DNA of 64,000 bases from Coriobacteriaceae bacterium EMTCatB1 (GTDB lineage: Bacteria > Actinomycetota > Coriobacteriia > Anaerosomatales > Anaerosomataceae): positions 1,215,979 through 1,279,978 of the forward strand of contig BDLO01000001.1 of NCBI GenBank assembly GCA_001950395.1, in the 5' to 3' direction. Positions 1-64,000 of the stretch are shown here, one piece after another. The notes below the pieces were generated by a model. That model was not told the origin of the DNA. It saw only the letters and a list, made by a program, of their open reading frames with translations, and did not search any database. Made by a program: the position numbers and the translations under genes. Every line of letters begins with the position of its first letter. Positions within the stretch are counted from its first letter, which is position 1.

Positions 1-458
1 ACGAAGCGCAGCGCGAGACCTTCGCGCCCCATCTCCCGCGCGACGGACTCCACCGCCTCCGGAAGCGCCGCAAGCCGGTCCCGGTCGGCCGCCGCCACCA
101 AGACCTCCTCGCCGCCGCGCGCCGTCTTCACGATCCGTCGCGCGACGAACCGCGCGTAGCGCGACGGCTCGACCGCGACGAGCCCGGCGGCGGTCAGCCC
201 GAGCGCCTCCTCGATGAGCGCCTGCTTCGCCGCCAGCGTGTCGTCTCGTGCCCGCAGGCGCGCTGAAGCCAGCAGCGCGTCCGCCTGTCGCCGCGCGTCG
301 GCCTCTGCCTCCGCCACGATGCGCGCCGACCGCTCAGCCGCGCGCTTCTCGGCGTCGCGCCGGACCCCGGCGGCCTCCTCCTCGGCCCGGGCGATGATCT
401 CGTGCGCCTCGGCCTCGGCGTCTGCCGCGATCTGCTCGAGGATGTCAGCGAGCGCCAC
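1..458 (-). CDS. ntpE: V-type ATP synthase subunit E (partial, C-terminus beyond window)
   Basis: Peripheral stalk subunit of the V/A-type ATPase, linking the catalytic head to the membrane motor. The visible part (about 152 residues) starts at a GTG with a GGAGGAG ribosome site just upstream. It begins ALADILEQIAADAEAEAHEI and continues as a long Ala/Glu/Arg-rich helix, then a more globular part with the run SRYARFVARRIV, the usual subunit E layout. It follows subunit K by 8 bp on the same strand, so it belongs to the ATPase operon. The C-terminus is cut by the window edge. Identity rests on helix composition and operon position rather than a catalytic motif. Confidence 0.85.
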   Translation of the reverse strand, partial: MALADILEQIAADAEAEAHEIIARAEEEAAGVRRDAEKRAAERSARIVAEAEADARRQADALLASARLRARDDTLAAKQALIEEALGLTAAGLVAVEPSRYARFVARRIVKTARGGEEVLVAAADRDRLAALPEAVESVAREMGREGLALRF

Positions 459-466
459 GGCTCCTC

Positions 467-964
467 CTACAGCGCCTGCGCGGCGCTCTGCAGACCGAGC
501 AGCATGAGAATCGTCACGATGAGCGCGAGCACCGCGTAGGTCTCGACGAGCGCCGGGAAGATCAGGGCAGGCGCTGGCTGGTCAGCGGCGACGATGCCCG
601 CCGCGGCCGCGCCCGTCATGCCCTGGTAGATCGCGCTCACGAGCGCCAAGAACGCCACGGGCAGGCACGCGAGGAAGACCTTGAAGCCGATCGCCGCAGG
701 CAGGTCCACCTTCCCGCCGAGGATGTTGAAGAAGATCACGACGAGCACGGCGGTGATGAACCCGTAGATGCCCTGCGTGCCCGGCATCGCTGCGAGCGGC
801 AGCAGCTTGCCGAACTTGCTGCCGTCTTCGGACAGGATGCCCGATGCCGTGCTCGAAGCGGTCGTGATGCCGATGGCAGACCCGATCCCGCCGAGGACCG
901 CGGCGAGGCCGGCTCCCAGCAGCGCCCAGTCCGTGCCCGACATGCCGAGTATTGCGTCCTTCAC
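467..964 (-). CDS. ntpK: V-type ATP synthase subunit K (proteolipid c-ring, four membrane helices)
   Basis: Forms the rotor ring that carries H+ or Na+ through the membrane. The 165-residue product has two duplicated helical hairpins, as in Enterococcus NtpK. The ion-carrying glutamate is E141 in the segment PALVETYAVL. Residues matching the known Na+ ligands of Enterococcus NtpK are also present: T63 and Q64 (in MPGTQGIYGF), Q114 (in AIYQGM) and E141. I chose the GTG start because AAGGAGG lies upstream and because it overlaps the TGA of subunit I as GTGA, implying translational coupling. An internal ATG seven codons later is the alternative start. Na+ use is inferred from the residues. Confidence 0.93.
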   Translation of the reverse strand: MKDAILGMSGTDWALLGAGLAAVLGGIGSAIGITTASSTASGILSEDGSKFGKLLPLAAMPGTQGIYGFITAVLVVIFFNILGGKVDLPAAIGFKVFLACLPVAFLALVSAIYQGMTGAAAAGIVAADQPAPALIFPALVETYAVLALIVTILMLLGLQSAAQAL

Positions 965-3147
965 GATCGTACGCCTCCTTCCTGCTGCGCCCCCGCGGGG
1001 TGCAGCACGACTGCCTGTGTCTTGTACCCAAGCGGGGCGAACGGCTTGCCGCCGTTGCCGTAGAACTTGCCGAAGAACTCCACGAACTGCAGGCGCGCCG
1101 GATGCACGAACGCGCCGAGCAGGTTGATCACCACGTTGAAGGTGTGCCCGCCCACGAACACGAGCGCGGCGAGCACTGCCACGATTGCTCCGAAGACGAC
1201 GCCCGCCGGACCCTTCGAGAACAGCCCGGAGGCGCCGCTCCACACGAGGTTCGCCAAGATGTTGAAGACCATGCCCACGAGCGCGCTCGACAGACCCAAC
1301 GCGGCCAGACGCGTGTAGCTCAAGATGTCGCCGAGGAACGACGTCATCCCGTACACGGCGTACGCGCCGCCAAGCAGCCCGGCGACCGCTCGCTTCACGC
1401 TCTTCGAAGCCGCGAGGCCGGCGACAGTCGCCGCGAGCAGCGCCCAGCCCACCGCGGCAGGCCCGCCGAAGGCAAGCGCCGCAAGCCACGCCAGGAAGAG
1501 CGCGAGCCACGCTCCTCCAAGCGCGCGGTCCCACGCTGGGACCCCTTCGTCCTTCGCAAGCGCCGCCTCGATCGCGTGCCCCTTGAGCAGCATCGTTACG
1601 CCAAGCCCGATCGCCAGCGCCCATCCTGCAGCGCCCCGAACCGCCGCCGCCACGCCGATGAGCACGGCGAGCAGTATCGTCGAGAGCTGGTCGCCTATCG
1701 CCGAGGCGTAGTCCTGCCGCTTCGCCGCGTCGTAGGCCGCCACGAGCACGCCGAAGAACACCTGGACGACGCCGATGACGATCGTGAGCACGAGGAAGTC
1801 CGTGAGCTGCCCCAAAGGATCGATGAGCCGCGGCACCGGCACCACTGCCCGAACCGCGTCGTAGTCGAGCGCGAAGTACGACCCGAACGCCGCGCCAGCG
1901 ACCGCCGCTCCCGCCCCGCCGATCATCATGAGGTCGCAGAACCGCTTCACGCCGGACGCGACGTCGATCCGGTGCTTGATGAACCAGAAGCCGGCGATGA
2001 GCATGAGCCCGTAGCCGACGTCCCCGATGCAGATCGCGAAGTACAGCAAGAAGAACGGCGCCAGAAGCGGCGTCGGATCGATGTCGCGGTACTTCGGCCG
2101 GCCGTAGAGGTCGGTGAGCAGATCGAACGGTCGGATGAACCGCGGATTCTCGAGCTCGACGGGCGGCTCCTCCTCCGGAAGCGGGTCCCGGAGCTCGCGG
2201 TCGACGAGTTCGCCCACGGCATCGAGCGAGGCTTCGAGCTCCGCTCGCCTCTTCGCAGGCACCCAGCCGGTCACCACCACCGTGCGCTCCGTCGCACCCA
2301 TGAGCCCGCGGGCGAACACCGCCTCGCGCTCCGAGACGAGCGCCTCGAGAAGCGCCGCCGCGTCCCGATACCGGTCGACCGCCAGCTCGAGCAGGCGCTC
2401 TTCGAACACCTCGCGCTCGCGGGCGATGTGCGCGATGCGCTCGAGCGCGACTTCGATCTCCTCGGCCGGGTAGCCCTTCACGCCCTCGGGGAAGGCGACG
2501 TCGCGGAACGCCGTCGCGGCGAGCGCCGCGCGCGTCTCTTCGACGACCGTGCGGTGCGCGAGCACGACCCACGCCGCGCGCGACCCGACTGGACCGAGCT
2601 CCTCCACCGAGATGAGCGGCGAGACCTCCCGGAGCCGCTGCCGGATGGCCGCGCCTTGCGCTGCGGGCACTGTCCCGGTCATCAGCCGCACTTGCGCGGT
2701 GTCGCGCAGGCGCTCGACCTGGAGGTGAAGGTCGCGCCACGGCTCGAGCTCAGCGACGAGGTGCTGAAGGCGCTCGCGCTCGCGCTCGCCTGCGGCCAGG
2801 CGGTCGGTGATCGTCAGGCATTCCTCGTACAGGGAGCGGAATTGCGCGTCTGGCTCGAGCGCCTCGAACCGCTCTGCGTCCATGTGGATCTTCTCCGAGA
2901 CGAACGCAGCGAACGGCCGATCGTCCTCGCGATGCTTCGCCAGCACCTCCACCACGAACTTCGCGTCAGCGATCTGCTCTTCGAGCTGGCGGAGGCGCTC
3001 CTCGTCCTCGCGCGTGAGCGCTGGCTGAAGCTCGTACGGCGTCGTGACGACCTCGAGCGCGCCTGCGGCCTGAAGACGGTCGACGACGTCGTCGACGACC
3101 GACTTGTGCGCCACCACCGTGGCCTTGAGCATGCGCGCGACGGCCAT
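961..3147 (-). CDS. ntpI: V-type ATP synthase subunit I (a-type membrane stator)
   Basis: Membrane stator subunit that supplies the ion half-channels next to the K ring. The 728-residue protein has the family layout: a soluble, coiled-coil-rich N-terminal half (about 1-350) starting with a ferredoxin-like fold (VARMLKATVVAH), then a hydrophobic C-terminal half with about seven or eight helices. Characteristic segments are PKYRDIDPTPLLAPFFLLYF and the late SYTRLAALGL stretch, which contains the conserved functional Arg. It starts 4 bp after the upstream stalk gene and overlaps subunit K by 4 bp. Confidence 0.95.
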   Translation of the reverse strand: MAVARMLKATVVAHKSVVDDVVDRLQAAGALEVVTTPYELQPALTREDEERLRQLEEQIADAKFVVEVLAKHREDDRPFAAFVSEKIHMDAERFEALEPDAQFRSLYEECLTITDRLAAGERERERLQHLVAELEPWRDLHLQVERLRDTAQVRLMTGTVPAAQGAAIRQRLREVSPLISVEELGPVGSRAAWVVLAHRTVVEETRAALAATAFRDVAFPEGVKGYPAEEIEVALERIAHIAREREVFEERLLELAVDRYRDAAALLEALVSEREAVFARGLMGATERTVVVTGWVPAKRRAELEASLDAVGELVDRELRDPLPEEEPPVELENPRFIRPFDLLTDLYGRPKYRDIDPTPLLAPFFLLYFAICIGDVGYGLMLIAGFWFIKHRIDVASGVKRFCDLMMIGGAGAAVAGAAFGSYFALDYDAVRAVVPVPRLIDPLGQLTDFLVLTIVIGVVQVFFGVLVAAYDAAKRQDYASAIGDQLSTILLAVLIGVAAAVRGAAGWALAIGLGVTMLLKGHAIEAALAKDEGVPAWDRALGGAWLALFLAWLAALAFGGPAAVGWALLAATVAGLAASKSVKRAVAGLLGGAYAVYGMTSFLGDILSYTRLAALGLSSALVGMVFNILANLVWSGASGLFSKGPAGVVFGAIVAVLAALVFVGGHTFNVVINLLGAFVHPARLQFVEFFGKFYGNGGKPFAPLGYKTQAVVLHPAGAQQEGGVRS

Positions 3148-3150
3148 CGG

Positions 3151-3456
3151 TCAGCCTGCCAGCTCCTCGATGGCGCCTGCGACTGTGGCATCGAGCCGCT
3201 GGCGCGCCGACGCGATCAACTGTTCCCGCGACTGAGCCGCCTCCTGCAACATAGCCTCAGCCTCAGCTTGAGCTTCAGCCACGATCGCCGCAGTACGCTT
3301 CTCCGCTTGTGCCCGCGCTGAGGTCTCCGCCTCGCGGACGATGCGCTGCGCGTCTTCTTTCGCCTGTGCGCGCAACCGCCGCGCCTCCTCGCGCGCGGCT
3401 TGCACGCGAGCACGGGCGTCGTCCTCAGCACGAAGCACGCTTTCGAGCCGCTCCAT
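3151..3456 (-). CDS. V-type ATPase peripheral stalk subunit, H/G (NtpF-like)
   Basis: First gene of the visible ATPase operon. The start is an ATG giving MERLESVLRAEDDARARV, preceded by an AAGGGG-like ribosome site; an upstream in-frame ATG adds 16 unlikely residues. The 101-residue product is almost entirely a charged Ala/Glu/Arg/Gln coiled coil (about residues 5-85), as expected for the short stalk subunit that pairs with subunit E. It precedes subunit I in most bacterial V-type operons, and that position is kept here with a 3-bp gap. Sequence alone cannot separate the H, G and F naming schemes. Confidence 0.82.
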   Translation of the reverse strand: MERLESVLRAEDDARARVQAAREEARRLRAQAKEDAQRIVREAETSARAQAEKRTAAIVAEAQAEAEAMLQEAAQSREQLIASARQRLDATVAGAIEELAG

Positions 3457-3557
3457 CGCTCGCCCCTTCTGGAATACGGGCACCGTGTCGCATGATTCTA
3501 GCACTGCTGAGGCGCCGCGGCGGGCTTCTTGGTACCCTACGTGCTATGCAAGGAGCC

Positions 3558-4775
3558 ATGGAGCATCTCAGCGCCGACATGAGCGCCCCTCGCCCGACGC
3601 GCAGCGCGACCGCCCGAGCACGCACGCAGGCGCGTCGACGCCGTATTCTCGCGACTGGGGCCGTCGTGCTCGTGCTCGCCGCCCTCGCTGTAGCCGGCGT
3701 CGCGGCAGGCCTCTCCGTGCGAGCTGGCGCCGCTGCGACGCTCGCACGCGCCCGGACGCCGCGGCCCGCTCCGCTGCCGTCGCTCGATGCCTCCTCGGCG
3801 CTCTCCCACGCCTCACGTCCCGCAACGCTCACCGTCGCAGCCGTGGGCGACATGATCTTCGACCGACGAGTCGCGTCCCTCATCGCCTCCTCGGGCGGTC
3901 GCGCCCCACTCTCGCGTGTCGCCTCGCTGCTTTCCGAAGCCGACATCACGGTGGGCAACCTCGAAAGCCCGCTGTCCTCGCGTGGCAGCCGCAACCTCGA
4001 GAAGGACGTAACCTTCCGCGGCGACCCCCGCGGCGTCGAGGGCTTGGCTGCGGCAGGGTTCGACTTCCTCTCGCTCGCGAACAACCACGTGCTCGACTAC
4101 GGCCCCGACGCCCTCGCAGACACTGTCGCGCTTCTCGACCAGCACGGCATCGGACACGCGGGCGCAAGCGCCGACCGCTCGGCGGCGTGGCGTCCGGCGG
4201 CCGCGGAGCGCAACGGCGCGCGTGTCGCCTTCCTGTCGTTCTCTCACATCCTGCCTGCGGGGTTCGTCGCCACGGACTCGAAGGCCGGGCTTGCGCGCGG
4301 ACGCGGGAACATGGACGCGGTGTGCGAGGCGATCCGTCAGGCCAAGAGCGAGAACGACTACGTCATCGTGAGCTTCCACTGGGGCGTCGAGTACCAAGAC
4401 GACTGCAACGCCGAGCAGGTCCGTGACGCCCACGCTGCCATCGATGCGGGAGCCGACATGGTGCTCTCGCACCACCCGCACGTCATCCAGGCGGTCGAGC
4501 GCTACAAAGGGCGCCTGATCGCGTACTCGCTCGGCGACTTCGTGTTCGACCACTACTCACGCAAGACCGGAGAGGCGTTCGTGCTCCAGGCCGAGCTCGG
4601 TCCCGACGGGGTCGGCGCGGTCCGCATCGTGCCGGTCTACCTCGACACGAACGGCCGCCCCGAGGTCGTGTCAGGCGAGGCCGCGCGCGTCATCCTCGAC
4701 CGCCTGCGCGCCATCTCCGCCAAGCGCGGGACGACCGTCGTGCTGCGCGGCGACGAGGCCGAGGTGGCGCCGTGA
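3558..4775 (+). CDS. CapA-family (poly-gamma-glutamate synthesis type) metallophosphoesterase-like protein, membrane-anchored
   Basis: About 405 residues. An Arg-rich N-terminus precedes one membrane helix (roughly residues 30-55), so the enzyme domain should face outside. The CapA core is clear in order: GDMIFDRR, GNLESPLS, LANNHVLDYG, SFHWGVEY, SHHPHVIQ and YSLGDFVFDH, which include the His/Asp/Asn metal ligands of this calcineurin-like fold. CapA proteins take part in poly-gamma-glutamate capsule export in Bacillus, but most homologues are uncharacterised and no capB/capC genes are near. The chosen ATG has AAGGAG immediately upstream with short spacing; ATGs at 3546 and 3579 are alternatives. 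It overlaps the next gene by GTGA. Confidence 0.85.
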   Translation: MEHLSADMSAPRPTRSATARARTQARRRRILATGAVVLVLAALAVAGVAAGLSVRAGAAATLARARTPRPAPLPSLDASSALSHASRPATLTVAAVGDMIFDRRVASLIASSGGRAPLSRVASLLSEADITVGNLESPLSSRGSRNLEKDVTFRGDPRGVEGLAAAGFDFLSLANNHVLDYGPDALADTVALLDQHGIGHAGASADRSAAWRPAAAERNGARVAFLSFSHILPAGFVATDSKAGLARGRGNMDAVCEAIRQAKSENDYVIVSFHWGVEYQDDCNAEQVRDAHAAIDAGADMVLSHHPHVIQAVERYKGRLIAYSLGDFVFDHYSRKTGEAFVLQAELGPDGVGAVRIVPVYLDTNGRPEVVSGEAARVILDRLRAISAKRGTTVVLRGDEAEVAP

Positions 4776-5683
4776 CGCGCGAGCGACCGATCACCGTCCG
4801 CAGCCGCCGCTACCGGCGCACGCGCCACGCGCCACCCGCCGGCGTCTACGGGCTCGCGGGCGTGGCGATCGTCCTGGTCGCAGCCGTGGCTGGGCTGCTG
4901 TCGGGCAACCGCTCTGCTGCCCCGGCTCCGAATGCCCCCGTCGCGAGCGCTGCAGCCGTCGCCGCCAGCGACCTCGCGCCACGCGAGCCGACGCCCCTGC
5001 TTGCTCGCTACAGCTCTCTCTACCTGCGGCTGCCCGTCGCTCCCGACGCGGTCACGCAAGTCGCGTTCCACCAGGCGTCCGGCGACAAGGCGGTGCACCT
5101 CGAGGCGCTCGTGCCGGATGCGAGCGTCAAACAGGCCGCCGAGGCCCGGGCGGTGGTGCCGCCGAAGACGAAGCCGGCGGCCGACGACGAAGAAGCCGCC
5201 ACGATCTGGAACGGCACTGTCATCCGCCTGTGGCGGAGCAACCGCCGCGGAGCGCCCGACACCGCGATAGACTGCGGCGCTGATTCCGGGACGGACGTCG
5301 TCGCGCCGCTTTCGGGCGTCGTGGTCGCGGTCCGCCCCTACAAGCTCTACGGCCGCTACGACGACTTCGAGATCCACATTCGGCCGGACGGCTCAGACGA
5401 CCTCGATCTGGTTCTCATCCACGTCGACGACGTGAGCGTCAAACCGGGCGACCGCGTCGAGGGCGGCGTCACGCGGATCGCCTGCGTGCGAAAGATGTCG
5501 GACAAGACGGATCTGCAGCTTGCCGCCTACACGCGGAACGGCGGCGACCACGTGCACCTTCAGCTCAACCGGGTCGAGCCGTCCTCCGCGCCCTCCGAGC
5601 TCGACGACGGCTCCCGAGCGCTCGATTCGTCCGCCGCCTGGACGCGTTCCACGTACCCGCGGAACCTGCGGTCGAAGTCGTAG
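4772..5683 (+). CDS. Membrane-anchored degenerate LytM/M23-like domain protein
   Basis: 303 residues starting at a GTG that overlaps the CapA-like stop (GTGA), so the two are probably cotranslated. A basic N-terminus and one membrane helix (about 25-45) are followed by a low-complexity linker and a C-terminal LytM/M23-like fold (about 160-270). The HxH zinc motif is present (H260, H262 in DHVHLQLN). The first motif, normally HxGxD, reads DSGTD (171-175), so the first zinc-binding His is replaced by Asp. It is likely a non-catalytic envelope domain, as in EnvC- or NlpD-like activators. The last 41 codons overlap the opposite-strand DUF951 gene. Confidence 0.65.
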   Translation: MTRERPITVRSRRYRRTRHAPPAGVYGLAGVAIVLVAAVAGLLSGNRSAAPAPNAPVASAAAVAASDLAPREPTPLLARYSSLYLRLPVAPDAVTQVAFHQASGDKAVHLEALVPDASVKQAAEARAVVPPKTKPAADDEEAATIWNGTVIRLWRSNRRGAPDTAIDCGADSGTDVVAPLSGVVVAVRPYKLYGRYDDFEIHIRPDGSDDLDLVLIHVDDVSVKPGDRVEGGVTRIACVRKMSDKTDLQLAAYTRNGGDHVHLQLNRVEPSSAPSELDDGSRALDSSAAWTRSTYPRNLRSKS

Positions 5684-5835
5684 CGCATGAGCCGCACCGC
5701 CCGACCGCAGCCGCGGCACTTGAGCCCGATGTCCATGCCGAGCTTGGTGACCTCCCACTCGTTCGCGCCGCACGGATGGGGCTTCTTGAGCCGCACCACG
5801 TCGCCGATGCGCACCGGGACGATCGGTATGGCCAC
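5560..5835 (-). CDS. DUF951 family protein (zinc-ribbon-like small protein)
   Basis: 91-residue product starting at GTG with GAGGAGG seven bases upstream. The DUF951 core is clear: IGDVVRLKKPHPCGANEWEV, then GMDIGLKCRGCGRAVRLMR. Cys residues in HPCG and CRGCG probably hold a metal. The family is usually about 65 residues and often lies beside chromosome-partitioning genes in Firmicutes; its function is unknown. Here a Ser/Glu-rich tail of about 25 residues follows the core and lies entirely within the overlap with the convergent LytM-like gene, so the tail probably arose from loss of an earlier stop. Confidence 0.85.
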   Translation of the reverse strand: MAIPIVPVRIGDVVRLKKPHPCGANEWEVTKLGMDIGLKCRGCGRAVRLMRYDFDRRFRGYVERVQAADESSAREPSSSSEGAEDGSTRLS

Positions 5836-5893
5836 GAGTCGACCTCCTCGCCAGAACGACGCAGCCGCGCCGGTTGCGCGCCTCGCCTGCCGA

Positions 5894-5899
5894 GTATAC
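5894..5899 (-). promoter_or_regulatory. Candidate -10 element for the DUF951 gene
   Basis: TATACT on the minus strand, about 60 bp before the DUF951 start. The hexamer sits in AGTATACC, so the plus strand reads TATACC and may also serve the divergent ACT-domain gene. No clear -35 was found. Confidence 0.45.
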
Positions 5900-5935
5900 C
5901 GTGGAGCGGCAAGAACCCCGGAGGAAGGACCGCCC

Positions 5936-6211
5936 GTGAAGACACGCGCCATCCTGTCGGTGCTCGGAGAAGACCGCGTCGGCATCGTCGCCGCAGTCTC
6001 CGCTGCGCTCGCTTCGTGCGGCGTCAACATCGAGGACATCCGCCAGACGATCCTCTCCGGCGTGTTCTCGATGACGATGCTCGTCACGGTGGACGAGGAG
6101 ACCTGCCCGTTCGACCGCGTGCAGGCGAAGCTCGCCGAGGTCGCAAACGAGATGGGCCTGCAGATCACGCTGCAGCGCGAGGACGTCTTCCGGTTCATGC
6201 ATCGCATCTAG
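5936..6211 (+). CDS. ACT domain protein, UPF0237 family
   Basis: 91 residues, essentially one ACT domain of the GcvR-like type: KTRAILSVLGEDRVGIVAAV, then the helix and strands with NIEDIRQTILSGVFSMTMLV. ACT domains bind small molecules, often amino acids, and control a partner enzyme. The GTG start has a GGAGGAAGG site about seven bases upstream. It lies 12 bp before a UPF0210 gene, a pairing conserved in Firmicutes and archaea, so it probably regulates that partner. The ligand is unknown. Confidence 0.88.
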   Translation: MKTRAILSVLGEDRVGIVAAVSAALASCGVNIEDIRQTILSGVFSMTMLVTVDEETCPFDRVQAKLAEVANEMGLQITLQREDVFRFMHRI

Positions 6212-6223
6212 AGGGAGGCCGCC

Positions 6224-7588
6224 GTGCTCCAGCTCACGCCTGAGGAGATCGCCGAGACCCTCACGATGATCACCCAGCAGCACTTCGACATCCGGACGGT
6301 GACGCTCTCGGTGTCGCTCACGGGCTGCGGCGCCGATTCGGTCGAAGGCGTGGCAGCCCGCGTCTACGAGCGAGTCGTACGGAGCGCCGAGCGCCTGGTG
6401 CCGACCTGCGAGCGCCTCGCCCGGGAGTTCGGCGTGCCGATCGTCAACACGCGCGTGGCCGTGACGCCGGTCGCGGAGATCGCGCCCGCAGGCGCGGGCG
6501 ACCTCACGCCGATCGCCCACACGCTCGAGCGCGCGGCAGCCGCCGTCGGCATCGACTTCATCGGCGGCTTCTCGGCGCTGATGCACAAGGGGATCGGCGC
6601 TGCCGATCGCGCGCTCATCTCCTCGCTTGCCGAAGCGCTCTCGACCACCGAGCGAGTGTGCGCTTCGGTGAGCGTCGCCTCGACGCGGGCGGGCATCAAC
6701 ATGGACGCCGTCCTGCTCATGGCGCAGGCAGTCGCCGCCACCGCTGAGGCCACCGCCAGCCGTGACGGAGTCGGATGCGCGAAGCTCGTCGCCTTCTGCA
6801 ACATCGTCGAGGACAACCCCTTCATGGCGGGCGCGCTGCATGGCGCGGGGGAACCCGATGCGTGCGTGAACGTCGGCATCTCGGGCCCGGGCGTCGTGCG
6901 AGCGGTCGTGCAGTCGCTGCCCGAAGACGCCGACCTCACCCGCGTCGCAGAGGCCATCAAGGCCACCGCCTTCAAGATCACCCGAGCGGGCGAGCTCGTC
7001 GCGCGCGAAGCCGCGTCCCGGCTGGGCGTCGAGATGGGCATCGTCGACCTCTCGCTCGCCCCCACGCCCGCGGAAGGCGATAGCGTGGCTGACATCATCG
7101 AGGCGATCGGCGTGAAGCGCTGCGGCGGGCCGGGGACCACGACGGCGCTCGCCCTCCTGAACGACGCCGTCAAGAAGGGCGGCGCGATGGGCACCTCGAG
7201 CATCGGCGGGCTCTCTGGAGCGTTCATCCCCGTCTCCGAGGACGCAGGCATGTCGCGCGCGGCCGCCTCCGGCGCCCTCACCCTCGAGAAGCTCGAAGCG
7301 ATGACGGCGGTGTGCTCCGTCGGGCTCGACATGATCGCGATTCCCGGCGACACGCCCGTCGAGACGATCGCGGCGATCACCTCAGATGCGTGCGCCATCG
7401 GCGTCGTCAACGGCAAGACGACCGCCGCGCGCATCATCCCGGTGCCCGGCAAGCGCCCCGGCGACACCGCCGTGTTCGGCGGGCTGCTCGGCTCCGCGCC
7501 CGTGATGAGCGTGAGCGAGTGGGCGGGCGCCACGCTCGTCCGCCGCGGCGGTCGCGTCCCAGCGCCGCTCGCGAGCCTCCGCAACTGA
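6224..7588 (+). CDS. UPF0210 (DUF711) family protein
   Basis: 454 residues, the full family length, starting at GTG after GAGGGAGG. Recognisable stretches are TVTLSVSLTGCGADSVEGVA near the N-terminus, GFSALMHKGIGAADRALI, the conserved region KRCGGPGTTTALALLNDAVK, and GIVNGKTTAAR-like text near the C-terminus (GVVNGKTTAARIIPVPGK). The family resembles the glycyl-radical enzyme fold, but its activity is unknown. It is translated directly after the ACT-domain gene, which may be its regulatory subunit. Assignment to the family is firm; function is open. Confidence 0.88.
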   Translation: MLQLTPEEIAETLTMITQQHFDIRTVTLSVSLTGCGADSVEGVAARVYERVVRSAERLVPTCERLAREFGVPIVNTRVAVTPVAEIAPAGAGDLTPIAHTLERAAAAVGIDFIGGFSALMHKGIGAADRALISSLAEALSTTERVCASVSVASTRAGINMDAVLLMAQAVAATAEATASRDGVGCAKLVAFCNIVEDNPFMAGALHGAGEPDACVNVGISGPGVVRAVVQSLPEDADLTRVAEAIKATAFKITRAGELVAREAASRLGVEMGIVDLSLAPTPAEGDSVADIIEAIGVKRCGGPGTTTALALLNDAVKKGGAMGTSSIGGLSGAFIPVSEDAGMSRAAASGALTLEKLEAMTAVCSVGLDMIAIPGDTPVETIAAITSDACAIGVVNGKTTAARIIPVPGKRPGDTAVFGGLLGSAPVMSVSEWAGATLVRRGGRVPAPLASLRN

Positions 7589-7600
7589 GTGCGTCACTGA

Positions 7601-7696
7601 GACGAACGGCCGCTGAGCGGCGAAGTGTGCCGTTCGTCACTTTATCCTGACGTTCGGCAGAAAGCCCTGGCCGCGGGCTACGCGCGTACCGATATA
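7601..7696 (+). promoter_or_regulatory. Promoter/operator module A of the surface-protein locus
   Basis: Contains GCCGTTCGT (7629-7637) and a second copy GACGTTCGG (7649-7657) 20 bp later, both close to the published LytTR-regulator repeat consensus [TA][AC][CA]GTTN[AG][TG]. A perfect inverted copy, GACGAACGGC (7601-7610), pairs with GCCGTTCGTC (7629-7638). ACCGATATA (7688-7696) serves as a -10-like box. The distance from CCGTTCGTCA to CCGATATA is 59 bp, the same as in modules B and C. The inverted repeat could also terminate the upstream gene. Confidence 0.6.
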
Positions 7697-7736
7697 TGGG
7701 ACGACTGCCAGATGGCGGCAGCGACGGAAGGCGCAG

Positions 7737-10409
7737 ATGAGCACCACACGGCTCCAGACGGCAACGGGACGCCGCGGCGGCACACGTCGCGGCTTCGCTG
7801 CGCTCGCAGCCCTGCTCGTTGCGGTGCTGCTCGCTCCAGCGCTGCCGAGCGTCGCGCTCGTCCGTACGACCATCACGATAGACGGCGCGTTCGCTGACTG
7901 GGCCCGCGTCTTCGAAGATCCCGCGAACTGCGTCTACGACGCCACGGGAGATTCGTCGAGCTCCAACACCGACCTCACCGTGCTCGCGTCCACCTACGAC
8001 GACACCTACCTGTACCACTACATCCGCCGCGCCGCCACCGGCGGTGGCGCTGCCGCTCCGAGGTACACGGTGTACCTCGACCTCGACGGCGACGGTCGCC
8101 TAAAGAACACGGACATGGCGGTCGTCTACAAGCTCACCGGCAAGAACACCTTCTCGTCAGGCACGCTGTACCGGTACGTGCCTTCTGACGTCACGAACGG
8201 CGACCCGATGCCGGGCGACGCGGGCAAGCCGGCAGGATCGCTGGGCGCGCAGGTGACGGCGACCATAGCGGGCGCTGGCGCTCCCGGCGGCGTCGAGCTC
8301 GAGACCCGCATCCCGTGGAGCGCGCTCGGCGTGCCCGCCGACTCGCCCGTCGGCATGCAGTTCACCTCCGACCTCGGCAGCGCTTCGGACAGCTCGGACG
8401 TGGTCTCTCTCCGGCGCTACGGCGTCTCGCTCGAACCCGACCGCGCGTCCGGCGCCTCTGCGGACACGACGGTCACCTACGTGCACACGCTGACGAACCT
8501 CGGCAACACGCAGGCCACCTTCAACCTGGCTGCGGACTCCTCCAAGCGCTGGCAAGCGACCATCACGCTCGCCTCTACCGGGCAGCCGATCACGAGCGTG
8601 ACGCTCGCTGCCGGCGCCTCCGTCGAGATCGCCGTGCTCCTCCGTGTTCCCGCCAACGCCGCAGACGGCACCCGGGACACGCTCACGGTGACGGCGACGC
8701 ACGCACAGAAGACCGACGTCGCCGACACGGCGACAGACGTCACCACCGTCGGGCCCGTGCTCATCATCCCCGACCAGTACGGCTCGATGGCGCCGGGCCA
8801 GACCATCACCTACCGCAACACGGTCACCAACAACACCGACGAGACGCGCACAATCACGCTGACGGCGTCCTCCGACAAAGGGTGGGCAGCCGAGATCCGT
8901 GACGGAAGCGGCGCTTCAGCGGTCACCTCGCTCACACTCTCGCCGCGTCAGAGCACCGTGATCACCGTCCTCGTGACGTTGCCTGCAAGCGCGCCGCTCG
9001 GCACCGTGAACGTCACCACGATCGCAGGCCAGGTCGTGGGGGCGCCCAACCTCAAGGGCAAAGGCTACGACACGACGACGGCGCGACCGGCGCTGAGCGT
9101 CGCCCCCGTCGCCGCCTCCGCGCCTGCGGGAGCAGGCAGCGCAGTCTGGTACCGCCACACAGTGCAGAACAGCTGGCCGACGACGAGGACGATCTCGCTG
9201 TCTGCCACATCCTCGCGCGTGTGGCCGGTGCAGGTGCTCGCCGCAGACGGGCTCACACCGATCACCACGCTCACGCTGGGCCCCAACGGCGGCGCGGCGG
9301 ACCTCGTCGTGCGAGTCCGTGTGCCTGCGGGCACAGCGGCAGGAACGGTCGATGACACCACGCTCACCTGCACCGCTGGCCCGCACACGGCGACTGCCAC
9401 CGATCGCACCACCGTCAGCTCGCTTGCGACCTTCGGAGTCGGCGGGTTCGGCGCGCCGCAGGACGCCTTCCAGCTCGGAGACACCGTGTACGCGCGCGGC
9501 ATGGGGCTGACGCCTGGCACGCAGGTGCGGTTCCAGTGGACAGACCCCTCGGGGACGGTCGTCCGCACCTCGAAGCTCATCAACGCCGACTCCACCGGCA
9601 TCGCGCAAGACGCGTACGTCATCGGCGCGACAGCTCCGGTCGGGACCTGGACGGTCACGCTCCTCAGCAGCACCGGCACGGTCATCGCCTCCTCGCCCTT
9701 CTACGTCGGCTACCGGGCCCGCGTCGCCGCCATGTCGGTGGCGGGAGGGGATGCCATCGAATCGACCTTGACCGTATCCACCACCCTCGCAAACGAGGGC
9801 GCTGTTCCGCTTGCCGGGACGACGGCCCGCTGGGTAATCTGGCGCGACGAGGACTCGGACGGCGCCTTCGGCCCTGGCGACGGTTACCTCGCGCCTGACG
9901 GCTCCTGGGCGACCTACGGGAGCGGTGCCGGGTACACGCACGAGGCGACGGGAATCGCCGTTGGGTCCGGCTCTCAGGCGTCACTGACGTGGGAGGCTCC
10001 CACGATGGGACTGCCGATCGCAGGCGAGTATCACCTGAGCGCCGTGTGGTCGACGTCCACGGGCATGACGATCGCGCAGCGCGAGACCGTCTTCACCGCC
10101 GTGCCTGGCTCGCCGTGGATCGAGCTCACGCTCTCGGAGACCTCCGTCGACTTCGGCGACGTCGTCCCGGGCGTCGTGTACGAGCGCCCGAACCTGGGCG
10201 TCTTGGTCCGCGCGAACGTCGCATTCGACCTCGTGCAGACGCTCAGTGGCGCGGTGTCCTCGCTCGGGCTTTCCGCGCAGCTCGGCTCGCTTTTCAGCCA
10301 GGCGAGCGGCGAGCGCGCGTACACCGACGCAATCCGCATCGACGTTCCGTGGGACACGGATCCCGGCACGTACACGGCATCTGTGGTCTACACGGTGGTC
10401 GCACGATGA
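7737..10409 (+). CDS. Large secreted multi-domain surface protein with Ig-like repeats
   Basis: 890 residues with a signal peptide (basic to residue 18, hydrophobic to about 33, likely cleavage near APALPSVA). Residues about 42-225 resemble a CBM9/DOMON-like beta domain (TITIDGAFADWARVF, YLDLDGDGRL). Three repeats of about 105 residues follow (about 228-338, 342-445, 452-560), each with a pattern such as TVTYVHTLTNLGNT and VTLAAGASVEIAVLLRVPA, like alpha-galactosidase NEW3 domains. Two further Ig-like domains follow; the last (about 800-890) begins SETSVDFGDVVPG and resembles the downstream small protein (PATVDLGDVDP). An Asp-rich segment, DEDSDGAFGPGDG, may bind calcium. No sortase motif, SLH domain or C-terminal helix is seen. 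GGAAGG precedes the ATG. Confidence 0.7.
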   Translation: MSTTRLQTATGRRGGTRRGFAALAALLVAVLLAPALPSVALVRTTITIDGAFADWARVFEDPANCVYDATGDSSSSNTDLTVLASTYDDTYLYHYIRRAATGGGAAAPRYTVYLDLDGDGRLKNTDMAVVYKLTGKNTFSSGTLYRYVPSDVTNGDPMPGDAGKPAGSLGAQVTATIAGAGAPGGVELETRIPWSALGVPADSPVGMQFTSDLGSASDSSDVVSLRRYGVSLEPDRASGASADTTVTYVHTLTNLGNTQATFNLAADSSKRWQATITLASTGQPITSVTLAAGASVEIAVLLRVPANAADGTRDTLTVTATHAQKTDVADTATDVTTVGPVLIIPDQYGSMAPGQTITYRNTVTNNTDETRTITLTASSDKGWAAEIRDGSGASAVTSLTLSPRQSTVITVLVTLPASAPLGTVNVTTIAGQVVGAPNLKGKGYDTTTARPALSVAPVAASAPAGAGSAVWYRHTVQNSWPTTRTISLSATSSRVWPVQVLAADGLTPITTLTLGPNGGAADLVVRVRVPAGTAAGTVDDTTLTCTAGPHTATATDRTTVSSLATFGVGGFGAPQDAFQLGDTVYARGMGLTPGTQVRFQWTDPSGTVVRTSKLINADSTGIAQDAYVIGATAPVGTWTVTLLSSTGTVIASSPFYVGYRARVAAMSVAGGDAIESTLTVSTTLANEGAVPLAGTTARWVIWRDEDSDGAFGPGDGYLAPDGSWATYGSGAGYTHEATGIAVGSGSQASLTWEAPTMGLPIAGEYHLSAVWSTSTGMTIAQRETVFTAVPGSPWIELTLSETSVDFGDVVPGVVYERPNLGVLVRANVAFDLVQTLSGAVSSLGLSAQLGSLFSQASGERAYTDAIRIDVPWDTDPGTYTASVVYTVVAR

Positions 10410-10449
10410 GAAGACGGTCGACACAGCGGTTCCATCTTCCACGAGATGC

Positions 10450-10536
10450 TCCGCTCGTCTGCGCTATGTGCCGCTCGTCACGCTATTTCGCCGCGCGGCA
10501 GACGAGCGTCAAGCGAGGTGGTGCGTAGGCCGATAC
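10450..10536 (+). promoter_or_regulatory. Promoter/operator module B of the surface-protein locus
   Basis: Two direct copies, TCCGCTCGT (10450-10458) and GCCGCTCGT (10470-10478), lie 20 bp apart, with an inverted GACGAGCG at 10501-10508. A sigma-28-like pair follows: TCAAG (10509-10513), a 15-bp spacer and GCCGATAC (10529-10536). CCGCTCGTCA is 59 bp upstream of CCGATACA, as in modules A and C. The leader of about 75 nt contains a small hairpin, CGGCC-AGAA-GGCCG (10547-10560). Confidence 0.6.
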
Positions 10537-10619
10537 ACGCACCAGACGGCCAGAAGGCCGACATTCGAAGGAAGACAGCCCGGGAAGGGCGACCGGTTCA
10601 GAAGAGAAAGGAACCAACG

Positions 10620-11030
10620 ATGAAAAGGACCATCCTGATCGCAGTCGCAGTCGCGGCGCTCGTGTTCGGCGTCGTGGCCTACGCGAACGCCGCAACGAGC
10701 GGCTCCGTCACCGTGAGCGCGACCGTGAAGCCGCAGATGGAGATCACCGTGCCCGCGACGGTCGACCTCGGCGACGTCGATCCGTACACGCCAGCCACCG
10801 GCACCGTGACCGTCACCGGCAAGTCCAACAAGAACGCTACGCTCTCGGCGTCCGTCAACGCTGGCACCTTCACGACGCTCAACAGCACAGTCGCTGATGC
10901 GTCGCCCGTCGCCTGGGGCAAGGGCGGCAACCTGAGCTACGACGACACCGTCACCGGCACGGTCGACTGGAGCATCGACGCTGGCACGGTCGTGAGCGGC
11001 CAGGTCACCTACACGATCGCGCAGCCGTAA
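10620..11030 (+). CDS. Small secreted beta-rich surface protein
   Basis: 136 residues. The N-terminus MKRTILIAVAVAALVFGVVA is a typical signal peptide with likely cleavage after YANA. The mature part begins ATSGSVTVSATVKPQMEITV and is Val/Thr-rich, predicted as all-beta. PATVDLGDVDPYTPATGTVT matches the start of the last domain of the large upstream protein, and ATSGSVTVSA matches the start of the next small protein (ATSGTVTVTA), so the three are related. There is no anchor motif, so it may be released or assembled onto a partner. AAAGGA lies seven bases before the ATG. A strong terminator follows. Confidence 0.68.
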   Translation: MKRTILIAVAVAALVFGVVAYANAATSGSVTVSATVKPQMEITVPATVDLGDVDPYTPATGTVTVTGKSNKNATLSASVNAGTFTTLNSTVADASPVAWGKGGNLSYDDTVTGTVDWSIDAGTVVSGQVTYTIAQP

Positions 11031-11055
11031 CAGCACCGCGCACACGAGCGTCAAG

Positions 11056-11088
11056 AGAAGCCCCCGCGTGCGCGGGGGCTTCTTCTTT
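11056..11088 (+). terminator. Rho-independent terminator
   Basis: GC-rich hairpin with arms AGAAGCCCCCGC and GCGGGGGCTTCT around a GTGC-type loop, followed by TCTTT. It ends the transcript of the small surface protein 26 bp after its stop and isolates it from the next module. Confidence 0.9.
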
Positions 11089-11124
11089 GTCCCTGAATCC
11101 GTCTACCGCTTCGCGTGCCTCAGC

Positions 11125-11199
11125 CGAACGGTACCGTTCGTCAGATAAACGGCTCAACTAGCCGTTCATCGCTAAATTACTTCCGTTGGGTGCCGATAT
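11125..11199 (+). promoter_or_regulatory. Promoter/operator module C of the surface-protein locus
   Basis: Contains a perfect 16-bp palindrome, CGAACGGTACCGTTCG (11125-11140), which includes ACCGTTCGT (11133-11141), an exact match to the LytTR repeat consensus. A second copy, GCCGTTCAT (11161-11169), forms an inverted repeat with AACGGC (11148-11153). A sigma-28-like promoter follows: TAAA (11173-11176), 15 bp, GCCGATAT (11192-11199). CCGTTCGTCA to CCGATATA is again 59 bp. Confidence 0.65.
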
Positions 11200-11228
11200 A
11201 GAAGGCAGAGCGGAAGGAGGCGGGCACG

Positions 11229-11525
11229 ATGAAGCGGACCAAGACGATGAGGGTAATCGGAGCCGGGATCCTCGCGGCGCTGCTCATCGCTTCGGCCGCC
11301 TTCGCCGCCACGAGCGGCACCGTCACGGTCACCGCTCGCGTCCGGGCGTACGCGGCCATCACTCAGACTGACGCGCAGCACGTGCTCGTCAAGGCCAACA
11401 CCCCGTGGACGCTCGAAATCCTCACGCTAACCGGCGAGAAGGTGCGTGTCGACGGCTTCAAGACGAGCGGGACCGCAGTCGAGCTTCCCGAGAACGCAGC
11501 CGCCTACTCGCTCATCTGGGACTGA
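11229..11525 (+). CDS. Small secreted surface protein with a WxL-like motif
   Basis: 98 residues. The signal peptide spans about 1-27 (MRVIGAGILAALLIASAAFA, cleavage after AFA). The mature start ATSGTVTVTARV is paralogous to the preceding small protein. NTPWTLEILTL contains Trp-x-Leu, reminiscent of the WxL motif of Gram-positive surface proteins, and a convergent DUF916-like gene (the WxL-associated family) lies next to it. The real WxL domain is much longer, so this is only suggestive. GGAAGGAGG lies eight bases before the ATG. Its 3' end overlaps the convergent gene by 22 bp. Confidence 0.65.
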   Translation: MKRTKTMRVIGAGILAALLIASAAFAATSGTVTVTARVRAYAAITQTDAQHVLVKANTPWTLEILTLTGEKVRVDGFKTSGTAVELPENAAAYSLIWD

Positions 11526-12568
11526 TCGCCCTCGCTGATCCCTGGCGCCTCGCGGATCGCGCTGCGAGCCTGCGCCCTTCGCGCCTCGCGCCGCTCCCGC
11601 TCGATCTTGCGAGTCGCCGCTTTCACACTCGCGCGCCACGACGCCCACATGGCGAAGCCGCCCACGATCACGATGACGGCGATGGCGAGCCACAGCGGAA
11701 CCACCCACACCGTGCGCTGCTCGGTCAGGCGCTCCGGGATGTCTGTTTGCGCGCCCTCGCGCGGATACTCGACGTCGAGCCGGACCGCGTACCTACCGAG
11801 CATCACGCCGCCTGGCCTGAGCACGCCCGCGTTCTCCGCCATCGCACCAGCGTATACAGTCGTCTCGGTCGCCTCCTGACTCACGAGCTCGGCGCCAGAG
11901 GGCGCCTGCAGCGTGATCGTGGCGCGCACGATCTTGTCGATGTTGCCCTCGTTGCGCACCGCGTACGAGTACGGGACGCGATCGCCGATGATGAACGAGC
12001 GCACGACGAACGGCTTGATGAGCAGCCGCTCGACGATCTCGCCCTTGACCCGGATCCTGATGCGCGACGCCAGGCGACCCGACACCACCGCGTGCGCCTT
12101 GTCAGCGCTCACGTTCTTCGGAGGCGCCATCTCGAAGAACAGCAGAATCTGGTGGTCCCCGGGCGGCACGCCCTCGGGCACCTCGAATGTGAAGTCCACC
12201 TGCTTGCGCTCGTTCGGCGCAAGCTCGATGTACGGCACGTTGCCGCGGGACTTCATCTCGCTCGACATCTTCACCTGGAGCCACGACGCCGGGTTGTCGA
12301 TGCCGCCGACGTCGCCCGGCTTCGGGATCTCGAACGAGATGCGACCTTCCTCGTCGATGACCTGGTTGCCCGCGTAGATGTAGACCTCGATGGGCTCCTT
12401 GCTCGGGTTCATGACGACGACCGAGCCCTGGCCCTTCTGGCCGGCAGCCACCTGGAAGTCGAAGGAGCCCGTCGAGAGCGCGAGGGTGCGCTCAGCCGAC
12501 GCCGCAGCGGGGACCAGCAGCACGAGTGCTGCGACCAGCAGCGCGAGCGCGCGTGTCTTGCGCCTCAC
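11504..12568 (-). CDS. Membrane-anchored DUF916/WxLIP-like surface protein
   Basis: 354 residues. A signal peptide (about 1-25, ending AAASA) is followed by an extracellular beta-rich region typical of DUF916/WxL-interacting proteins: LSTGSFDFQVAAGQKGQGSV, VVMNPSKEPIEVYIYAGNQV, and EVPEGVPPGDHQILLFF followed by a second Ig-like domain. One membrane helix near the C-terminus (VVPLWLAIAVIVIVGGFAMW) precedes a basic cytoplasmic tail. DUF916 proteins anchor WxL proteins and bind peptidoglycan. The GTG start overlaps the TGA of the LytTR regulator (GTGA), tying this protein to that regulator. It faces the secreted proteins it may hold on the surface. Confidence 0.72.
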   Translation of the reverse strand: MRRKTRALALLVAALVLLVPAAASAERTLALSTGSFDFQVAAGQKGQGSVVVMNPSKEPIEVYIYAGNQVIDEEGRISFEIPKPGDVGGIDNPASWLQVKMSSEMKSRGNVPYIELAPNERKQVDFTFEVPEGVPPGDHQILLFFEMAPPKNVSADKAHAVVSGRLASRIRIRVKGEIVERLLIKPFVVRSFIIGDRVPYSYAVRNEGNIDKIVRATITLQAPSGAELVSQEATETTVYAGAMAENAGVLRPGGVMLGRYAVRLDVEYPREGAQTDIPERLTEQRTVWVVPLWLAIAVIVIVGGFAMWASWRASVKAATRKIERERREARRAQARSAIREAPGISEGDQSQMSE

Positions 12569-13308
12569 AGCCCCACCGCTTCCTTGAACTGCTTGAGGTG
12601 GCGGCGAGCTACGGGGATCTGCGTCTCGTCGCGGTCGGTGACGACCACCACGTACGCCCCGTCGACGCGCAGGATCTCCTTGATCTTCTCGAGGTTCACG
12701 ATGAAGCTGCGATGCACGCGCTCGAAGCGCTCTTTGGCGAACCGCTCCTCGATGTCCGAGAGCGTCAGATCGACGAGGTACTGGTTCTCGTAGGTGTGCA
12801 CGTACGTCGACTTGTTCTTGGCCGAGATGTACACGATGTCGTCCACGCTCAACAGCACCGTCCGTCCGCCCTTGCGCACCGCCAGCTTGCGGAACTCGCT
12901 CTCGCCATCGCGCACCCGCACCGCTGCCCGCGGACGCGTCTTGGCCAGACTCTGGACGCGCGCCGAGAGCTCCATGAGGTTGAACGGCTTGGTGACGTAC
13001 TGCTGCACGCCTTGCTTGAACGCGAGGATCTTCGCGAGGTCCTGCGTCTTGGCGGTGAGCATGATGACGGGGATGTCGGCGGTCTCGGGGTTGTTGCGGA
13101 TCTCCATGAGCGCCATCCAGCCGTCGACGCGCGGCATCATGATGTCGAGCAGGATGACGTCGACCGCCTCGCGAGCGAGGACCTCGAGCGCCTCTCCCCC
13201 GTCGCCCGCAGACAGCACCTTCATGCCGTCCGCCTCGAGCCCCATGCGGATCATGTCGACGATGGCCGGATCGTCATCGACCACCAGCACGGTGATGGGC
13301 TCGTCCAT
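12565..13308 (-). CDS. Response regulator with receiver and LytTR DNA-binding domains
   Basis: 247 residues. The receiver domain spans about 3-125: acidic pocket D11-D13, phospho-acceptor D55 (VILLDIMMPRVDG), the Thr of IMLTAK and the Lys of VTKPFN. The LytTR domain covers about 150-245 (VDDIVYISAKNKSTYVHTYE, RVHRSFIVNLEKI). LytTR regulators bind pairs of short direct repeats upstream of weak promoters, and matching repeats precede the three secreted genes nearby. No cognate kinase is adjacent. The ATG used has GAAGGGA upstream; a longer frame adds 32 unlikely residues. It is coupled to the DUF916-like gene by a 4-bp overlap. Confidence 0.92.
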   Translation of the reverse strand: MDEPITVLVVDDDPAIVDMIRMGLEADGMKVLSAGDGGEALEVLAREAVDVILLDIMMPRVDGWMALMEIRNNPETADIPVIMLTAKTQDLAKILAFKQGVQQYVTKPFNLMELSARVQSLAKTRPRAAVRVRDGESEFRKLAVRKGGRTVLLSVDDIVYISAKNKSTYVHTYENQYLVDLTLSDIEERFAKERFERVHRSFIVNLEKIKEILRVDGAYVVVVTDRDETQIPVARRHLKQFKEAVGL

Positions 13309-13392
13309 GTGAGTCCCTTCCGACGACCGTTTTCCCGTGCCTGCGAGCCGCTCGTCCCCCAGTATGTGCCGACGAGCGCCCGCCGTGCGGCG

Positions 13393-13398
13393 AGTATA
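13393..13398 (-). promoter_or_regulatory. Candidate -10 of the LytTR regulator operon
   Basis: TATACT on the minus strand, about 85 bp upstream of the response-regulator start, in the context GCGGTATACTCG. No good -35 hexamer is visible, which fits an activator-dependent promoter. Confidence 0.45.
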
Positions 13399-13419
13399 CC
13401 GCACGTCGGGCGATGCGGG

Positions 13420-14853
13420 CTAGCCGCGCTCCTTGAGGTACCTGTCGATGGCCCGAGCGGCCCGCTTGCCGGCTCCCATCGCCAGTATCACGGTCGCGGA
13501 TCCCGTCACGATGTCCCCGCCCGCGAAGACGCCCGGCAGACTGGTGGCGCCGTCCCCGTCCGTGAGGATGTAGCCGCGCGACGAGACCTCGAGCCCCGGC
13601 GCCGCCTTGGTGAGCAACGGGTTCGCGCGCGTGCCTACCGCCACGATGACGGTGTCGCAGTCGATCGTGTGCTCCGAACCGACCACGCACACGGGAGCGC
13701 GGCGGCCGCTCTCGTCGGGCTCCCCGAGCTGCATGTCCGTCACCACCATGCCGGTGACCCAGCCGTCCTTGCCGACGATCTCCTGCGGCGAGCACAGCAT
13801 CTTGAACTCGATGCCCTCCTCGCGCGCATGGTGGACCTCCTCACGACGCGCGGGCATCTCCTCCTCGGAGCGCCGGTACACCAGGAACACCTGCTCCGCC
13901 CCGAGACGCTTCGCCGTGCGCGCGGCATCCATCGCGACGTTGCCGCCGCCGACCACCGCCACCTTCCGGCCGCGCCACACGGGGGTGTCCGCCTTCGGGA
14001 ACTCGTACGCGCGCATGAGGTTCACGCGCGTGAGGAACTCGTTGGCCGAGTACACGCCGTTCAGGTTCTCACCGGGGACACCGAGGAACACCGGCAGCCC
14101 CGCCCCGACGCCGATGAACACGGCGTCGAAGCCCTGCTCGCTCATGAGCTCGTCGAGCGTGTAGGTGGCCCCGATGACGGCGTCTGTGACGATCTCGACC
14201 CCCATCATCCGAAGCGCTTCGATCTCGGCGGCCACGATCGTCTTCGGTAGACGGAACTCCGGGATGCCGTAGGTGAGCACGCCTCCAGGCGCGTGCAGCG
14301 ACTCGAATACCGTCACCGCGTGCCCGAAGCGCTGAAGCTCGCCGGCGCACGCGAGCCCGGCCGGCCCGGATCCGACGACGGCGACCCTGCGCCCGCTGTC
14401 AGGTCCCACCTCGGGCTGGCAGCGGTGCTCCAGGTCGCACGAGAGGTCGTAGTCGCCCAAGAAGCGCTCAAGGCGTCCGATGGCCACCGGCTCGCCTTTG
14501 CGCGCCAGCACGCACGCCGCCTCGCACTGCTCCTCCTGAGGGCAGACGCGACCGCAGACCGCAGGCAGCGCGTTGCGCTCCTTGATGACCGCCACGCCAC
14601 CGGCGTAGTCACGCTCGAGGATGCGAGCGATGAACGACTTGATGTCGATGTTGACCGGGCACCCCGCGATGCACGTCGGGTTGGCGCACTGCAAGCAGCG
14701 ATCGGCCTCGGCGAGGGCCTCCTCTTCGCTGTATCCGAGCGCCACCTCCTCGAAGTCGCTCGCGCGCTCGACGGGGTCGCGCTCGGGCATCGGGGTGCGC
14801 GGAGCGCGCGACGGACGCCTGCGGCCGGTCTCGTCTACAGGTGGCATCGGCAC
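13420..14853 (-). CDS. nfnB: NADH-dependent ferredoxin:NADP+ oxidoreductase subunit NfnB (GltD-like flavoprotein)
   Basis: Large subunit of the electron-bifurcating transhydrogenase, which couples reduced ferredoxin, NADH and NADP+. The 477 residues follow the glutamate-synthase small-subunit plan: an N-terminal double [4Fe-4S] region (CLQCANPTCIAGCP and CGRVCPQEEQCEAAC), an FAD site (VAVVGSGPAGLACAGEL) and an NADPH site (VAVVGGGNVAMDAARTA). Because it overlaps an NfnA-type partner by 19 bp and no large glutamate synthase subunit is present, NfnB is preferred over GltD. ATG at 14853 is used; 14847 is possible. Confidence 0.9.
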   Translation of the reverse strand: MPMPPVDETGRRRPSRAPRTPMPERDPVERASDFEEVALGYSEEEALAEADRCLQCANPTCIAGCPVNIDIKSFIARILERDYAGGVAVIKERNALPAVCGRVCPQEEQCEAACVLARKGEPVAIGRLERFLGDYDLSCDLEHRCQPEVGPDSGRRVAVVGSGPAGLACAGELQRFGHAVTVFESLHAPGGVLTYGIPEFRLPKTIVAAEIEALRMMGVEIVTDAVIGATYTLDELMSEQGFDAVFIGVGAGLPVFLGVPGENLNGVYSANEFLTRVNLMRAYEFPKADTPVWRGRKVAVVGGGNVAMDAARTAKRLGAEQVFLVYRRSEEEMPARREEVHHAREEGIEFKMLCSPQEIVGKDGWVTGMVVTDMQLGEPDESGRRAPVCVVGSEHTIDCDTVIVAVGTRANPLLTKAAPGLEVSSRGYILTDGDGATSLPGVFAGGDIVTGSATVILAMGAGKRAARAIDRYLKERG

Positions 14854-15674
14854 TCCTTGCTGTACTCGACGTCGGCCTCGCGCTCCATGTCGGCGTACAC
14901 CCGTTGGCGGCTCATGAGCTCCTCGAAGTCCACGAGGTGTCCGTCGAAGTCCGGGCCGTCGACGCAGCCGAACTTCGTCTCACCGCCGACCGTCACGCGG
15001 CACGCGCCGCACATGCCCGTCCCGTCCACCATGATCGGGTTGAGCGACACGGTACAGGGCACGCCGCGCTCCTTGGTGGTCTGCGCGCAGAACTTCATCA
15101 TGATCGCCGGTCCGATCGCCATCGCGTGGTCGATCGCCCCCGCGTCGGCCAGACGCGCGAGCGGCGCAGTCACGAGCCCCTTCTCGCCCGCAGACCCGTC
15201 GTCGGTGACGACGATGAGCTCCTTGAGCGGCAACGCCTCGAACTCGTCGATGAGTATGAGCAGGTCCTTCGTGCGAGCGCCGACGATGACCGTGACCTCG
15301 TTGCCGGCCTCGACCATGGCTCGCGCCACCGGGTACGCGACTGCGGTGCCGACGCCGCCGCCGACGACCGCGACGCGCCCCAGCCCCTCGACGTGCGTAG
15401 GCGTCCCGAGCGGCCCCACCACGTCAGCGAGGACCTCGCCGGGCTCCATGTGCGAGAGCATGTGCGTCGTCTTGCCGACCCGCATGAAGATGAAGCGGAT
15501 CCACCCCTCGTCGGCCGACCAATCGCTGAAGGTGAGCGGGATGCGCTCGCCGCCCTCGGCGACGCGGAGCATCAGGAACTGTCCCGCACGCGCTTTCCGC
15601 GCGATCTGCGGCGCCTCCACGCCCATTTCGAACACCGACTCAGACAGCTGCCGCTTGTGCACTATCGAGAACAT
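14835..15674 (-). CDS. nfnA: NADH-dependent ferredoxin:NADP+ oxidoreductase subunit NfnA
   Basis: 279 residues. An FAD-binding beta-barrel of the ferredoxin-reductase type (ARAGQFLMLRVAEGGERIPL) is followed by an NAD-binding fold (VAVVGGGVGTAVAYPVARAM) and a C-terminal [2Fe-2S] region with MCGACRVTVGGETKFGCVDG. This is the NfnA/SudB arrangement; PyrK and HydG-type reductases are the close alternatives, but the NfnB partner directly downstream decides it. The ATG follows a GGAAG site. A palindromic promoter lies 36 bp upstream. Confidence 0.9.
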   Translation of the reverse strand: MFSIVHKRQLSESVFEMGVEAPQIARKARAGQFLMLRVAEGGERIPLTFSDWSADEGWIRFIFMRVGKTTHMLSHMEPGEVLADVVGPLGTPTHVEGLGRVAVVGGGVGTAVAYPVARAMVEAGNEVTVIVGARTKDLLILIDEFEALPLKELIVVTDDGSAGEKGLVTAPLARLADAGAIDHAMAIGPAIMMKFCAQTTKERGVPCTVSLNPIMVDGTGMCGACRVTVGGETKFGCVDGPDFDGHLVDFEELMSRQRVYADMEREADVEYSKECRCHL

Positions 15675-15709
15675 CGTTCTTCCAGTCCTCGCTCGGAACG
15701 GTGCTGCCC

Positions 15710-15719
15710 AGTATATACT
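15710..15719. promoter_or_regulatory. Palindromic bidirectional -10 element
   Basis: AGTATATACT reads TATACT on both strands. It lies between the divergent nfnAB and ApbE genes, 29-36 bp from each start, so one element can serve both directions. Confidence 0.6.
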
Positions 15720-15747
15720 CGCAGCGGCTGAAGGGAGGAGGCGGACG

Positions 15748-16800
15748 ATGACTGTGCCGCGCACGCGAGCGTTCGCATGGCTGGTCGCGGCCGCCGTGGC
15801 CGTGTCCGCCACGGGCTGCGCAGCGCAGCAGCCGCCCGTGCGCGAGAGCCGTCCCGTGCTCGGCACGATCGTCACCGTCGAGGCCTACGGCCCCGACGCT
15901 AGCTCGACACGTAGGGCGATCGAAGCCGCCTTCGACGCCATCACCGGCGTCGAGCACGCCCTCGACGCCTACAGCCCCACCTCCACGATCGCGGCCTTCA
16001 ACGCCGACCCGTACCACGAGCAGCCGCTTCCCGCAGAAGCCGTCGAGATCCTCGACGCCGTCGAGCAGCTGGGCGTCAGCGACGCCTTCTCGCCCACGCT
16101 GCTCTCGGTCGTGCGGCTGTACGGCTTCGACTCCACGCCGAGCGTGCCTCCCGAAGATGACCTGGCGCTCGCGCTCGCTGCGACACGCACGTTCTCGCGC
16201 ACGACCTCGTCGACTGCGGCCTTCGGCCGCCTTCGCGTCTCGGACCCGCGGCTCGACCCCGGCGGCCGGCTCGCTCCCGGCCTGGACTTCGGCGGAGCCG
16301 CCAAGGGGCTCGCGCTCGACCGCGCGCGCGAGGCGCTCCGCGCACGCGGCGTGCGAGCTGCGATCGTCACGGCGGGCAGCACCACGGTCACGCTCGGCAC
16401 GAAGCCGGACGGCAGCCCGTGGCGGATCGGCATCGAGCACCCGCGCGACACGGCGACCGTCATGGCGATCGCCGAATGGACCGGCGACGGCGCCCTCTCG
16501 ACTTCTGGGGACTACCAGCAGTTCTTCGAGCGCGACGGGGTGCGCTACCACCACATCCTCGACCCACGCACCGGCGTGACAGCGCGCGGGCTGCAGTCGC
16601 TCACCGTCGCAGGTCGGATCTCCGGTCTTGAGAGCGACGTCCTCTCGACGGCGCTTTTCGTACGCGGACAAGAAGGAGCGCTCGCCTACGCGCGCGAGCG
16701 CTCCGTGTCGATATGGCTCGTCGACTCGTCCGGCCGCGTCCGCTCCTCGAACGCTGCCTCTGAAGCGGGCGTGACCGTCCGGGCCGCAGAGGATCGCTAG
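15748..16800 (+). CDS. apbE: FAD:protein FMN transferase (ApbE family), lipoprotein
   Basis: 350 residues. The lipobox is VSATGC with Cys near residue 23, so the enzyme should be anchored outside the membrane. ApbE attaches FMN to Thr in flavoproteins such as RnfG, RnfD and NqrC. Core motifs are present: RPVLGTIVTVEAYG, GLDFGGAAKGLALDRAREAL, the GSTTV/GIEHP region, and HHILDPRTGVTARGLQ near the end. No Rnf or Nqr gene is visible, so its substrate lies elsewhere. AAGGGAGGAG precedes the ATG. Its TAG stop shares the palindromic CTAG with the convergent neighbour. Confidence 0.92.
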   Translation: MTVPRTRAFAWLVAAAVAVSATGCAAQQPPVRESRPVLGTIVTVEAYGPDASSTRRAIEAAFDAITGVEHALDAYSPTSTIAAFNADPYHEQPLPAEAVEILDAVEQLGVSDAFSPTLLSVVRLYGFDSTPSVPPEDDLALALAATRTFSRTTSSTAAFGRLRVSDPRLDPGGRLAPGLDFGGAAKGLALDRAREALRARGVRAAIVTAGSTTVTLGTKPDGSPWRIGIEHPRDTATVMAIAEWTGDGALSTSGDYQQFFERDGVRYHHILDPRTGVTARGLQSLTVAGRISGLESDVLSTALFVRGQEGALAYARERSVSIWLVDSSGRVRSSNAASEAGVTVRAAEDR

Positions 16801-17165
16801 ACGAACTGCTTCACGAGGTCGTAGATCACCGGCATCTGGTAGTACTCGCCCTGCCACGCCTTGACGATGCCGAGGATTGCGAAGACCAGCACCGCCACGC
16901 TTACGAGAGGTCCCGCGATCCATCCGATCACGGGAATGGCGAGGACGATCTGGGCCACGATCGCCACGACCGCGAGTCCGAGCGCCTGGACGGCGTGCAG
17001 CCGAAGCCACTTCTCGTTCTTGTACGGTTCGATCAGGATCGCGATGAGCGCCGCGATGCCGGTCAGGTACCCGAGCGCCGCGAGGATCTTGCTCGTGTCG
17101 CTCTCAGGGGTCGGAGGGCCCCCAACACCGCCAGCGGGTGGAACCGGGTTGACGTCGTCTGACAT
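16797..17165 (-). CDS. DUF4870-like small membrane protein
   Basis: 122 residues. A Pro/Gly-rich N-terminus (about 1-25) precedes three hydrophobic helices (about 27-45, 55-78 and 82-103). ILAALGYLTGIAALIAILIE, the pattern NEKWLRLHAVQAL and the last helix match the DUF4870/Tic20-like family, whose function is unknown. The stop codon overlaps the ApbE stop by four bases (CTAG). A TATACT -10 lies 52 bp upstream on this strand (17217-17222). Confidence 0.8.
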   Translation of the reverse strand: MSDDVNPVPPAGGVGGPPTPESDTSKILAALGYLTGIAALIAILIEPYKNEKWLRLHAVQALGLAVVAIVAQIVLAIPVIGWIAGPLVSVAVLVFAILGIVKAWQGEYYQMPVIYDLVKQFV

Positions 17166-17212
17166 GGCATATCCCCTTCCCTTCGTGTCCCTCCAGGCGA
17201 GTCACGCCTCAA

Positions 17213-17241
17213 TTGCAGTATATGCCCTCCGCTGGTAGAAT
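17213..17241 (+). promoter_or_regulatory. Sigma-A-type promoter for the LytM peptidase gene
   Basis: TTGCAG (17213-17218), a 17-bp spacer and TAGAAT (17236-17241), 58 bp before the ATG. The -35 region overlaps a minus-strand TATACT (17217-17222) that probably drives the divergent membrane protein, so the two promoters may interfere. Confidence 0.6.
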
Positions 17242-17298
17242 CCCACACGGAGCGCCTTCCGGCGGACGGATACGACCTCCCCCCGGAGGAGATGCAGC

Positions 17299-18525
17299 AT
17301 GAGACACAGACGCGCCCTTTCCGCCCTCGTAGTCCTGTCCCTTATCGCTACGCTGACGGCGACCCCGCTCGCGCACGCGTACACCCGAGACGACCTCGCA
17401 GCGCACCAGAAGGCCGCCGAGGACGCGCGTAAAGCGGCTGCAGCGGCCGAGGCGCGCGCAAAGGACCTCGCAAGCCAGATCGAGGGCCTCGAGGAGCGCA
17501 TGGCGCAGATCGAGTCCGAGATCGCAGGGCTCGCCGACGACATCGAGCGCGCCGCCGAGCGCACCGACCGTCTGAACGCCGAAGTCGCCGACCTGCGCGC
17601 ACAAGTGGCGGTCAAGGAGTCCGAGATCGCTTCCGTGCAGGCGGAGTACGACCGGCAAAGCACGCTTCTCGCTGAGCGTCTTCAGGAGACCTACAAGCAA
17701 GGCGAGCTTTTCTTCGTGCAGTTCCTCTTGGACGCGCAAAGCATCGAGGACCTGTTCGCGCGCACCTCGCTCGTGGAGCGCGTCATCCGCGACAACCAGC
17801 AGACAGCAGCCGCGCTCCAAGACACACAGCACCGTCTAGAAGCCGCGAAGACGGAGCTTTCCCGCACGCTCGAAGCAGTCGACCTCAAGCGCAAGGAGGC
17901 GGCGGCCGAGGAGAAGCGGCTGCGCGACCTGCGTGCCCAGCACCGTGCGCGCCTCGCGGACCAGGAGGCCGTCAAGCGCCAGAAGGCCGACCTCATGGCG
18001 AAGAACAAGGCGGAGGCAGACCGCCTGCGCAAGCTCGCCGAGCAAGAGGAGGCCGAGTCGCAGCGCATCGCTCGCGAGCTGTACGGCCACGGGTCCGGCT
18101 ACTTCGCGGGGGTCATGGCGTGGCCGGTGCCGGGCTTCTACCGCATCGCGTCTCCGTTCGGGTACCGCATCCACCCGATCCTCGGCGTCCGAAAACTGCA
18201 CACCGGCATCGACATCGGCCGCAACCTCGACCCGCCGCAGTCGATCGACGGCGCGACGATCGTGGCAGCCGGCGCGGGGACCGTCATCTACGCCGGGTAC
18301 CGCGGCGGCTACGGCAACACCATCATCATCGACCACGGAGACGGCGTCGCCACGCTGTACGCGCACCAGCGCAGCGGCTCGTTCCGGGTCAACGTGGGAG
18401 ACCGCGTGAGCAAAGGCCAGGCCATCGGCGCCGTCGGGAGCACGGGGCTGTCGACCGGCCCGCACCTGCACTTCGAGGTGCGCATCAACGGCAACCCGGT
18501 CGACCCCATGCCCTACCTGCGGTAG
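17299..18525 (+). CDS. Coiled-coil M23 (LytM) murein hydrolase or activator, secreted
   Basis: 408 residues. A signal peptide (cleavage near PLAHA) is followed by a long PcsB/EnvC-type coiled coil (about 28-255) and a complete C-terminal M23 domain. Zinc motifs are intact: HTGIDIGRN and HLHFEVRING, with SPFGYRIHPI before them, so it should cut peptidoglycan peptide bridges, unlike the degenerate LytM-like protein at 4772. EnvC and PcsB relatives work at the division septum with FtsEX, which is not seen here. GGAGGAGATG lies just before the start. Confidence 0.92.
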   Translation: MRHRRALSALVVLSLIATLTATPLAHAYTRDDLAAHQKAAEDARKAAAAAEARAKDLASQIEGLEERMAQIESEIAGLADDIERAAERTDRLNAEVADLRAQVAVKESEIASVQAEYDRQSTLLAERLQETYKQGELFFVQFLLDAQSIEDLFARTSLVERVIRDNQQTAAALQDTQHRLEAAKTELSRTLEAVDLKRKEAAAEEKRLRDLRAQHRARLADQEAVKRQKADLMAKNKAEADRLRKLAEQEEAESQRIARELYGHGSGYFAGVMAWPVPGFYRIASPFGYRIHPILGVRKLHTGIDIGRNLDPPQSIDGATIVAAGAGTVIYAGYRGGYGNTIIIDHGDGVATLYAHQRSGSFRVNVGDRVSKGQAIGAVGSTGLSTGPHLHFEVRINGNPVDPMPYLR

Positions 18526-18551
18526 AGCGCAAGCGCCCGGCGTCGCTCGCG

Positions 18552-19118
18552 TCAGACGCCGTTGAATTCCCTCATGGCCGCTTCAACGCCGTGCTCGATG
18601 ACGTGCATGACGGCAGCGGCGGCGTGCGGCACCGCGCCTTCGATGCGCTCCGCGACCTCTCTCCTCATCGGCTCCAGCACGTAGTCGGCTGGATCCTGGC
18701 GCCCGGGCGGCCTCCCGATCCCGAGACGCACCCGCACGAAGTCGCCTGAGCCCACCGTCTCGACGATCGAACGCAACCCGTTGTGGCCTCCGTGGCCGCC
18801 GCCGCGCTTCACGCGCACGACGGTTTCCGGCAGGTCGAGGTCGTCGTGGATCACGATCGTATCTGCGAGCGATGCATCGTACCGCTCGAGCAGGCGCCTC
18901 ACCGCGCTGCCCGAGCGGTTCATGTACGTCTGGGGCTTCGCCAGAACGAGGTCCTCGTCGCCGAGCCGCACGACACCGACCCGCGAGCCGCACTCCTCTC
19001 GCCAGTAGGAGACGCCGAGGTTCTCGGCGAGCAGGTCGACGACCATGAAACCAGCGTTGTGGCGCGTGCGAGCGTACTCCTCGCCGGGGTTCCCGAGCCC
19101 CACGATGAGGCGAGCCAT
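18552..19118 (-). CDS. pth: Peptidyl-tRNA hydrolase
   Basis: Cleaves peptidyl-tRNAs that drop off ribosomes. 188 residues, the normal length. Conserved signatures are LIVGLGNPGEEYARTRHNAG with the catalytic His, KPQTYMNRSG, IHDDLDLP with the catalytic Asp, and GGGHGGHNGLRSI. It is the last gene of the syntenic block and follows the ctc/rplY gene by 9 bp, the same order as in Bacillus (ctc-spoVC). Confidence 0.97.
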   Translation of the reverse strand: MARLIVGLGNPGEEYARTRHNAGFMVVDLLAENLGVSYWREECGSRVGVVRLGDEDLVLAKPQTYMNRSGSAVRRLLERYDASLADTIVIHDDLDLPETVVRVKRGGGHGGHNGLRSIVETVGSGDFVRVRLGIGRPPGRQDPADYVLEPMRREVAERIEGAVPHAAAAVMHVIEHGVEAAMREFNGV

Positions 19119-19127
19119 GATGTGGAG

Positions 19128-19763
19128 CTACTCCTCCTCGGAGGCCTTGCCGATGACCTCAGGCTCAGCCGCCTCGACAGCAGCTTCTTCCTCGGCCTCG
19201 ACGCCCTTCTGCGGCGTGGTGACCGAACAGACGATGGTCTCGGGGTCGTCCAGGAGCTTCACCCCTGCCGGCGGCTTCAGGTCGCCGACGTGGAGCGATT
19301 CGCCGACCTCAAGCGACGTGGTGTCGACGTCGATGTGCTCCGGCAGGTCCGCAGGCAGCGCCTCGATGTGGACCTCACGCAGCTCGTGCAGCATGACGCC
19401 GCCGGCCTTCTCACCCGCCGACGGGCCGATGAAGTTCAGCGGAACGACCGTGGTCACGGGCTGATTCATCTTGATCGCCCAGAAGTCGACGTGCAGGAGC
19501 GTCCCCTTCACGGGGTCGTGCGCCAGCTCCTTGATCATGGCATTGACCGGCTTGTGGCCGTCTACGGAGACCTTGAACAGCGTTGCGGTCACGCCCTCGC
19601 GCGACGCGATCTGCTCGAACTCGTGCCGATCGAGCTGGATCGGCTTGGATTCGACGGTCGCTCCATAGAGCACCGCCGGCAGCTTGCCCTCGCGAGCAAG
19701 CGCCTTCGCGCTCTTGCCCACCTTCGTGCGTGACTCCGCAGCGATCTCGATGGTCTCAGTCAT
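19128..19763 (-). CDS. rplY: 50S ribosomal protein L25 / general stress protein Ctc
   Basis: 211 residues, the long form with a C-terminal beta domain. The N-terminal L25 domain (about 1-95) binds 5S rRNA and shows ESRTKVGKSAKALAREGKLP and AVLYG. The TL5-type C-terminal domain (about 100-185) is followed by an acidic tail (EAEEEAAVEAAEPEV). It lies between prs and pth as in Bacillus, where ctc is stress-induced. GAGGAGG lies somewhat far (12 bp) before the ATG. Confidence 0.95.
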   Translation of the reverse strand: MTETIEIAAESRTKVGKSAKALAREGKLPAVLYGATVESKPIQLDRHEFEQIASREGVTATLFKVSVDGHKPVNAMIKELAHDPVKGTLLHVDFWAIKMNQPVTTVVPLNFIGPSAGEKAGGVMLHELREVHIEALPADLPEHIDVDTTSLEVGESLHVGDLKPPAGVKLLDDPETIVCSVTTPQKGVEAEEEAAVEAAEPEVIGKASEEE

Positions 19764-19804
19764 GCTTCAGACAACCTCCTCGTATCTTCGCAGCCGGGCG
19801 GCCG

Positions 19805-20767
19805 CTACAGCTGGAAGTCGGGGTCGAACAGCTCCGACACCGACTCGTCGTTGTACACGTTCTGGATCGCGTGAGCGAACAGCGGGGCCACCGACAGCAC
19901 CCGGATCTTGCCGTGTCGGCGCTCCTCTGGCACCGGAAGCGTGTTGGTCACCACGACCTCCTCGATAGGCGCCGAGTCGATACGCTCGTACGCAGGCGGC
20001 GAGAAGATGCCGTGCGTGGCAGCCACGTACACCGCGCGAGCGCCCTTGTTGACGAGCGCGCGAGCGCCCTCAGTGACAGAGCCGGCCGTGTCGATCATGT
20101 CGTCGGCGATGATGCAGGTCTTGCCCTCCACCTCGCCGATGACGTGCGTGATTTCGGCGACGTTGTGCTCCGGACGGCCTTTGTGCATGATCGCGAGCGA
20201 CGCTCCGAGCATGTCTGCGAGCTTCTTGCAGACCTTCACCCGCCCGACGTCTGGCGACACGACGGCCAGGTCCTCAAGACTCAGGCTCTCGAAGTAGTCC
20301 GCGAGGATCGGGAGCGCCGTGAGGTGGTTCACCGGCTGGTTGAAGAAGCCCTGGATCTGCCCCTGGTGCAAGTCCATCGCAATCACGCGGTCGACACCAG
20401 CGACCGTAAGCAGATCCGCGACGAGCTTGGCCGTGATCGGCTCCCGCGCCGCCGACTTCTTGTCTTGGCGCGCATACGCGTAGTGCGGTATCACCGCCGT
20501 GATCGTCCGTGCGCTCGCGCGCTTGGCGGCGTCCACCATGATCAGCAGCTCCATGATCGACGAGTTCACGGGTTGACACATCGACTGCACCAGAAAGACG
20601 TCGGCGCCACGCACGCTCTCCAGGTAGCGCACGTAGATCTCCCCGTTGGCGAACTTCGAGATCTTGATGTTCCCGAGCTCGATGCCCATGTGCCGGACGA
20701 TGCCCTCCGCGAGCTCCCTGTTGTGGGTGCCCGAGAAGACCATCAGCCGCTTGCCGCTCTCGCCCAT
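19805..20767 (-). CDS. prs: Ribose-phosphate pyrophosphokinase
   Basis: Makes PRPP from ribose-5-phosphate and ATP for nucleotide, histidine and tryptophan synthesis. 320 residues. Typical motifs are FSGTHNRELAEGIVRHMGIE, the ATP-loop-like SVRGADVFLVQSMCQPVN, PHYAYARQDKK, the DLHQGQIQGFF segment and the PRPP loop DDMIDTAGSVTEGA. It sits 12 bp downstream of glmU, the conserved order of Bacillus and many Actinobacteria. Confidence 0.97.
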   Translation of the reverse strand: MGESGKRLMVFSGTHNRELAEGIVRHMGIELGNIKISKFANGEIYVRYLESVRGADVFLVQSMCQPVNSSIMELLIMVDAAKRASARTITAVIPHYAYARQDKKSAAREPITAKLVADLLTVAGVDRVIAMDLHQGQIQGFFNQPVNHLTALPILADYFESLSLEDLAVVSPDVGRVKVCKKLADMLGASLAIMHKGRPEHNVAEITHVIGEVEGKTCIIADDMIDTAGSVTEGARALVNKGARAVYVAATHGIFSPPAYERIDSAPIEEVVVTNTLPVPEERRHGKIRVLSVAPLFAHAIQNVYNDESVSELFDPDFQL

Positions 20768-20779
20768 CAGCGTCAGCTC

Positions 20780-22156
20780 CTATTCCTCGTCGTCCTGCTC
20801 GCGCCTGCGCTTGGACCAGCCCTCGATGACGCGCTGCTCCGACCGCTCCACCGCGAGCGCATCGGCTGGCACGTCGCGGGTGATGGTGCTTCCCGCGCCG
20901 GTCACAGCACCCGCGCCGATGCGCACCGGCGCCACCAGCATCGTGTCGGAACCGACGAACGCGCCGTCCTCGATGACGGTCCGGTGCTTCGAGCGGCCAT
21001 CGTAGTTACACGTTATGGTACCCGCACCGACGTTCACGCCTGCACCGATCTCCGCATCCCCGATGTACGATAGGTGCGGGACCTTGCTGCCCTCGCCGAT
21101 GAGCGAGTTCTTGACCTCGACGCTCGTCCCCACCTTCGCGTTCGGCCTCACGACGGTTCCGGGGCGCAGGTAGGCCCTCGGACCGATTCGCACCCCGTCG
21201 CACACGCACGATCCCTCGACGATGGAGCTGTCGACGACCGCGTTCTCGCCGACGACGGAGTCTGTGATGCGGGAATCCGGGCCGATGACGCTGCCCTCGC
21301 CGATGGACGTGTCGCCCATGAGGAACGTCATCGGCTCGAGCGTCACGTCCCGTCCGATGGTCACGCGCGGCCCGATCCACACCAGCTCCGGGTCCCTCAT
21401 GGTCACACCCGCCAGCAAGTGGGCGCGGTTGATGCGCCGCTGCATCACCTTGGCCGCTTCCGCGAGCTGCGCGCGGTTGTTGATGCCGAGCACCTCAGCC
21501 GAGTCGCTCGCAGCGATCGCGACCACCGGCAGCTGCTCGCGACGGAGCACGTCGATCACGTCGGTGAGGTAGAACTCGCCCTGCGCGTTGGCGTTGTCGA
21601 GCAGGTGCACGTGCTCGAAGAGGACGCGAGCGTCGAAGCAGTAGAAGCCCGTGTTGACCTCGCGGATCGCCCGTTCCTCGTCGCTGGCGTCCTTCTCTTC
21701 GACGATGCGCGCGAGGCGGCCTGCCTCGTCGCGCACGATGCGCCCGTAGCCCGTCGGATCCGCGAGCACGGCGGTGAGCACGGCTGCGGCGGCACGCGCT
21801 GACTCGCGCGCACCAACGAGCGCCCGTATCGTCTCTGAGGTGATGAGCGGCGAGTCGCCGGAGAGCACCACGAGCGAGCCGTCCGCCTCCGCGAACGCTT
21901 CTTGCGCGCACTGGACCGCGTGGCCGGTCCCAAGCTGCTGCTCTTGCCGCACCGTCTGGACGTCTTCGAGCAACCGCTCGACCGTCTCGGCGCCGTGGCC
22001 GGTCACCACGACGACCGGGTCGCAGCCGCTTGCGCGAGCCGCGTCGACCACGTACCGAACCATCGGCACGCCGAGGATCTCGTGCGCGACCTTCGGGAGC
22101 CGGGACCGCATCCGAGTGCCCTCGCCCGCGGCGAGGATCAGAGCCGACGCGCCCAT
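20780..22156 (-). CDS. glmU: Bifunctional UDP-N-acetylglucosamine pyrophosphorylase / glucosamine-1-phosphate acetyltransferase
   Basis: Performs the last two steps to UDP-GlcNAc for peptidoglycan. 458 residues. The N-terminal pyrophosphorylase has LILAAGEGTRMRSRLPKVAH and GTGHAVQCA, and the C-terminal left-handed beta-helix shows hexapeptide repeats (GEGSVIGPDSRI, then VVDSSIVEGSCVCDGVRIGP) and VGAGTITCNYDG. The start is the ATG after GGAAGGTGCG; the longer frame would run into the tRNA gene. The C-terminal tail is short and charged. Confidence 0.97.
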   Translation of the reverse strand: MGASALILAAGEGTRMRSRLPKVAHEILGVPMVRYVVDAARASGCDPVVVVTGHGAETVERLLEDVQTVRQEQQLGTGHAVQCAQEAFAEADGSLVVLSGDSPLITSETIRALVGARESARAAAAVLTAVLADPTGYGRIVRDEAGRLARIVEEKDASDEERAIREVNTGFYCFDARVLFEHVHLLDNANAQGEFYLTDVIDVLRREQLPVVAIAASDSAEVLGINNRAQLAEAAKVMQRRINRAHLLAGVTMRDPELVWIGPRVTIGRDVTLEPMTFLMGDTSIGEGSVIGPDSRITDSVVGENAVVDSSIVEGSCVCDGVRIGPRAYLRPGTVVRPNAKVGTSVEVKNSLIGEGSKVPHLSYIGDAEIGAGVNVGAGTITCNYDGRSKHRTVIEDGAFVGSDTMLVAPVRIGAGAVTGAGSTITRDVPADALAVERSEQRVIEGWSKRRREQDDEE

Positions 22157-22193
22157 ACGCACCTTCCGTGGGTCCGATGATGAAGCCAGCTGG

Positions 22194-22264
22194 CTGGGGC
22201 GGTAGGATTCGAACCTACGATCGAGGATCCAAAGTCCCCTGCCTTGCCGCTTGGCTACGCCCCA
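22194..22264 (-). tRNA. tRNA-Gln (anticodon TTG)
   Basis: Cloverleaf of 71 nt: acceptor TGGGGCG pairs with CGCCCCA, the anticodon loop CTTTGGA contains TTG, and the T arm has GTAGG-TTCGAAT-CCTAC. Discriminator base G. CCA is encoded next to it (22191-22193). It lies between spoVG and glmU on the same strand and is probably cotranscribed with glmU. Confidence 0.96.
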
Positions 22265-22307
22265 GCTTGCGCGAGCGCGCGCGAACGCGCGCATGGCGAG
22301 CGCAGGG

Positions 22308-22313
22308 AGTATA
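22308..22313 (-). promoter_or_regulatory. Candidate -10 for tRNA-Gln and glmU
   Basis: TATACT on the minus strand, 44 bp upstream of the tRNA-Gln 5' end, in the gap after spoVG. The -35 region is poor. Confidence 0.5.
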
Positions 22314-22339
22314 CCATACGAACGGCGCGAGACGGCCGC

Positions 22340-22639
22340 TCAGGCGGTGTTCTCGAGCTCCTTGGCAGCGGCTCGGAATGCTTCGATGCCGCCCTCGGCA
22401 GCGAACTGCTGGAGCACGGCGTCTTGGATCATCTGCCGCGTCTCCGTGTTGATCGGATGGCAGATGTCGCGGAACTCCCCGCTCGGCAGCTTGCGGGACG
22501 GCATCGCGACGAACAGCCCCTTGTCGCCGTCCACGACCCTGAGATCGTGGATGACGAACTCGTCGTCGAGGACGATGCTCGCGATGGCGCACACCTTGTT
22601 CATCGCGACCGGACGCAGCGTGACTTTCGTGACTCTCAT
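22340..22639 (-). CDS. spoVG: SpoVG-family RNA/DNA-binding regulator
   Basis: 99 residues, normal family length. [20 protein letters not shown], then [18 protein letters not shown], then [28 protein letters not shown] are diagnostic of SpoVG. The ATG with GGGAGACCGC upstream is preferred over an ATG 16 codons earlier. SpoVG binds nucleic acids and affects septation, sporulation or virulence genes in Firmicutes; sporulation cannot be inferred from this gene. It lies between ispE and tRNA-Gln/glmU, where Bacillus has it. Confidence 0.96.
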
Positions 22640-22714
22640 GCGGTCTCCCTTTGCGTGGCCCCTATGCATGGGTTTCGCCGCTATCAAGCCAATCCCTGCA
22701 CGCTTGCCGCACGC

Positions 22715-23605
22715 TCAAGCCGCTTCGACGACCCTGACGCCATGACGAGAGGCCGCACATGCCTGCGCCCACCAGCCTGCCGCACGGGCGTCGCGCTCAG
22801 CCGCTTGGGCGGCTTGTTCCGACTCGCAGATCCCGTACACGCAAGAGCCGCTGCCGGTCACCGATGCCGCGAGCACGCCAGGCCGCCCGGCTAACCACGA
22901 CTCCACCTCGCGGATGCTGGCGGCTATCGTCTTGGCGGGCTCCGCGAGGTCGTTGTGCAGCAGCGCTGCCACCCGCTCGACGTCTGCCGCGTCGAGCGCG
23001 TCGATGAGCGGCTGGACGTCGGGCGCTGGCCGGCGCAAGAGCCGGTCGTGCATCGCGTACGCCGCAGCGGTCGACACCGGCTCTCCCGTGTTCACGACGA
23101 CAAGCCGCAGATCCGGCGTGGGCAGATCGCGGACGCGCGAGTCCCCTCTGCCTGCGTAGAGCGCGGTCCCCCCTTCGAGGAAGAACAGCACGTCGGCGCC
23201 CAGCGCGTGAGCGCATCGCGTCACTGCTTCGCTGGCCGGATCGACTCCCCAGAGCACGCTCGCTCCCACGAGGACCGCCGCGGCGTCCGTGCTCGCTCCA
23301 CCGAGGCCGCCCCCCGCAGGTATCCGCTTCTCGATAGTCACGGCGACCGGCACAGCAGCGCCGACGGCGTCCGCCAGCATCTCGGCGGCCTTCAGGGCGA
23401 GGTTGTCTGGGGCAGGAACGCCAACGTCAGGGGCCATCTCGACGCTGAACTCGTCCGCGAGCCGGACCTCGACGGTATCGGAAAGCGCGTCGTCGAGCGC
23501 TTGGAAGACCGTGAGCAGCTCGTGGTATCCGTCGTGCCGGCGGGAACCCACGGCGAGGTACAAGTTCACCTTCGCAGGCGCGACGAGCTGGACCCGCTCA
23601 GCCAC
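22715..23605 (-). CDS. ispE: 4-(cytidine-5'-diphospho)-2-C-methyl-D-erythritol kinase
   Basis: ATP-dependent step of the non-mevalonate isoprenoid pathway. 296 residues. The GHMP kinase motifs are KVNLYLAVGSRRHDGYHEL, the phosphate loop PAGGGLGGASTDAAAVL and the late VTGSGSCVYGI. The GTG start follows a GAAAGG site. It lies between veg and spoVG, matching the Bacillus order apart from missing purR and yabJ. Confidence 0.96.
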   Translation of the reverse strand: MAERVQLVAPAKVNLYLAVGSRRHDGYHELLTVFQALDDALSDTVEVRLADEFSVEMAPDVGVPAPDNLALKAAEMLADAVGAAVPVAVTIEKRIPAGGGLGGASTDAAAVLVGASVLWGVDPASEAVTRCAHALGADVLFFLEGGTALYAGRGDSRVRDLPTPDLRLVVVNTGEPVSTAAAYAMHDRLLRRPAPDVQPLIDALDAADVERVAALLHNDLAEPAKTIAASIREVESWLAGRPGVLAASVTGSGSCVYGICESEQAAQAAERDARAAGWWAQACAASRHGVRVVEAA

Positions 23606-23650
23606 GGCAGGCCTTTCGGGGCCGGAAACGGCTCAGCGACGCTGAGTCCC

Positions 23651-23932
23651 TCAGTTCATCCAGGGGAACAGGCACTCGCCCGTCTCGCAGTGCGTCAGCT
23701 CCACGGTGCCGGTGAGGATGTCGACGTAGCTGTACGAGACGCGTGCCGTCCTGCCGCGCTTCTCGTCGATGCGCAGGACGAACAGGCTCGGATGCGTCTG
23801 CTCCAGCGTGGCCTCGCGCTCGAACACCTTGGAGCGGCCCATGTTCGCCTTGAGACGGACGCGCGTGCCGGTGAGGTTCTCGAGATCGCTCCTGATCCGC
23901 CCCACGACCTCGAGCTGGTTCATAGACTCCAT
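23651..23932 (-). CDS. veg: Veg family protein
   Basis: 93 residues. TGTRVRLKANMGRSKVFERE, the middle HPSLFVLRID and RVSYSYVDILTGTVEL align by eye with Bacillus Veg. Veg affects biofilm formation there; its mechanism is unsettled. The ATG used has AGGAGGAG six bases upstream; a TTG five codons earlier is in the same frame but would contain that ribosome site. A short Cys-containing C-terminus (ETGECLFPWMN) is longer than in Bacillus. Confidence 0.92.
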   Translation of the reverse strand: MESMNQLEVVGRIRSDLENLTGTRVRLKANMGRSKVFEREATLEQTHPSLFVLRIDEKRGRTARVSYSYVDILTGTVELTHCETGECLFPWMN

Positions 23933-23981
23933 GAGACTCCTCCTCAAGTGGCAGCAAGCTTACCATAATCGGCTGGAAATC

Positions 23982-24848
23982 TCAAGGTAAGAGACCGTGA
24001 CGGCGTAGAGCGCGGCCCATCCTGACGTACTCTTCCGGAGCGAAGGTCTCGGCACGCTGCGCAGGATCCAGATCCTCGCTCACGAGCGCCTCGACCACCT
24101 TCGTCGTCGGCACGGACAGCGCAGACGAGATCGCGTTTCGCACAGTCTTGCGTCGCTGCGAGAAGGCCGCATCAGCGGCCGCGCAGGCCGCCTCGATGTC
24201 CTCGCGAGGCTGCTCGCTTACGCGGTCGAGACGCACGACGGCCGAGTCGACGCGCGGAGGCGGCAGGAAACAGCTGCGCGACACCGCGAAGCGGCCCGTA
24301 GGCCTGGCCAACAGCTGCAGTTTGACCGTGTACGCACCGTACTGCTTCGTGCCGGGAACAGCGGCCATGCGGTCGGCCACCTCGGCCTGCACCATGACGG
24401 TCGCAGACTGCAAAGACTCCAGCATCTCGAAGAAGCGCAGTACCACCGTGGCCGCGACCGCGTACGGCAGGTTCGCCACCATCGCGCCAGGGAGCGACCC
24501 GTCGGCGCCGACAAGCCGCCCCGCCTCGACGAGGAGGGCGTCGGCGTACACGACCGTCACGTTCGGGCACGACGCCTCCAGTTCGCGCAGCGCCGGAGCG
24601 AGACGCTCGTCACGCTCCACCGCCACCACGCTGCGTGCACGAGACGCGAGAGCCCACGTGAGCGTCCCGATGCCGGGGCCTATCTCCAGCACGCGCGCAG
24701 CGTCGTCCAGCGCAGCGAGGTCCAGGATCCGCCCCACGACGTTGTCGTCCACCAGAAAGTGCTGCCCGAGGCGCTTTCGCGTTGCAAGGCCGTGACGCTT
24801 GAGAACGTCGATCGTGGCCGACGGCGAGGCCAAGGGGGAGAACGGCAT
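23982..24848 (-). CDS. rsmA: 16S rRNA (adenine1518-N6/adenine1519-N6)-dimethyltransferase
   Basis: Dimethylates the two adenines in the 3' hairpin of 16S rRNA. 288 residues. KRLGQHFLVDDNVVGRI, the SAM site VLEIGPGIGTLTWALA, the catalytic motif NLPYAVAA, and FLPPPRVDSAVVRL are all present. It starts 6 bp after the YabE-like stop and lies in the order yabE-rsmA-veg as in Bacillus; the ribonuclease M5 gene rnmV, which normally sits just upstream, is absent. Confidence 0.97.
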   Translation of the reverse strand: MPFSPLASPSATIDVLKRHGLATRKRLGQHFLVDDNVVGRILDLAALDDAARVLEIGPGIGTLTWALASRARSVVAVERDERLAPALRELEASCPNVTVVYADALLVEAGRLVGADGSLPGAMVANLPYAVAATVVLRFFEMLESLQSATVMVQAEVADRMAAVPGTKQYGAYTVKLQLLARPTGRFAVSRSCFLPPPRVDSAVVRLDRVSEQPREDIEAACAAADAAFSQRRKTVRNAISSALSVPTTKVVEALVSEDLDPAQRAETFAPEEYVRMGRALRRHGLLP

Positions 24849-24853
24849 GCGCC

Positions 24854-25930
24854 CTACTCGAGCACGGTGATGGTCACGCTACGGCGACCCCACGCGCGCG
24901 CGGCCTTGAGCGCGGCGCTTTGTCCGCCCTGCCAGAAGCAAACATCGATGCGAGCGCCTGTGATTGCGCCGCCGGTATCGGCCGCGACGGCGTAGCCGTA
25001 GCCGGGCACGTACAGCTTCGTGCCGAGCGGAATGACCTTGGGATCGACGGCCACGATCCCCCAACCCTCGGGGACGTTGTACGCGCGCAGTCTTCGCTCG
25101 ATGACGCGAAGACCCCCACATCCGGCATCCCACGGGGTGTACGCCGTCGAGACGACGGTGATCTTCGCTCCGGATGCGGGCGGTTTGGCTGAACGAGTCG
25201 CCGGAGCCACGGGTGCGATTGCGACCACCGACGGCGCACGACGGGCCTTCTTGGTCCCGACGAGCACGACACGCGCCACCGGCTCGACCAGCACCGTCTC
25301 GCCCCGGACGTACTTCGCACGCTCGACGTCGCCCACCACCAAGACTTCGTACAGGCGGATTGCGCGCCCGGGAGCGCCTTCCGAAACGACCTTGCGGACG
25401 CCCTGAGGCAGGGTCGGATCCTCTCGCTCAACGGTGTCGAACGGAAGGACGACCTCTTCCTGCCGCAGACGGACGAACACGTCACGAGCCGTGATGGTCA
25501 TGCCGTCCTGCAACGAGGCGTCCACGTCAGGCGTCACATCCAGGCCCATCGAGGGATCCAGCCCCGCGGCGACGAGAGCATCGGCAACGGTTCCGCCGAC
25601 GACGTCGAGATCGACCCGCTCGCCGTTGCAGTCGATGGTCACGGCGCGGGCGTGTCGAACGACGACCGTTGCGCCGTCGCTGATCTGCTCATCGAGACCC
25701 GGCGAGACGACGTCGTTGTCGTCCACGGGAATGGCTGCGTCGTCCAGCAGCTCCCGGACGGTGGATGCGTGCGTCCTCACGTATATCGGATCGCCGTCTA
25801 CGAAGACGGTCGCTCCGCGCCTGGCCCAGGCGAACCCTGACGTGACGAGTGGTGCGACGACTGCTGCGATAAGAGCTATGGCGACTAACGGGGTCTTCAG
25901 GTGATGGGCCGGCTTGCCCGGCTTGCCCAT
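24854..25930 (-). CDS. YabE/Rpf-like cell-wall protein (DUF348, G5 and 3D domains)
   Basis: 358 residues. An N-terminal membrane anchor or signal (about 15-38) is followed by two DUF348 repeats (TVFVDGDPIYVRTHASTVRE and ARAVTIDCNGERVDL), a G5 domain (about 165-240) and a C-terminal 3D domain with its three Asp residues (STAYTPWDAGCGG, VAVDPKVIPLGTKLYVPGYG and AADTGGAITGARIDVCF). YabE and Rpf2-type proteins are peptidoglycan hydrolases linked to regrowth. The ATG with AAAGGG upstream is used; one eight codons earlier is possible. Confidence 0.93.
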   Translation of the reverse strand: MGKPGKPAHHLKTPLVAIALIAAVVAPLVTSGFAWARRGATVFVDGDPIYVRTHASTVRELLDDAAIPVDDNDVVSPGLDEQISDGATVVVRHARAVTIDCNGERVDLDVVGGTVADALVAAGLDPSMGLDVTPDVDASLQDGMTITARDVFVRLRQEEVVLPFDTVEREDPTLPQGVRKVVSEGAPGRAIRLYEVLVVGDVERAKYVRGETVLVEPVARVVLVGTKKARRAPSVVAIAPVAPATRSAKPPASGAKITVVSTAYTPWDAGCGGLRVIERRLRAYNVPEGWGIVAVDPKVIPLGTKLYVPGYGYAVAADTGGAITGARIDVCFWQGGQSAALKAARAWGRRSVTITVLE

Positions 25931-25985
25931 AGAACCCTTTCGTGTCGGCTGCATTACGGTCCGTCAACGGGACGGACACTCGGCC

Positions 25986-25991
25986 ATTATA
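25986..25991 (-). promoter_or_regulatory. Candidate -10 for the YabE-like gene
   Basis: TATAAT on the minus strand, 56 bp before the YabE-like start. The -35 region (TTCGAC, 17-bp spacer) is a weak match. Confidence 0.5.
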
Positions 25992-26055
25992 GCGGAACGT
26001 CCGACACGGTCGAACCCCTCGGTCGCACGGCGAGCGGTTTCCGACGAGCGGTCGC

Positions 26056-26655
26056 CTACGCGTCTTTTCCGGTGGCCGCAAGCAGTCGTGCGGCGAACGC
26101 TTCGCCGACGGTGCGCGCCCTTGCCAACATCTCCGGGAAGCGATCGACGTCGCCAGGGGTGTCGAGCCCGATGAACCGCTCGCGCACCTCGACGGCAAAG
26201 CCGCACACCTGCAGCGCGCTTGAAAGCGTCGCCTCGGCGCCGTGCGTCCCGAACGGGTCGCCGCCCGCGCCGACCAGGAGGTATCCGCCCGGTCTCTTGG
26301 GCGCCCGCGGCACGCCGAGCCGGTAGGTCCGCGCCCAGCACGGCTGCATCCGGTCGATGAGCGCCTTTAGCACAGCCGGCACTCCAGCGAAGTACACGGG
26401 CGTCGCGATGACCAACGCGGCGGCGGTCTCGAGACGCCGGATGGATTCGGAGGCATCGTCTGCGTGGACGCACTCTCCGGTCGAGGCGCAGGCGCCGCAC
26501 CCGTCACAGAACGCGAACGTCATGTCCCGGGCCGCGATGCGCTCCGTTGCGACTCCCGCTGCTGCCGCGGCGTCAAGGAACGCGTCGAGCAGCCGGTCGC
26601 TGTTTCCGCCAACCCGCGGGCTGCCCGCAAGTCCGATGAGCGTGGGAGCGCTCAT
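26056..26655 (-). CDS. Iron-sulfur flavoprotein (flavodoxin-like NADPH-dependent reductase family)
   Basis: 199 residues with a flavodoxin-like fold: LIGLAGSPRVGGNSDRLLDA binds the FMN phosphate, and ATPVYFAGVPAVLKALIDR is the usual second signature. A compact Cys motif, C50-x2-C53-x2-C56-x5-C62, matches the [4Fe-4S] site of archaeal and clostridial iron-sulfur flavoproteins, which are electron carriers. It overlaps TatD by ATGA and takes the place where Bacillus has rnmV. The redox partner is unknown. Confidence 0.85.
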   Translation of the reverse strand: MSAPTLIGLAGSPRVGGNSDRLLDAFLDAAAAAGVATERIAARDMTFAFCDGCGACASTGECVHADDASESIRRLETAAALVIATPVYFAGVPAVLKALIDRMQPCWARTYRLGVPRAPKRPGGYLLVGAGGDPFGTHGAEATLSSALQVCGFAVEVRERFIGLDTPGDVDRFPEMLARARTVGEAFAARLLAATGKDA

Positions 26656-27518
26656 GGCCTCACCGCAACGCCGAACAGCCGCGCAGCGTTCTCGTACGTG
26701 GCGCGCGCCAGCACCTCTGGCTCGACACGGTGGGCTGCAGCAACCGTCCGGGCGACCTGGGTCACGAACGCAGGCTCGTTCTGCAGGCCGCGGAACGGCT
26801 CCGGGGCGAGGAAGGGGCAGTCGGTCTCCGTGAGCAGGCGCTCGATAGGCACGATCGCCGCGGCTTCTCTGACCGCGTGCGCTTTCTTAAAGGTCGTCAC
26901 GCCCGCGAAAGAGATCGAGCAGCCGAGCTCCAAGAACCGCTCAGCGGTGGCGGCGTCCTCCGTGAAGCAGTGGATCACGCAACCCGCGTTCGGGACGCCG
27001 ACGCTGCGAAGCATCGCGTAACCGTCGTCGTGCGACTCGCGCAGGTGGACGATGACAGGCAGCCCCGCCTCGTGCGCCAGCTCGAGGTGCCGCTCGAAGA
27101 CCCGCCGCTGGACTTCGCGAGGCGAGTGCTCGTAGTGGTAATCCAAACCCAACTCGCCGAGGGCGGCGACGGCTCCAGACTTCGCCAGATCGACCAGGTC
27201 GCGCTCCGCATCTGCCGCCCTGCTCGCGTTGTGCGGATGCACCCCCGCGACGACACGGATCTCGGGAATCGCCCGCGCAGCGTCGTCGTGCCCTGCCGCA
27301 CGCAACCGCGCAGCGGCTTCCTCACGCCACGCGTCGAGCTCCTCGAACGTGCGGCGGTCCTCGCTCAAGTCCACGACCGTCGCAACGAGCCCGACGCCAG
27401 CGAGTGCCGCGTTCGCAAGAGCCTGCGCGGGGTCATCGAGCATGTCCAGGTGCGCGTGAGCGTCGGCGACCGTAGACCCGAGCGCCAGCGCGGCGTAGTC
27501 GATGAGCCGCTCGCTCAC
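26652..27518 (-). CDS. tatD: TatD-family metal-dependent deoxyribonuclease
   Basis: 288 residues. Metal-binding motifs are complete: VADAHAHLDML with the HxH pair, ALGELGLDYHYE with Glu and Asp, VIVHLRESHDD with the lysine/His region, CVIHCFTED and TETDCPFLAP with the final Asp. The GTG start has GAGGAG upstream. It lies 3 bp downstream of metG, as yabD follows metS in Bacillus. Confidence 0.95.
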   Translation of the reverse strand: MSERLIDYAALALGSTVADAHAHLDMLDDPAQALANAALAGVGLVATVVDLSEDRRTFEELDAWREEAAARLRAAGHDDAARAIPEIRVVAGVHPHNASRAADAERDLVDLAKSGAVAALGELGLDYHYEHSPREVQRRVFERHLELAHEAGLPVIVHLRESHDDGYAMLRSVGVPNAGCVIHCFTEDAATAERFLELGCSISFAGVTTFKKAHAVREAAAIVPIERLLTETDCPFLAPEPFRGLQNEPAFVTQVARTVAAAHRVEPEVLARATYENAARLFGVAVRP

Positions 27519-27521
27519 GAG

Positions 27522-29078
27522 CTACTCCTCGTAGATGCGCGGGAACAGGGGCTCGCCCTTCGTCACGGCCAGGCCCGCCGGCAGCCGTCCCCACGCCGCC
27601 TCCGAGGCCACGTCGTCCACCGCCGTGATGTCGCCGAGCCCGAGGCGCCGCCACACCTCGGCCGAGGTCCGAGGCATGACCGGCGCGCAGAACAGCGCAG
27701 CGATCCGCACGGCCTCGAGCGCGTTGTAGAGGATCGTCGCGACCCTCTTGTCGTCACCCGCCTTCGCGGCGTTCCACGGCGCCTGCGTCTCGATGTATCG
27801 GTTCGCCGCTTTGATGAGGTCCCACGTCGCTTCGAGCGCAGCCGCGTAGTCGAGCCGCCGCATTGCCTCCTCGTAGCGCCCCGGCAACGCGGCTGCGATG
27901 GCCGGCAGCTCCGCGTCCGCCTCCTGCGTCTGCTGTGGGGCAGCCGGCGTACGGCCACCGAGGTACTTCTCGGTCATGTTGAGCAGCCGCGAGACGAGGT
28001 TCCCCCAGTCGTTGGCCAGGTCGCCGTTGTAGCGTTGCACCATCGACTCCATCGAGATGGAGCCGTCCTGCCCGAACACGACGTCGCGCAAGAAGTAGTA
28101 GCGGTAGGCATCCACGCCGAACTTCGCGACGAGCGACTTGGGCGTCTGCACGTTGCCCTTCGACTTGCTCATCTTCTCGCCTTTGGCGAGCAGGAAGCCG
28201 TGCGCGAACACCGTCTTGGGCGGCTCGATGCCCGCCGCCATGAGCATCGCGGGCCAGATCACGCAGTGGAACCGGATGATGTCTTTGCCCACGAAGTGAT
28301 AGTCAGCAGGCCAGAACCGCTCGAACTTGGAGAGGTCGTCGCCGCCGTATCCGAGCGCGGTCACGTAGTTCAGAAGCGCGTCGATCCACACGTAGGTCAC
28401 GTGGTCGGGCGCAAACGGCAGCGGGACGCCCCACGAGAACGTCGTGCGCGAGATCGAGAGGTCCTTCAGCCCGCTTCTCACGAATGAGACGACCTCGTTG
28501 CGGCGCGTCTCCGGCTGGATGAACGGCCGGCCCTCCGCCTCACGACGCTCGTAGAACTCGAGCAACCGGTCCTGGTAGGCGGACAGGCGGAAGAACCAGT
28601 TGTCCTCCCGCACGAACTGCACGTCTCGCCCGCACTGCGGGCACTTCCCTTCGACGAGCTCCTCTTCGCTCCAGTACGTCTCGTCCGGGACGCAGTACCA
28701 CCCTTCGTAGTGCCCCTGGTAGATCTCGCCGCGCCGGTACAGCTCCTCCCAGAACGCCTGCACGCCGCGCGTGTGCCGCGGTTCAGTCGTGCGGATGAAG
28801 TCGTCGTTGCTGATGTCGAGCATCCGCCAGGTCTCGAGGAACTTCGGAGCGATGGAGTCGACCCACGACTGCGGATCCATTCCCGCCGCCTCGGCGGCTT
28901 GCGCGATCTTCTGCCCGTGCTCGTCAAGACCGGTGAGGAAGAACACCTCGTAGCCGGTCATGCGCCGATAGCGCGCGAGCGCGTCCGCAGCGATCGTCGT
29001 GTACGCGGTGCCGAGGTGCGGCTCCGCGTTTACGTAGTAGATCGGCGTCGTGATGTAGAAGCTCGGCTTGCCGTCCAT
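27522..29078 (-). CDS. metG: Methionyl-tRNA synthetase
   Basis: 518 residues. Class I signature PHLGTAY (HIGH type) lies in the first 25 residues and KMSKSKG in the middle. A single zinc knuckle, CVPDE followed later by CPQCG, sits in the connective domain. The C-terminal dimerisation (Trbp111) domain is missing, so this is the short form. The ATG giving MDGKPSFYITTPIYYVN is chosen; the upstream frame runs into the divergent intergenic region. No T-box was recognised upstream. Confidence 0.97.
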   Translation of the reverse strand: MDGKPSFYITTPIYYVNAEPHLGTAYTTIAADALARYRRMTGYEVFFLTGLDEHGQKIAQAAEAAGMDPQSWVDSIAPKFLETWRMLDISNDDFIRTTEPRHTRGVQAFWEELYRRGEIYQGHYEGWYCVPDETYWSEEELVEGKCPQCGRDVQFVREDNWFFRLSAYQDRLLEFYERREAEGRPFIQPETRRNEVVSFVRSGLKDLSISRTTFSWGVPLPFAPDHVTYVWIDALLNYVTALGYGGDDLSKFERFWPADYHFVGKDIIRFHCVIWPAMLMAAGIEPPKTVFAHGFLLAKGEKMSKSKGNVQTPKSLVAKFGVDAYRYYFLRDVVFGQDGSISMESMVQRYNGDLANDWGNLVSRLLNMTEKYLGGRTPAAPQQTQEADAELPAIAAALPGRYEEAMRRLDYAAALEATWDLIKAANRYIETQAPWNAAKAGDDKRVATILYNALEAVRIAALFCAPVMPRTSAEVWRRLGLGDITAVDDVASEAAWGRLPAGLAVTKGEPLFPRIYEE

Positions 29079-29252
29079 GGTCCACCCGTCGTCTGTCGGC
29101 TGCCCTCCACGGGACGTGCTCGCACTCCGCACCCGGCGTTGCGCGTGTTTGCGATGCGCTATGCTTGGGCATTCATGGAAATGCAGGGCTCGTCCCGAGT
29201 CATCAATGATAGCGCACCCCGGCAAGGCGACCGCGAGCAGGAGGACTGACTG

Positions 29253-29495
29253 ATGAGCGACACTGGGATCGTTCGAAGGGTCGACAACCTTGGGCGCATC
29301 GTCATCCCGATGGAGATGCGCCGCGTGCTTGGCATCAACGTCAAAGACCCGCTGTCCATCTCGCTCGAAGGCGAGCGCATCGTCTTGACGAAGTACCGCG
29401 ACGCGTGCGCCATCTGCGGAAGCCAGAAGGACGTCGCGTACGTCAAAGACAGAGCGATCTGCGCCTCGTGCGTCGCGGAAATCAAGCGGCTCTAG
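29253..29495 (+). CDS. AbrB-like transition-state regulator with C-terminal zinc-ribbon
   Basis: 80 residues. The AbrB swapped-hairpin DNA-binding domain is clear (GIVRRVDNLGRIVIPMEMRR, then LGINVKDPLSISLEGERIVL), followed by CAICGSQKD and ICASCVAEI, a CxxC pair set likely to bind zinc. Bacillus AbrB has a different C-terminal domain with a single Cys. It lies divergently from metG, exactly as abrB lies beside metS. An AGGAGG site precedes the ATG. The last four bases (CTAG) overlap the convergent rsmI. Confidence 0.93.
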   Translation: MSDTGIVRRVDNLGRIVIPMEMRRVLGINVKDPLSISLEGERIVLTKYRDACAICGSQKDVAYVKDRAICASCVAEIKRL

Positions 29496-30358
29496 ATCGT
29501 CTCGCCTGTTCCGGCATCCATATCTGCGTGCGCAGCGTCGTACACGCGCGACTTCGGAACGCCTCGTGAGCGTGCGACATTCTTGACGGCGTCGCTCCGG
29601 CTCATGCCCGCCCGCACAAGCTCTTCCACCGCACGGGCCAGATCTTCGTCGCTCGCAGTCGCAGATTCGCCCGTCGGCGGCCCCACGAGCACCACGACCT
29701 CGCCTTTGACTTCGCGCCCGGCGAAGGCGTCAGCGAGCTCCTCCACCGTTCCGCGCACCACCTCGGCGTGCACTTTCGTGAGCTCTCGTGCGACCGCCGC
29801 GCGTCGCCCGGGCATGCTCGACGCGATCGCGGCGAGCGCGCTTGCGAGCCGACGCGGCGACTCGAAGAAGACGAGCGTGGCGTCGAGGTCGCGCAAGGAT
29901 GCGAATAGGCGCTCGCGCTCGCCCGGCTTTCGTGGGAGGAAGCCGCCGAAGTAGAACGCGTGCGTCGGCAGACCGCTCGCCACGAGCGCGGTGATGACCG
30001 CCGACGGACCCGGCAGCACCTCCACCGGAAGCTCCGCGTCGACGCACGCGGCGACGAGCCGGGAGCCGGGATCCGAGATTCCCGGGGTTCCCGCGTCGGA
30101 TACGAGCGCGACCGTCTCCCCGCCAGCGATGCGCTCGAGCACTCGCGGGATCTTCGCTCTCGCCGTCTCCTCGTCGAACCGCTCGAGCGGCGTGTCGATC
30201 CCGTACCTCTCGAACAGCCGTTTCGTGACGCGCGTGTCCTCCGCAAGCGTCACGTCGGCGTCCCGCAGCGCGTCGAGGACTCGAAGCGTCACGTCCCCGA
30301 GGTTGCCGATCGGGGTCGCGCACACCACCAGGCGCCCGGCGTCACGGCTGGTCGCCAT
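29492..30358 (-). CDS. rsmI: 16S rRNA (cytidine1402-2'-O)-methyltransferase
   Basis: 288 residues. Tetrapyrrole-methylase fold with LVVCATPIGNLGDVTLRVLD, LAEDTRVTKRLFERYGI, ALVSDAGTPGISDPGSRLV and VLPGPSAVITALVASGLP. It modifies the ribosomal P-site together with RsmH. The ATG at 30358 has GGGGAGG upstream; a TTG six codons earlier is possible. It overlaps the upstream membrane-protein gene by 17 bp and faces the AbrB-like gene, as yabC faces abrB in Bacillus. Confidence 0.96.
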   Translation of the reverse strand: MATSRDAGRLVVCATPIGNLGDVTLRVLDALRDADVTLAEDTRVTKRLFERYGIDTPLERFDEETARAKIPRVLERIAGGETVALVSDAGTPGISDPGSRLVAACVDAELPVEVLPGPSAVITALVASGLPTHAFYFGGFLPRKPGERERLFASLRDLDATLVFFESPRRLASALAAIASSMPGRRAAVARELTKVHAEVVRGTVEELADAFAGREVKGEVVVLVGPPTGESATASDEDLARAVEELVRAGMSRSDAVKNVARSRGVPKSRVYDAAHADMDAGTGETI

Positions 30359-31442
30359 CGGTGGGCGCCTCCCCAAGAGCGGGACCCGGCTCGCTCGGCG
30401 GCGCAGGCGGCGGGGGCGGTGGCGGAGCGCTGGGAGCAGCCACGGGCGGAGGGGGCGGGAGCTCGGCAGAGGGAGGCGGCGGCGTCACCCCCGCAACGGG
30501 CTGGGGGTATCCGACCGTCGCAGGCATCGGCGGCTGTGCCTGCTCTCGTCCGGTCATCCGACGGAAGAACGTCGTCCACGAGGCCGCGGAGAAGGTGGCG
30601 TACGCCGCCTGCGGGACCGCCATCACGAGCGCAGCCAGCATCACGACTCCGATGCCCGTGATGACCTGCCCCGTGTAGATTGCGAACGCTGCGGGAGCGA
30701 GGAGCAGCAAGCTGACGACGCCGACGACAGCTCCGTACACGATGCCCGGCAGGAGCATGAGCGCCCACATCGCCCACGCCCCGCGCTTGCCCCACACGTC
30801 CTTCCACGCGGCAGAGATGGACTGGCCGAAGCCTCGGTCCTCGATGACGCCGTAGCGCAACGCGAGGATGAAGACGAGCCCCAGGACAACGCTCCCAACG
30901 ATGACCACCAGGAGCAGCAGCGGGATGCCGCACAGAATGCTCCCGACGCCAGCTCCTGCCGCCACCTCGGCATCAGACGCCTGCGTGATGACGCTGAACA
31001 CCGGCACGAAGAGCGCCACGAATAGAACGACCGCAGCGACCAGGAGCGGTCCGAACAGGCACAGCCCGATCATGAAGGTGCGCCCCCAACGACGGAACCC
31101 GACCGCCCACGCTTCCCCGAGACGAGGTCGGCGTCCGTCTGCGGCCTCGTTGGTCGCCCACACGAGTCCGCCTTGAGCCGCGATCGACAGCACGAACATC
31201 ACCAGACCGACGAACACGAGAAGAGCTGCGAAAAGCACCACGAGGCCCGTGTTCGCTTCCACCCATCGTGCGAAGGACTCGACCTGGGCCGCTGAGGACT
31301 GCTCGTCACCGGGCGTGAACGTCGCCTGGCCGTAGGGGTTGGAAACGCCGGCAGCGCCACCGACGAAGAAACCGAGCACCCACAGACGCTTGTGCTCCCA
31401 CGCGATCTTCAGCCCGCGCTTGAGGATGTCGAAGTAGTCCAT
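30342..31442 (-). CDS. Polytopic membrane protein with Pro-rich C-terminal tail
   Basis: 366 residues, function unknown. MDYFDILKRGLKIAWEHKRL, then WVLGFFVGG resembles the DUF7544/glycerophosphoryl-diesterase-type membrane domain seen in many Actinobacteria. About six hydrophobic helices span 20-300 (for example VVLFAALLVFVGLVMFVLSI). The tail (about 310-366) is almost all Pro, Ala and Pro-Pro runs and is likely flexible on the cytoplasmic face. The ATG follows GAGGTGCGGCG. It precedes rsmI with a 17-bp overlap. Confidence 0.7.
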   Translation of the reverse strand: MDYFDILKRGLKIAWEHKRLWVLGFFVGGAAGVSNPYGQATFTPGDEQSSAAQVESFARWVEANTGLVVLFAALLVFVGLVMFVLSIAAQGGLVWATNEAADGRRPRLGEAWAVGFRRWGRTFMIGLCLFGPLLVAAVVLFVALFVPVFSVITQASDAEVAAGAGVGSILCGIPLLLLVVIVGSVVLGLVFILALRYGVIEDRGFGQSISAAWKDVWGKRGAWAMWALMLLPGIVYGAVVGVVSLLLLAPAAFAIYTGQVITGIGVVMLAALVMAVPQAAYATFSAASWTTFFRRMTGREQAQPPMPATVGYPQPVAGVTPPPPSAELPPPPPVAAPSAPPPPPPPAPPSEPGPALGEAPTDGDQP

Positions 31443-31490
31443 CGCCGCACCTCGTCTCTGTCTCCCGGCCACACCCTCGCGCGCCGGCCA

Positions 31491-32600
31491 TCACTCGATC
31501 GTCACAAGCTCGTATTCACGTGTTCCCAGCCCGAGAGTCTCCGCGTGCCGCATCGCGTGCGTGCCGTCGACGCCGGTGACCGCCGTGAACTTGTCTTCGC
31601 CGGGCCCAAGCGCCTCGCCCCTGGTGCCCGGGAGCCCGGGCGCCTGACAGACCAGGTCGTACGCTGCTTGGTCGATCGCGACGATGTCGTCCGACGCCAA
31701 AACGCCGACGTCCGGCACGATGGGCGCATCCGAGAAGTGCCAGCAATCGCAGTCCGGCGAGACGTTCGTCACGAACGAGAGGTACACGACCTTGCCACGC
31801 TTATTCTTGAGCGCGCCTGCAGCGTGCTCGACGATCTTCTCCTGAAGCGCCTCTGGAGTCGTCTTCCACTGCGTGGCGATCGCGCCGTAGGGACAGGCGG
31901 CGACGCACTCCCCGCAGCCGTAGCACACCTCGTAGTCCACCGTTGCGACGCGGTCCGGCCCCAGCACGATGGCGCCCACCGGGCACCACGTCACGCACCT
32001 CCCGCACGACCGGCACGCCGCCGCATCCACTTCGGGCCTGAAATCGGCGTGCATGCGCTGCTTCGCAGACCGGCAGCCGAGCCCCATCCCGACGTTCTTC
32101 AGGGCCCCGCCGAACCCCGCTGCCTCGTGCCCCTTGACGTGCGTGACGACGACCATCGCGTCGGCGTGCACAGCTGCGGCTCCGATGCGCACGGAATCGA
32201 AGTGCCTGCCTTCGATGGCGACGTCGACCGCCTCGCGGCCGTCGAGGCCGTCAGCGATCACGATGGGTGCCTCGACCGTCGCGTACGAGAACCCGTTGTG
32301 GAGCGCGCACTCGACGTGATCGACGGCGTTCGAGCGCTGGCCCCGGTACAGCGTGTTGGCGTCGGTGAGGAACGGCTTGCCGCCCGCTGCCTTGACGCGC
32401 CGGACGACCTCCCGGACGAACACGGGGTGCACGAAGCCGGTGTTGCCGGCCTCGCCGAAGTGCAGCTTCACGGCGACGAGGTCGCCGTCGGCCACCGCAC
32501 TTGCGAGACCTGCGCGGTCCAAAAGCGCCCCTGCGCGCGTCACGAGACTGCGCTTCATAGCAGTCCGCATCGGCGTGAAATAGACCCTCGCCCCGCTCAC
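31491..32600 (-). CDS. DUF362 domain protein with two [4Fe-4S] ferredoxin motifs
   Basis: 369 residues. The N-terminal DUF362 domain (about 1-200) includes LVAVKLHFGEAGNTGFVHPV, the DANTLYRGQRSNAVDH segment and VVTHVKGHEAAGFGGALKN. Two clusters follow, CRSCGRCVTWCP and CYGCGECVAACP. A short C-terminal domain continues the DUF362 fold. The family is found in anaerobes, but its reaction is unknown. The GTG start overlaps the ROK stop (GTGA) and has GGGAGG ten bases upstream. Confidence 0.9.
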   Translation of the reverse strand: MSGARVYFTPMRTAMKRSLVTRAGALLDRAGLASAVADGDLVAVKLHFGEAGNTGFVHPVFVREVVRRVKAAGGKPFLTDANTLYRGQRSNAVDHVECALHNGFSYATVEAPIVIADGLDGREAVDVAIEGRHFDSVRIGAAAVHADAMVVVTHVKGHEAAGFGGALKNVGMGLGCRSAKQRMHADFRPEVDAAACRSCGRCVTWCPVGAIVLGPDRVATVDYEVCYGCGECVAACPYGAIATQWKTTPEALQEKIVEHAAGALKNKRGKVVYLSFVTNVSPDCDCWHFSDAPIVPDVGVLASDDIVAIDQAAYDLVCQAPGLPGTRGEALGPGEDKFTAVTGVDGTHAMRHAETLGLGTREYELVTIE

Positions 32601-33571
32601 CGGTGCAACGCCTCCCTGCTGTCGTGCTCGTCGAACGCGAGCGCCGCTGCACCCATCACCCCTGCGTCGTTGCCAAGCGCGGCTCGAACCACCGTGACGT
32701 CTCGCCGGCCCGCGAGCGCTTCTTCGTTGATGATCTTGGCCGCCTGCTCGACGACGAGCGGCGCGGACTCGCCGATACCGCCTCCGACGACAATCGCCTT
32801 CGGATTGAGGAGGTTCACGATGCCGACCAGGGCTTGGCCGAGCACGTGACCTGCTTCGTATAGGATCTCCCGAGACAGCTCGTCGCCACGCCGCGCAGCT
32901 TCGACGACGTGCTCGGCTGTGACCGCGTCGGGGTCTCCGCCCGCTAGATCTCGAAGGACCTGCGCTGCGAACGAGCGTGCCGCCTCCCGGCCTCGCGCCG
33001 CGAGCGCGGGCCGGCCCAGGTACGCCTCGAGGTGGCCGTATCCGCCGCACGGGCACTGCGGCCCATCGAGCCGCACCACCATGTGACCGATCTCGCCACC
33101 GAGCCCACGAGCTCCTCGGTAGGGCTCTCCCGACAAGAAGAGCGCGCCCCCGACGCCCGTTCCCAGCGTGATCATCACGAAGTCGCGGATGCCGCGCGCC
33201 GCGCCGAACCTCGCCTCCCCGATGCCCGCGCAGTGGCCGTCGTTGTCCAAGACGACGTCGTGCTTCACGCGCGACATCACCAAGGAGCGGACGTCTACGC
33301 CAGCGAGCGGGAGGTTCGTGCAGAACTCGATGGTCTGCTTGGCGAAGTCGACCTGCGCCGGCAGACCGACGCCGATGCCGGCGATCTCCGCTCGCTGAAC
33401 GCCGTCCGAGACCTCCGCGATCAGATCGATGATCGCATCGGCGATGGCAAAGGGCCCGTTCTTCGGCGTGAGCGTCCGGGCCTCTTTGAGGATGCGGCCC
33501 TTTCTTTCCACCAGCCCAGCGGCGATCCTCGTGCCGCCGACGTCGACTCCTACCGCGTACGACGCTCTCAT
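32597..33571 (-). CDS. ROK-family sugar kinase (glucokinase-like)
   Basis: 324 residues. The ATP motif is VGVDVGGTRIAAGLVERKG, the catalytic Asp is in VVLDNDGHCAGIGEARFG, and TLGTGVGGALFL is the second phosphate motif. The ROK zinc motif reads GHMVVRLDGPQCPCGGYGHL: the His and the first two Cys are kept, but the third Cys of the usual CxCGxxGCxE is His here. It probably phosphorylates glucose or a related sugar. The ATG follows AGGAGGTCGC. It is coupled to the DUF362 gene by a 4-bp overlap. Confidence 0.9.
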   Translation of the reverse strand: MRASYAVGVDVGGTRIAAGLVERKGRILKEARTLTPKNGPFAIADAIIDLIAEVSDGVQRAEIAGIGVGLPAQVDFAKQTIEFCTNLPLAGVDVRSLVMSRVKHDVVLDNDGHCAGIGEARFGAARGIRDFVMITLGTGVGGALFLSGEPYRGARGLGGEIGHMVVRLDGPQCPCGGYGHLEAYLGRPALAARGREAARSFAAQVLRDLAGGDPDAVTAEHVVEAARRGDELSREILYEAGHVLGQALVGIVNLLNPKAIVVGGGIGESAPLVVEQAAKIINEEALAGRRDVTVVRAALGNDAGVMGAAALAFDEHDSREALHR

Positions 33572-33613
33572 GCGACCTCCTGCTGTACCTCGCACGTCGA
33601 GGATGACCGCCTG

Positions 33614-33619
33614 ATGATA
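33614..33619 (-). promoter_or_regulatory. Candidate -10 for the ROK kinase operon
   Basis: TATCAT on the minus strand, 43 bp upstream of the ROK start, in the short gap after the IrrE-like gene. Confidence 0.35.
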
Positions 33620-33647
33620 GCGCACCGGCGGGCGACGGCTGCCGCAG

Positions 33648-34142
33648 CTAGTAGTCCCACAGGATGCCTTTCAGCTTGATGAGCCCGAGCGCTTGCATCT
33701 TTTCGAGCATGCGCTTCTCGCTCACGCCGAACAGCCGGGCGAGGTACCGGTAGTCGTTGAACCACTTGGCGGCCTGGTCGATCACCATGAAACCGGGCAA
33801 GATGAGCTCCTCGGCCACCACGTCAGCAGCCCTGTGCCCTTCCGTATCGCCTTTCGGGTACCGCTCGCTCGCATCGTCTAGAAGGATCAGGATGTGGCCG
33901 AGCAGGTGTGCGATGGCCGTGTCTTGGATCGTCTTGTCCTTCGCGGCGTTCAAGACGATGAGCGGCATCCCGTCTTCGTGCACGAGCATGCCGGTGAACC
34001 AGACGGGGAACGCCGCCCTGAATATCGGGACGCCCATCTTCTCGGCCACGGCCGCGACGGGCACCGGAGGCTCCCCGATGCCGGACTCGCGCACCGCGCG
34101 CTCGGCAAGCTGCCGGTAATATGCGTCTGCGCGGAGCGCCAT
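33648..34142 (-). CDS. ImmA/IrrE-like domain protein lacking the catalytic Glu
   Basis: 164 residues. The overall pattern follows the ImmA/IrrE (DUF955) family: an N-terminal helical part (YYRQLAERAVRESGIGEPPV), VLNAAKDKTIQDTAIAHLLG around the metal site, AADVVAEELILP and a C-terminal winged-helix-like part (YRYLARLFGVSEKRMLEKMQ). The HExxH motif reads HLLGH (79-83), so both His remain but the catalytic Glu is Leu; protease activity is doubtful. The later EELILP segment keeps Glu. The ATG has GGAGGAG upstream. No phage-repressor partner is adjacent. Confidence 0.68.
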   Translation of the reverse strand: MALRADAYYRQLAERAVRESGIGEPPVPVAAVAEKMGVPIFRAAFPVWFTGMLVHEDGMPLIVLNAAKDKTIQDTAIAHLLGHILILLDDASERYPKGDTEGHRAADVVAEELILPGFMVIDQAAKWFNDYRYLARLFGVSEKRMLEKMQALGLIKLKGILWDY

Positions 34143-34256
34143 GGTGCTCCTCCGGGTACGAACAGTGCATCCCAGGGTTACTATGTGCATATCGGCGGCA
34201 ATCGTCCAGAGGACGACCCCGAAGTGTGACGTACGTCGCCAAGCCGCGACGTCAGG

Positions 34257-36110
34257 ATGCCGATGCACGAGGAGAAGGCCTCGGGAGGCACTGTGGCACG
34301 AGCGTCGGACAGCGAGCGGATAGCTGCCGTGGAAGAGGGGCTGCGCGCCCTCGCGTCCGCGGCGGGCGCCGTCCGGCTGTACCCCGCGTCTTCGCCGATG
34401 CGCGAGGAGGCCATCCAGCGCGCCGGCCTCGCCGCAGCGTCGATGGCCGCTTCGGGCCCAGTGCGGCTGACGGTCGATCGCGAGCGGTTCCTCTTCGAGA
34501 GCGTGCCCGTCGGAGCGGGGCGGCCCGCCATCGCGGCGCTCGCAGAATCGCTTCACGCTCTGCAAGTCGGGCAGATCATCATCGCGCCCGGCGTCACGAC
34601 CACGGAGGTCGCCGCTCTTCTCGAGGTGCTCTCCCGGGAGGCGCGCGAGGTCCGCACGAGCGGTGGAGCGCGCGCCGCCCTCGTCGCCGCGGGCGCCCAG
34701 AACCTCGCGCTCGTCGAGGTCTCGCTCAGGGCAAGCGATCGCGAAGGGCTGGCGGGAGTCGATCTGGTCTCCGCGCCGCTCCAGGAGATCGCGTCCCATC
34801 TGCCCGCGGCCTGCGAGCGATGGAGCGAGACAGCTCTGGGCGACGCTCCGCACGACGCAGTGGCCGAGTCGCTTTCGGGCATCGAGCCTGCGATGCGCGA
34901 CCTCGCGCTCGCACGCATCGCCCAGTCTCTGCTTCTGCTCGACGAGCAGACGCGGCTGGATCTCATGCAGGCGGCGCTGCAGCGCTCCCCCTCTGGCGCG
35001 CCCATGGAAGGCATGCTTGCGGCGCTCGCGAAGATGCCGCCTGCGGCGCTCGCGCGCCTGCTCCGTCTCGTCGCCGACCAGCGAGGCGTTCGCCCGGACG
35101 ATCTGCTGCGGGAGATCGCCCTGCCCCCCGAGCTCCTCCGCGAAGTCAAGGCGCTCGTGCAGCCGATTCCGGCGTCAGACCCAGTGCGTGGCATCCCTGA
35201 GAACGTGAATCCCGCCGCGCTCGCCGCTGAAGCCGAGACAGACGAGACGGACCAGCTCGTAGTCGAGGCGCTGATACGCGAAGCGACGCCCGCATCCACC
35301 GCTGGCAGGGCCCTAGCCGCGAGCATCGAGGTGTTCGAGCGCAAGCGGGACGCGGAGTCCGTCCAGGCGTTGGCCGATGCAGCCACGGTCGCCCTCCGGG
35401 CGGGGGCCCTCGACTCTCTGCCTGAGGCGATAGCCCTTCTGGCCGAAGCCGTAGGCGCGCCAGACCTCGCGGAATCGGGCTCAGCCGCAGCGCGAGCGAT
35501 CGCGACCGAAATCGTCGAGGCCGCGCCACGGCTCGATGCCGAGCAACGCGGAGCGATCCTCAGAGCCGCGGCCCGTGTCTCGGAGCACGTCGCCGCCGTC
35601 GCCGGCGCGGAGCTGTCCGCCGGCGAGGACCGGCGAGCGATCGGGGCCACGCAGGTCCTGCTCGGGCTGGGAGACAAGCGGCTCGTCGGCATCGCTGCGC
35701 GCGCACTCGAGCACCCGTCGTCGCAGGTCCGGCTGGCCGCCGTGAGAGCGCTTGCGGACAACGGAAGCCCCGAGGCCGCGACGGCGCTCGCCTCTGCCCT
35801 CCGCCACCCGGACCTGGACACGGCGCTCGCGGCGGTCCGAGAGATAACCCGGGTGCGGCTGGACGACGCCTTGCCGACGCTGCTGCGCGTGTTGGCAGAC
35901 GACTCCCCGCTGCGTAGGAACCACGAGCTCAAGCTCGAAATCCTCAGCAGCATAGAACGCATGCGGTATCGCGACGCGCGCGAGACGGTCGCTCGCCTCG
36001 CTGCGCGCAAGCCGCTGAGGAAGAAGACCCGGCAGATCGTGCAAAGAGCGCGTCAGGTGCTTGCGGCGCTCGATGCAGAGGGGCGAGACGAAGGGATGCG
36101 ATCGACGTGA
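34257..36110 (+). CDS. HEAT-repeat protein with a domain shared by the adjacent HD-GYP protein
   Basis: 617 residues, Ala/Leu-rich and mostly helical. The N-terminal domain (about 10-135) has AAGAVRLYPASSPMREEAIQ and LTVDRERFLFESVPVG, and matches by eye the N-terminus of the next protein (AITNASLYPDTHPLVTQ and VNIYKGTLFIENHVLP). The C-terminal part (about 480-600) contains HEAT repeats (HPSSQVRLAAVRALADNGSP). It is probably a scaffold. ATG at 34257 or 34263 are both possible; the ribosome site is weak. The stop overlaps the next GTG (GTGA). Confidence 0.72.
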   Translation: MPMHEEKASGGTVARASDSERIAAVEEGLRALASAAGAVRLYPASSPMREEAIQRAGLAAASMAASGPVRLTVDRERFLFESVPVGAGRPAIAALAESLHALQVGQIIIAPGVTTTEVAALLEVLSREAREVRTSGGARAALVAAGAQNLALVEVSLRASDREGLAGVDLVSAPLQEIASHLPAACERWSETALGDAPHDAVAESLSGIEPAMRDLALARIAQSLLLLDEQTRLDLMQAALQRSPSGAPMEGMLAALAKMPPAALARLLRLVADQRGVRPDDLLREIALPPELLREVKALVQPIPASDPVRGIPENVNPAALAAEAETDETDQLVVEALIREATPASTAGRALAASIEVFERKRDAESVQALADAATVALRAGALDSLPEAIALLAEAVGAPDLAESGSAAARAIATEIVEAAPRLDAEQRGAILRAAARVSEHVAAVAGAELSAGEDRRAIGATQVLLGLGDKRLVGIAARALEHPSSQVRLAAVRALADNGSPEAATALASALRHPDLDTALAAVREITRVRLDDALPTLLRVLADDSPLRRNHELKLEILSSIERMRYRDARETVARLAARKPLRKKTRQIVQRARQVLAALDAEGRDEGMRST

Positions 36111-37588
36111 CTGACGAAGCGATGCCACGAGACGACCGCCTCGAGTCGAACGAGGAGATAGCGGCGCTCGCGCAACCGGCTGCCAAGACGCCGTTCTCTA
36201 CGGCCAAGCGATTGCAGCGCGCTCGCGACCTGGCGCGCGCGCTCGCGGTGGCGATCACCAATGCGTCGCTGTATCCGGACACCCATCCGCTGGTGACGCA
36301 GTCCCTGGACGCCCTGGTGCAGTCCGTCTCAGACGTGATGGACCTCGGGTTCGAGACCATCACCGTCAACATCTACAAAGGCACGCTGTTCATCGAGAAC
36401 CACGTGCTGCCCGAGGAGAGCGTGACGTATCGCAAGGTCATCGAAGACACGCTCGCCCGCGGCGTCTCGGCTATCACGTTCGACCTCGGCTTCTCGCAGA
36501 ACGACGCCCGGGCGCTGGTCTCGGTCCTCAACGACGCCGACATCGCCGACGCCGAAGCCGCCGCGATCGCGCTCGCGGCTCGCGGAGCGTCCGCTGTGAC
36601 GGTGTCCGAGACGACCGACCTCGACGAGACCGCCCGCGAGGCCGAAGCGCAGGAGCACAAGGCGGAGGCCCGACGGCACTACGACCGTGGGGTCGAAGTG
36701 ATGCACGACGTCGAGACCAAGGCCAAGCTCGGGAAGGTCTTCGAGGTCGAGCCTCTGCAGGCCGTGGTGAGCAGCCTTCTCGACATGCTTTTGAAGGACC
36801 CTGCGGCGGTCCTCGGGCTGACGGCGATCAAGAGCCATGACGACTACACGCTGAACCACTCCATAAACGTGTGCATCCTCTCGCTGGCGCTGGGAGCGTC
36901 TCTGGGTCTCGATGCGGAGTCCTTGAAGTCGCTCGGCCTGTCTGCGCTCCTGTACGACCTAGGCAAGGTCAGGATCCCCGAGGACATCTTGCTTAAAGAG
37001 GGCCCGCTCACGGCCGACGAGTGGCAGATCGTCAAGTCGCACACCACCGAGGGCGCCGACCTGCTCAAGCGCATCCAGCTCGTCGACCAGATGCCGATGG
37101 TGGTCGCGTACGAGCACCACCTGCGTCACGACCTCCAGGGATACCCGGAGCCGAAGGAGCCGCGCGAGCAGCACCTCTTCTCGAGGATCGTCGCGCTGTG
37201 CGACGCGTACGACGCGATGACGACCCGCCGGCCGTTCCGCCGCGAGATCCGCCCCGACAAGGCGCTCGCCGTGCTCATGCAGGGACGGAACAAAGCGTAC
37301 GACCCCTCGCTCACCAAGGCGCTCGTCGCCCTGCTCGGGATCTATCCGATGGGAGCGGTCGTCCGGCTGTCGGACGGCAGCATCGGCGTGGTCTTCCGCG
37401 TCAACCGCGACGACCTGCTCAGGCCGAAGGTCAAACGGCTCATCGACGCCGAGGGGCGGTGGCTGGAGTTCCCGGAGGTCGTGGACCTGCGGTTGGTGTC
37501 TTCCGAAGCGGGCGGGTTCGCGCTCTCGATCGAGGAAGCCGTGCCGGCAGCCGAAGCGGGCATCGACGACGTGTGGCAGTACCTCTAG
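36107..37588 (+). CDS. HD-GYP domain protein with altered metal site
   Basis: 493 residues. N-terminal domain shared with the upstream HEAT protein (about 35-165), a linker helix, then an HD-GYP domain (about 215-410). Family markers are NHSINVCILSLALG (His251), VKSHTTEGADLL (His312), YEHHLRHDLQGYP with GYP at 345-347, and ALCDAYDAMTTRRPF. The central motif normally HDIGK is YDLGK (Y283, D284), so one metal-binding His is missing and c-di-GMP hydrolysis is uncertain. GTG start, translationally coupled to the HEAT gene. Confidence 0.85.
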   Translation: MTDEAMPRDDRLESNEEIAALAQPAAKTPFSTAKRLQRARDLARALAVAITNASLYPDTHPLVTQSLDALVQSVSDVMDLGFETITVNIYKGTLFIENHVLPEESVTYRKVIEDTLARGVSAITFDLGFSQNDARALVSVLNDADIADAEAAAIALAARGASAVTVSETTDLDETAREAEAQEHKAEARRHYDRGVEVMHDVETKAKLGKVFEVEPLQAVVSSLLDMLLKDPAAVLGLTAIKSHDDYTLNHSINVCILSLALGASLGLDAESLKSLGLSALLYDLGKVRIPEDILLKEGPLTADEWQIVKSHTTEGADLLKRIQLVDQMPMVVAYEHHLRHDLQGYPEPKEPREQHLFSRIVALCDAYDAMTTRRPFRREIRPDKALAVLMQGRNKAYDPSLTKALVALLGIYPMGAVVRLSDGSIGVVFRVNRDDLLRPKVKRLIDAEGRWLEFPEVVDLRLVSSEAGGFALSIEEAVPAAEAGIDDVWQYL

Positions 37589-37625
37589 GGAGCGCTCGGG
37601 AGCGAGCGGACAGCTCGCGCTTCGG

Positions 37626-37943
37626 CTAGCGGATGTCTCCCTCGAGCGAGTCGAAGTCGGTCTCGCTCGGAAGATCCATGCCGCTCAGCTCGCGCTCGAT
37701 CGCATCAAGCTCGCGGATGATCGCTTCGCGGTCGCTGCCCGTCGCGGTCGCCTCATCCGCGGGCGCGCTGCTCGCCTCGCCAGACCCCGCCGTCGCAGTC
37801 GCTTCGGCAGACGTGGCGCTGTTCGGAAGCGGCTGGACAGCCTCGTCGGCCTTCGAATGGCGAGAGCAGCCCGTAGCGCCCGCCACGACGGCGAGCGCTA
37901 CGGAGAAGGTCAGGAGCAGAACAAGAGCCGAGCGGGCCCTCAC
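37626..37943 (-). CDS. Small lipoprotein
   Basis: 105 residues. The hydrophobic signal (ALVLLLTFSVALAVVAGATG) ends in ATGC, a lipobox with Cys at residue 26. The rest is low-complexity Ala/Ser/Thr/Glu followed by a short helix (DREAIIRELDAIERELSGMD). No family recognised. The GTG start overlaps the TGA of the upstream coiled-coil gene, so the pair is probably cotranslated. Confidence 0.68.
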   Translation of the reverse strand: MRARSALVLLLTFSVALAVVAGATGCSRHSKADEAVQPLPNSATSAEATATAGSGEASSAPADEATATGSDREAIIRELDAIERELSGMDLPSETDFDSLEGDIR

Positions 37944-38482
37944 TCTTCAGAGCCCTCCTTCAGGGCGAGCGCGATCTGCCGCAGCTCGCGCGCCGCTTCG
38001 CGAAGCGCGACTCTGGACTGCTTGATGAGTTGCGTCGCCTCGCGCATTTGGCTGCGCGCCTGCCAGAACGCAGCACGGCGGTTCTCCGCGTCGGGAACCC
38101 CGCGCATGGTCTGCGCGGCGACCTGCTCGCGCTCGCGCGCCTGCTCGAGCAGCTGCCTCGACTCTTCGATCTTGGCCCGGACGGCGCTCACGTCGGCTCC
38201 GAGGGACTCGACCTTGCTGGCGAGCACCTCGAGACGCTCCTGACGCTTCGCCAGAAGCGCGGACGCGGCGCGGAACCTCGCCTCGCGAGCCCGCAACACG
38301 TTCTCGATGCGATTGCGCAGGTTCTCGGTGACGGTCGCCTGGTTCGCCTGCGCGGTCGTGCTCGAAGATCCCGCCGGGCGCATCGTCCTCGGCAGCGCCA
38401 CGGCGATCGCCGGCACTGCAAGAGCGACTGCTGCCGCAACGGCAATCGCTGCGATCGTCCTTCTCGAGAAGATGCCAGACAT
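37940..38482 (-). CDS. Secreted coiled-coil protein
   Basis: 180 residues. An N-terminal hydrophobic segment (IAAIAVAAAVALAVPAIAVA) is a signal peptide or anchor; residues about 45-175 form a nearly continuous heptad-rich coiled coil (RIENVLRAREARFRAASALL, then LEVLASKVESLGADVSAVRA). No catalytic domain. The ATG is preferred to a GTG three codons upstream, since GAGG is spaced eight bases before it. It pairs with the lipoprotein downstream and lies next to a two-component system that may control it. Confidence 0.68.
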   Translation of the reverse strand: MSGIFSRRTIAAIAVAAAVALAVPAIAVALPRTMRPAGSSSTTAQANQATVTENLRNRIENVLRAREARFRAASALLAKRQERLEVLASKVESLGADVSAVRAKIEESRQLLEQAREREQVAAQTMRGVPDAENRRAAFWQARSQMREATQLIKQSRVALREAARELRQIALALKEGSEE

Positions 38483-38506
38483 CCTTCTCACCTCGCTTCG
38501 ATTCTA

Positions 38507-38528
38507 CACCTGCTCATGCCGGCAGGTG
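38507..38528. promoter_or_regulatory. Inverted repeat overlapping the coiled-coil gene promoter
   Basis: CACCTGC and GCAGGTG separated by 8 bp. On the minus strand TAGAAT (a -10 candidate) follows directly, about 20 bp before the start of the coiled-coil gene. It is a plausible operator, possibly for the neighbouring response regulator. Confidence 0.45.
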
Positions 38529-38604
38529 TCTTATCGTCTGGATCCATCATCGGCTCTGCACATTGCCAGAGCATGAACGCAGCGTTGGGAATTTGTTGAG
38601 AGCC

Positions 38605-40014
38605 TCAGGCTCGCGGCAAGCGAACGATGAACCGCGCGCCGCCGAGAAGGCCGTCGGCCACGCCTATCGTCCCACCCATCAGCCCGACGAGCTGCTTGGC
38701 GATCGAAAGCCCGAGACCAGAGCCGCCTCCCGATGAGCGCGCTTCGTCGAGTCGCACGAAGCGCTCGAAGATCCGTTCGCGCGCGTCCTCAGGAACCCCG
38801 GGGCCGTCGTCATCAACCACCAGAGACCAGCCGTCGTCGTCGGCTTCGGCTGCCACCCTCACGCGGCCGTTCGGCCCCGAGTATTTCAAGGCGTTCTCGA
38901 CCAAGGCGGTCGCGACTTGCAGCAGCCGCTCGTGGTCTGCGACCGGTCGTGCGCCCTGCGGATCCAGCGGCCCTACCTCCAGCCTCTCCGCGGCGGCAAG
39001 GAACCGCGCCCGCAAGGCTTCCGCAAGCGCGTTCGTGTCTACTGGCGCTCGCTCAAGCGTCACGCGACCCGCGTCCAGGTCCGACAGCGCAAGCAGAGTC
39101 GCTGTGATGTCTGCAAGCCGGCGCGCCTCGTCGCGGATGACGGTGGCGAACCGCACCGCGGTCTCGCGGTCGCTGGCGGTGCCGTCCGCGATCGCCTGCG
39201 CATACCCAGCGATAGACGCGACCGGTGTCCTGATCTCGTGCGAGACGTCGCTCACGAAAGACTTCTGTGCGGCGTACACGGCCGCGACCCGACGCGACAT
39301 CTCGTTGAACGACCGTGCGAGCGCCGCGATTTCCTCGTCGCCCTCGACCGGCACCTGCGCACCCCAGTCGCCTGCCGCAATCGATTCCGCGCCTTGTCTG
39401 AGATGTGCAAGCGGATCGGCGAGCCGCCTCGCGCTGCGACCCCCTGCGACGTATGCGACGAGCAGTGCGACCAGCATGCATGCCACGAGCACTGCGACGA
39501 GAGCCGACCTCGCTCGCTGCACCTCGCGGAGCGTCTGCGCTCCAACAAGGTACGAGCCTTCCTGGATGGGCGCCGCGACGAGCAGCAAGCGCTCTCCGCC
39601 GCCAAGGTCACGCACGGCGACTCGGATCCCGCGCTCGTCCGGCTGCGAGAACGTAGCAAGGTCGAGCGAGGCCGGACCCGATCCCGGATCGAACGTCGAG
39701 AACAGCACGCGGCCGCCCTCGTCCACTACGAGCAGCCGAGCGCCGATGAGCCCGGCCTGGACGCGCAAGAGGCGAGCGCGGATATCGGCATCGCCTGAGC
39801 CTTCCAGCGGCCCTCCTGCTCTCAACCCGCCCGCGAGCGCAGCGACCTGCCGCCCCAGCTCCTCTGTACGGGACGCGACCACCCGCGCGGACCAGACGGC
39901 GTAGAACACCACCGAGGCCGTGAGCACTGAAAGAGCGGCCACGAGCACCGTCGATCGGCTGATGTCGGCCGCGAGCGTCCGCCGCCGCGTATGCTCCTCG
40001 ACACCGACCCTCAT
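38605..40014 (-). CDS. Sensor histidine kinase (HAMP, HisKA, HATPase)
   Basis: 469 residues. Two membrane helices (about 20-42 and 168-190) flank an extracellular sensor of about 125 residues. HAMP follows (about 190-245), then HisKA with the phospho-accepting His in SDVSHEIRTPVASIAGYAQA, and the ATPase domain with ENALKYSGPNGRV (N box), VDDDGPGVPEDARERIFERF and SGGGSGLGLSIAKQLV. It overlaps its response regulator by 4 bp (ATGA), so the pair is a two-component system. The signal is unknown; the coiled-coil and lipoprotein genes downstream are likely targets. Confidence 0.93.
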   Translation of the reverse strand: MRVGVEEHTRRRTLAADISRSTVLVAALSVLTASVVFYAVWSARVVASRTEELGRQVAALAGGLRAGGPLEGSGDADIRARLLRVQAGLIGARLLVVDEGGRVLFSTFDPGSGPASLDLATFSQPDERGIRVAVRDLGGGERLLLVAAPIQEGSYLVGAQTLREVQRARSALVAVLVACMLVALLVAYVAGGRSARRLADPLAHLRQGAESIAAGDWGAQVPVEGDEEIAALARSFNEMSRRVAAVYAAQKSFVSDVSHEIRTPVASIAGYAQAIADGTASDRETAVRFATVIRDEARRLADITATLLALSDLDAGRVTLERAPVDTNALAEALRARFLAAAERLEVGPLDPQGARPVADHERLLQVATALVENALKYSGPNGRVRVAAEADDDGWSLVVDDDGPGVPEDARERIFERFVRLDEARSSGGGSGLGLSIAKQLVGLMGGTIGVADGLLGGARFIVRLPRA

Positions 40015-40703
40015 CGGGCGTCTCGCTTCAGGCGGTACCCGACGCCACGGATTGTCTCAATGAAACGCGGCTCGGAGGCGTCGTCACCGAGCTTCTCCCG
40101 AAGGTGTCTGACGTAGACGTCGATGCCGCGCAGATCCACGAAGTCCGAGAACCCCCACACGGCGTCGAGAATCTGTTGTCTGCTGAGCACCACGCCTGGC
40201 TGCCGCATCAACGTCTCGAGGATCGCGAACTCTTTCGCGGTGAGCACGACCGGTTTGCCGTCCACGCTCACCTCGTGCGCGGCGGGATCGAGGACGAGGC
40301 CCCCTGCGCTGAGCACGCCGCCACCTTCTGCGTCTGCCGAGCCGCGGTATCGCCGCACGGCGGCGCGCACACGCGCGACGAGCTCTGGCGGCGAGAACGG
40401 CTTGGTCACGTAGTCGTCGGCGCCCGCTTCAAGCAGTGCGACCTTGTCGGACTCGACGTCGCGGGCCGTGAGCATGATCACGGGCACGTCTGAGCGCTCC
40501 CGGATGCGCCGGCAGACCTCGGCGCCGTCGGCTTTCGGCAGCATGATGTCGAGGACGATGGCGTCGTAAGAGCCTCTCCCGACCATGTCGACTGCGGCAA
40601 GGCCATCTTCGGCCTCGTCGACCTCGAACCCGGCAGCTACCAGGTACACCTTCACAAGGTCTCTGATGTTGCGCTCGTCGTCGACGACCAGTGCCCGAGG
40701 CAT
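40011..40703 (-). CDS. OmpR-family response regulator
   Basis: 230 residues. The receiver has ALVVDDERNIRDLVKVYLVA with the acidic pair, the acceptor Asp in AIVLDIMLPKADGAEV, LTAR and DDYVTKPFSPPELV. The C-terminal winged helix includes LTAKEFAILETLMRQPGVVL, RGIDVYVRHLREKLG and IRGVGYRLK. The ATG follows GGGAGGATCGCG. Partner of the downstream kinase with a 4-bp overlap. Confidence 0.95.
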   Translation of the reverse strand: MPRALVVDDERNIRDLVKVYLVAAGFEVDEAEDGLAAVDMVGRGSYDAIVLDIMLPKADGAEVCRRIRERSDVPVIMLTARDVESDKVALLEAGADDYVTKPFSPPELVARVRAAVRRYRGSADAEGGGVLSAGGLVLDPAAHEVSVDGKPVVLTAKEFAILETLMRQPGVVLSRQQILDAVWGFSDFVDLRGIDVYVRHLREKLGDDASEPRFIETIRGVGYRLKRDAR

Positions 40704-40787
40704 CGCGATCCTCCCGTCCCGTGCATGCACGAGTGTACAACGAGCATGACGCCTGCCGGGTTGCGCCCTTCAGCCTTCCAGGCGGCC

Positions 40788-41978
40788 TCAGGAGACCGGG
40801 TCGCCGAAGTACCGCCAGTAGAGCATCCAGAACGACGTGTTGCCGTGCAGGTGCGGCGTGTAGCGGTAAAGCGAGTACGTCGATGCGTTCGTCGGGTAGA
40901 CCGGGTCGCCGTCGATGTCAAGCTGGACGCCCGGATACCAGCCGTCTGCGTTGCGATCCAGAGCGCGCGCTCCGTACCAGATCTGGTTGCCGAACCCCTT
41001 GTACTGGGAAAGCGTCGAGCTGTCCGTCTTGCCGCAGCCCATGGCCCAGTCGTACGCGTACTGGGAAGGGCTCCGATCCTCGAGGAGCGACTGCTCCTTC
41101 TGAAGCGTGACCAGGATGACTTTGGGCGAGACGTTCCAGTAAGCCGCCGCCTCGACGATCATCTCTGCAGCACTCTTCGTCCGGCCTGCGTAGTCTGGGC
41201 CGCGGTAACCCGCGAGCGTGCTCGAAAGCCCTTCCAGGAACGCCTGGACGTCACCGACCCCCATGCACGTAGCATCTCGGAAGTTCGCGTCCGATATGAT
41301 CGTGTCCGGTGCGAAGTCCCTTCCCGGCGTCCCTCCTCTCGCTGCCTCCGCGGCCTTGCGACGCATCAGCTCTGCGATGTCCTCGCCGAGCGCTGCGGCG
41401 CGAGCCTGCTGGTCTTGGATCGCCTTTTCGATCGCCTTGCGACGCTCCTCGGCCTCCACACGCATCTGCTCCAGGCGCGCGACGCGGTCCTCGTACTCCC
41501 GCTGCTCGAACGCGCGCTCACGCTTGGCGATCGTGAGGTCCTCCACGACCCTCGTGTCGTACCTCGTGACGAAGAAAAGGTAGTCGATCCGCTTGAACAG
41601 ATCCGGAACGGATTCTGCGCTGAGCAGCACGGACAGGTAGTCCACCTTGCCCGAGCGGTACAGTTCGGCAGCCCTCGCGTTGAAAGCGGCGCGTGCGCGC
41701 TCCAGCTCCGCTTCGGCCTGCGCGACGCGGCCTTGCGCGTCGACGACGTCGAGCCGAGCCTGATCCAGACGCGCCACCAAGTCCAGGTAGTCTTGGATCT
41801 GCTGCTCGAGCTGCGCCTGCAGGCGCGCGACTTCGGCCAGCGCCGCCTGCCGCTCGGCCTCCTTCTGCTGGATCTGAGAATCCACAGGCGTAGCGAAGGC
41901 GATCGGCACGAGCACGACCTGCGCAGCGAGAAGGGCCGCGATCACGATGACGAGTGGTCGTATCCGACGAACAGCCAT
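40788..41978 (-). CDS. CwlO-like coiled-coil protein with C-terminal lysozyme-like domain
   Basis: 396 residues. A signal peptide (cleavage near AFATP) precedes a long coiled coil of the CwlO/PcsB N-terminal type (about 35-215, with RAAELYRSGKVDYLSVLLSA). The C-terminal domain (about 235-395) includes AAYWNVSPKVILVTLQKEQS, followed by QYAYDWAMGCG and KGFGNQIWYGARALDR, which looks like a transglycosylase or glucosaminidase-type fold with Glu in QKEQ as candidate catalyst. The C-terminus is not M23 or NlpC/P60, so the coiled coil is paired with a different wall-cutting module. Confidence 0.72.
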   Translation of the reverse strand: MAVRRIRPLVIVIAALLAAQVVLVPIAFATPVDSQIQQKEAERQAALAEVARLQAQLEQQIQDYLDLVARLDQARLDVVDAQGRVAQAEAELERARAAFNARAAELYRSGKVDYLSVLLSAESVPDLFKRIDYLFFVTRYDTRVVEDLTIAKRERAFEQREYEDRVARLEQMRVEAEERRKAIEKAIQDQQARAAALGEDIAELMRRKAAEAARGGTPGRDFAPDTIISDANFRDATCMGVGDVQAFLEGLSSTLAGYRGPDYAGRTKSAAEMIVEAAAYWNVSPKVILVTLQKEQSLLEDRSPSQYAYDWAMGCGKTDSSTLSQYKGFGNQIWYGARALDRNADGWYPGVQLDIDGDPVYPTNASTYSLYRYTPHLHGNTSFWMLYWRYFGDPVS

Positions 41979-42034
41979 GTGGCGCTCCGGCCGCGTGTTG
42001 TCGTTCTAGTGCATCGTATCAGGATAGCAGCCGC

Positions 42035-42475
42035 TCACCGTTCGGGCGACTGCCAGCGCCCCAGACGTGGCTTCCGCCCTTGGCCGCAGCGCGCGCCGCC
42101 GGGCCCGAACTGCGTCATCGCTACGCCGAGCGCAATCAGATACGGCGGCGATAAGACCGACGCCAGAACGAGCCCGATGACGCTCATCTTGACTGCGGCG
42201 CCGACATTTCCCTTTGCAGACCCGATCCACGAGATGGTCATCCCGCTGGCCGGGAAGAGAGCGGCCGGCGCGATGCCGACGAAGAGCTCCGGCTGATTCT
42301 TGAAGAAGGTGAGAGCCACGAACCATCGCGGCGGAGATGAGCAGCGCCAGGCGCTTCGAGAGACTCTTCACGGCAGCCGCTACGCTTCCCAAGCCAGCGG
42401 ACACGACCCGCACTCCTGCCCGAATCCACGGAATGTGGACGAGCTTCCACCCGGCCGGGTATCGCGTCTAGACCT
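42035..42475 (-). pseudogene. Remnant of a bile-acid/arsenite-type (BASS/ACR3) transporter gene
   Basis: A 94-codon frame (42035-42319) encodes ALTFFKNQPELFVGIAPAAL, then FPASGMTISWIGSAKGNVGA and AVKMSVIGLVLASVLSPPY, with strong likeness to an internal membrane part of sodium:bile acid/ACR3-like transporters. Upstream, a second frame (to about 42475) encodes SLSKRLALLISAAMV, and the two frames meet near ATGGTTCGTGGCTCTCACC, implying a frameshift. The rest of the gene, some 250 codons, is missing. It fills the otherwise gene-free 460 bp between the CwlO-like and PAS-kinase genes. The family call is by eye. Confidence 0.5.
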
Positions 42476-44516
42476 GTGCCGTATCCCGTTGCTGCCGCGC
42501 GGCCGCACCTTCAGGCAGCCACACGCGGAAAGTCGAGCTCCTGCCGACTTCGCTCTCCACGACCACGTTCCCGCCGAGAAGCTCGACGACGCCCTTCACG
42601 ACTGACAGGCCCACGCCGGCGCCCTGCGACTTCGCCACGTGTTCGAATGGCACCTGGTAGAACTCCTCGAAGATGCTGTCGTGCTCCTCGACCGGGATTC
42701 CTGGGCCGGTGTCCGACACCGAGAGGGTGACTCCCTCATCGTCATGCGCGACCAGCACGCGGATCTCCCCGCGCTCCGTGAACTTCACAGCATTCCCGAC
42801 GAGGTTGTGCAGGATCTGCACGACGCGTCGTTTGTCGGAGCGCACGATCGGGTCGCCCTCGACCCGCCACTCCAGGCTGAGCCCCTTGTCGCGGGCCTGC
42901 ATCCGCAGCCCGCTCAGCGCCTCCTCGAGCATGTCGCAGGCATCGAACTCGCTCACATCCAGATGCACTTGCCCGGCACGCAGGAGCGACAAGTCGAGCA
43001 CGTCGTTCACGAGCGCAAGAAGCTGCCGCCCAGACGACCGGATGAAGCCGACCTGCCTCCTCTGCTCTTCGTCGAGGTCGCCCACGAGCCCGCTTAGCAG
43101 CAGCTCCGAGAACCCGAGGATCGAATTGAGCGGCGTGCGCAGCTCGTGGCTCATAGCACGCAGAAAGTCATCGCGTGACGCGAGCGCCTCCTCAAGTGCG
43201 GCGTTTGCGTGTCGCAGCGCCTCAAGCGTCCCCTCAAGCTCACGAGTGCGCTCGGTGACTCGCTTCTCCAGCTCCGCGTTGTGCGTGCGCAGGGCTCGTT
43301 CAGCCTGCTTGCGGTAGGTGATGTCGCTCACCACGGTCACGAACTGCCCGGGTTGCGGGCTGTACACGTTCACCTCGTACCACCGCTGCAACGGCGCCGA
43401 GTATTCTTCGAACCTCTGGCGGACCCCAGTCAGAGCGACCTCGCCGTACCGGTCGATCCACGACTGCTCGACTCCCGGAAGCACCTCGCGCACCGTCTTG
43501 CCGACGATCTCTGACTTCGAACGGCCGAGCATCGATTCGAAGGCGGCGTTCACGTCTAGGAAGCGATAGTCGACCGGCCGTCCATCCTCATCCAGGATGA
43601 TTTCGTGAAGAGCGACGCCCTCGGTCATGCTCTCGATGAGCAGGGCGTTCCGCCGTGCCTCGTCGAGCAACCGAGCGGTGGCCGCTTCGGCTTCCTTGCG
43701 CGCGCGGATGTCGCGGATCACCGCCACCGCGTGCCTGCCGAGGTCGGTGCCGACGGCGGAGAGCACGACTTCCACCGGTATCCGCTCTCCGGACTTGGCT
43801 ACGGCCTCGAGCTCCACGGCCTCGCCCATGAACGAGATCGTGCCGCCTTCAGCGAAGCGTGCGAACATCCTGCGAACGATGTCTGAATCCACGCCAGGAG
43901 CCAGCAGCCGGTGTAGGTCGGCCCCCTCGACCTCTTCCGCAGAGTACCCGAACAGGGTCTCCGCGGCGGGATTCCAAAACGTTATCCGGCCGCTGCTATC
44001 GAGCACTACGAGCGCGTCGGCCATCGACTGCGTGACGGCAGCCAGAAGCTCGTCGCGCTCCTGTGCGAGCTGATGCGACGCTCGCTCGTCGGTCACGTCG
44101 CGCATCGTCACGCTCACTGCTTCGACGGTGTCGCCGTCGCCGAGGATCGGAGCGGCTGAGATCACGAGCGTCCGCTCACCGAGCGCCGTCACCGTCTCGA
44201 TCTCGTGCACGCGTGGACGACCGTCGTCGAACACGGAACGCACGGGGCATCCCGTACACACGCTGCCGGGCTCGCCTGCGCCGTGCAGCATGTGACACGG
44301 CGGCCTTCCGGAGAAGTCGACGTCTGGGAACCACTCGAGCACGACGCGGTTCGCCGCGATGATACGCATGTCCGGCGCCACGATCGCCTCAGCGAAGGGG
44401 ACGTCATCCAGGCGGATGCGGTAGAGGTCGCCCTCTACCGAGGTGACTGCGAACGAAGCAGAGGCTTCGAGGCTGCTGTAGCCTGCTTTGCCCCTATCGG
44501 ACTTGCACACGAGCAT
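42468..44516 (-). CDS. Multi-PAS sensor histidine kinase (cytoplasmic)
   Basis: 682 residues with this start, no membrane helix. Three PAS domains in series: the first with CHMLHGAGEPGSVCTGCPVR, a Cys-containing type; the second with DALVVLDSSGRITFWNPAAE; the third with SMTEGVALHEIILDEDGRPV. A coiled coil (LRTHNAELEKRVTERTRELE) leads to HisKA, FLRAMSHELRTPLNSILGFS, and an ATPase domain with NLVGNAVKFTERGEI and SDTGPGIPVEEHDSIFEEF. No receiver domain. The ATG at 44516 has AGAAGG nearby and fits the sigma-28-like promoter; an ATG at 44579 would leave only a few bases of leader. Confidence 0.88.
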   Translation of the reverse strand: MLVCKSDRGKAGYSSLEASASFAVTSVEGDLYRIRLDDVPFAEAIVAPDMRIIAANRVVLEWFPDVDFSGRPPCHMLHGAGEPGSVCTGCPVRSVFDDGRPRVHEIETVTALGERTLVISAAPILGDGDTVEAVSVTMRDVTDERASHQLAQERDELLAAVTQSMADALVVLDSSGRITFWNPAAETLFGYSAEEVEGADLHRLLAPGVDSDIVRRMFARFAEGGTISFMGEAVELEAVAKSGERIPVEVVLSAVGTDLGRHAVAVIRDIRARKEAEAATARLLDEARRNALLIESMTEGVALHEIILDEDGRPVDYRFLDVNAAFESMLGRSKSEIVGKTVREVLPGVEQSWIDRYGEVALTGVRQRFEEYSAPLQRWYEVNVYSPQPGQFVTVVSDITYRKQAERALRTHNAELEKRVTERTRELEGTLEALRHANAALEEALASRDDFLRAMSHELRTPLNSILGFSELLLSGLVGDLDEEQRRQVGFIRSSGRQLLALVNDVLDLSLLRAGQVHLDVSEFDACDMLEEALSGLRMQARDKGLSLEWRVEGDPIVRSDKRRVVQILHNLVGNAVKFTERGEIRVLVAHDDEGVTLSVSDTGPGIPVEEHDSIFEEFYQVPFEHVAKSQGAGVGLSVVKGVVELLGGNVVVESEVGRSSTFRVWLPEGAAARQQRDTAQV

Positions 44517-44589
44517 CGACCTTCTCTGTCCGCCGCGCACGCCGCGAACGAAAAGGGGGGCGCCTGATGCGTCCCCCATACTCCATACC

Positions 44590-44617
44590 GTATCGGCACG
44601 AAAGCGCTCCTGCTTGA
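44590..44617 (-). promoter_or_regulatory. Sigma-28-like promoter of the PAS kinase gene
   Basis: On the minus strand TCAAG (44617-44613), a 15-bp spacer and GCCGATAC (44597-44590), identical in both boxes and spacing to the promoter of the small surface protein at 10620. Confidence 0.55.
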
Positions 44618-44674
44618 GCGTAAAGTGACAAAAGGTCGACCCCGCTCGCGCGGGGCCGACCGTCGCATCGATGG

Positions 44675-44747
44675 TGGCCAGAGACGGACTTGAACCGCCG
44701 ACACGGGGATTTTCAGTCCCCTGCTCTACCAACTGAGCTACCTGGCC
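44675..44747 (-). tRNA. tRNA-Phe (anticodon GAA)
   Basis: 73-nt cloverleaf: acceptor GGCCAGG pairs with TCTGGCC (one G-T), D arm GCTCAGTTGGTAGAGC, anticodon loop CTGAAAA with GAA, T arm GGCGG-TTCAAGT-CCGTC. Discriminator A; CCA is encoded (44672-44674). Confidence 0.97.
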
Positions 44748-44762
44748 TTGTGGCGCTCAAGA

Positions 44763-44791
44763 ACTATAGAGCACGCATGAAGGTGTTTCAA
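44763..44791 (-). promoter_or_regulatory. Strong sigma-A promoter of tRNA-Phe
   Basis: TTGAAA, 17-bp spacer, TATAGT on the minus strand, with the -10 ending 15 bp from the tRNA 5' end. One of the best housekeeping promoters in the window. Confidence 0.8.
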
Positions 44792-44851
44792 GGGCTCGCG
44801 CTCGGGAGAGCGTGGCAGCGGCGGTGCTGCGCGACCGTGTATCATCTCGGC

Positions 44852-45907
44852 ATGGGCTCGTGGAGCACACCGCTCTTATGGGCGGCTTTCCTCGTGGGCG
44901 CGGCCGCAACGTGGGCTGCCGGCGTGTACCTGACGCATGCGACTGACGCGCTTGACGTGCGGTGGAGACTCGGCGAGACGCTCGGCGGAATGCTTCTGCT
45001 CTCCATCGCTGGCACGCTCCCCGAAGCCGCCATCACCGTAACGGCCGCGCTCTCGCATCGACTCGACGTGGCGACCGGCAACCTCCTCGGCGGCATCGCA
45101 GTCCAGACCGCCGTGCTTGCGATCTGTGACCTGTTTACGGACGACGACAAGCCGCTGAGCTACCTCGTGGGCTCGCTCATCCCCGTGCTCGAGGCAATCC
45201 TCGTCGTAGCGGTGACCTCGCTTGCGCTGCTGGGGACGCTGCTTCCCGCCAACCTGCACGCGTTCGGCGTCAGCCCTGCCTCGATCGCGATCGTCGCGGT
45301 GTGGCTCGCTGGCATCACGGTGCTGCGACGCATCCGCAATGCTCCCAGATGGCGGATCTCGATGCCAGGCAGCGTCCCTGGCCGCTCTCATCGGAGACTG
45401 CCGCACCCGAAGCGGCCGCACCCCTACGCCGACGCGCCAACCGGGAACGTCATCGCGGTGTTCGCCGCAAGCTCGCTCGTCACGCTCGTCGCCGGAGTCG
45501 TCCTCACCACCGCAGGAACGCTCGTCGCCGATCGCGCTGGCATCAACGGCGTGGTGTTCGGCGCCACCGTGCTCGCGCTTGCAAGCTCGCTTCCCGAAAT
45601 CAGCACGGGCGTCAAGTCGGTCCGCATCGGCGACAACCAGCTCGCGATGGCAGACATCTTCGGTGGCAACTCATTCCAGCTGACGCTGTTCCTCGTAGCC
45701 GACCTGCTCGCCGGGGCGCCGGTCCTGCCGCACGCGGGCGCGGCAGAAAGCTGGCTTGCCGGTTTGGGCATACTCGTGACGACCGTGTACTCCGCCTCGG
45801 TGATCATCCGGCCAGAACGCACGTACGCGCGCCTGGGGCTCGACTCTGTGATCGTGATGATCGCCCTGTTTGTAGGCACGTTCGGCCTTGCAGCCGCAGC
45901 GCGATGA
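44852..45907 (+). CDS. CaCA-family cation antiporter (Ca2+/H+ or Na+/Ca2+ exchanger)
   Basis: 351 residues with about ten hydrophobic helices in two homologous halves. The alpha repeats are LSIAGTLPEAAITVTAALSH and LALASSLPEISTGVKSVRIG, both with the acidic residue after Pro that carries the cation, plus GNLLGGIAVQT and ADIFGGNSFQLTLF. A basic loop (VPGRSHRRLPHPKRPHP) joins the halves. The start is uncertain: the ATG lacks a good ribosome site. The Mg2+ ATPase follows by 19 bp, so the two may form a divalent-cation operon. Confidence 0.85.
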   Translation: MGSWSTPLLWAAFLVGAAATWAAGVYLTHATDALDVRWRLGETLGGMLLLSIAGTLPEAAITVTAALSHRLDVATGNLLGGIAVQTAVLAICDLFTDDDKPLSYLVGSLIPVLEAILVVAVTSLALLGTLLPANLHAFGVSPASIAIVAVWLAGITVLRRIRNAPRWRISMPGSVPGRSHRRLPHPKRPHPYADAPTGNVIAVFAASSLVTLVAGVVLTTAGTLVADRAGINGVVFGATVLALASSLPEISTGVKSVRIGDNQLAMADIFGGNSFQLTLFLVADLLAGAPVLPHAGAAESWLAGLGILVTTVYSASVIIRPERTYARLGLDSVIVMIALFVGTFGLAAAAR

Positions 45908-45926
45908 ATGACAGGAGGCGCAGCGC

Positions 45927-48470
45927 GTGGTGGGTGCGCCAAGCGAGCCGGTGGCCGATTTGGGTGCGTTCTGGAGCGTGAACGCCGACACCGTTCTGGC
46001 TGCGCTGCAATCCAGCCAGAACGGCTTGAGCGCCTCCGAAGCCGCAGACCGATTGCTGCGGTTCGGTCCGAACACGCTCGTCGAGCGTGAGGAGGACTCC
46101 GCGTGGCGCCTCCTGGTTCGTCAGTTCTCCAGTCCCATCGTGTTCCTTCTCGAGTTCGCGGCCGTCCTCTCTGGCTTCCTTGGAGACAGAATCGATGCCG
46201 TCATCATCATGGTCATCGTCGGCGTGAGCGGCCTGCTCGGCTTCTACCAAGAGCGTGGAGCCGCCAACGCCGTCAAGGCGTTGCTCGCTAGAGTCACCGT
46301 GCGCTCGCGCGTGCTGCGCGACGGCTCTGAGGTCGAGGTGCCTTCGGCACAGGTGGTCCCGGGCGACCTCGTCGTGCTCTCCGCCGGCAGCCAGATCCCG
46401 GCCGACTGCCGTCTTGTGGCGTCGCACGAGCTGTTCGTCGACGAGTCGGCGCTCACAGGCGAGACCTTCCCCGTTGAGAAGGACCACGCCGCTGACGTAG
46501 CGGCTGACGCGCCGCTCGCCAAGCGGGTCACGGCCGTCTTCATGGGCACGCACGTGATAAGCGGCCAGGCGACAGCCGTCGTCGTCCGCACTGGTGCGTC
46601 GACCGAATTCGGCGCCGTGGCCCAGCGCCTGCACCTCAAACCACGCGAAACCGAGTTCGAGCGTGGCGTCCGCCGGTTCGGGGCCTTGCTGATGGAGGTC
46701 ACGTTCGCCCTCGTCGTGGGCATCTTCGCGGTGAACGTCTACCTCCGCAAGCCCGTGCTGGACTCGTTCTTGTTCGCCCTCGCGCTTGCGGTCGGCCTGA
46801 CGCCCCAGCTCCTGCCTGCGGTCATCAGCGTGAACCTCGCCCACGGCGCCGCGAAGATGGCCAAGGAGCACGTGATCGTCAAACAGCTCGCTTCAATCGA
46901 GAACCTCGGAGCGATGGACGTCTTGTGCTCCGACAAGACCGGCACGCTCACGACCGGCGTCGTGATAGTCCACGAGGCGGTGGGGCCCACCGGGCAGCCG
47001 AGCGAGACGGTGATGCGGCACGCCTACCTCAACTCGCTTTTCGAGACGGGGTTCAGGAACCCGATCGACGACGCGATTCGTGCGGCGCAGCCGTTCGACG
47101 CCTCGGACTGGCGCAAACTGGACGAGGAGCCGTACGACTTCGTGCGCAAGCGCCTTTCTGTGCTGGTTGCGCGCGGCGACGAGCGCCTCATGGTCAGCAA
47201 AGGCGCGGTCGCAAGCGTGCTCGAGGTATGCAGCCACGCTCTGCTCGAGGACGGGCGCGTAGTCTCGCTCGACGAGGTCCGCGCACAGGTGGCGCGGCTC
47301 GTCGACGCGTATGCGGAGCGCGGCCTGAGGACGATAGCGGTCGCGCACCGCAGCGAGTCGTTAGGCGAGCGCATCTGCAAGGACGACGAGTCCAAGATGG
47401 TGCTCACCGGCCTGCTCGCGTTGCTCGACCCTCCGAAGCCGGGCGCGAACCAAGCGGTAGAAGAGCTCGCGTCGCTGGGCGTGCGCCTGAAAATCATCAC
47501 GGGCGACGCGGCGGCGGTCGCCCGCTCGCTCGGAGGCCAGATGGGGGTTGCCGCGCCGCGCATCCTCACCGGTTCTGAGCTTCGCACGCTTTCGGACACC
47601 GCGCTTCTGGCACAGTGCTCGGAGATCGACATCTTCGCGGAGATCGAGCCCAACCAGAAGGAGCGCATCGTCCTTGCGCTTCGCAAGGCAGGCAACGTGG
47701 TGGGCTACCTCGGCGACGGCATCAACGACGCGTCTGCGCTCCACGCGGCAGACGTGGGCATCTCGGTGGACACCGCGGTCGACGTGGCGAAAGACGCCGC
47801 CCAGATCGTGTTGCTCGCGCCTGGGCTCGACGTGCTCGCGCAAGGCGTGCGAAGCGGTCGCGAGACCTTCGCGAACACGCTCAAGTACGCGTTCATGGCC
47901 ACGAGCGCGAACTTCGGCAACATGTTCTCGATGGCGGGCGCCTCGCTGTTCTTGCCATACCTGCCACTGTTGCCTACCCAGATACTCCTGACGAATGTGC
48001 TCACCGATATCCCGGAGATGACGATCGCCACTGACGCGGTTGATCCGGAGCTCGTGTCACGACCGCGACGCTGGGACATGCGCTTCATGCGCGACTTCAT
48101 GTTCGCCTTCGGGCTGACCTCGTCAGTGTTCGACTACGCGACGTTCGCCGTCCTGCTTCTCGTCCTCAAAGCAGGGATGGTCGAGTTCCGCACGGGCTGG
48201 TTCGTGGAATCAGTGCTTTCGGCATCGCTAGTCGTGCTCGTCATCCGTACGCGCCGCCCGTTCTTGCGAAGCCGTCCAAGCAGGCCGCTTTCGCTTGCCA
48301 CCGCGGCGATCGCGCTCGTCACCCTCGCTTTGCCGTTCACGCCGCTCGCGCGCCTGTTCCGCTTCACACCGCTGCCCTGGCAGTTCTACCCGGCGCTCGC
48401 AGCCGTGCTCGTCGTGTACGGTCTGACTGCCGAAGCCGTGAAGTCACGCTTCTACCGTCGGCATCAATAG
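45927..48470 (+). CDS. mgtA: Magnesium-importing P-type ATPase (P3B, MgtA/MgtB-like)
   Basis: 847 residues. P-type ATPase motifs are intact: the actuator DESALTGET, the phosphorylation site CSDKTGTLTTG and the hinge GYLGDGINDASALHAADVG. FLLEFAAVLSGFLGDRIDAV and the FATSANFGNM-type stretch (FMATSANFGNMFSMAGASLF) are typical of the MgtA group rather than Ca2+ pumps; the helix M4 motif reads GLTPQLLPAV (usual type is GLTPEMLP), with Gln replacing Glu. The GTG start follows ACAGGAGG. Confidence 0.92.
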   Translation: MVGAPSEPVADLGAFWSVNADTVLAALQSSQNGLSASEAADRLLRFGPNTLVEREEDSAWRLLVRQFSSPIVFLLEFAAVLSGFLGDRIDAVIIMVIVGVSGLLGFYQERGAANAVKALLARVTVRSRVLRDGSEVEVPSAQVVPGDLVVLSAGSQIPADCRLVASHELFVDESALTGETFPVEKDHAADVAADAPLAKRVTAVFMGTHVISGQATAVVVRTGASTEFGAVAQRLHLKPRETEFERGVRRFGALLMEVTFALVVGIFAVNVYLRKPVLDSFLFALALAVGLTPQLLPAVISVNLAHGAAKMAKEHVIVKQLASIENLGAMDVLCSDKTGTLTTGVVIVHEAVGPTGQPSETVMRHAYLNSLFETGFRNPIDDAIRAAQPFDASDWRKLDEEPYDFVRKRLSVLVARGDERLMVSKGAVASVLEVCSHALLEDGRVVSLDEVRAQVARLVDAYAERGLRTIAVAHRSESLGERICKDDESKMVLTGLLALLDPPKPGANQAVEELASLGVRLKIITGDAAAVARSLGGQMGVAAPRILTGSELRTLSDTALLAQCSEIDIFAEIEPNQKERIVLALRKAGNVVGYLGDGINDASALHAADVGISVDTAVDVAKDAAQIVLLAPGLDVLAQGVRSGRETFANTLKYAFMATSANFGNMFSMAGASLFLPYLPLLPTQILLTNVLTDIPEMTIATDAVDPELVSRPRRWDMRFMRDFMFAFGLTSSVFDYATFAVLLLVLKAGMVEFRTGWFVESVLSASLVVLVIRTRRPFLRSRPSRPLSLATAAIALVTLALPFTPLARLFRFTPLPWQFYPALAAVLVVYGLTAEAVKSRFYRRHQ

Positions 48471-48481
48471 ACATCCGGCGC

Positions 48482-49828
48482 TTACCGGTGTGCGAGCGAC
48501 GCGAGCAGCAGCGCCTCCGCCACCGCAGCGCGCTCCAGTTCGCGCGGGTCCACGCTCTCGTTCGGGGCGTGTATGGCGCACGAGCCGTCCTCGGGGCCCC
48601 ACAGCACGATCTCTGCGTCTGGCAGCGCCTCGGAAAACGCGCTCACGAGCGGGATCGAGCCGCCAGAGCCGAGCGAGACCGCGTCGCGTCCGTACGCCTG
48701 CCGCAGCGCTTCGCGCGCCTCGGCGTACGCCGGCCCGCACTCGTCGGCGGCGAAGCCCCTGCCTGTCGCGCCCGGGATCACGCGCACTTTCGCGTTCCAC
48801 GGCACGGCTCGCTCGAGGTGCCGCATCAAGAGACGCTGGGCTTCTTCGGGATCGACAGTCGGCGGCACGCGCAGGCTCACCCGTGCCCGGGCCTCGTGGA
48901 CGAGCGCGTTGCGGGAGCCAGCCACCGCCGGCGCGTCGAGGCCGATGACGTTCACTGACGGCTTCGTCCACAGCCGCTCGCCGAGCGTGCCCGTGCCGAT
49001 GAGCGACACGCCGTCGAGCGCGCCGGCCTCGTGACGCATCGCGGCCTCGTCCGGCTCCAGGCCGCGCCACGGCGTGCCGCGAAGCCCCTCTATCGCGACG
49101 TCGCCACGCTCGTCAAGGAGCGTGTCGAGCGCGCGGATGAGCGCCATGAGCGCGTCCGGGAATGGACCGCCGTACGTGCCCGAGTGGACTGGCGCTTTGA
49201 GGGTGCGCACCTCGACCACGCAGTCGGTGACGCCGCGAAGCGAGGTCGTGAGCGTTGGCTCGCCGGTCCGCCAGTTCCCCATGTCGCCGACAATCACCAC
49301 GTCGGCCGCATACAGCTCGGGGTTGGCTTTGACGTGCTCCTCAAGCCCGCTTCGGCCGGTCTCCTCCTCGCCTTCGACGAGCACCTTCACACCGACCCCG
49401 AGCCCGCCGGAAAGCGCCTGGAGCGCTAAGGCGTGCATGACGATGCCGGCCTTGTTGTCAGCGGCGCCCCGTCCGTACAGCCGCCCGCCGCGCTCCGTGA
49501 GCTCGAACGGCGGCGAGAGCCACGCGTCCGCGTCGCCTTCGGGCTGCACGTCGTAGTGGGCGTACAGGAGCACCGTCGGGGCTCCCGCTTCGCCTGGGAT
49601 CTCGCCGAACACCGCAGGCGGCGCGTCTGGGATCTCGAGGAACCGTACCTCGCACCCGGCGCGCTCAAGCAGCCGCGCCGTTGCTTCCGCCGCTTGAAGC
49701 ACGGGAACGCGGTCGTAGCCCGGGAATGCGATCGAGGGGATTGCGACGAGCTCGCTCAGGTCCTCGATCGCCTGCGGCATCAGCTCGTGCACGCGCTCGC
49801 ACACGCGGGCAACCGCCTCCTCACACAT
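48482..49828 (-). CDS. M20-family metallopeptidase (dipeptidase-like)
   Basis: 448 residues. Metal-binding sequence is in order: YAHYDVQPEGD (His and Asp), GRGAADNKAGIVMH (bridging Asp), VEGEEETGRSG (catalytic Glu and ligand), GDMGNWRTGEP (Asp) and PNESVDPRELE with the last His at IHAPNE. A dimerisation insert covers about 190-310. Likely cleaves dipeptides or acylated amino acids; substrate not predictable. It overlaps the upstream tautomerase by 8 bp. Confidence 0.93.
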   Translation of the reverse strand: MCEEAVARVCERVHELMPQAIEDLSELVAIPSIAFPGYDRVPVLQAAEATARLLERAGCEVRFLEIPDAPPAVFGEIPGEAGAPTVLLYAHYDVQPEGDADAWLSPPFELTERGGRLYGRGAADNKAGIVMHALALQALSGGLGVGVKVLVEGEEETGRSGLEEHVKANPELYAADVVIVGDMGNWRTGEPTLTTSLRGVTDCVVEVRTLKAPVHSGTYGGPFPDALMALIRALDTLLDERGDVAIEGLRGTPWRGLEPDEAAMRHEAGALDGVSLIGTGTLGERLWTKPSVNVIGLDAPAVAGSRNALVHEARARVSLRVPPTVDPEEAQRLLMRHLERAVPWNAKVRVIPGATGRGFAADECGPAYAEAREALRQAYGRDAVSLGSGGSIPLVSAFSEALPDAEIVLWGPEDGSCAIHAPNESVDPRELERAAVAEALLLASLAHR

Positions 49829-50006
49829 CGCAGCCGAGCTTCCCGCCGTCGCCGTAGTCGTGCCGCGCCATGTCGTGGATGACGATGTGCACCGCCTCCG
49901 GCTTGGTATCCACGGTCTCGACGATCGCCTCAGTGACGCGCTTGACGAGCTCGCGCTTCTGCTCGACGGTCCTGCCTTCGTACATGTGGATGTGGACGAT
50001 CGGCAT
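49821..50006 (-). CDS. 4-oxalocrotonate tautomerase family protein
   Basis: 61 residues. After removal of Met the N-terminus is Pro (PIVHIHMYEGRTVEQKRELV), the catalytic proline of the family. The second half VHIVIHDMARHDYGDGG has the expected strand but His where Arg is often found. The substrate is unknown. The ATG follows AAGGAGG. It lies 15 bp downstream of the MerR gene and may belong to its regulon. Confidence 0.88.
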   Translation of the reverse strand: MPIVHIHMYEGRTVEQKRELVKRVTEAIVETVDTKPEAVHIVIHDMARHDYGDGGKLGCDV

Positions 50007-50021
50007 CGCTACCTCCTTACG

Positions 50022-50780
50022 CTACAGGTGCCCCGAGTGTACCGCAGCGACGATGGCCTCGCGGAAGTACCCCGCAAGCCCCGGGCGCATCGTCTCGTAG
50101 GTGCGCGCGAACCGCGGGTCCGCGACGAACATCTCCGCCAGCCCGAGCGCGATCTCGGGTGTCATCGTGTAGAAGTTCCGGTCGATCTGCTCCCACCACA
50201 GCCGGACCGCTTCACGAGCAGGCTCGCTGTCCGCAGGCGCGCCCGCGTCGAATGCAGCGATGAGCGCCTCAGAGGCGGCCTCACCCTCGGCTTTGATCCG
50301 CGCCCAGTCCTCTTTCGTGTAGCGGGCCGTCCGCCTGGCCGACTCCCGATACGCGTCGGTGCTTCCCCACCGCTCGCGCACCTCGTGCTCGTACTCGGAG
50401 GGGTCGAATCCATCGAAGACCTCCAACATGTCTTTCGCGTCCACCAGCGAACCTTCCTCTTCGGCGGCGAGCGCCTCGTCGAGCGCCCGCAGCATCCTGT
50501 CGATCAGCTCTCGTTTCCTCGCCAGGCCTTCGCGCTGCGCTCGGAGCACAGCGACGCGGTCGCCGGCTGCCGCGTCCAGCACTTCTTTGATGGCGCCGAG
50601 CTCCATGCCGAGCTCCCGGAAGTACAGGACTTCCTGCAGCCGCCGAAGATCCGCTTGGGAGTACAGACGGTAGCCCGACGCGCTTCGACCCGACGGCGTC
50701 ACCAGCCCGATCTCGTCGTAGTGGTGCAAGGCGCGGACGGTGATGCCCGCCATCCTCGCGACCTCGCCCACGGTGTGCAC
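50022..50780 (-). CDS. MerR-family regulator with TipAS-like C-terminal domain
   Basis: 252 residues. The MerR helix-turn-helix opens the protein (HTVGEVARMAGITVRALHHY, DEIGLVTPSGRSASGYRLYS), then a dimerisation helix (about 75-115). The C-terminal domain (about 130-250) matches TipAS antibiotic-recognition proteins: GFDPSEYEHEVRERWG, DAYRESARRTARYTKEDWAR and RFARTYETMRPGLAGYFREA. TipA binds thiopeptides in Streptomyces; here the ligand is unknown. The GTG start follows GAAGGAGG. Its own promoter carries a MerR-type dyad. Confidence 0.93.
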   Translation of the reverse strand: MHTVGEVARMAGITVRALHHYDEIGLVTPSGRSASGYRLYSQADLRRLQEVLYFRELGMELGAIKEVLDAAAGDRVAVLRAQREGLARKRELIDRMLRALDEALAAEEEGSLVDAKDMLEVFDGFDPSEYEHEVRERWGSTDAYRESARRTARYTKEDWARIKAEGEAASEALIAAFDAGAPADSEPAREAVRLWWEQIDRNFYTMTPEIALGLAEMFVADPRFARTYETMRPGLAGYFREAIVAAVHSGHL

Positions 50781-50810
50781 AGAAGACCTCCTTCGCGTCG
50801 CGGGTGCGAG

Positions 50811-50839
50811 CGTACACCCTGACGTAACGCGAGGGTCAA
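50811..50839 (-). promoter_or_regulatory. MerR-type promoter with central dyad
   Basis: Minus strand: TTGACC (-35) and TGTACG (-10 region) with the inverted repeat ACCCT/AGGGT (50816-50820 and 50832-50836) between and partly inside them, the classic MerR operator position. Predicts autoregulation of the TipAS-like gene. Confidence 0.6.
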
Positions 50840-50905
50840 GCGGTGACGACCTGCTCTGTGCGACGACTGCGGCACGATGCGGTAGATTGGTAGCGGGAGG
50901 TGGCG

Positions 50906-51319
50906 ATGGACGACAGATTCGCGCGGGACCCTGCGCTCGAGACCGGCGTCGAGCAGGTGGACAGCCAGCATCGACGTTTGTTCGCGCTCGCCTCGACGCT
51001 GAGCACCTGCTCGCTCGACGAGAGCTGCGACGAGGACACCATCACGGACGCGATCTACTCGCTCACCGAGTACGTCACCGAGCACTTCGCCGACGAAGAG
51101 GCGCTGATGAGCCAGGCATCGTACCCCGGGCTGGGCCCGCACCGCAGCCGGCACGAGCAGCTCACTGCCGATACGATGCGCTTCGTCGCCCGCTTCTTCA
51201 ACGGCGAGCGCGTCGCGGCCGAGGAGCTCTCCGAGTTCGTGGCGCAATGGCTCACCACTCACATCGAGCGCGACGACAAGGTGTTCGCGGCCTGGCTGCG
51301 CGAGCAGCAGCGTCCGTGA
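50906..51319 (+). CDS. Bacteriohemerythrin
   Basis: 137 residues. All hemerythrin iron ligands are recognisable: His in DSQHRRLF, His and Glu in TEHFADEE, the two His of PHRSRHEQL, and His and Asp in THIERDDKVF. It probably binds O2 reversibly and serves as scavenger, store or sensor in a microaerobic or anaerobic cell. The ATG with GGGAGG five bases upstream is chosen over a GTG two codons before. It diverges from the MerR gene. Confidence 0.94.
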   Translation: MDDRFARDPALETGVEQVDSQHRRLFALASTLSTCSLDESCDEDTITDAIYSLTEYVTEHFADEEALMSQASYPGLGPHRSRHEQLTADTMRFVARFFNGERVAAEELSEFVAQWLTTHIERDDKVFAAWLREQQRP

Positions 51320-51346
51320 GCCGCGCGGAAGCCTGTTGACCTGGCG

Positions 51347-52252
51347 CTACTTCCCTCGCGCGTGCCGTTCGAGCGCCTCGGTCCAGCGCTCGTCGACCCA
51401 CGCTTGGATCGCTGCCTTCGCCTGGGCGTCGAGGCCCCTGAAACGCGACTGCGCTGCCAGGTACTCGTCTACCGGCTTGAGCGCGCCGCCTGCCTTGGCG
51501 AGCGCCGCGCTGCGACCGGTCAGACGGAATGCGCCGTGCTCGACTTCGTACAGGATGACGATGCCGCACTCGACTGCCGCTTTCCCGAGCCGCACCGAGA
51601 GCGCCGGATCGAAGCCCCAGCCGCTCGGGCACGACGTGTGCATGTGCAGGTAGCGGAGACCTCGCATCGAGCGAGCCTTCGCGACTTTGTCGTAGACGTC
51701 GGTCGGGAACGCCGCGCTCGTCACCGCGACGTACGGCACACGGTGCGCCTCCATGATCCGGGGAACGTCCTTGGGGTTCTCGCGCTTGCCGGTCCAGGTC
51801 GTCGTCGTGCGCGCTCCTACGGGGGTCGAGCCGGAGCGCTGGGTGCCGGTGTTCATGTAGGCCTCGTTGTCGTAGCACAGGTAGATGAGGTCGTCGTTGC
51901 GCTCAGCCGCACCCGAGAGCGCCTGGATGCCGATGTCGCCCGTGCCGCCGTCCCCCGCCATCGCGAGCACGGTGAGCTCCTCGCCGCGCCCCGTCGCCCT
52001 CAGCCCCGCGGCGATGCCCGTCGCGACCGCCGCAGTCGACGGGAATGCGCAGTTCACCCAGGGCATCTGCACTGACGTCACCGGGTACATGCCGCCGAGC
52101 ACGGTCAGGCAGCTCGCCGGCACCGTCAGCACGGCACGCCCTTCGAGCGCCTTCGCCACGGCTCGAAGCCCGATGCCGAGCCCACAGCCGGCGCACGCGC
52201 GGTTGCCGGGCAGCACGCGTTCCTCGACGGGAAGCTCGGTGATGCGCGTCAT
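51347..52252 (-). CDS. porB: 2-oxoacid (pyruvate-type):ferredoxin oxidoreductase, beta subunit
   Basis: 301 residues. Binds thiamine pyrophosphate and a proximal [4Fe-4S] cluster (CAGCGLGIGLRAVAKAL; a further Cys in VPASCLTVLGG). The TPP motif is AMAGDGGTGDIGIQALSGAA and the pyruvate-type signature YDNEAYMNTGTQRSGSTPVG is clear. It catalyses CoA- and ferredoxin-dependent decarboxylation of pyruvate or a related 2-oxoacid, or the reverse. Overlaps the alpha subunit by ATGA and ends the operon. Confidence 0.93.
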   Translation of the reverse strand: MTRITELPVEERVLPGNRACAGCGLGIGLRAVAKALEGRAVLTVPASCLTVLGGMYPVTSVQMPWVNCAFPSTAAVATGIAAGLRATGRGEELTVLAMAGDGGTGDIGIQALSGAAERNDDLIYLCYDNEAYMNTGTQRSGSTPVGARTTTTWTGKRENPKDVPRIMEAHRVPYVAVTSAAFPTDVYDKVAKARSMRGLRYLHMHTSCPSGWGFDPALSVRLGKAAVECGIVILYEVEHGAFRLTGRSAALAKAGGALKPVDEYLAAQSRFRGLDAQAKAAIQAWVDERWTEALERHARGK

Positions 52253-53469
52253 CGCGACACCTCCTCGGAAAGGCGCCCTACCCACGCCACGGCCCGCTCG
52301 CGCACGCCTGCGCGGGCGTCGGCGAGCGCCGACAGAGCCGCGTCCGTCAGCGCCTCGGGCGTGACCTCTCGACCGCCGAGCCCGCACACCGCGCCGTACA
52401 CCGCCGGAGCGCCGTCGACACCGTAGAGCGCCGCTCTCAGGTCTGCCGCGATCGGCCCTGCGTACCCGTACGACAGCGCCTTGTCGAACACCAGGGCTGC
52501 CCTGACGCCCGAAAGCCGCTCTCGCAGCGCCTCGACCGGGAACGGCCGGTAACACCGAATCCCCAGCACGCCGACCGCCACGCCCCGGTCGCGCAATCCA
52601 TCGGCGACGAGCGTGAGCTGCGTGACCAGGGAACCGGCCGCCACGAGCACGACCTCGGCGTCATCGAGACGGTGCTGAACGACGAGCCCGCCAGTCGACC
52701 GGCCAGTCGAGCGCTCCCATTCGTCGGCCGTCTCCGCAACGACGTCAAGCGCGGACAGCAGCGCCTCGTGGTGAGCGGCTCGAAGCTCCATGTAGCCGCC
52801 GCGCAGCACGCCGCCGGCGTCCCGCCGGCGATCGGCGATCACCACCGGCCCGATGTTCCGGGGATCGGCGGGGTCGATGACTTGCAACGGAGCGGGACGG
52901 GGCGGCAAGAACGCATCGACCGCCTCGGGCGTCGGCACCTCCACCGGCATGGCCGTGTGAGACAGAAGGAATCCGTCGTAGCACACCATGACCGGCAGGT
53001 TCAGCCGCTCCGCGATGCGGTACGCCTGCACGACCGTGTCGAGGATCTCCTGGTTGTCGCGGCAGTGCAGCTGGATCCAGCCCGCGTCTCGCACGCTCAT
53101 CGAGTCTTGCTGGTCGTTGAGCACGTTCCAAGGCGCGGCGAGCGAGCGGTTGGCCACGCACATGACGATCGGGAGGCGCGCTCCTGCCGCCCACCAGATC
53201 TGCTCGGTCATGTACGCCAGCCCGTTGGAGGACGTCGCCGTGAAGGTCCGGGCGCCCGCAGTCGACGCGCCGATGCACACCGACATCGCCGAGTGCTCAG
53301 ACTCCACGGCGATGAACTCGGCCGGCAGCTCGCCTGCCTGCACCCACGCCGAGATCGTCTCCACGACGGGCGACTGCGGCGTTATCGGGTACGCCGCCAC
53401 CACCTGCACGCGAGCGAGCCGAGCGCCCCAGGCGGCAGACTCGTTGCCGGTGAGGATGCGGACCGTCAT
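52249..53469 (-). CDS. porA: 2-oxoacid (pyruvate-type):ferredoxin oxidoreductase, alpha subunit
   Basis: 406 residues. Domain I shows NESAAWGARLARVQVVAAYP, then ITPQSPVVETI and VESEHSAMSVCIGASTAGAR; TATSSNGLAYMTEQIWWAAG is the usual substrate region. Domain II (about 260-400) has VLGIRCYRPFPVEALRERL. Subunit type and order (gamma, delta, alpha, beta) match the archaeal-like four-subunit enzyme. Start ATG overlaps the delta stop by 4 bp. Confidence 0.93.
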   Translation of the reverse strand: MTVRILTGNESAAWGARLARVQVVAAYPITPQSPVVETISAWVQAGELPAEFIAVESEHSAMSVCIGASTAGARTFTATSSNGLAYMTEQIWWAAGARLPIVMCVANRSLAAPWNVLNDQQDSMSVRDAGWIQLHCRDNQEILDTVVQAYRIAERLNLPVMVCYDGFLLSHTAMPVEVPTPEAVDAFLPPRPAPLQVIDPADPRNIGPVVIADRRRDAGGVLRGGYMELRAAHHEALLSALDVVAETADEWERSTGRSTGGLVVQHRLDDAEVVLVAAGSLVTQLTLVADGLRDRGVAVGVLGIRCYRPFPVEALRERLSGVRAALVFDKALSYGYAGPIAADLRAALYGVDGAPAVYGAVCGLGGREVTPEALTDAALSALADARAGVRERAVAWVGRLSEEVSR

Positions 53470-53780
53470 CGCTCCTCCACCTCCGCCGCCTCGCACACGC
53501 CGTGCTCCGCCTCCGGCACCATTGCGATCGCGCCGGCGGGGCACTCTTCCGCACAGATGCCGCACCCCTTGCAGTACTCGAGGTCGATCGAAGGCGGGGC
53601 GCCTTGCTCGATGCACGCGTCAGGGCAGTGCGCCCAGCAGATTTGGCAGGTCACGCGGGCCTGCTTCGCCGCCACGCACGCGCTCGCGTCGATCACGGGG
53701 CGCGCGTTGCGCCAGTCGCCGGTGCGCCCGGCCTCGCCTCGAGCGGGTCTCGACATCGCGATCGCGTCGAACGGGTCCAT
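53466..53780 (-). CDS. porD: 2-oxoacid:ferredoxin oxidoreductase, delta (ferredoxin) subunit
   Basis: 104 residues with two [4Fe-4S] sites. The second, C70-x2-C73-x2-C76-x3-C80 (CKGCGICAEECP), is standard. In the first the leading Cys (C35) is separated from C45-x2-C48-x3-C52 by nine residues instead of two, so there is a seven-residue insertion (AAKQARV region) inside the motif. RPVIDASAC is otherwise typical. ATG at MDPFDAIAM is used because AGGAAG lies five bases upstream. Confidence 0.9.
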   Translation of the reverse strand: MDPFDAIAMSRPARGEAGRTGDWRNARPVIDASACVAAKQARVTCQICWAHCPDACIEQGAPPSIDLEYCKGCGICAEECPAGAIAMVPEAEHGVCEAAEVEER

Positions 53781-53791
53781 TCCGCTTCCTC

Positions 53792-54358
53792 TCACTCCTG
53801 CACGCACTCGTACGCGAGCCGTGCGGCCTCGACGTTGCGTGCCGCCGCCGATTCAGAGAACGTCGCAGCGATCGCCTGCTCGACCGCAGGAAGCATGACG
53901 AGCCCCGTCGCGGCCGCGAATGCCCCAAGTATCGCGGTGTTCACGATCGGCTGACCGCCCACCACGACGCCAGCAGCCTGCGCCGCGCCGGTGACGTCTG
54001 CGCGCACCACGCGCGCGCCTTCTGGCACCTTCAGCGCGAGCGTGGGCTCGACCGTGTTGAGTATGACGACGCCGCCCTGCTTCAGCCCAGCCGCGACGTC
54101 GACTGCCGAAAGCAGCGAGTCGTCGAGCACCACCACCACGTCGGGCGCTGTGACCTGCGAGAGAACGCGGATCTTCTCGTGAGCCATGCGCGTCGAGGCC
54201 GTCACGGGCGCACCTCGACGCTCTGCCCCGAACGACGGCGCCGCCGTGACGCTCTCCCATCCGCTCAAATATGCCGCCTGGGCCAGGATCTTCGCTGCAG
54301 TCACTGCGCCTTGCCCGCCCCGGCCGTGCCAGCGCACCTCCACCATCGCGCCGCTCAC
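53792..54358 (-). CDS. porG: 2-oxoacid:ferredoxin oxidoreductase, gamma subunit
   Basis: 188 residues. [20 protein letters not shown] and [19 protein letters not shown] are diagnostic of the gamma subunit, with [11 protein letters not shown] and [16 protein letters not shown] after. The GTG start overlaps the acyl-CoA ligase stop (GTGA); an ATG four codons later is an alternative. This overlap ties the ligase to the oxidoreductase in one transcript. Confidence 0.94.
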
Positions 54359-56049
54359 GCCGTCCCGCCTTCAGCCGCGCTGGGGTCGTTCTCGCCTGCG
54401 AAGACGCCGATCTGGATGCCGAGCATCTCCTTGGCCATCTCGCGCAGCTTGTACTTCTGGATCTTGCCGGAGGCGGTCATCGGGAACTCGTCGACGAAGA
54501 ACACGTACTTCGGCGCCTTGTAGCGGGCGATGCGGGCGCGAGCGTACTCCTGGACGTCCTCTTCGGTGATGTCGGCTCCCGGGGCCTTCTTGATGAATGC
54601 GCCGACGACCTCGCCGTACTTCGCGTCCGGCACGCCGACGACCTGCACGTCTTGCACGCCGGGCATGGTGTAGAGGAACTCCTCGATCTCGCGCGGGTAG
54701 ATGTTCTCGCCGCCCCGGATGATCATGTCCTTGATGCGGCCGGTGATGCGGTAGTAGCCCTCTTCGTCCACCGTTCCGAGGTCGCCGGAGTGCAGCCATC
54801 CGTCAGCGTCGATCGCAGCTGCGGTCGCCTCCGGCATCTTGTAGTACCCCTTCATCACGTTGTAGCCGCGGCAGCACAGCTCGCCTGGCACGCCTGGCGG
54901 GCATTCTTCGCCCGTCTCGGGGTCGACGACTTTCACCTCGATCTCCGGCAGCGCACGCCCGACCGTCTCGACCCTGCGCTCGATCGGGTCGTCTGTGGAC
55001 GTCTGGGTGAACACGGGCGACGCCTCCGTAAGCCCGTACGCGATGGTGATCTCCGGGCAGTGCATCCGCTCCATGACCTGCTTCATGGTCTCGATGGGGC
55101 ACGGAGAGCCTGCCATGATGCCGGTGCGCAGGCTCGAGAGGTCGAACAGGTCGAACATCGGGTGAGCGAGCTCAGCGATGAACATCGTCGGCACGCCGTA
55201 CACTGCGGTGCAACGCTCCTTCTGGATGGCCGCGAGCACCATCACCGGGTCGAAACTCTCCACCATCACGAGCGTCCCGCCGTGCGTGAGCGTCGCAAGC
55301 ACGCCCAACACCAGCCCGAAGCAGTGGAACAGCGGCACCGGCAGGCACACCCGGTCCTTCTCGCTGAACTTCTGCCGCTCGCCGATGAAGAAGCCGTTGT
55401 TCAGGATGTTGCGGTGCGTGAGCATGACGCCTTTCGGGAACCCAGTCGTCCCTGAGGTGTACTGCATGTTGACGACGTCGGTGTTCACCGTGGACGCCAG
55501 CGCGGCACGCAGCGCGTCGTCGTCGCCGTGCTCGCCGAGGAGCAACAGCTCAGGCATCGAGTAGAACCCGCGGTGCTTTTCCGGGCCGAGGTAGACAAGC
55601 GATTTGAGCATCGGGAACTCGGCGCTTTCGAGCCGTCCGCGCTCGTGCGTGCGCGACTCCGGCACGAGGTCGCGCAGGATCTGCACGTAATCCACGTCGC
55701 GGAAGGCGTCGATGATGGCGAGCGCCTTCATGTCGCTTTGCTTGATGACGTACGCGAGCTCGTGCGACTTGTAGACCGGGTTGACGGTGACGAGCACCGC
55801 GCCGATCTTCGCCGTGGCGAAGAGGAACGTCAGCCAGTCCGGGACGTTGCGCGCCCAGATGCCGACGTGGTCGCCCTTGCCGATGCCGATGGCGAGAAGC
55901 CCTTTCGCGAGCGCATCGACGCGCTCGTTGAACGCGCGGTAGCTCCAGCGCAGGTCGCGGTCGGGATACACGATGAAGTCGGCGTCCCCGCGCTCGGCGA
56001 CCTTCTGCTCGAAGTACGCCCCGATGGCGAGCTCGGTGTGCAGGCCCAT
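54355..56049 (-). CDS. AMP-forming acyl-CoA ligase (FadD-like)
   Basis: 564 residues. Adenylation motifs are complete: [20 protein letters not shown] (P-loop), [30 protein letters not shown] and [15 protein letters not shown], with the catalytic Lys in [14 protein letters not shown]. It activates a carboxylic acid, probably fatty or aromatic, to its CoA thioester. It is preceded by the XRE-cupin regulator (9 bp) and followed by the four 2-oxoacid oxidoreductase genes, so its product may be used or made by that enzyme. The ATG follows AAGGGGGAGCG. Confidence 0.9.
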
Positions 56050-56058
56050 CGCTCCCCC

Positions 56059-56634
56059 TTACAGCGGCGCGTACACGACCGCGAGGATGCGCGCGGGGGC
56101 GTCGCCCGCAGCACGGACCTCGTGCGGCACGATCGAGTCGTAGTAGATGCTGTCGCCGGGAGCGAGGCGGTGCACCTCCTTGCCGTACGCGACCTCGATC
56201 TCGCCCTCGAGCACGTAGATGAACTCCTCGCCTTCGTGCTGCGAGGGAGCGTGCGAGGAGGCGCCGGCCGGGTTGACGTCGATCAGGAACGGCTCCATGT
56301 GGCGGGACGACTTGCCCGCCGCGAGCGAGTAGAAGTCGAGGACGCCGGCGTCGCTCGAGGTCTCGAGGCTCTTCAGGCGCGCCGTGCGCTCCGCGTCCGC
56401 CGCGCGGCACACCACCGGCCCCACGTTGGCGTCGTCGTCGAGCAGCGTCCCGAGCCGCACGCCCAGCGCGCGCGTGATCTTGATGAGCGGCGCAAGCGAC
56501 GGGGCGAGCTCGCCCGACTCCAGCCGCTCGATCACCGAGACGTCGCACGCCGCGCGCTCCGCAAGCTCCTCGCGCGACAGCCCGAGTGACTCGCGCACAG
56601 TCGTGAGCTTCTTCCCGATACGGTCGTCTCCCAT
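56059..56634 (-). CDS. XRE-family regulator with C-terminal cupin domain
   Basis: 191 residues. The helix-turn-helix (about 8-62) reads IGKKLTTVRESLGLSREELA and VSVIERLESGELAPSLAPL. The cupin (about 110-190) contains HEGEEFIYVLEGEIEVAYG and LAPGDSIYYDSIVPHEVRA, with His and Glu for a metal or ligand. Such regulators often sit ahead of acyl-CoA ligase genes in anaerobes and may sense the ligase substrate. The ATG follows GGAGGGCG. First gene of the operon. Confidence 0.92.
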   Translation of the reverse strand: MGDDRIGKKLTTVRESLGLSREELAERAACDVSVIERLESGELAPSLAPLIKITRALGVRLGTLLDDDANVGPVVCRAADAERTARLKSLETSSDAGVLDFYSLAAGKSSRHMEPFLIDVNPAGASSHAPSQHEGEEFIYVLEGEIEVAYGKEVHRLAPGDSIYYDSIVPHEVRAAGDAPARILAVVYAPL

Positions 56635-56693
56635 GTCACGCCCTCCGTCCCCGTGATGCGAGGCATGCGACGCACGTGGAATCCCAGCGTGCG

Positions 56694-56717
56694 CCGCATG
56701 CGGTTTGGTGAATCATA
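56694..56717 (-). promoter_or_regulatory. Candidate promoter and operator of the XRE-cupin/ligase/oxidoreductase operon
   Basis: A perfect 10-bp palindrome CCGCATGCGG (56694-56703) lies just downstream, in the direction of transcription, of TATGAT (56717-56712 on the minus strand), about 78 bp before the regulator start. Repressor binding here would block initiation. Confidence 0.45.
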
Positions 56718-56744
56718 CGACAAAGAGCGCGATGGCGTGCGGCC

Positions 56745-57455
56745 CTACGGCACTTTGCGCCACTCGGCCTTCTCCCAGATGGTGCCGGTGACGTGCACGC
56801 CCGCGTCGGTCACCTGGAGCGTCTGCACGTTGAGGCCCGGGATGCGCCCGAGGCGGTCGTTCACGACCCTGGCAAGGAACGCCTCGCCGACGCCGTAGTA
56901 CTGCGCAGGAACCGTGATGCCGGCGACCTCCGCCTTCGAGAAGTCCACCCAGATCGACTTCCCAGAGATCCCGCCGCTGCCCGCCACGTAGACCGGCCAG
57001 TCTCGCCCCGCATACGACACGACTGCTGCGGCCTGCGCCGAATCCGGCCCGGTGATGTCGATCTGCATGCTCTTGATCGGCCAGTAGGACGCATCGTGAT
57101 TGAACGACATGAGCGCAGAAAGCTCGGACTCGGTGAGCGTGACGTCCAGCGGCTTGCTGCCCTCGTAGACGCGCTCGTAGCGCGCGCCGTCGTCTGCAGG
57201 CGGGGTCTTTGGGAATTCGACGCCGATCTTCTTGTAGGCGCTGTCGACGTCGGCTTGCGTGCACCGCACGCCGAGATCGCGCGGCTTCGAAGCCTTCGAC
57301 AGCGCGATCGCCGCGCCTCCGACGAGAAGCACGACGAGCAGGAGGAGCACGCCGAGAGCCGTAAGGCAGCCGCGGCCCTTGCGTCGAGCGGCGGGCGGTG
57401 ACGAGGCGCCGCTGGCCGAATCGGGAACGTCGGACGGACGGGTCGAGTCGACCAT
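56745..57455 (-). CDS. Single-pass membrane-anchored protein, unknown function
   Basis: 236 residues. A disordered N-terminus (about 1-28) with RRKGRGCLTALGVLLLLVVL, then LVGGAAIAL, forms one membrane helix with the bulk outside. The C-terminal part has KPLDVTLTESELSALMSFNH, VYVAGSGGISGKSIWVDFSK and LNVQTLQVTDAGVHVTGTIW, a beta-rich layout vaguely like lipid-binding LmeA/DUF2993 proteins. I do not assign a function. The ATG follows GGGAGGCAGCC. Confidence 0.68.
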   Translation of the reverse strand: MVDSTRPSDVPDSASGASSPPAARRKGRGCLTALGVLLLLVVLLVGGAAIALSKASKPRDLGVRCTQADVDSAYKKIGVEFPKTPPADDGARYERVYEGSKPLDVTLTESELSALMSFNHDASYWPIKSMQIDITGPDSAQAAAVVSYAGRDWPVYVAGSGGISGKSIWVDFSKAEVAGITVPAQYYGVGEAFLARVVNDRLGRIPGLNVQTLQVTDAGVHVTGTIWEKAEWRKVP

Positions 57456-57567
57456 GGCTGCCTCCCTGAGATTCGCCGTTTCCGGCAGCCTACCACACGA
57501 CACCGCTCCGTGCAGTGCAACAGGCCGGGCGGACCTTCGTCGCGCCCGGCCTGAAAACGGCGTCTGG

Positions 57568-57641
57568 CGGGATGTACGGGACTCGAACCCGCGACCTCTG
57601 GCTTGACAGGCCAGCGCTCTAACCAACTGAGCTAACACCCC
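57568..57641 (-). tRNA. tRNA-Asp (anticodon GTC)
   Basis: 74-nt cloverleaf: acceptor GGGGTGT pairs with ACATCCC (one G-T), anticodon stem CTGGC/GCCAG with loop CTGTCAA giving GTC, T arm GCGGG-TTCGAGT-CCCGT. Discriminator G; CCA encoded (57565-57567). Confidence 0.97.
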
Positions 57642-57672
57642 ACGCGCCCGTGCGCGCACGGACAGCGAACGG

Positions 57673-57701
57673 ATTGTAGCGAGCAGGACGCGAGATGTCT
57701 A
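57673..57701 (-). promoter_or_regulatory. Sigma-A promoter of tRNA-Asp
   Basis: Minus strand TAGACA, 17-bp spacer, TACAAT, with the -10 about 31 bp before the tRNA 5' end. Confidence 0.7.
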
Positions 57702-57739
57702 GATGCATCAGAGCAGATGCGCCCGCGCCCGTCACGCGG

Positions 57740-58183
57740 CTACTTCGGCGCACCGGGGACTGTCCCGGCCTTTGCGATGCTCTCGACGACGATCTCAGGG
57801 CCGGCCATCCTGACCGACATGCCCTCGAAGCGGCGTCCCGTGGCGATGACGACCGCGCCTTCGAGAGCCTCCAGTTCGCGCTCCCATTCGCTCGCATTCG
57901 CGATTACCGCTACGATCCGCATGCCTTGCTGCTCGCCAGCGCCTTCGACGATCGCCCAGAAGCCGCCCTCGAGGTCGACGCGAGCGAGCCGGCCGAGCGC
58001 CTGCACGCGGCCGCCAGGCAGCTCGGTGAGGCCGGGCTCGCGCGGAGACGGCGCCGGCGGCGTCGCGGTTGAGGACTTGGAGGAGCCAGCGCCCGACTCG
58101 CCCTCCGGTTCAGGGCGCCGCGCACACCCGGCCACGCCCGCTACAATGAGCAGAGCCGCAACGACTATCGCGACCACACGCAT
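57740..58183 (-). CDS. Small lipoprotein
   Basis: 147 residues. The signal VVAIVVAALLIVAGVAGCAR ends with the lipobox VAGC (Cys near residue 20). A Ser/Pro-rich linker follows (to about 50), then a compact domain with LGRLARVDLEGGFWAIVEGA, and RIVAVIANASEWERELEALE, which may be an OB-like fold. No family recognised. The ATG is preferred over the adjacent GTG because GGAAG is five bases upstream. Confidence 0.68.
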   Translation of the reverse strand: MRVVAIVVAALLIVAGVAGCARRPEPEGESGAGSSKSSTATPPAPSPREPGLTELPGGRVQALGRLARVDLEGGFWAIVEGAGEQQGMRIVAVIANASEWERELEALEGAVVIATGRRFEGMSVRMAGPEIVVESIAKAGTVPGAPK

Positions 58184-58268
58184 CACGGCTTCCGACCTCC
58201 TGGCTCAAGCGGGAATCTACCCCGTAAGACGTTCGGCCCTCGAACGCCGTTCACGAAGGGAGCGCACC

Positions 58269-59726
58269 GTGCGGATACCACGCTGCATGAGCACGCAGCA
58301 CCCTGACAACGCTTCAGTCCCGTTCTTCGCTTCCTCGCAGGTGCTTGCGGGCGAAGACGAAATCCGCGAGGCGTACTATGCGTACTCGCACCTCGGCTGC
58401 GACGAGCAGATGTGGGACGTCGAGGGCAAGGAGATCGATGCATTCGTCGTCAAGAAGCTCTTGAGCTACTTCGAGCCGTTCTTCAGGACGCATACGCTGG
58501 GCGAAGACGTCCGGCTCACGCTCCGTGTCCCGAATCCCGCCGTCGAGACCGCAGAGGCGAAGGTGCTCCTCGAGACGCTGGAAAGCATCCCGCGCTCGTA
58601 CGACGCGGCTCGCCTGTTCTACGGCCGTGAGGTCGCGCCGATCTTCGAGGTCATCCTTCCGATGACGACGTCCGCGGCCGACATCGACCGCATCTTCCGC
58701 TACTACGCCGACTTCATCGTCGGACGCCAGAACCTGCCTGTTCGGCCAGGAGACGTGACCGTCGCGGAATGGATCGGGCCGACGAAGCCGGAGCGAATCG
58801 AGGTAATCCCCCTGTTCGAGGACGTGGAGGGGATGTTCAACGCCGCCGCTGTCGTCGAGGAATACCTGCGCGACAAGGAGGTCAGCGATCAGAGGGTCTT
58901 CTTGGCGCGCTCCGACACGGCGATGAACTTCGGGCTGGTCTCCGCCGCGCTCGCCAACAAGGTCGCGTTGCGGCGGCTCGGCGCCCTCGCCGAGCGTACC
59001 GGCGTGCGGATACACCCCATCCTGGGCATGGGTTCGGCTCCGTTCAGGGGCGGTCTGCGGCCCGACACGGCCGAGCGCGTCGGACGCGAATACCCGAGCG
59101 TCGTCACCTTCACCATCCAGTCGGCGTTCAAGTACGACTACCCGCCGAGCGAGGTCCAACGCGCTGTGGAGCACCTCAAGTCGCGCGAGATAGGCCGTCC
59201 AACGCCGATTGACGAGGAACGCGTACGCGACCTCATCGAGCGGTACGGGGCGGCGTACCGAGACCAAGTGACGGCGCTTGCGCCTGCCATCAACCGGGTC
59301 GCCGCGTTCGTCCCGCGCAGGCGGGCACGCAAACTGCACGTCGGGCTCTTCGGTTACGCACGCCAGATGGGCGCGGTCTCGCTGCCGCGAGCCATCTCCT
59401 TCACGTGCGCGCTCTACTCTCTCGGCGTGCCGCCCGAGCTGCTGGGGCTGGATGGGCTCACCACCGACGACCTCGCTTTCGTCCGCGAGTCGTACCCGTC
59501 GTTCGACGCCAAGGTGACTGAGGCGCTCAGCCACGCGGACCTGGGCTCTCCGCACTTTCCTGAGCCGATACGCCGAGCCCTCGTCCGCTTGGGGTACGAC
59601 GCCGAACCGGACGACACGCACGCGAAGCTCGTGCGCCGCATCAGGGAGGCGCTTGCCGCGGGCCAGGACTCGCTCGTGCCCGACCTGGTCGTACAGGCCG
59701 CTCTCGTGAGGCGGTTCTTGGGGTGA
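58269..59726 (+). CDS. ppcA: Phosphoenolpyruvate carboxylase, archaeal type
   Basis: 485 residues, about half the length of the plant/bacterial enzyme, as expected for the archaeal class. Begins RIPRCMSTQHPDNASVPFFA, a signature of this class. Other landmarks: LPMTTSAADIDRIFRYYADF, IPLFEDVEGMFNAAAVVEEY, RSDTAMNFGLVSAALANKVA and HPILGMGSAPFRGGLRPDTA, with the phosphate/bicarbonate Arg and His residues. It makes oxaloacetate from PEP and bicarbonate, an anaplerotic step. The GTG start has GAAGGGAG upstream and aligns with archaeal N-termini. Confidence 0.95.
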   Translation: MRIPRCMSTQHPDNASVPFFASSQVLAGEDEIREAYYAYSHLGCDEQMWDVEGKEIDAFVVKKLLSYFEPFFRTHTLGEDVRLTLRVPNPAVETAEAKVLLETLESIPRSYDAARLFYGREVAPIFEVILPMTTSAADIDRIFRYYADFIVGRQNLPVRPGDVTVAEWIGPTKPERIEVIPLFEDVEGMFNAAAVVEEYLRDKEVSDQRVFLARSDTAMNFGLVSAALANKVALRRLGALAERTGVRIHPILGMGSAPFRGGLRPDTAERVGREYPSVVTFTIQSAFKYDYPPSEVQRAVEHLKSREIGRPTPIDEERVRDLIERYGAAYRDQVTALAPAINRVAAFVPRRRARKLHVGLFGYARQMGAVSLPRAISFTCALYSLGVPPELLGLDGLTTDDLAFVRESYPSFDAKVTEALSHADLGSPHFPEPIRRALVRLGYDAEPDDTHAKLVRRIREALAAGQDSLVPDLVVQAALVRRFLG

Positions 59727-59781
59727 GCCGCCTCGGGCCGATGGGTAGGAACATCCTGGAATCTGCGAGCGAGGAGCGCAC

Positions 59782-60432
59782 GTGGCAGGCGACCGAGACA
59801 GCCCGCTGATAGCGGAGGGATTGATAAAGGATCTCGACGCGCGCATCGGCGCGAATGACCGTGCGGGTGCCGTGCGGCTCGCGCTCGACGCCGTCCGCGA
59901 CGGCGATCTCACCGTGCCCGAGATGCACCAGCTCGTTCTAGCGCCGCTGATGGCGCTCGTCGGCGCGCGCTGGCAGTCGGGCGAGGCCGAGGTGTGGCAA
60001 GAGCACTACACGACGGCAGTCGTGCGGACGATCGTCGAGGCGCTCGCGCCGACCGTGTTGGAGGAAGCGGCGCGCGTCCAGCCGAACGGTCGGGTCGTCG
60101 TGCTGGCGTGCCCGCCCGAGGAGCAGCACGACCTCGGCCTGCGGATGCTGCTCGACAGGTTCCTGCTCGTCGGTTACGAAGCGCACTTCCTGGGAGCCGA
60201 CGTGCCGGAGGAGGAGCTCGTGTTGGCTGTGCGGGCGCTTGGCGCAGACATCCTCGTGCTTTCCGCCGCGACCCACTACCACCGGCTGCGGCTGCGGACG
60301 CTCGTGGACTCGCTGAGAGCTTCGCTGCCGGAACTGCGGGTGGTCGTGACGGGTTCGGCCTTCAGTCGAGGCCACGACGGGTGGCGAGACGACGAGGTCC
60401 TCTCGCCGAGCGACGACCTCGCGGGGCTCTGA
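59782..60432 (+). CDS. Stand-alone cobalamin-binding protein of the CarH/LitR light-sensor type
   Basis: 216 residues. The N-terminal four-helix cap (about 10-95) contains W64-x9-E74-H75, the W-x9-EH motif that covers the upper face of adenosylcobalamin in CarH. The Rossmann-like B12 domain (about 102-205) has E114-x-H116-x2-G119 (CPPEEQHDLG), with His116 as candidate lower ligand. Unlike CarH there is no N-terminal MerR DNA-binding domain. It lies 6 bp before an ABC transporter operon, so it may control or report on that system. GTG start. Confidence 0.82.
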   Translation: MAGDRDSPLIAEGLIKDLDARIGANDRAGAVRLALDAVRDGDLTVPEMHQLVLAPLMALVGARWQSGEAEVWQEHYTTAVVRTIVEALAPTVLEEAARVQPNGRVVVLACPPEEQHDLGLRMLLDRFLLVGYEAHFLGADVPEEELVLAVRALGADILVLSAATHYHRLRLRTLVDSLRASLPELRVVVTGSAFSRGHDGWRDDEVLSPSDDLAGL

Positions 60433-60438
60433 GGCGTG

Positions 60439-61578
60439 ATGCTCCCTCTGAAGATCGCGCTCCGGTTCCTGCGCACCTCGCCCGTGCAATCGGCGCTCAT
60501 CGCGACCGGCATCGCCGTCGGCATCGCGACGCAGGTCTTCGTCGGCTCGCTCATCACGAGCCTGCAGGCGTCGCTCGTCGAGCAGACGATCGGCTCGACG
60601 CCGCACGTCATCGTTCGGGCCCCGGACGAAGCAGAGCCGCTCAAGGTGACGGCCGCGATGCTCAGCGTCGTCCAGACCGACCCGCGCGTGGAGCCGGGCG
60701 CGGTCGTCCCCGTGCGCGTGACCAACGCGCTGCTGACGGACGGGGAGGACAGCGCGACGCTCGCGCTCAAGGGCGGCGACTTGGGCGGCCTCGACGCGAT
60801 CTACCGGCTTCGCGAGCGGACCGTCGCAGGCACGGTGCGTCTCGGAAAAGGCGACGTCGTGATCGGCACGACGCTTGCCGAGAAGTTCTCGCTCGCTCCC
60901 GGAGATTCGGTGGCGCTGACGCTGCCGGACGGGTCCCGCCGCACGCTCCGCGTCACGGCCGTGGTCGACCTGGGGGCCGAGGCAGCGAACGAGCGGCAGG
61001 CGTTCGTCGACGCCGATCTGCCGCGCTCCGTCCTCGGCTGGCGCTCGGGCGAGTTCGCGGCGATCGAGGCGCAGATCCTCGATCCCTTCGATTCCACGGC
61101 CGTTGCCACGGACTGGCGCTCCCGGCTGCGCGGCGTCCGCGTCGTCGAGTGGCAGGAGCAGAACGCGGACCTGCTCACGGCGCTCCAGAGCCAGGCATCG
61201 TCGTCGTACATGATCCAAGCGTTCGTCTTGATCGCCGTCGCGCTCGGCATCGCGAGCACGCTCGCCATCTCTGCCGTCCAGAAGACGCGGCAGATCGGCA
61301 TCCTCAAGGCGATGGGCATGAGCGACGCCCAGGCAAGCCGCATCTTCCTGTGGCAAGCCGCGGCGCTCGGGCTGGCAGGCACTGCAGGCGGCGTCGCGCT
61401 CGGGTACGCGCTGCTGTGGGGATTCTCGTTCGCGCCCGTCCAGTTCTCTATACGGCCCGAGCCGTCGTTCATCGCCCTGTCGGCGAGCATCGGAGTCGCG
61501 GTGTCGATGGCATCCAGCATCATCCCCGCTCGGCGGACGAGCCGCGTGGATCCGATCGAGGTGATCCAGGGTGGGTGA
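60439..61578 (+). CDS. MacB/LolC-type ABC transporter permease (FtsX family)
   Basis: 379 residues. One N-terminal helix (LIATGIAVGIATQVFVGSLI), a periplasmic-type domain (about 45-250), then three C-terminal helices: MIQAFVLIAVALGIASTLAI, WQAAALGLAGTAGGVALGYA and IALSASIGVAVSMASSIIPA. The FtsX signature KTRQIGILKAMGMSDAQASR and the terminal PARRTSRVDPIEVIQ are clear. Such systems use mechanotransmission to handle lipoproteins, peptides or drugs. ATG with GAGG four bases upstream; a GTG one codon earlier is possible. It overlaps the ATPase gene by 8 bp. Confidence 0.92.
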   Translation: MLPLKIALRFLRTSPVQSALIATGIAVGIATQVFVGSLITSLQASLVEQTIGSTPHVIVRAPDEAEPLKVTAAMLSVVQTDPRVEPGAVVPVRVTNALLTDGEDSATLALKGGDLGGLDAIYRLRERTVAGTVRLGKGDVVIGTTLAEKFSLAPGDSVALTLPDGSRRTLRVTAVVDLGAEAANERQAFVDADLPRSVLGWRSGEFAAIEAQILDPFDSTAVATDWRSRLRGVRVVEWQEQNADLLTALQSQASSSYMIQAFVLIAVALGIASTLAISAVQKTRQIGILKAMGMSDAQASRIFLWQAAALGLAGTAGGVALGYALLWGFSFAPVQFSIRPEPSFIALSASIGVAVSMASSIIPARRTSRVDPIEVIQGG

Positions 61579-62305
61579 CGCGCGCAGCGCTCCCGACGGC
61601 GTGCTGGTGGAGGCCGAGGCGCTCACGCGCGTGTACGGCGAGGGCGAGACCGCCACGGTCGCCGTCGACGGCGCGACCTTCTCGGTGGCAGAAGGCGAGT
61701 TCCTCGCGCTCATCGGGCAATCGGGGTCGGGCAAGTCGACGCTTCTGAACATGCTCGGCCTTCTCGATACGCCGACGAGAGGCACGCTCCGGTACCGGGG
61801 GCAAGACGTGAGCGGGATGGACAAACTGAAGCGCGCCCTCCTGCGTAACGAGCTCATCGGATTCGTGTTCCAGTTCCACCACCTCTTGCCCGAGTTCACC
61901 GTGCTCGAGAACGTGTTGATGCCCGCACTCATCGCGGGAAGCCATGCCGCCGACGTGCGGGAGCGAGCGCTCGAAACGCTCGAGCTGCTCGGACTGTCTG
62001 GGCTTGAGGGAAAGAACGCGAACCAGCTCTCGGGCGGGCAGAAGCAGCGCGTGGCCATCGCCCGAGCGCTCCTCAACCGGCCGGCCATCGTGCTCGCAGA
62101 CGAGCCCACCGGCAACCTCGACACGGCCAATACCGAGGCCGTCTACGACCTGTTCCGCACCATCAACCGCGAGCTCGGCACGGCGTTCCTCATCGTGACG
62201 CACGACCGGACGGTCGCCCAGCGCACCGACCGCATCATCGAAATCCGCGACGGCCGCATCGTGGGCGACGTGAAGAACGAGTTCGGCAGACCCGCGAGGG
62301 ACTGA
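61571..62305 (+). CDS. ABC transporter ATP-binding protein (MacB/LolD type)
   Basis: 244 residues. Walker A GQSGSGKSTLLNMLG, signature LSGGQKQRVAIARAL, Walker B IVLADEPTGNLD and switch His in VTHDR; the QFHHLLPEFTVLENV segment is typical of LolD/MacB. It pairs with the permease it overlaps. GTG start inside the permease gene indicates coupled translation. Confidence 0.95.
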   Translation: MGDARSAPDGVLVEAEALTRVYGEGETATVAVDGATFSVAEGEFLALIGQSGSGKSTLLNMLGLLDTPTRGTLRYRGQDVSGMDKLKRALLRNELIGFVFQFHHLLPEFTVLENVLMPALIAGSHAADVRERALETLELLGLSGLEGKNANQLSGGQKQRVAIARALLNRPAIVLADEPTGNLDTANTEAVYDLFRTINRELGTAFLIVTHDRTVAQRTDRIIEIRDGRIVGDVKNEFGRPARD

Positions 62306-62320
62306 GGCCGGGCACCCTCG

Positions 62321-62373
62321 TTGCAGGTCCCTGTGCGCACATGGTATACATGCGCCTGATACTAAGTATCAGG
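62321..62373 (+). promoter_or_regulatory. Promoter with operator-like palindrome
   Basis: TTGCAG (62321-62326), 18-bp spacer, TATACA (62345-62350). Starting at about +1 is a perfect inverted repeat of two 9-bp arms, CCTGATACT-A-AGTATCAGG (62355-62373), which also touches the ribosome site AGGAG. Binding of a dimeric repressor there would block both transcription and translation start. Confidence 0.7.
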
Positions 62374-62381
62374 AGCACACC

Positions 62382-62897
62382 ATGGACACAGAGACCCACC
62401 GCATCGCAATCGTCGCGCACTGCCTCCTCAATCGCGAAACGAAGGTTCGTGGTCTCGCCCACGGGCCGGGCGCCCATCCGCTCGTCCATGGCCTCCTCGG
62501 ACAGGGCACAGGCGTGGTGCAGCTGCCATGTCCTGAAGCATCGTACCTGGGCATGAACCGCTGGGGCATGACCTACGAGCAGTACGACGTGCCAGCATTC
62601 AGAAGGCACTGCGCCGAGATCCTGCGTCCGACGGTCGAGACGCTCGAAGCGCTGCATCGCGACGGAGCTGAAATCGCTTCTGTCATCGGCGTCGACGGGA
62701 GCCCGAACTGCGGTGTCGCTTGGACGTGCCGTGGATACGCGGGCGGGGAGCCTGAAGACGTGTACGGGCTGGATGGTGAGCCCCAGAAAGCCGCACGGGT
62801 TGCGGGACTCGGCATCTTCTTCGAGATCCTCAAGGAGATGCTCGACGAAGCTGGGATCGAAGCGTGTTTCGAAGCGGTGCCAGAGGAATCACTCTGA
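62382..62897 (+). CDS. TudS/DUF523-related predicted Fe-S protein
   Basis: 171 residues. Conserved Cys positions are C14 in VAHCLLNRETKV, C50 in VVQLPCPEAS and C110 in GVDGSPNCGVAWTC, matching the three-Cys arrangement that holds a [4Fe-4S] cluster in thiouracil desulfidase TudS. The family includes DUF523 and CD3072-like proteins, mostly uncharacterised, so sulfur removal from a small molecule is only a guess. It stands alone under its own promoter and operator. Confidence 0.75.
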   Translation: MDTETHRIAIVAHCLLNRETKVRGLAHGPGAHPLVHGLLGQGTGVVQLPCPEASYLGMNRWGMTYEQYDVPAFRRHCAEILRPTVETLEALHRDGAEIASVIGVDGSPNCGVAWTCRGYAGGEPEDVYGLDGEPQKAARVAGLGIFFEILKEMLDEAGIEACFEAVPEESL

Positions 62898-62931
62898 GAA
62901 CCGGGTGTTGGGTCACGCGAAAGGAGATGGC

Positions 62932-63777
62932 ATGGCTAGGATGGTGCACCGTTCAACCGTCGCTGTGATAGGAGCGCTCTTGATCGCAGCGCTCGCGCTT
63001 GGAGGTTGCAGCGGCAAGACCGAAGGCGGCACGACGACGACCGGAAACGAGCAGAGCTCGCAGGACGCTTCTCTCAAGACGGTCCAGGATAGAGGCGAGA
63101 TCATCGTAGGCTTGGCGCCCTTCTACGCGCCGTTCGAATCCACGAACGAGCAGACGAAGGAGATCGAGGGCTTCGACGTCGACCTCATGAACGCGATCGC
63201 CGAGAAGATGGGCGTCAAGGCCACGTTCAAGCCGGCAGAATGGCAAGCGCTTCTTGGCGGCCTTGAGAAGGGCGAGTACGACTTGATCTTCTCAGCGATG
63301 TCCAAGAAGGAAGCAGCCGAAGCGAACGTCGACTTCTCTGACGTGTACTACGAGCTGCCGGACGTCATAATCGTCGCCAAAGGGAACCCGAAGAACATCA
63401 AGGGCAAGGCCGATCTCAAAGACAAGATCGTCGGCGTGCAGCTCGGCTCCGGCAGCGAGCAGCTCGCAGACAAGCTCAATCCGGAGATCGGGTTCAAGGA
63501 CCTGAAGAAGTACAAGCTCACACAAGATGCGATGAACGACCTGAAGGCGGGCAGGATCGATGCCGTCATCGCCGGGTACACCTTCGCCCTCGAGCAGGCC
63601 AAGGTCGATCCGAGCTTCGAAGTCTCCAGCGAGCCGCTCGAGAGCGCGGAGCTGGTCGGCGTGTTCCGCAAAGGCTCGACCGCGCTGGTCGAAGCATTCA
63701 ACAAGGCGCTCGCCGAGGTGAAAGCGGAGGGCACGTACGACGCCTTGGTCAAGAAGTGGCTCTCACTCCAGCAGTAG
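62932..63777 (+). CDS. Amino-acid-type ABC transporter substrate-binding lipoprotein
   Basis: 281 residues. The lipobox LALGGC places the lipidated Cys near residue 26. A family 3 solute-binding fold follows: RGEIIVGLAPFYAPFESTNE, IEGFDVDLMNAIAEKMGVKA, LEKGEYDLIFSAMSKKEAAE, VGVQLGSGSEQLADKL and LKAGRIDAVIAGYTFALEQA. Likely binds an amino acid or similar polar solute; the substrate cannot be read. GAAAGGAG precedes the ATG. The permease follows 70 bp later. Confidence 0.93.
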   Translation: MARMVHRSTVAVIGALLIAALALGGCSGKTEGGTTTTGNEQSSQDASLKTVQDRGEIIVGLAPFYAPFESTNEQTKEIEGFDVDLMNAIAEKMGVKATFKPAEWQALLGGLEKGEYDLIFSAMSKKEAAEANVDFSDVYYELPDVIIVAKGNPKNIKGKADLKDKIVGVQLGSGSEQLADKLNPEIGFKDLKKYKLTQDAMNDLKAGRIDAVIAGYTFALEQAKVDPSFEVSSEPLESAELVGVFRKGSTALVEAFNKALAEVKAEGTYDALVKKWLSLQQ

Positions 63778-63801
63778 CTGGATCCTGAGGTTGTATCGGG
63801 T

Positions 63802-63833
63802 CGAGCAGGGCTGCCACAGGGCGGCCCTGCTCG
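63802..63833 (+). other. Intercistronic hairpin between binding protein and permease
   Basis: CGAGCAGGGC (63802-63811) pairs perfectly with GCCCTGCTCG (63824-63833) across a 12-nt loop, with no T run after it. Hairpins here are usually mRNA stabilisers or partial terminators that raise binding protein over permease. Confidence 0.65.
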
Positions 63834-63847
63834 GCACAGGAGGCGGA

Positions 63848-64000
63848 ATGGGCAGCGACCTGCAGTGGAAAGTCATACTGAATTGGACGCCGGAGCTGGC
63901 TGCGGCAGCAGCACTCACCGTGCGCATCACTGCCGCGTCGTTCGCCGTGGCGCTGCTCGTCGGCTTGGCCGTTGGAATCCTGCGGAGCAGACCGCACCGG
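63848..64000 (+). CDS. Amino-acid ABC transporter permease (partial, 5' end only)
   Basis: 51 codons are visible, open to the window end, starting at an ATG with AGGAGGCGGA upstream. The text MGSDLQWKVILNWTPELAAA, then AALTVRITAASFAVALLVGL is the usual N-terminus and first helix of His/Glu/Gln-type (HisM/GlnP) permeases. Its place after a family 3 binding protein supports the assignment. Confidence 0.85.
   Translation, partial: MGSDLQWKVILNWTPELAAAAALTVRITAASFAVALLVGLAVGILRSRPHR

Follow-up and report, generated by a model that had tools for sequence, protein, structure and literature searches.

Candidate LytTR operators at a fixed distance from WhiG-like -10 elements at three surface-protein promoters of Coriobacteriaceae bacterium EMTCatB1

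Background

HdrR, BrsR and AgrA are regulators with a LytTR DNA-binding domain that use tandem 9-bp sites, with repeats 11-13 bp apart, and control their own genes; their operators precede promoters with housekeeping-type -35 and -10 elements (PMC6193735, PMC4227749). AgrA binds near -60 (PMC4227749). In Rubrobacter, the sigma factor WhiG is linked to type IV pili: a WhiG orthologue in unicellular actinobacteria is associated with promoters carrying -35 TAAA and -10 GCCGATAA elements, pilin genes are likely targets, and extra input comes from RsiG with c-di-GMP (PMC8325347). Coriobacteriia are not mentioned in that paper. A DNA-bound activator, CRP, is needed at the Escherichia coli sigma-28 promoters aer and trg, at position -49.5 (PMC2859248). 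In WxL/WxLIP (DUF916) clusters of Firmicutes, a DUF916/WxLIP protein accompanies a small one-domain protein and a large protein that carries this domain at its end (PMC10599100).

A locus in a 64,000-nucleotide stretch of the genome of Coriobacteriaceae bacterium EMTCatB1 (the window), an anaerobic actinobacterium, was compared with these systems. It resembles those of HdrR, BrsR and AgrA in its LytTR domain, its half-sites (similar to ACCGCTTAT and GCCGCTTAG), the repeat spacing in promoters A and B, its proposed own-gene control and a site likened to the one near -60. Unlike those systems, its -10 elements are best read as sigma-28 type, and for the regulator's own gene the box is mostly found downstream of the -10. 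The WhiG orthologue, the -10 elements, the -35 of promoter C and the probable pilin targets are as in Rubrobacter, which differs in having neither a LytTR regulator nor a WxL-like surface cluster in its described system. Activation by a DNA-bound protein at a sigma-28 promoter is proposed here as for CRP, which belongs to another activator family and acts at a different position. The surface cluster has the composition of the Firmicutes clusters and differs from them in phylum, in regulation, in the W-x-L-like motif of its C family, which is single, and in that no Pfam WxL domain is reported for its proteins A, B and C. Each part has a known relative. Our literature search found no description of a LytTR regulator at sigma-28 or WhiG promoters, those of a WxL-like surface cluster included.

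Results

The features of the locus, in window coordinates, are as follows.
7601-7610, minus strand: inverted box copy upstream of A, GACGAACGGC
7626-7659, plus strand: candidate operator of promoter A, TGTGCCGTTCGTCACTTTATCCTGACGTTCGGCA, with box at 7630-7639 and second half-site 20 bp on (7648-7659); same operator in the sister species
7688-7696, plus strand: putative -10 of promoter A, ACCGATATA, WhiG/sigma-28 type, with no TAAA at N14-16
7737-10409, plus strand: gene A, encoding a secreted protein of 890 aa that has Ig-like domains and whose C-terminal domain (residues 791-888) is homologous to B
10451-10460, plus strand: upstream box copy of promoter B, 79 bp before the -10
10467-10500, plus strand: candidate operator of promoter B, TGTGCCGCTCGTCACGCTATTTCGCCGCGCGGCA, including box 10471-10480
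10509-10512, plus strand: -35-like TCAA of promoter B (N16)
10529-10537, plus strand: putative -10 of promoter B, GCCGATACA
10620-11030, plus strand: gene B, 136-aa secreted one-domain beta-sandwich protein
11120-11145, plus strand: inverted box pair of promoter C, arms 11120-11132 and 11133-11145, including box 11134-11143
11162-11170, plus strand: second box of promoter C, CCGTTCATC, 31 bp before the -10
11173-11176, plus strand: -35 TAAA of promoter C (N15)
11192-11200, plus strand: putative -10 of promoter C, GCCGATATA
11229-11525, plus strand: gene C, encoding a secreted protein of 98 aa that carries the motif NTPWTL
11504-12568, minus strand: gene for a DUF916/WxLIP-like surface protein; it overlaps the end of the regulator gene
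12565-13308, minus strand: REC-LytTR response regulator gene, 247 aa, likely binder of the boxes
13348-13356, minus strand: box in the regulator's own leader, GACGAGCGG
13393-13398, minus strand: probable -10 of the regulator gene, TATACT

The first-pass annotation had noted a CCGYTCGTCA box starting at 7630, 10471 and 11134 and a CCGATAYA box starting at 7689, 10530 and 11193, in promoters A, B and C. All are present, with a start-to-start spacing of 59 bp at 3/3 promoters. Genome-wide questions on the boxes were answered by pattern searches. CCGYTCGTCA-N48-50-CCGATAYA has exactly three matches in the whole 1.84-Mb genome, at promoters A, B and C, and none in the reversed control; random hits at the same spacing, which would have counted against the annotation, were not found. 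The two-box observation is real and specific. The upstream box by itself is too common (47 genomic sites versus 26 in the reversed control) to define a regulon.

Flanking sequences had been described as otherwise different, which holds in part: an operator of about 34 bp is common to A and B (TGTGCCGYTCGTCAC..TAT....C....CGGCA). The upstream box, CC(G/A)(T/C)TC(G/A)TC, is by its sequence one part of this longer operator in A and B. Further copies had been noted 20 bp away in A and B and do occur there, with an 11-bp spacer, at 7628/7648 in A (83% identical) and at 10451/10471 in B. The two copies of promoter C (11134/11162) are 28 bp apart, not 20-22, and inverted copies occur too.

The large A and small B proteins have a common C-terminal domain, residues 791-888 of A matching the B profile with 41.8 bits, and the cluster includes a DUF916/WxLIP protein (PF06030, 31.8 bits, cut-off 27.3). 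No match to the Pfam WxL domain was found in A, B or C at E 0.1; the C family has a single NTxWxL motif and no dual Trp-x-Leu. When a structural model of B was compared with known domains, many Ig-like, pilin-subunit and MSP domains matched with intermediate Z scores, the best being 8.7, so that B could be assigned to no family.

A LytTR response regulator is indeed encoded next to the locus, as annotated. Its LytTR DNA-binding domain (PF04397) scores 93.2 bits against a cut-off of 22.6 and its receiver domain (PF00072) 97.4 bits, likewise exceeding its cut-off, with the phospho-acceptor Asp in VILLDIMMPR. The FhRhHRS motif of LytTR regulators (h, hydrophobic; PMC4227749) appears as FERVHRS, in which all fixed positions match and the second position is E, not hydrophobic. 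Its best NCBIfam match is BtsR (NF008677), at 112.3 bits below the equivalog cut-off of 246, and that assignment was rejected. The locus was also rejected as a LytTR regulatory system (LRS), defined here as a LytTR regulator encoded with a membrane inhibitor and distinct from a two-component response regulator: this regulator contains a receiver domain, and the protein encoded beside it is DUF916/WxLIP-like.

The half-site CC(G/A)(T/C)TC(G/A)TC resembles published LytTR operators, and the annotated exact match of the promoter C box to the LytTR consensus (ACCGTTCGT) is correct. Scores against published LytTR sites are only moderate, the best lying among the top 0.8-6% of window 9-mers. The regulator's own promoter or leader carries the box in 28/38 genomes, with 40 boxes versus 0.7 expected and 0 in three control gene sets; this enrichment points to the regulator as the binder. 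Another protein might bind the boxes instead and govern the orphan regulator gene along with the surface genes, most plausibly a second LytTR regulator (237 aa) encoded elsewhere in the genome with a LytS-type kinase. LytTR proteins have similar half-sites and LytS-type kinases occur in 65/71 genomes, but LytS is also found in genomes that have neither the orphan regulator nor B genes (G016, G042, G051), and in one genome after another the boxes concentrate at the locus of the orphan regulator itself. We regard this second protein as an unlikely binder, though it is the strongest competitor to the neighbouring regulator.

The CCGATA(T/C) box is best read as the -10 of a WhiG/sigma-28-class promoter, because the genome encodes a WhiG orthologue (NF004935, 370.3 bits, cut-off 343) and WhiG-type promoters also stand before type IV pilin genes. 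The reading of CCGATA as a second LytTR site was rejected. The sequence (G/A)CCGATA(T/C) in A, B and C matches the published WhiG -10, GCCGATAA, for which the -35 is TAAA (PMC8325347). Compared with TAAA 14-16 bp before the -10, promoter C has TAAA at N15, B has TCAA at N16 and A has no match; since C has the full -35, a weak -35 is not general among the three. Flagellin was not found among genomes of the order. The box could belong to an element for a housekeeping or other sigma factor, which would leave the LytTR reading of the upstream box unaffected; TAAA is missing from promoter A, and in several relatives CCGATA stands alone with no -35 match. Against this, promoter C matches fully, and across the order GCCGATA with TAAAG at sigma-28 spacing is found far more often than in the control and precedes pilin genes. 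Another sigma factor is unlikely, slightly more so than another LytTR binder. One relative (G027) has the full TAAAG...GCCGATA, without the box, before its B gene.

With CCGATA recast as a WhiG-type -10, the regulator is probably an activator at promoters A, B and C and a repressor of its own gene. RNA polymerase with WhiG would read promoters whose -10 is CCGATA(T/C)A, and CC(G/A)(T/C)TC(G/A)TC would be the half-site of the neighbouring REC-LytTR regulator, often paired about 20 bp apart. The centre of the main box copy lies 54-55 bp upstream of the -10, at about -65 to -70 relative to the predicted start. The regulator, probably phosphorylated, would bind there and activate WhiG polymerase, serving promoters with a poor -35 of their own in A and B (C has the full TAAA). 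Expression of A, B and C, and of one or more distant genes, would follow when both inputs are on. The need for both inputs, like the identity of the binder, activation and autorepression, is what we infer from the boxes, their spacing and conservation, the WhiG gene and the WhiG-type promoters elsewhere. The regulator's own box, mostly downstream of its -10, suggests repression through the leader. That repressing position would also suit a regulator acting on the surface genes as a repressor or anti-silencer, and sequence cannot tell the direction of control. At the surface genes, however, the box stands far upstream of the -10, with the helical phasing typical of activators, and the -35 elements of A and B are poor; repression of these genes appears improbable, more so than either a different binder or a different sigma factor.

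The two-box pattern is present at orthologues in the sister species and at the same locus in genome G012, so the conservation that the first-pass annotation asked for was found in the sister species and beyond. Over 119 relatives the strict pattern matched in nine genomes only; conservation looked poor because the box has order-wide variants, which were later allowed. Beyond the genus, the distance from box to CCGATA falls into clusters at 59-61, 79-81 and 39-40 bp in a test from which 14 loci dropped out; an anagram control gave a mean of 0.05 pairs at 58-60 (maximum 2). The regulator is kept without B genes in 20/62 genomes. Chance, or recent duplication of one promoter, is a highly improbable source of the common spacing: the likeness of A and B operators over 34 bp allows one ancestor, but the spacing is kept in other genera whose flanks diverged, promoter C is arranged differently yet has the same spacing, and a test that allowed for looking elsewhere, by counting every pair of exact 6-mers with an identical spacing in each of the three promoters, found one shared pair (TCGTCA...CCGATA) versus 0 in 2000 dinucleotide shuffles.

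The B-promoter operator is conserved over 20 promoters. At some B promoters of genomes G004 and G014 the operator is present without CCGATA.

A relaxed two-box search in 12 genomes gave many matches of chance-like appearance, among which one at C1:117366 stood out. This fourth site (C1:117366-117431, spacing 61) is common to genomes G001-G003. The regulon probably extends beyond the three annotated genes.

Discussion

Control of the three surface genes by the neighbouring LytTR regulator, as first annotated, gains comparative support from orthologue conservation, spacing, own-promoter boxes, operator likeness and co-occurrence; the points revised are the reading of CCGATA as a -10, the greater length of the operator in A and B, the box in the regulator's own leader and the probable size of the regulon. 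More tentatively, WhiG (possibly gated by c-di-GMP as in Rubrobacter) and the orphan LytTR regulator might form an order-wide switch in Anaerosomatales that jointly licenses a surface coat or fibre of WxL-like type, in parallel with type IV pili. There may be a link to the appendages that Parvivirga makes only with solid ferrihydrite. If true, this switch would be the first case of a LytTR regulator activating WhiG polymerase; the joining of LytTR regulators with a WhiG sigma factor is a combination not found in the literature searched. The boxes, spacing and predicted start sites are precise enough for direct testing, and cultivated relatives exist. WhiG is known for sporulation in Streptomyces; here it would drive surface proteins too, under a second, environmental input, giving a little-studied order of subsurface actinobacteria a conserved regulon with a defined operator.

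The surface-protein genes A, B and C are followed in the window by a DUF916/WxLIP-like gene and a REC-LytTR response regulator gene (hereafter the regulator).

7737..10409, forward strand, surface-protein gene A
10620..11030, forward strand, surface-protein gene B
11229..11525, forward strand, surface-protein gene C
11504..12568, reverse strand, DUF916/WxLIP-like gene
12565..13308, reverse strand, regulator gene

The first-pass annotation had placed a LytTR-like box, CCGYTCGTCA, at 7630, 10471 and 11134 and a CCGATAYA box at 7689, 10530 and 11193. All six were found at those coordinates, and the claimed spacing of 59 bp holds at 3/3 promoters. The whole-genome scan that it called for covered one contig of 1,838,614 bases (C1); CCGYTCGTCA-N48-50-CCGATAYA matched three times, always at this locus, versus 0 in the reversed control. 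Because the motif was chosen after being seen, any two exact 6-mers at one spacing in all three promoters were also counted. One pair was common to the real sequences (TCGTCA...CCGATA) versus 0/2000 shuffles. The spacing shared by the A, B and C promoters is confirmed. The window spans C1:1215979-1279978 and has a G+C content of 67.9%.

The upstream box is probably the regulator's site. Its half-site resembles published LytTR sites, moderately by score; these include actinobacterial ones such as GCCGCTTAG (PMC6193735). Promoters A and B carry the box within a putative operator of ~34 bp. The regulator/WxLIP/surface-gene locus recurs in many relatives, with members lost in some, in the order gltA-like gene, regulator, DUF916/WxLIP gene, small secreted proteins, large secreted protein and DUF711 gene. 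B-gene promoters (n=20) have the majority sequence TGTGCCGcTcgTCACacTaTTcCGCCGtaCGGCA, then ~24 bp and cCCGATAc. Most of the putative operator is missing from those of genomes G027, G018, G022 and UBA7524, and those of G004 and G014 have no CCGATA. Outside the genus, box-to-CCGATA distances cluster at 59–61, 79–81 and 39–40 bp, neighbouring clusters being about two helical turns apart; 179 anagrams of CCGATA gave a mean of 0.05 pairs at 58–60 bp (maximum 2, the top ones being overlapping words). B genes occur in 42/62 genomes with the regulator versus 1/7 without (Fisher p = 0.0098, shared ancestry and assembly gaps uncorrected).

The strongest pointer to the regulator as the likely binder is the presence of boxes upstream of its own gene. 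Regulator upstream regions (n=38) hold 40 boxes versus 0.7 expected, with at least one in 28/38. Three other conserved gene sets at the same loci have 0 upstream, and a small fourth control set (DUF711, 5 regions) has 1. The leader box lies mostly 3′ of TATACT, or directly before it in some genera, which suggests that the regulator represses its own gene. No kinase gene adjoins the regulator at the locus. The sole LytS-type kinase found in the genome adjoins a second LytTR regulator of 237 aa (locus L264, around C1:1640.4-1642.4 kb); this pair could supply the regulator's partner or a rival for the boxes. In relative G005 (L131), the locus lacks WxLIP and surface genes yet the regulator's promoter region keeps paired boxes, so the regulator should have other roles there.

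One further candidate site, shared with G001-G003, has the box 61 bp before CCGATA in a TAAG-N16-GCCGATA promoter; downstream is a gene for a conserved 192-aa protein that has no Pfam match.

C1:117366-117431, reverse strand, fourth two-box site (L236; also L033 and L034)

Box copies also occur just 5′ of a dihydrolipoamide-dehydrogenase-like gene (L072, C1:87999; GACGAACGG twice plus CGAACGG) and ~39–40 bp before GCCGATGA, 5′ of a secreted protein gene (L074, C1:127297). In G011 and G021, a box pair 17 bp apart lies 5′ of a PAS-like signalling gene (L039 7599 and L040 383), with GCCGATA 57 bp from the first box.

The CCGATA box reads as the putative -10 of a promoter for WhiG, a sigma-28-class factor. 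WhiG/flagellar sigma promoters have -10 GCCGATAA and -35 TAAA (PMC8325347). Promoter C is TAAA-N15-GCCGATAT, promoter B is TCAA-N16-GCCGATAC, and promoter A has the -10 alone, without a -35 match. A WhiG orthologue is present in the genome (NF004935, 370 bits versus a cut-off of 343). Its best PDB match is 6pfj (315 bits, versus 182 for a FliA), listed only as RNA polymerase sigma factor and which we take to be WhiG. WhiG scores above the cut-off in 66/71 genomes searched, and flagellin was found in 0/71. TAAA-N14-16-GCCGATA sites are far commoner than in the reversed control (61 genomes), and several lie 54–77 bp upstream of a type IV pilin gene (start MRMF..DEGFTLVELMVVVL or similar).

C1:866772-866797, reverse strand, WhiG-type promoter upstream of a type IV pilin gene (L032 8373-8717)

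TAAAG-N-GCCGATA promoters 54–77 bp before pilin genes also occur at L104, L106, L107, L110, L111, L114, L118-L120 and L129. These WhiG-type promoters of pilin genes, spread across the order, have no LytTR box.

The B protein is secreted and is predicted with good confidence (pLDDT 86.7) to fold as a beta-sandwich domain; structural matches to the model are only middling. The A protein ends in a domain homologous to B. As in Firmicutes WxL clusters (PMC10599100), a small B and a large A with a shared end domain lie beside a gene for a DUF916/WxLIP-like protein (7737-12568). The surface proteins gave no match to a Pfam WxL domain, so the cluster is WxL-like in layout and is not classed as a WxL member. 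One NTxWxL motif is conserved in the C family.

Each part of the system has a known relative. The literature searched, which left out most subscription journals, yielded no case of the combination, in which a LytTR regulator would control the WhiG promoters of surface-protein genes in a cluster. Most likely, the regulator binds ~65–70 bp upstream of the start, as placed from the -10, and there would help WhiG polymerase. The predicted position is like that of AgrA, whose site is at about -60 (PMC4227749). This likeness favours activation, as does the G027 B gene, whose promoter has no box and a full TAAAG...GCCGATA. As a precedent, the sigma-28 promoters aer and trg have a DNA-bound activator, CRP (PMC2859248). 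Given the WhiG orthologue and the WhiG-type promoters before pilin genes, WhiG probably drives pilin genes in the order, as in Rubrobacter, and the promoters of A, B and C appear to share their sigma class.
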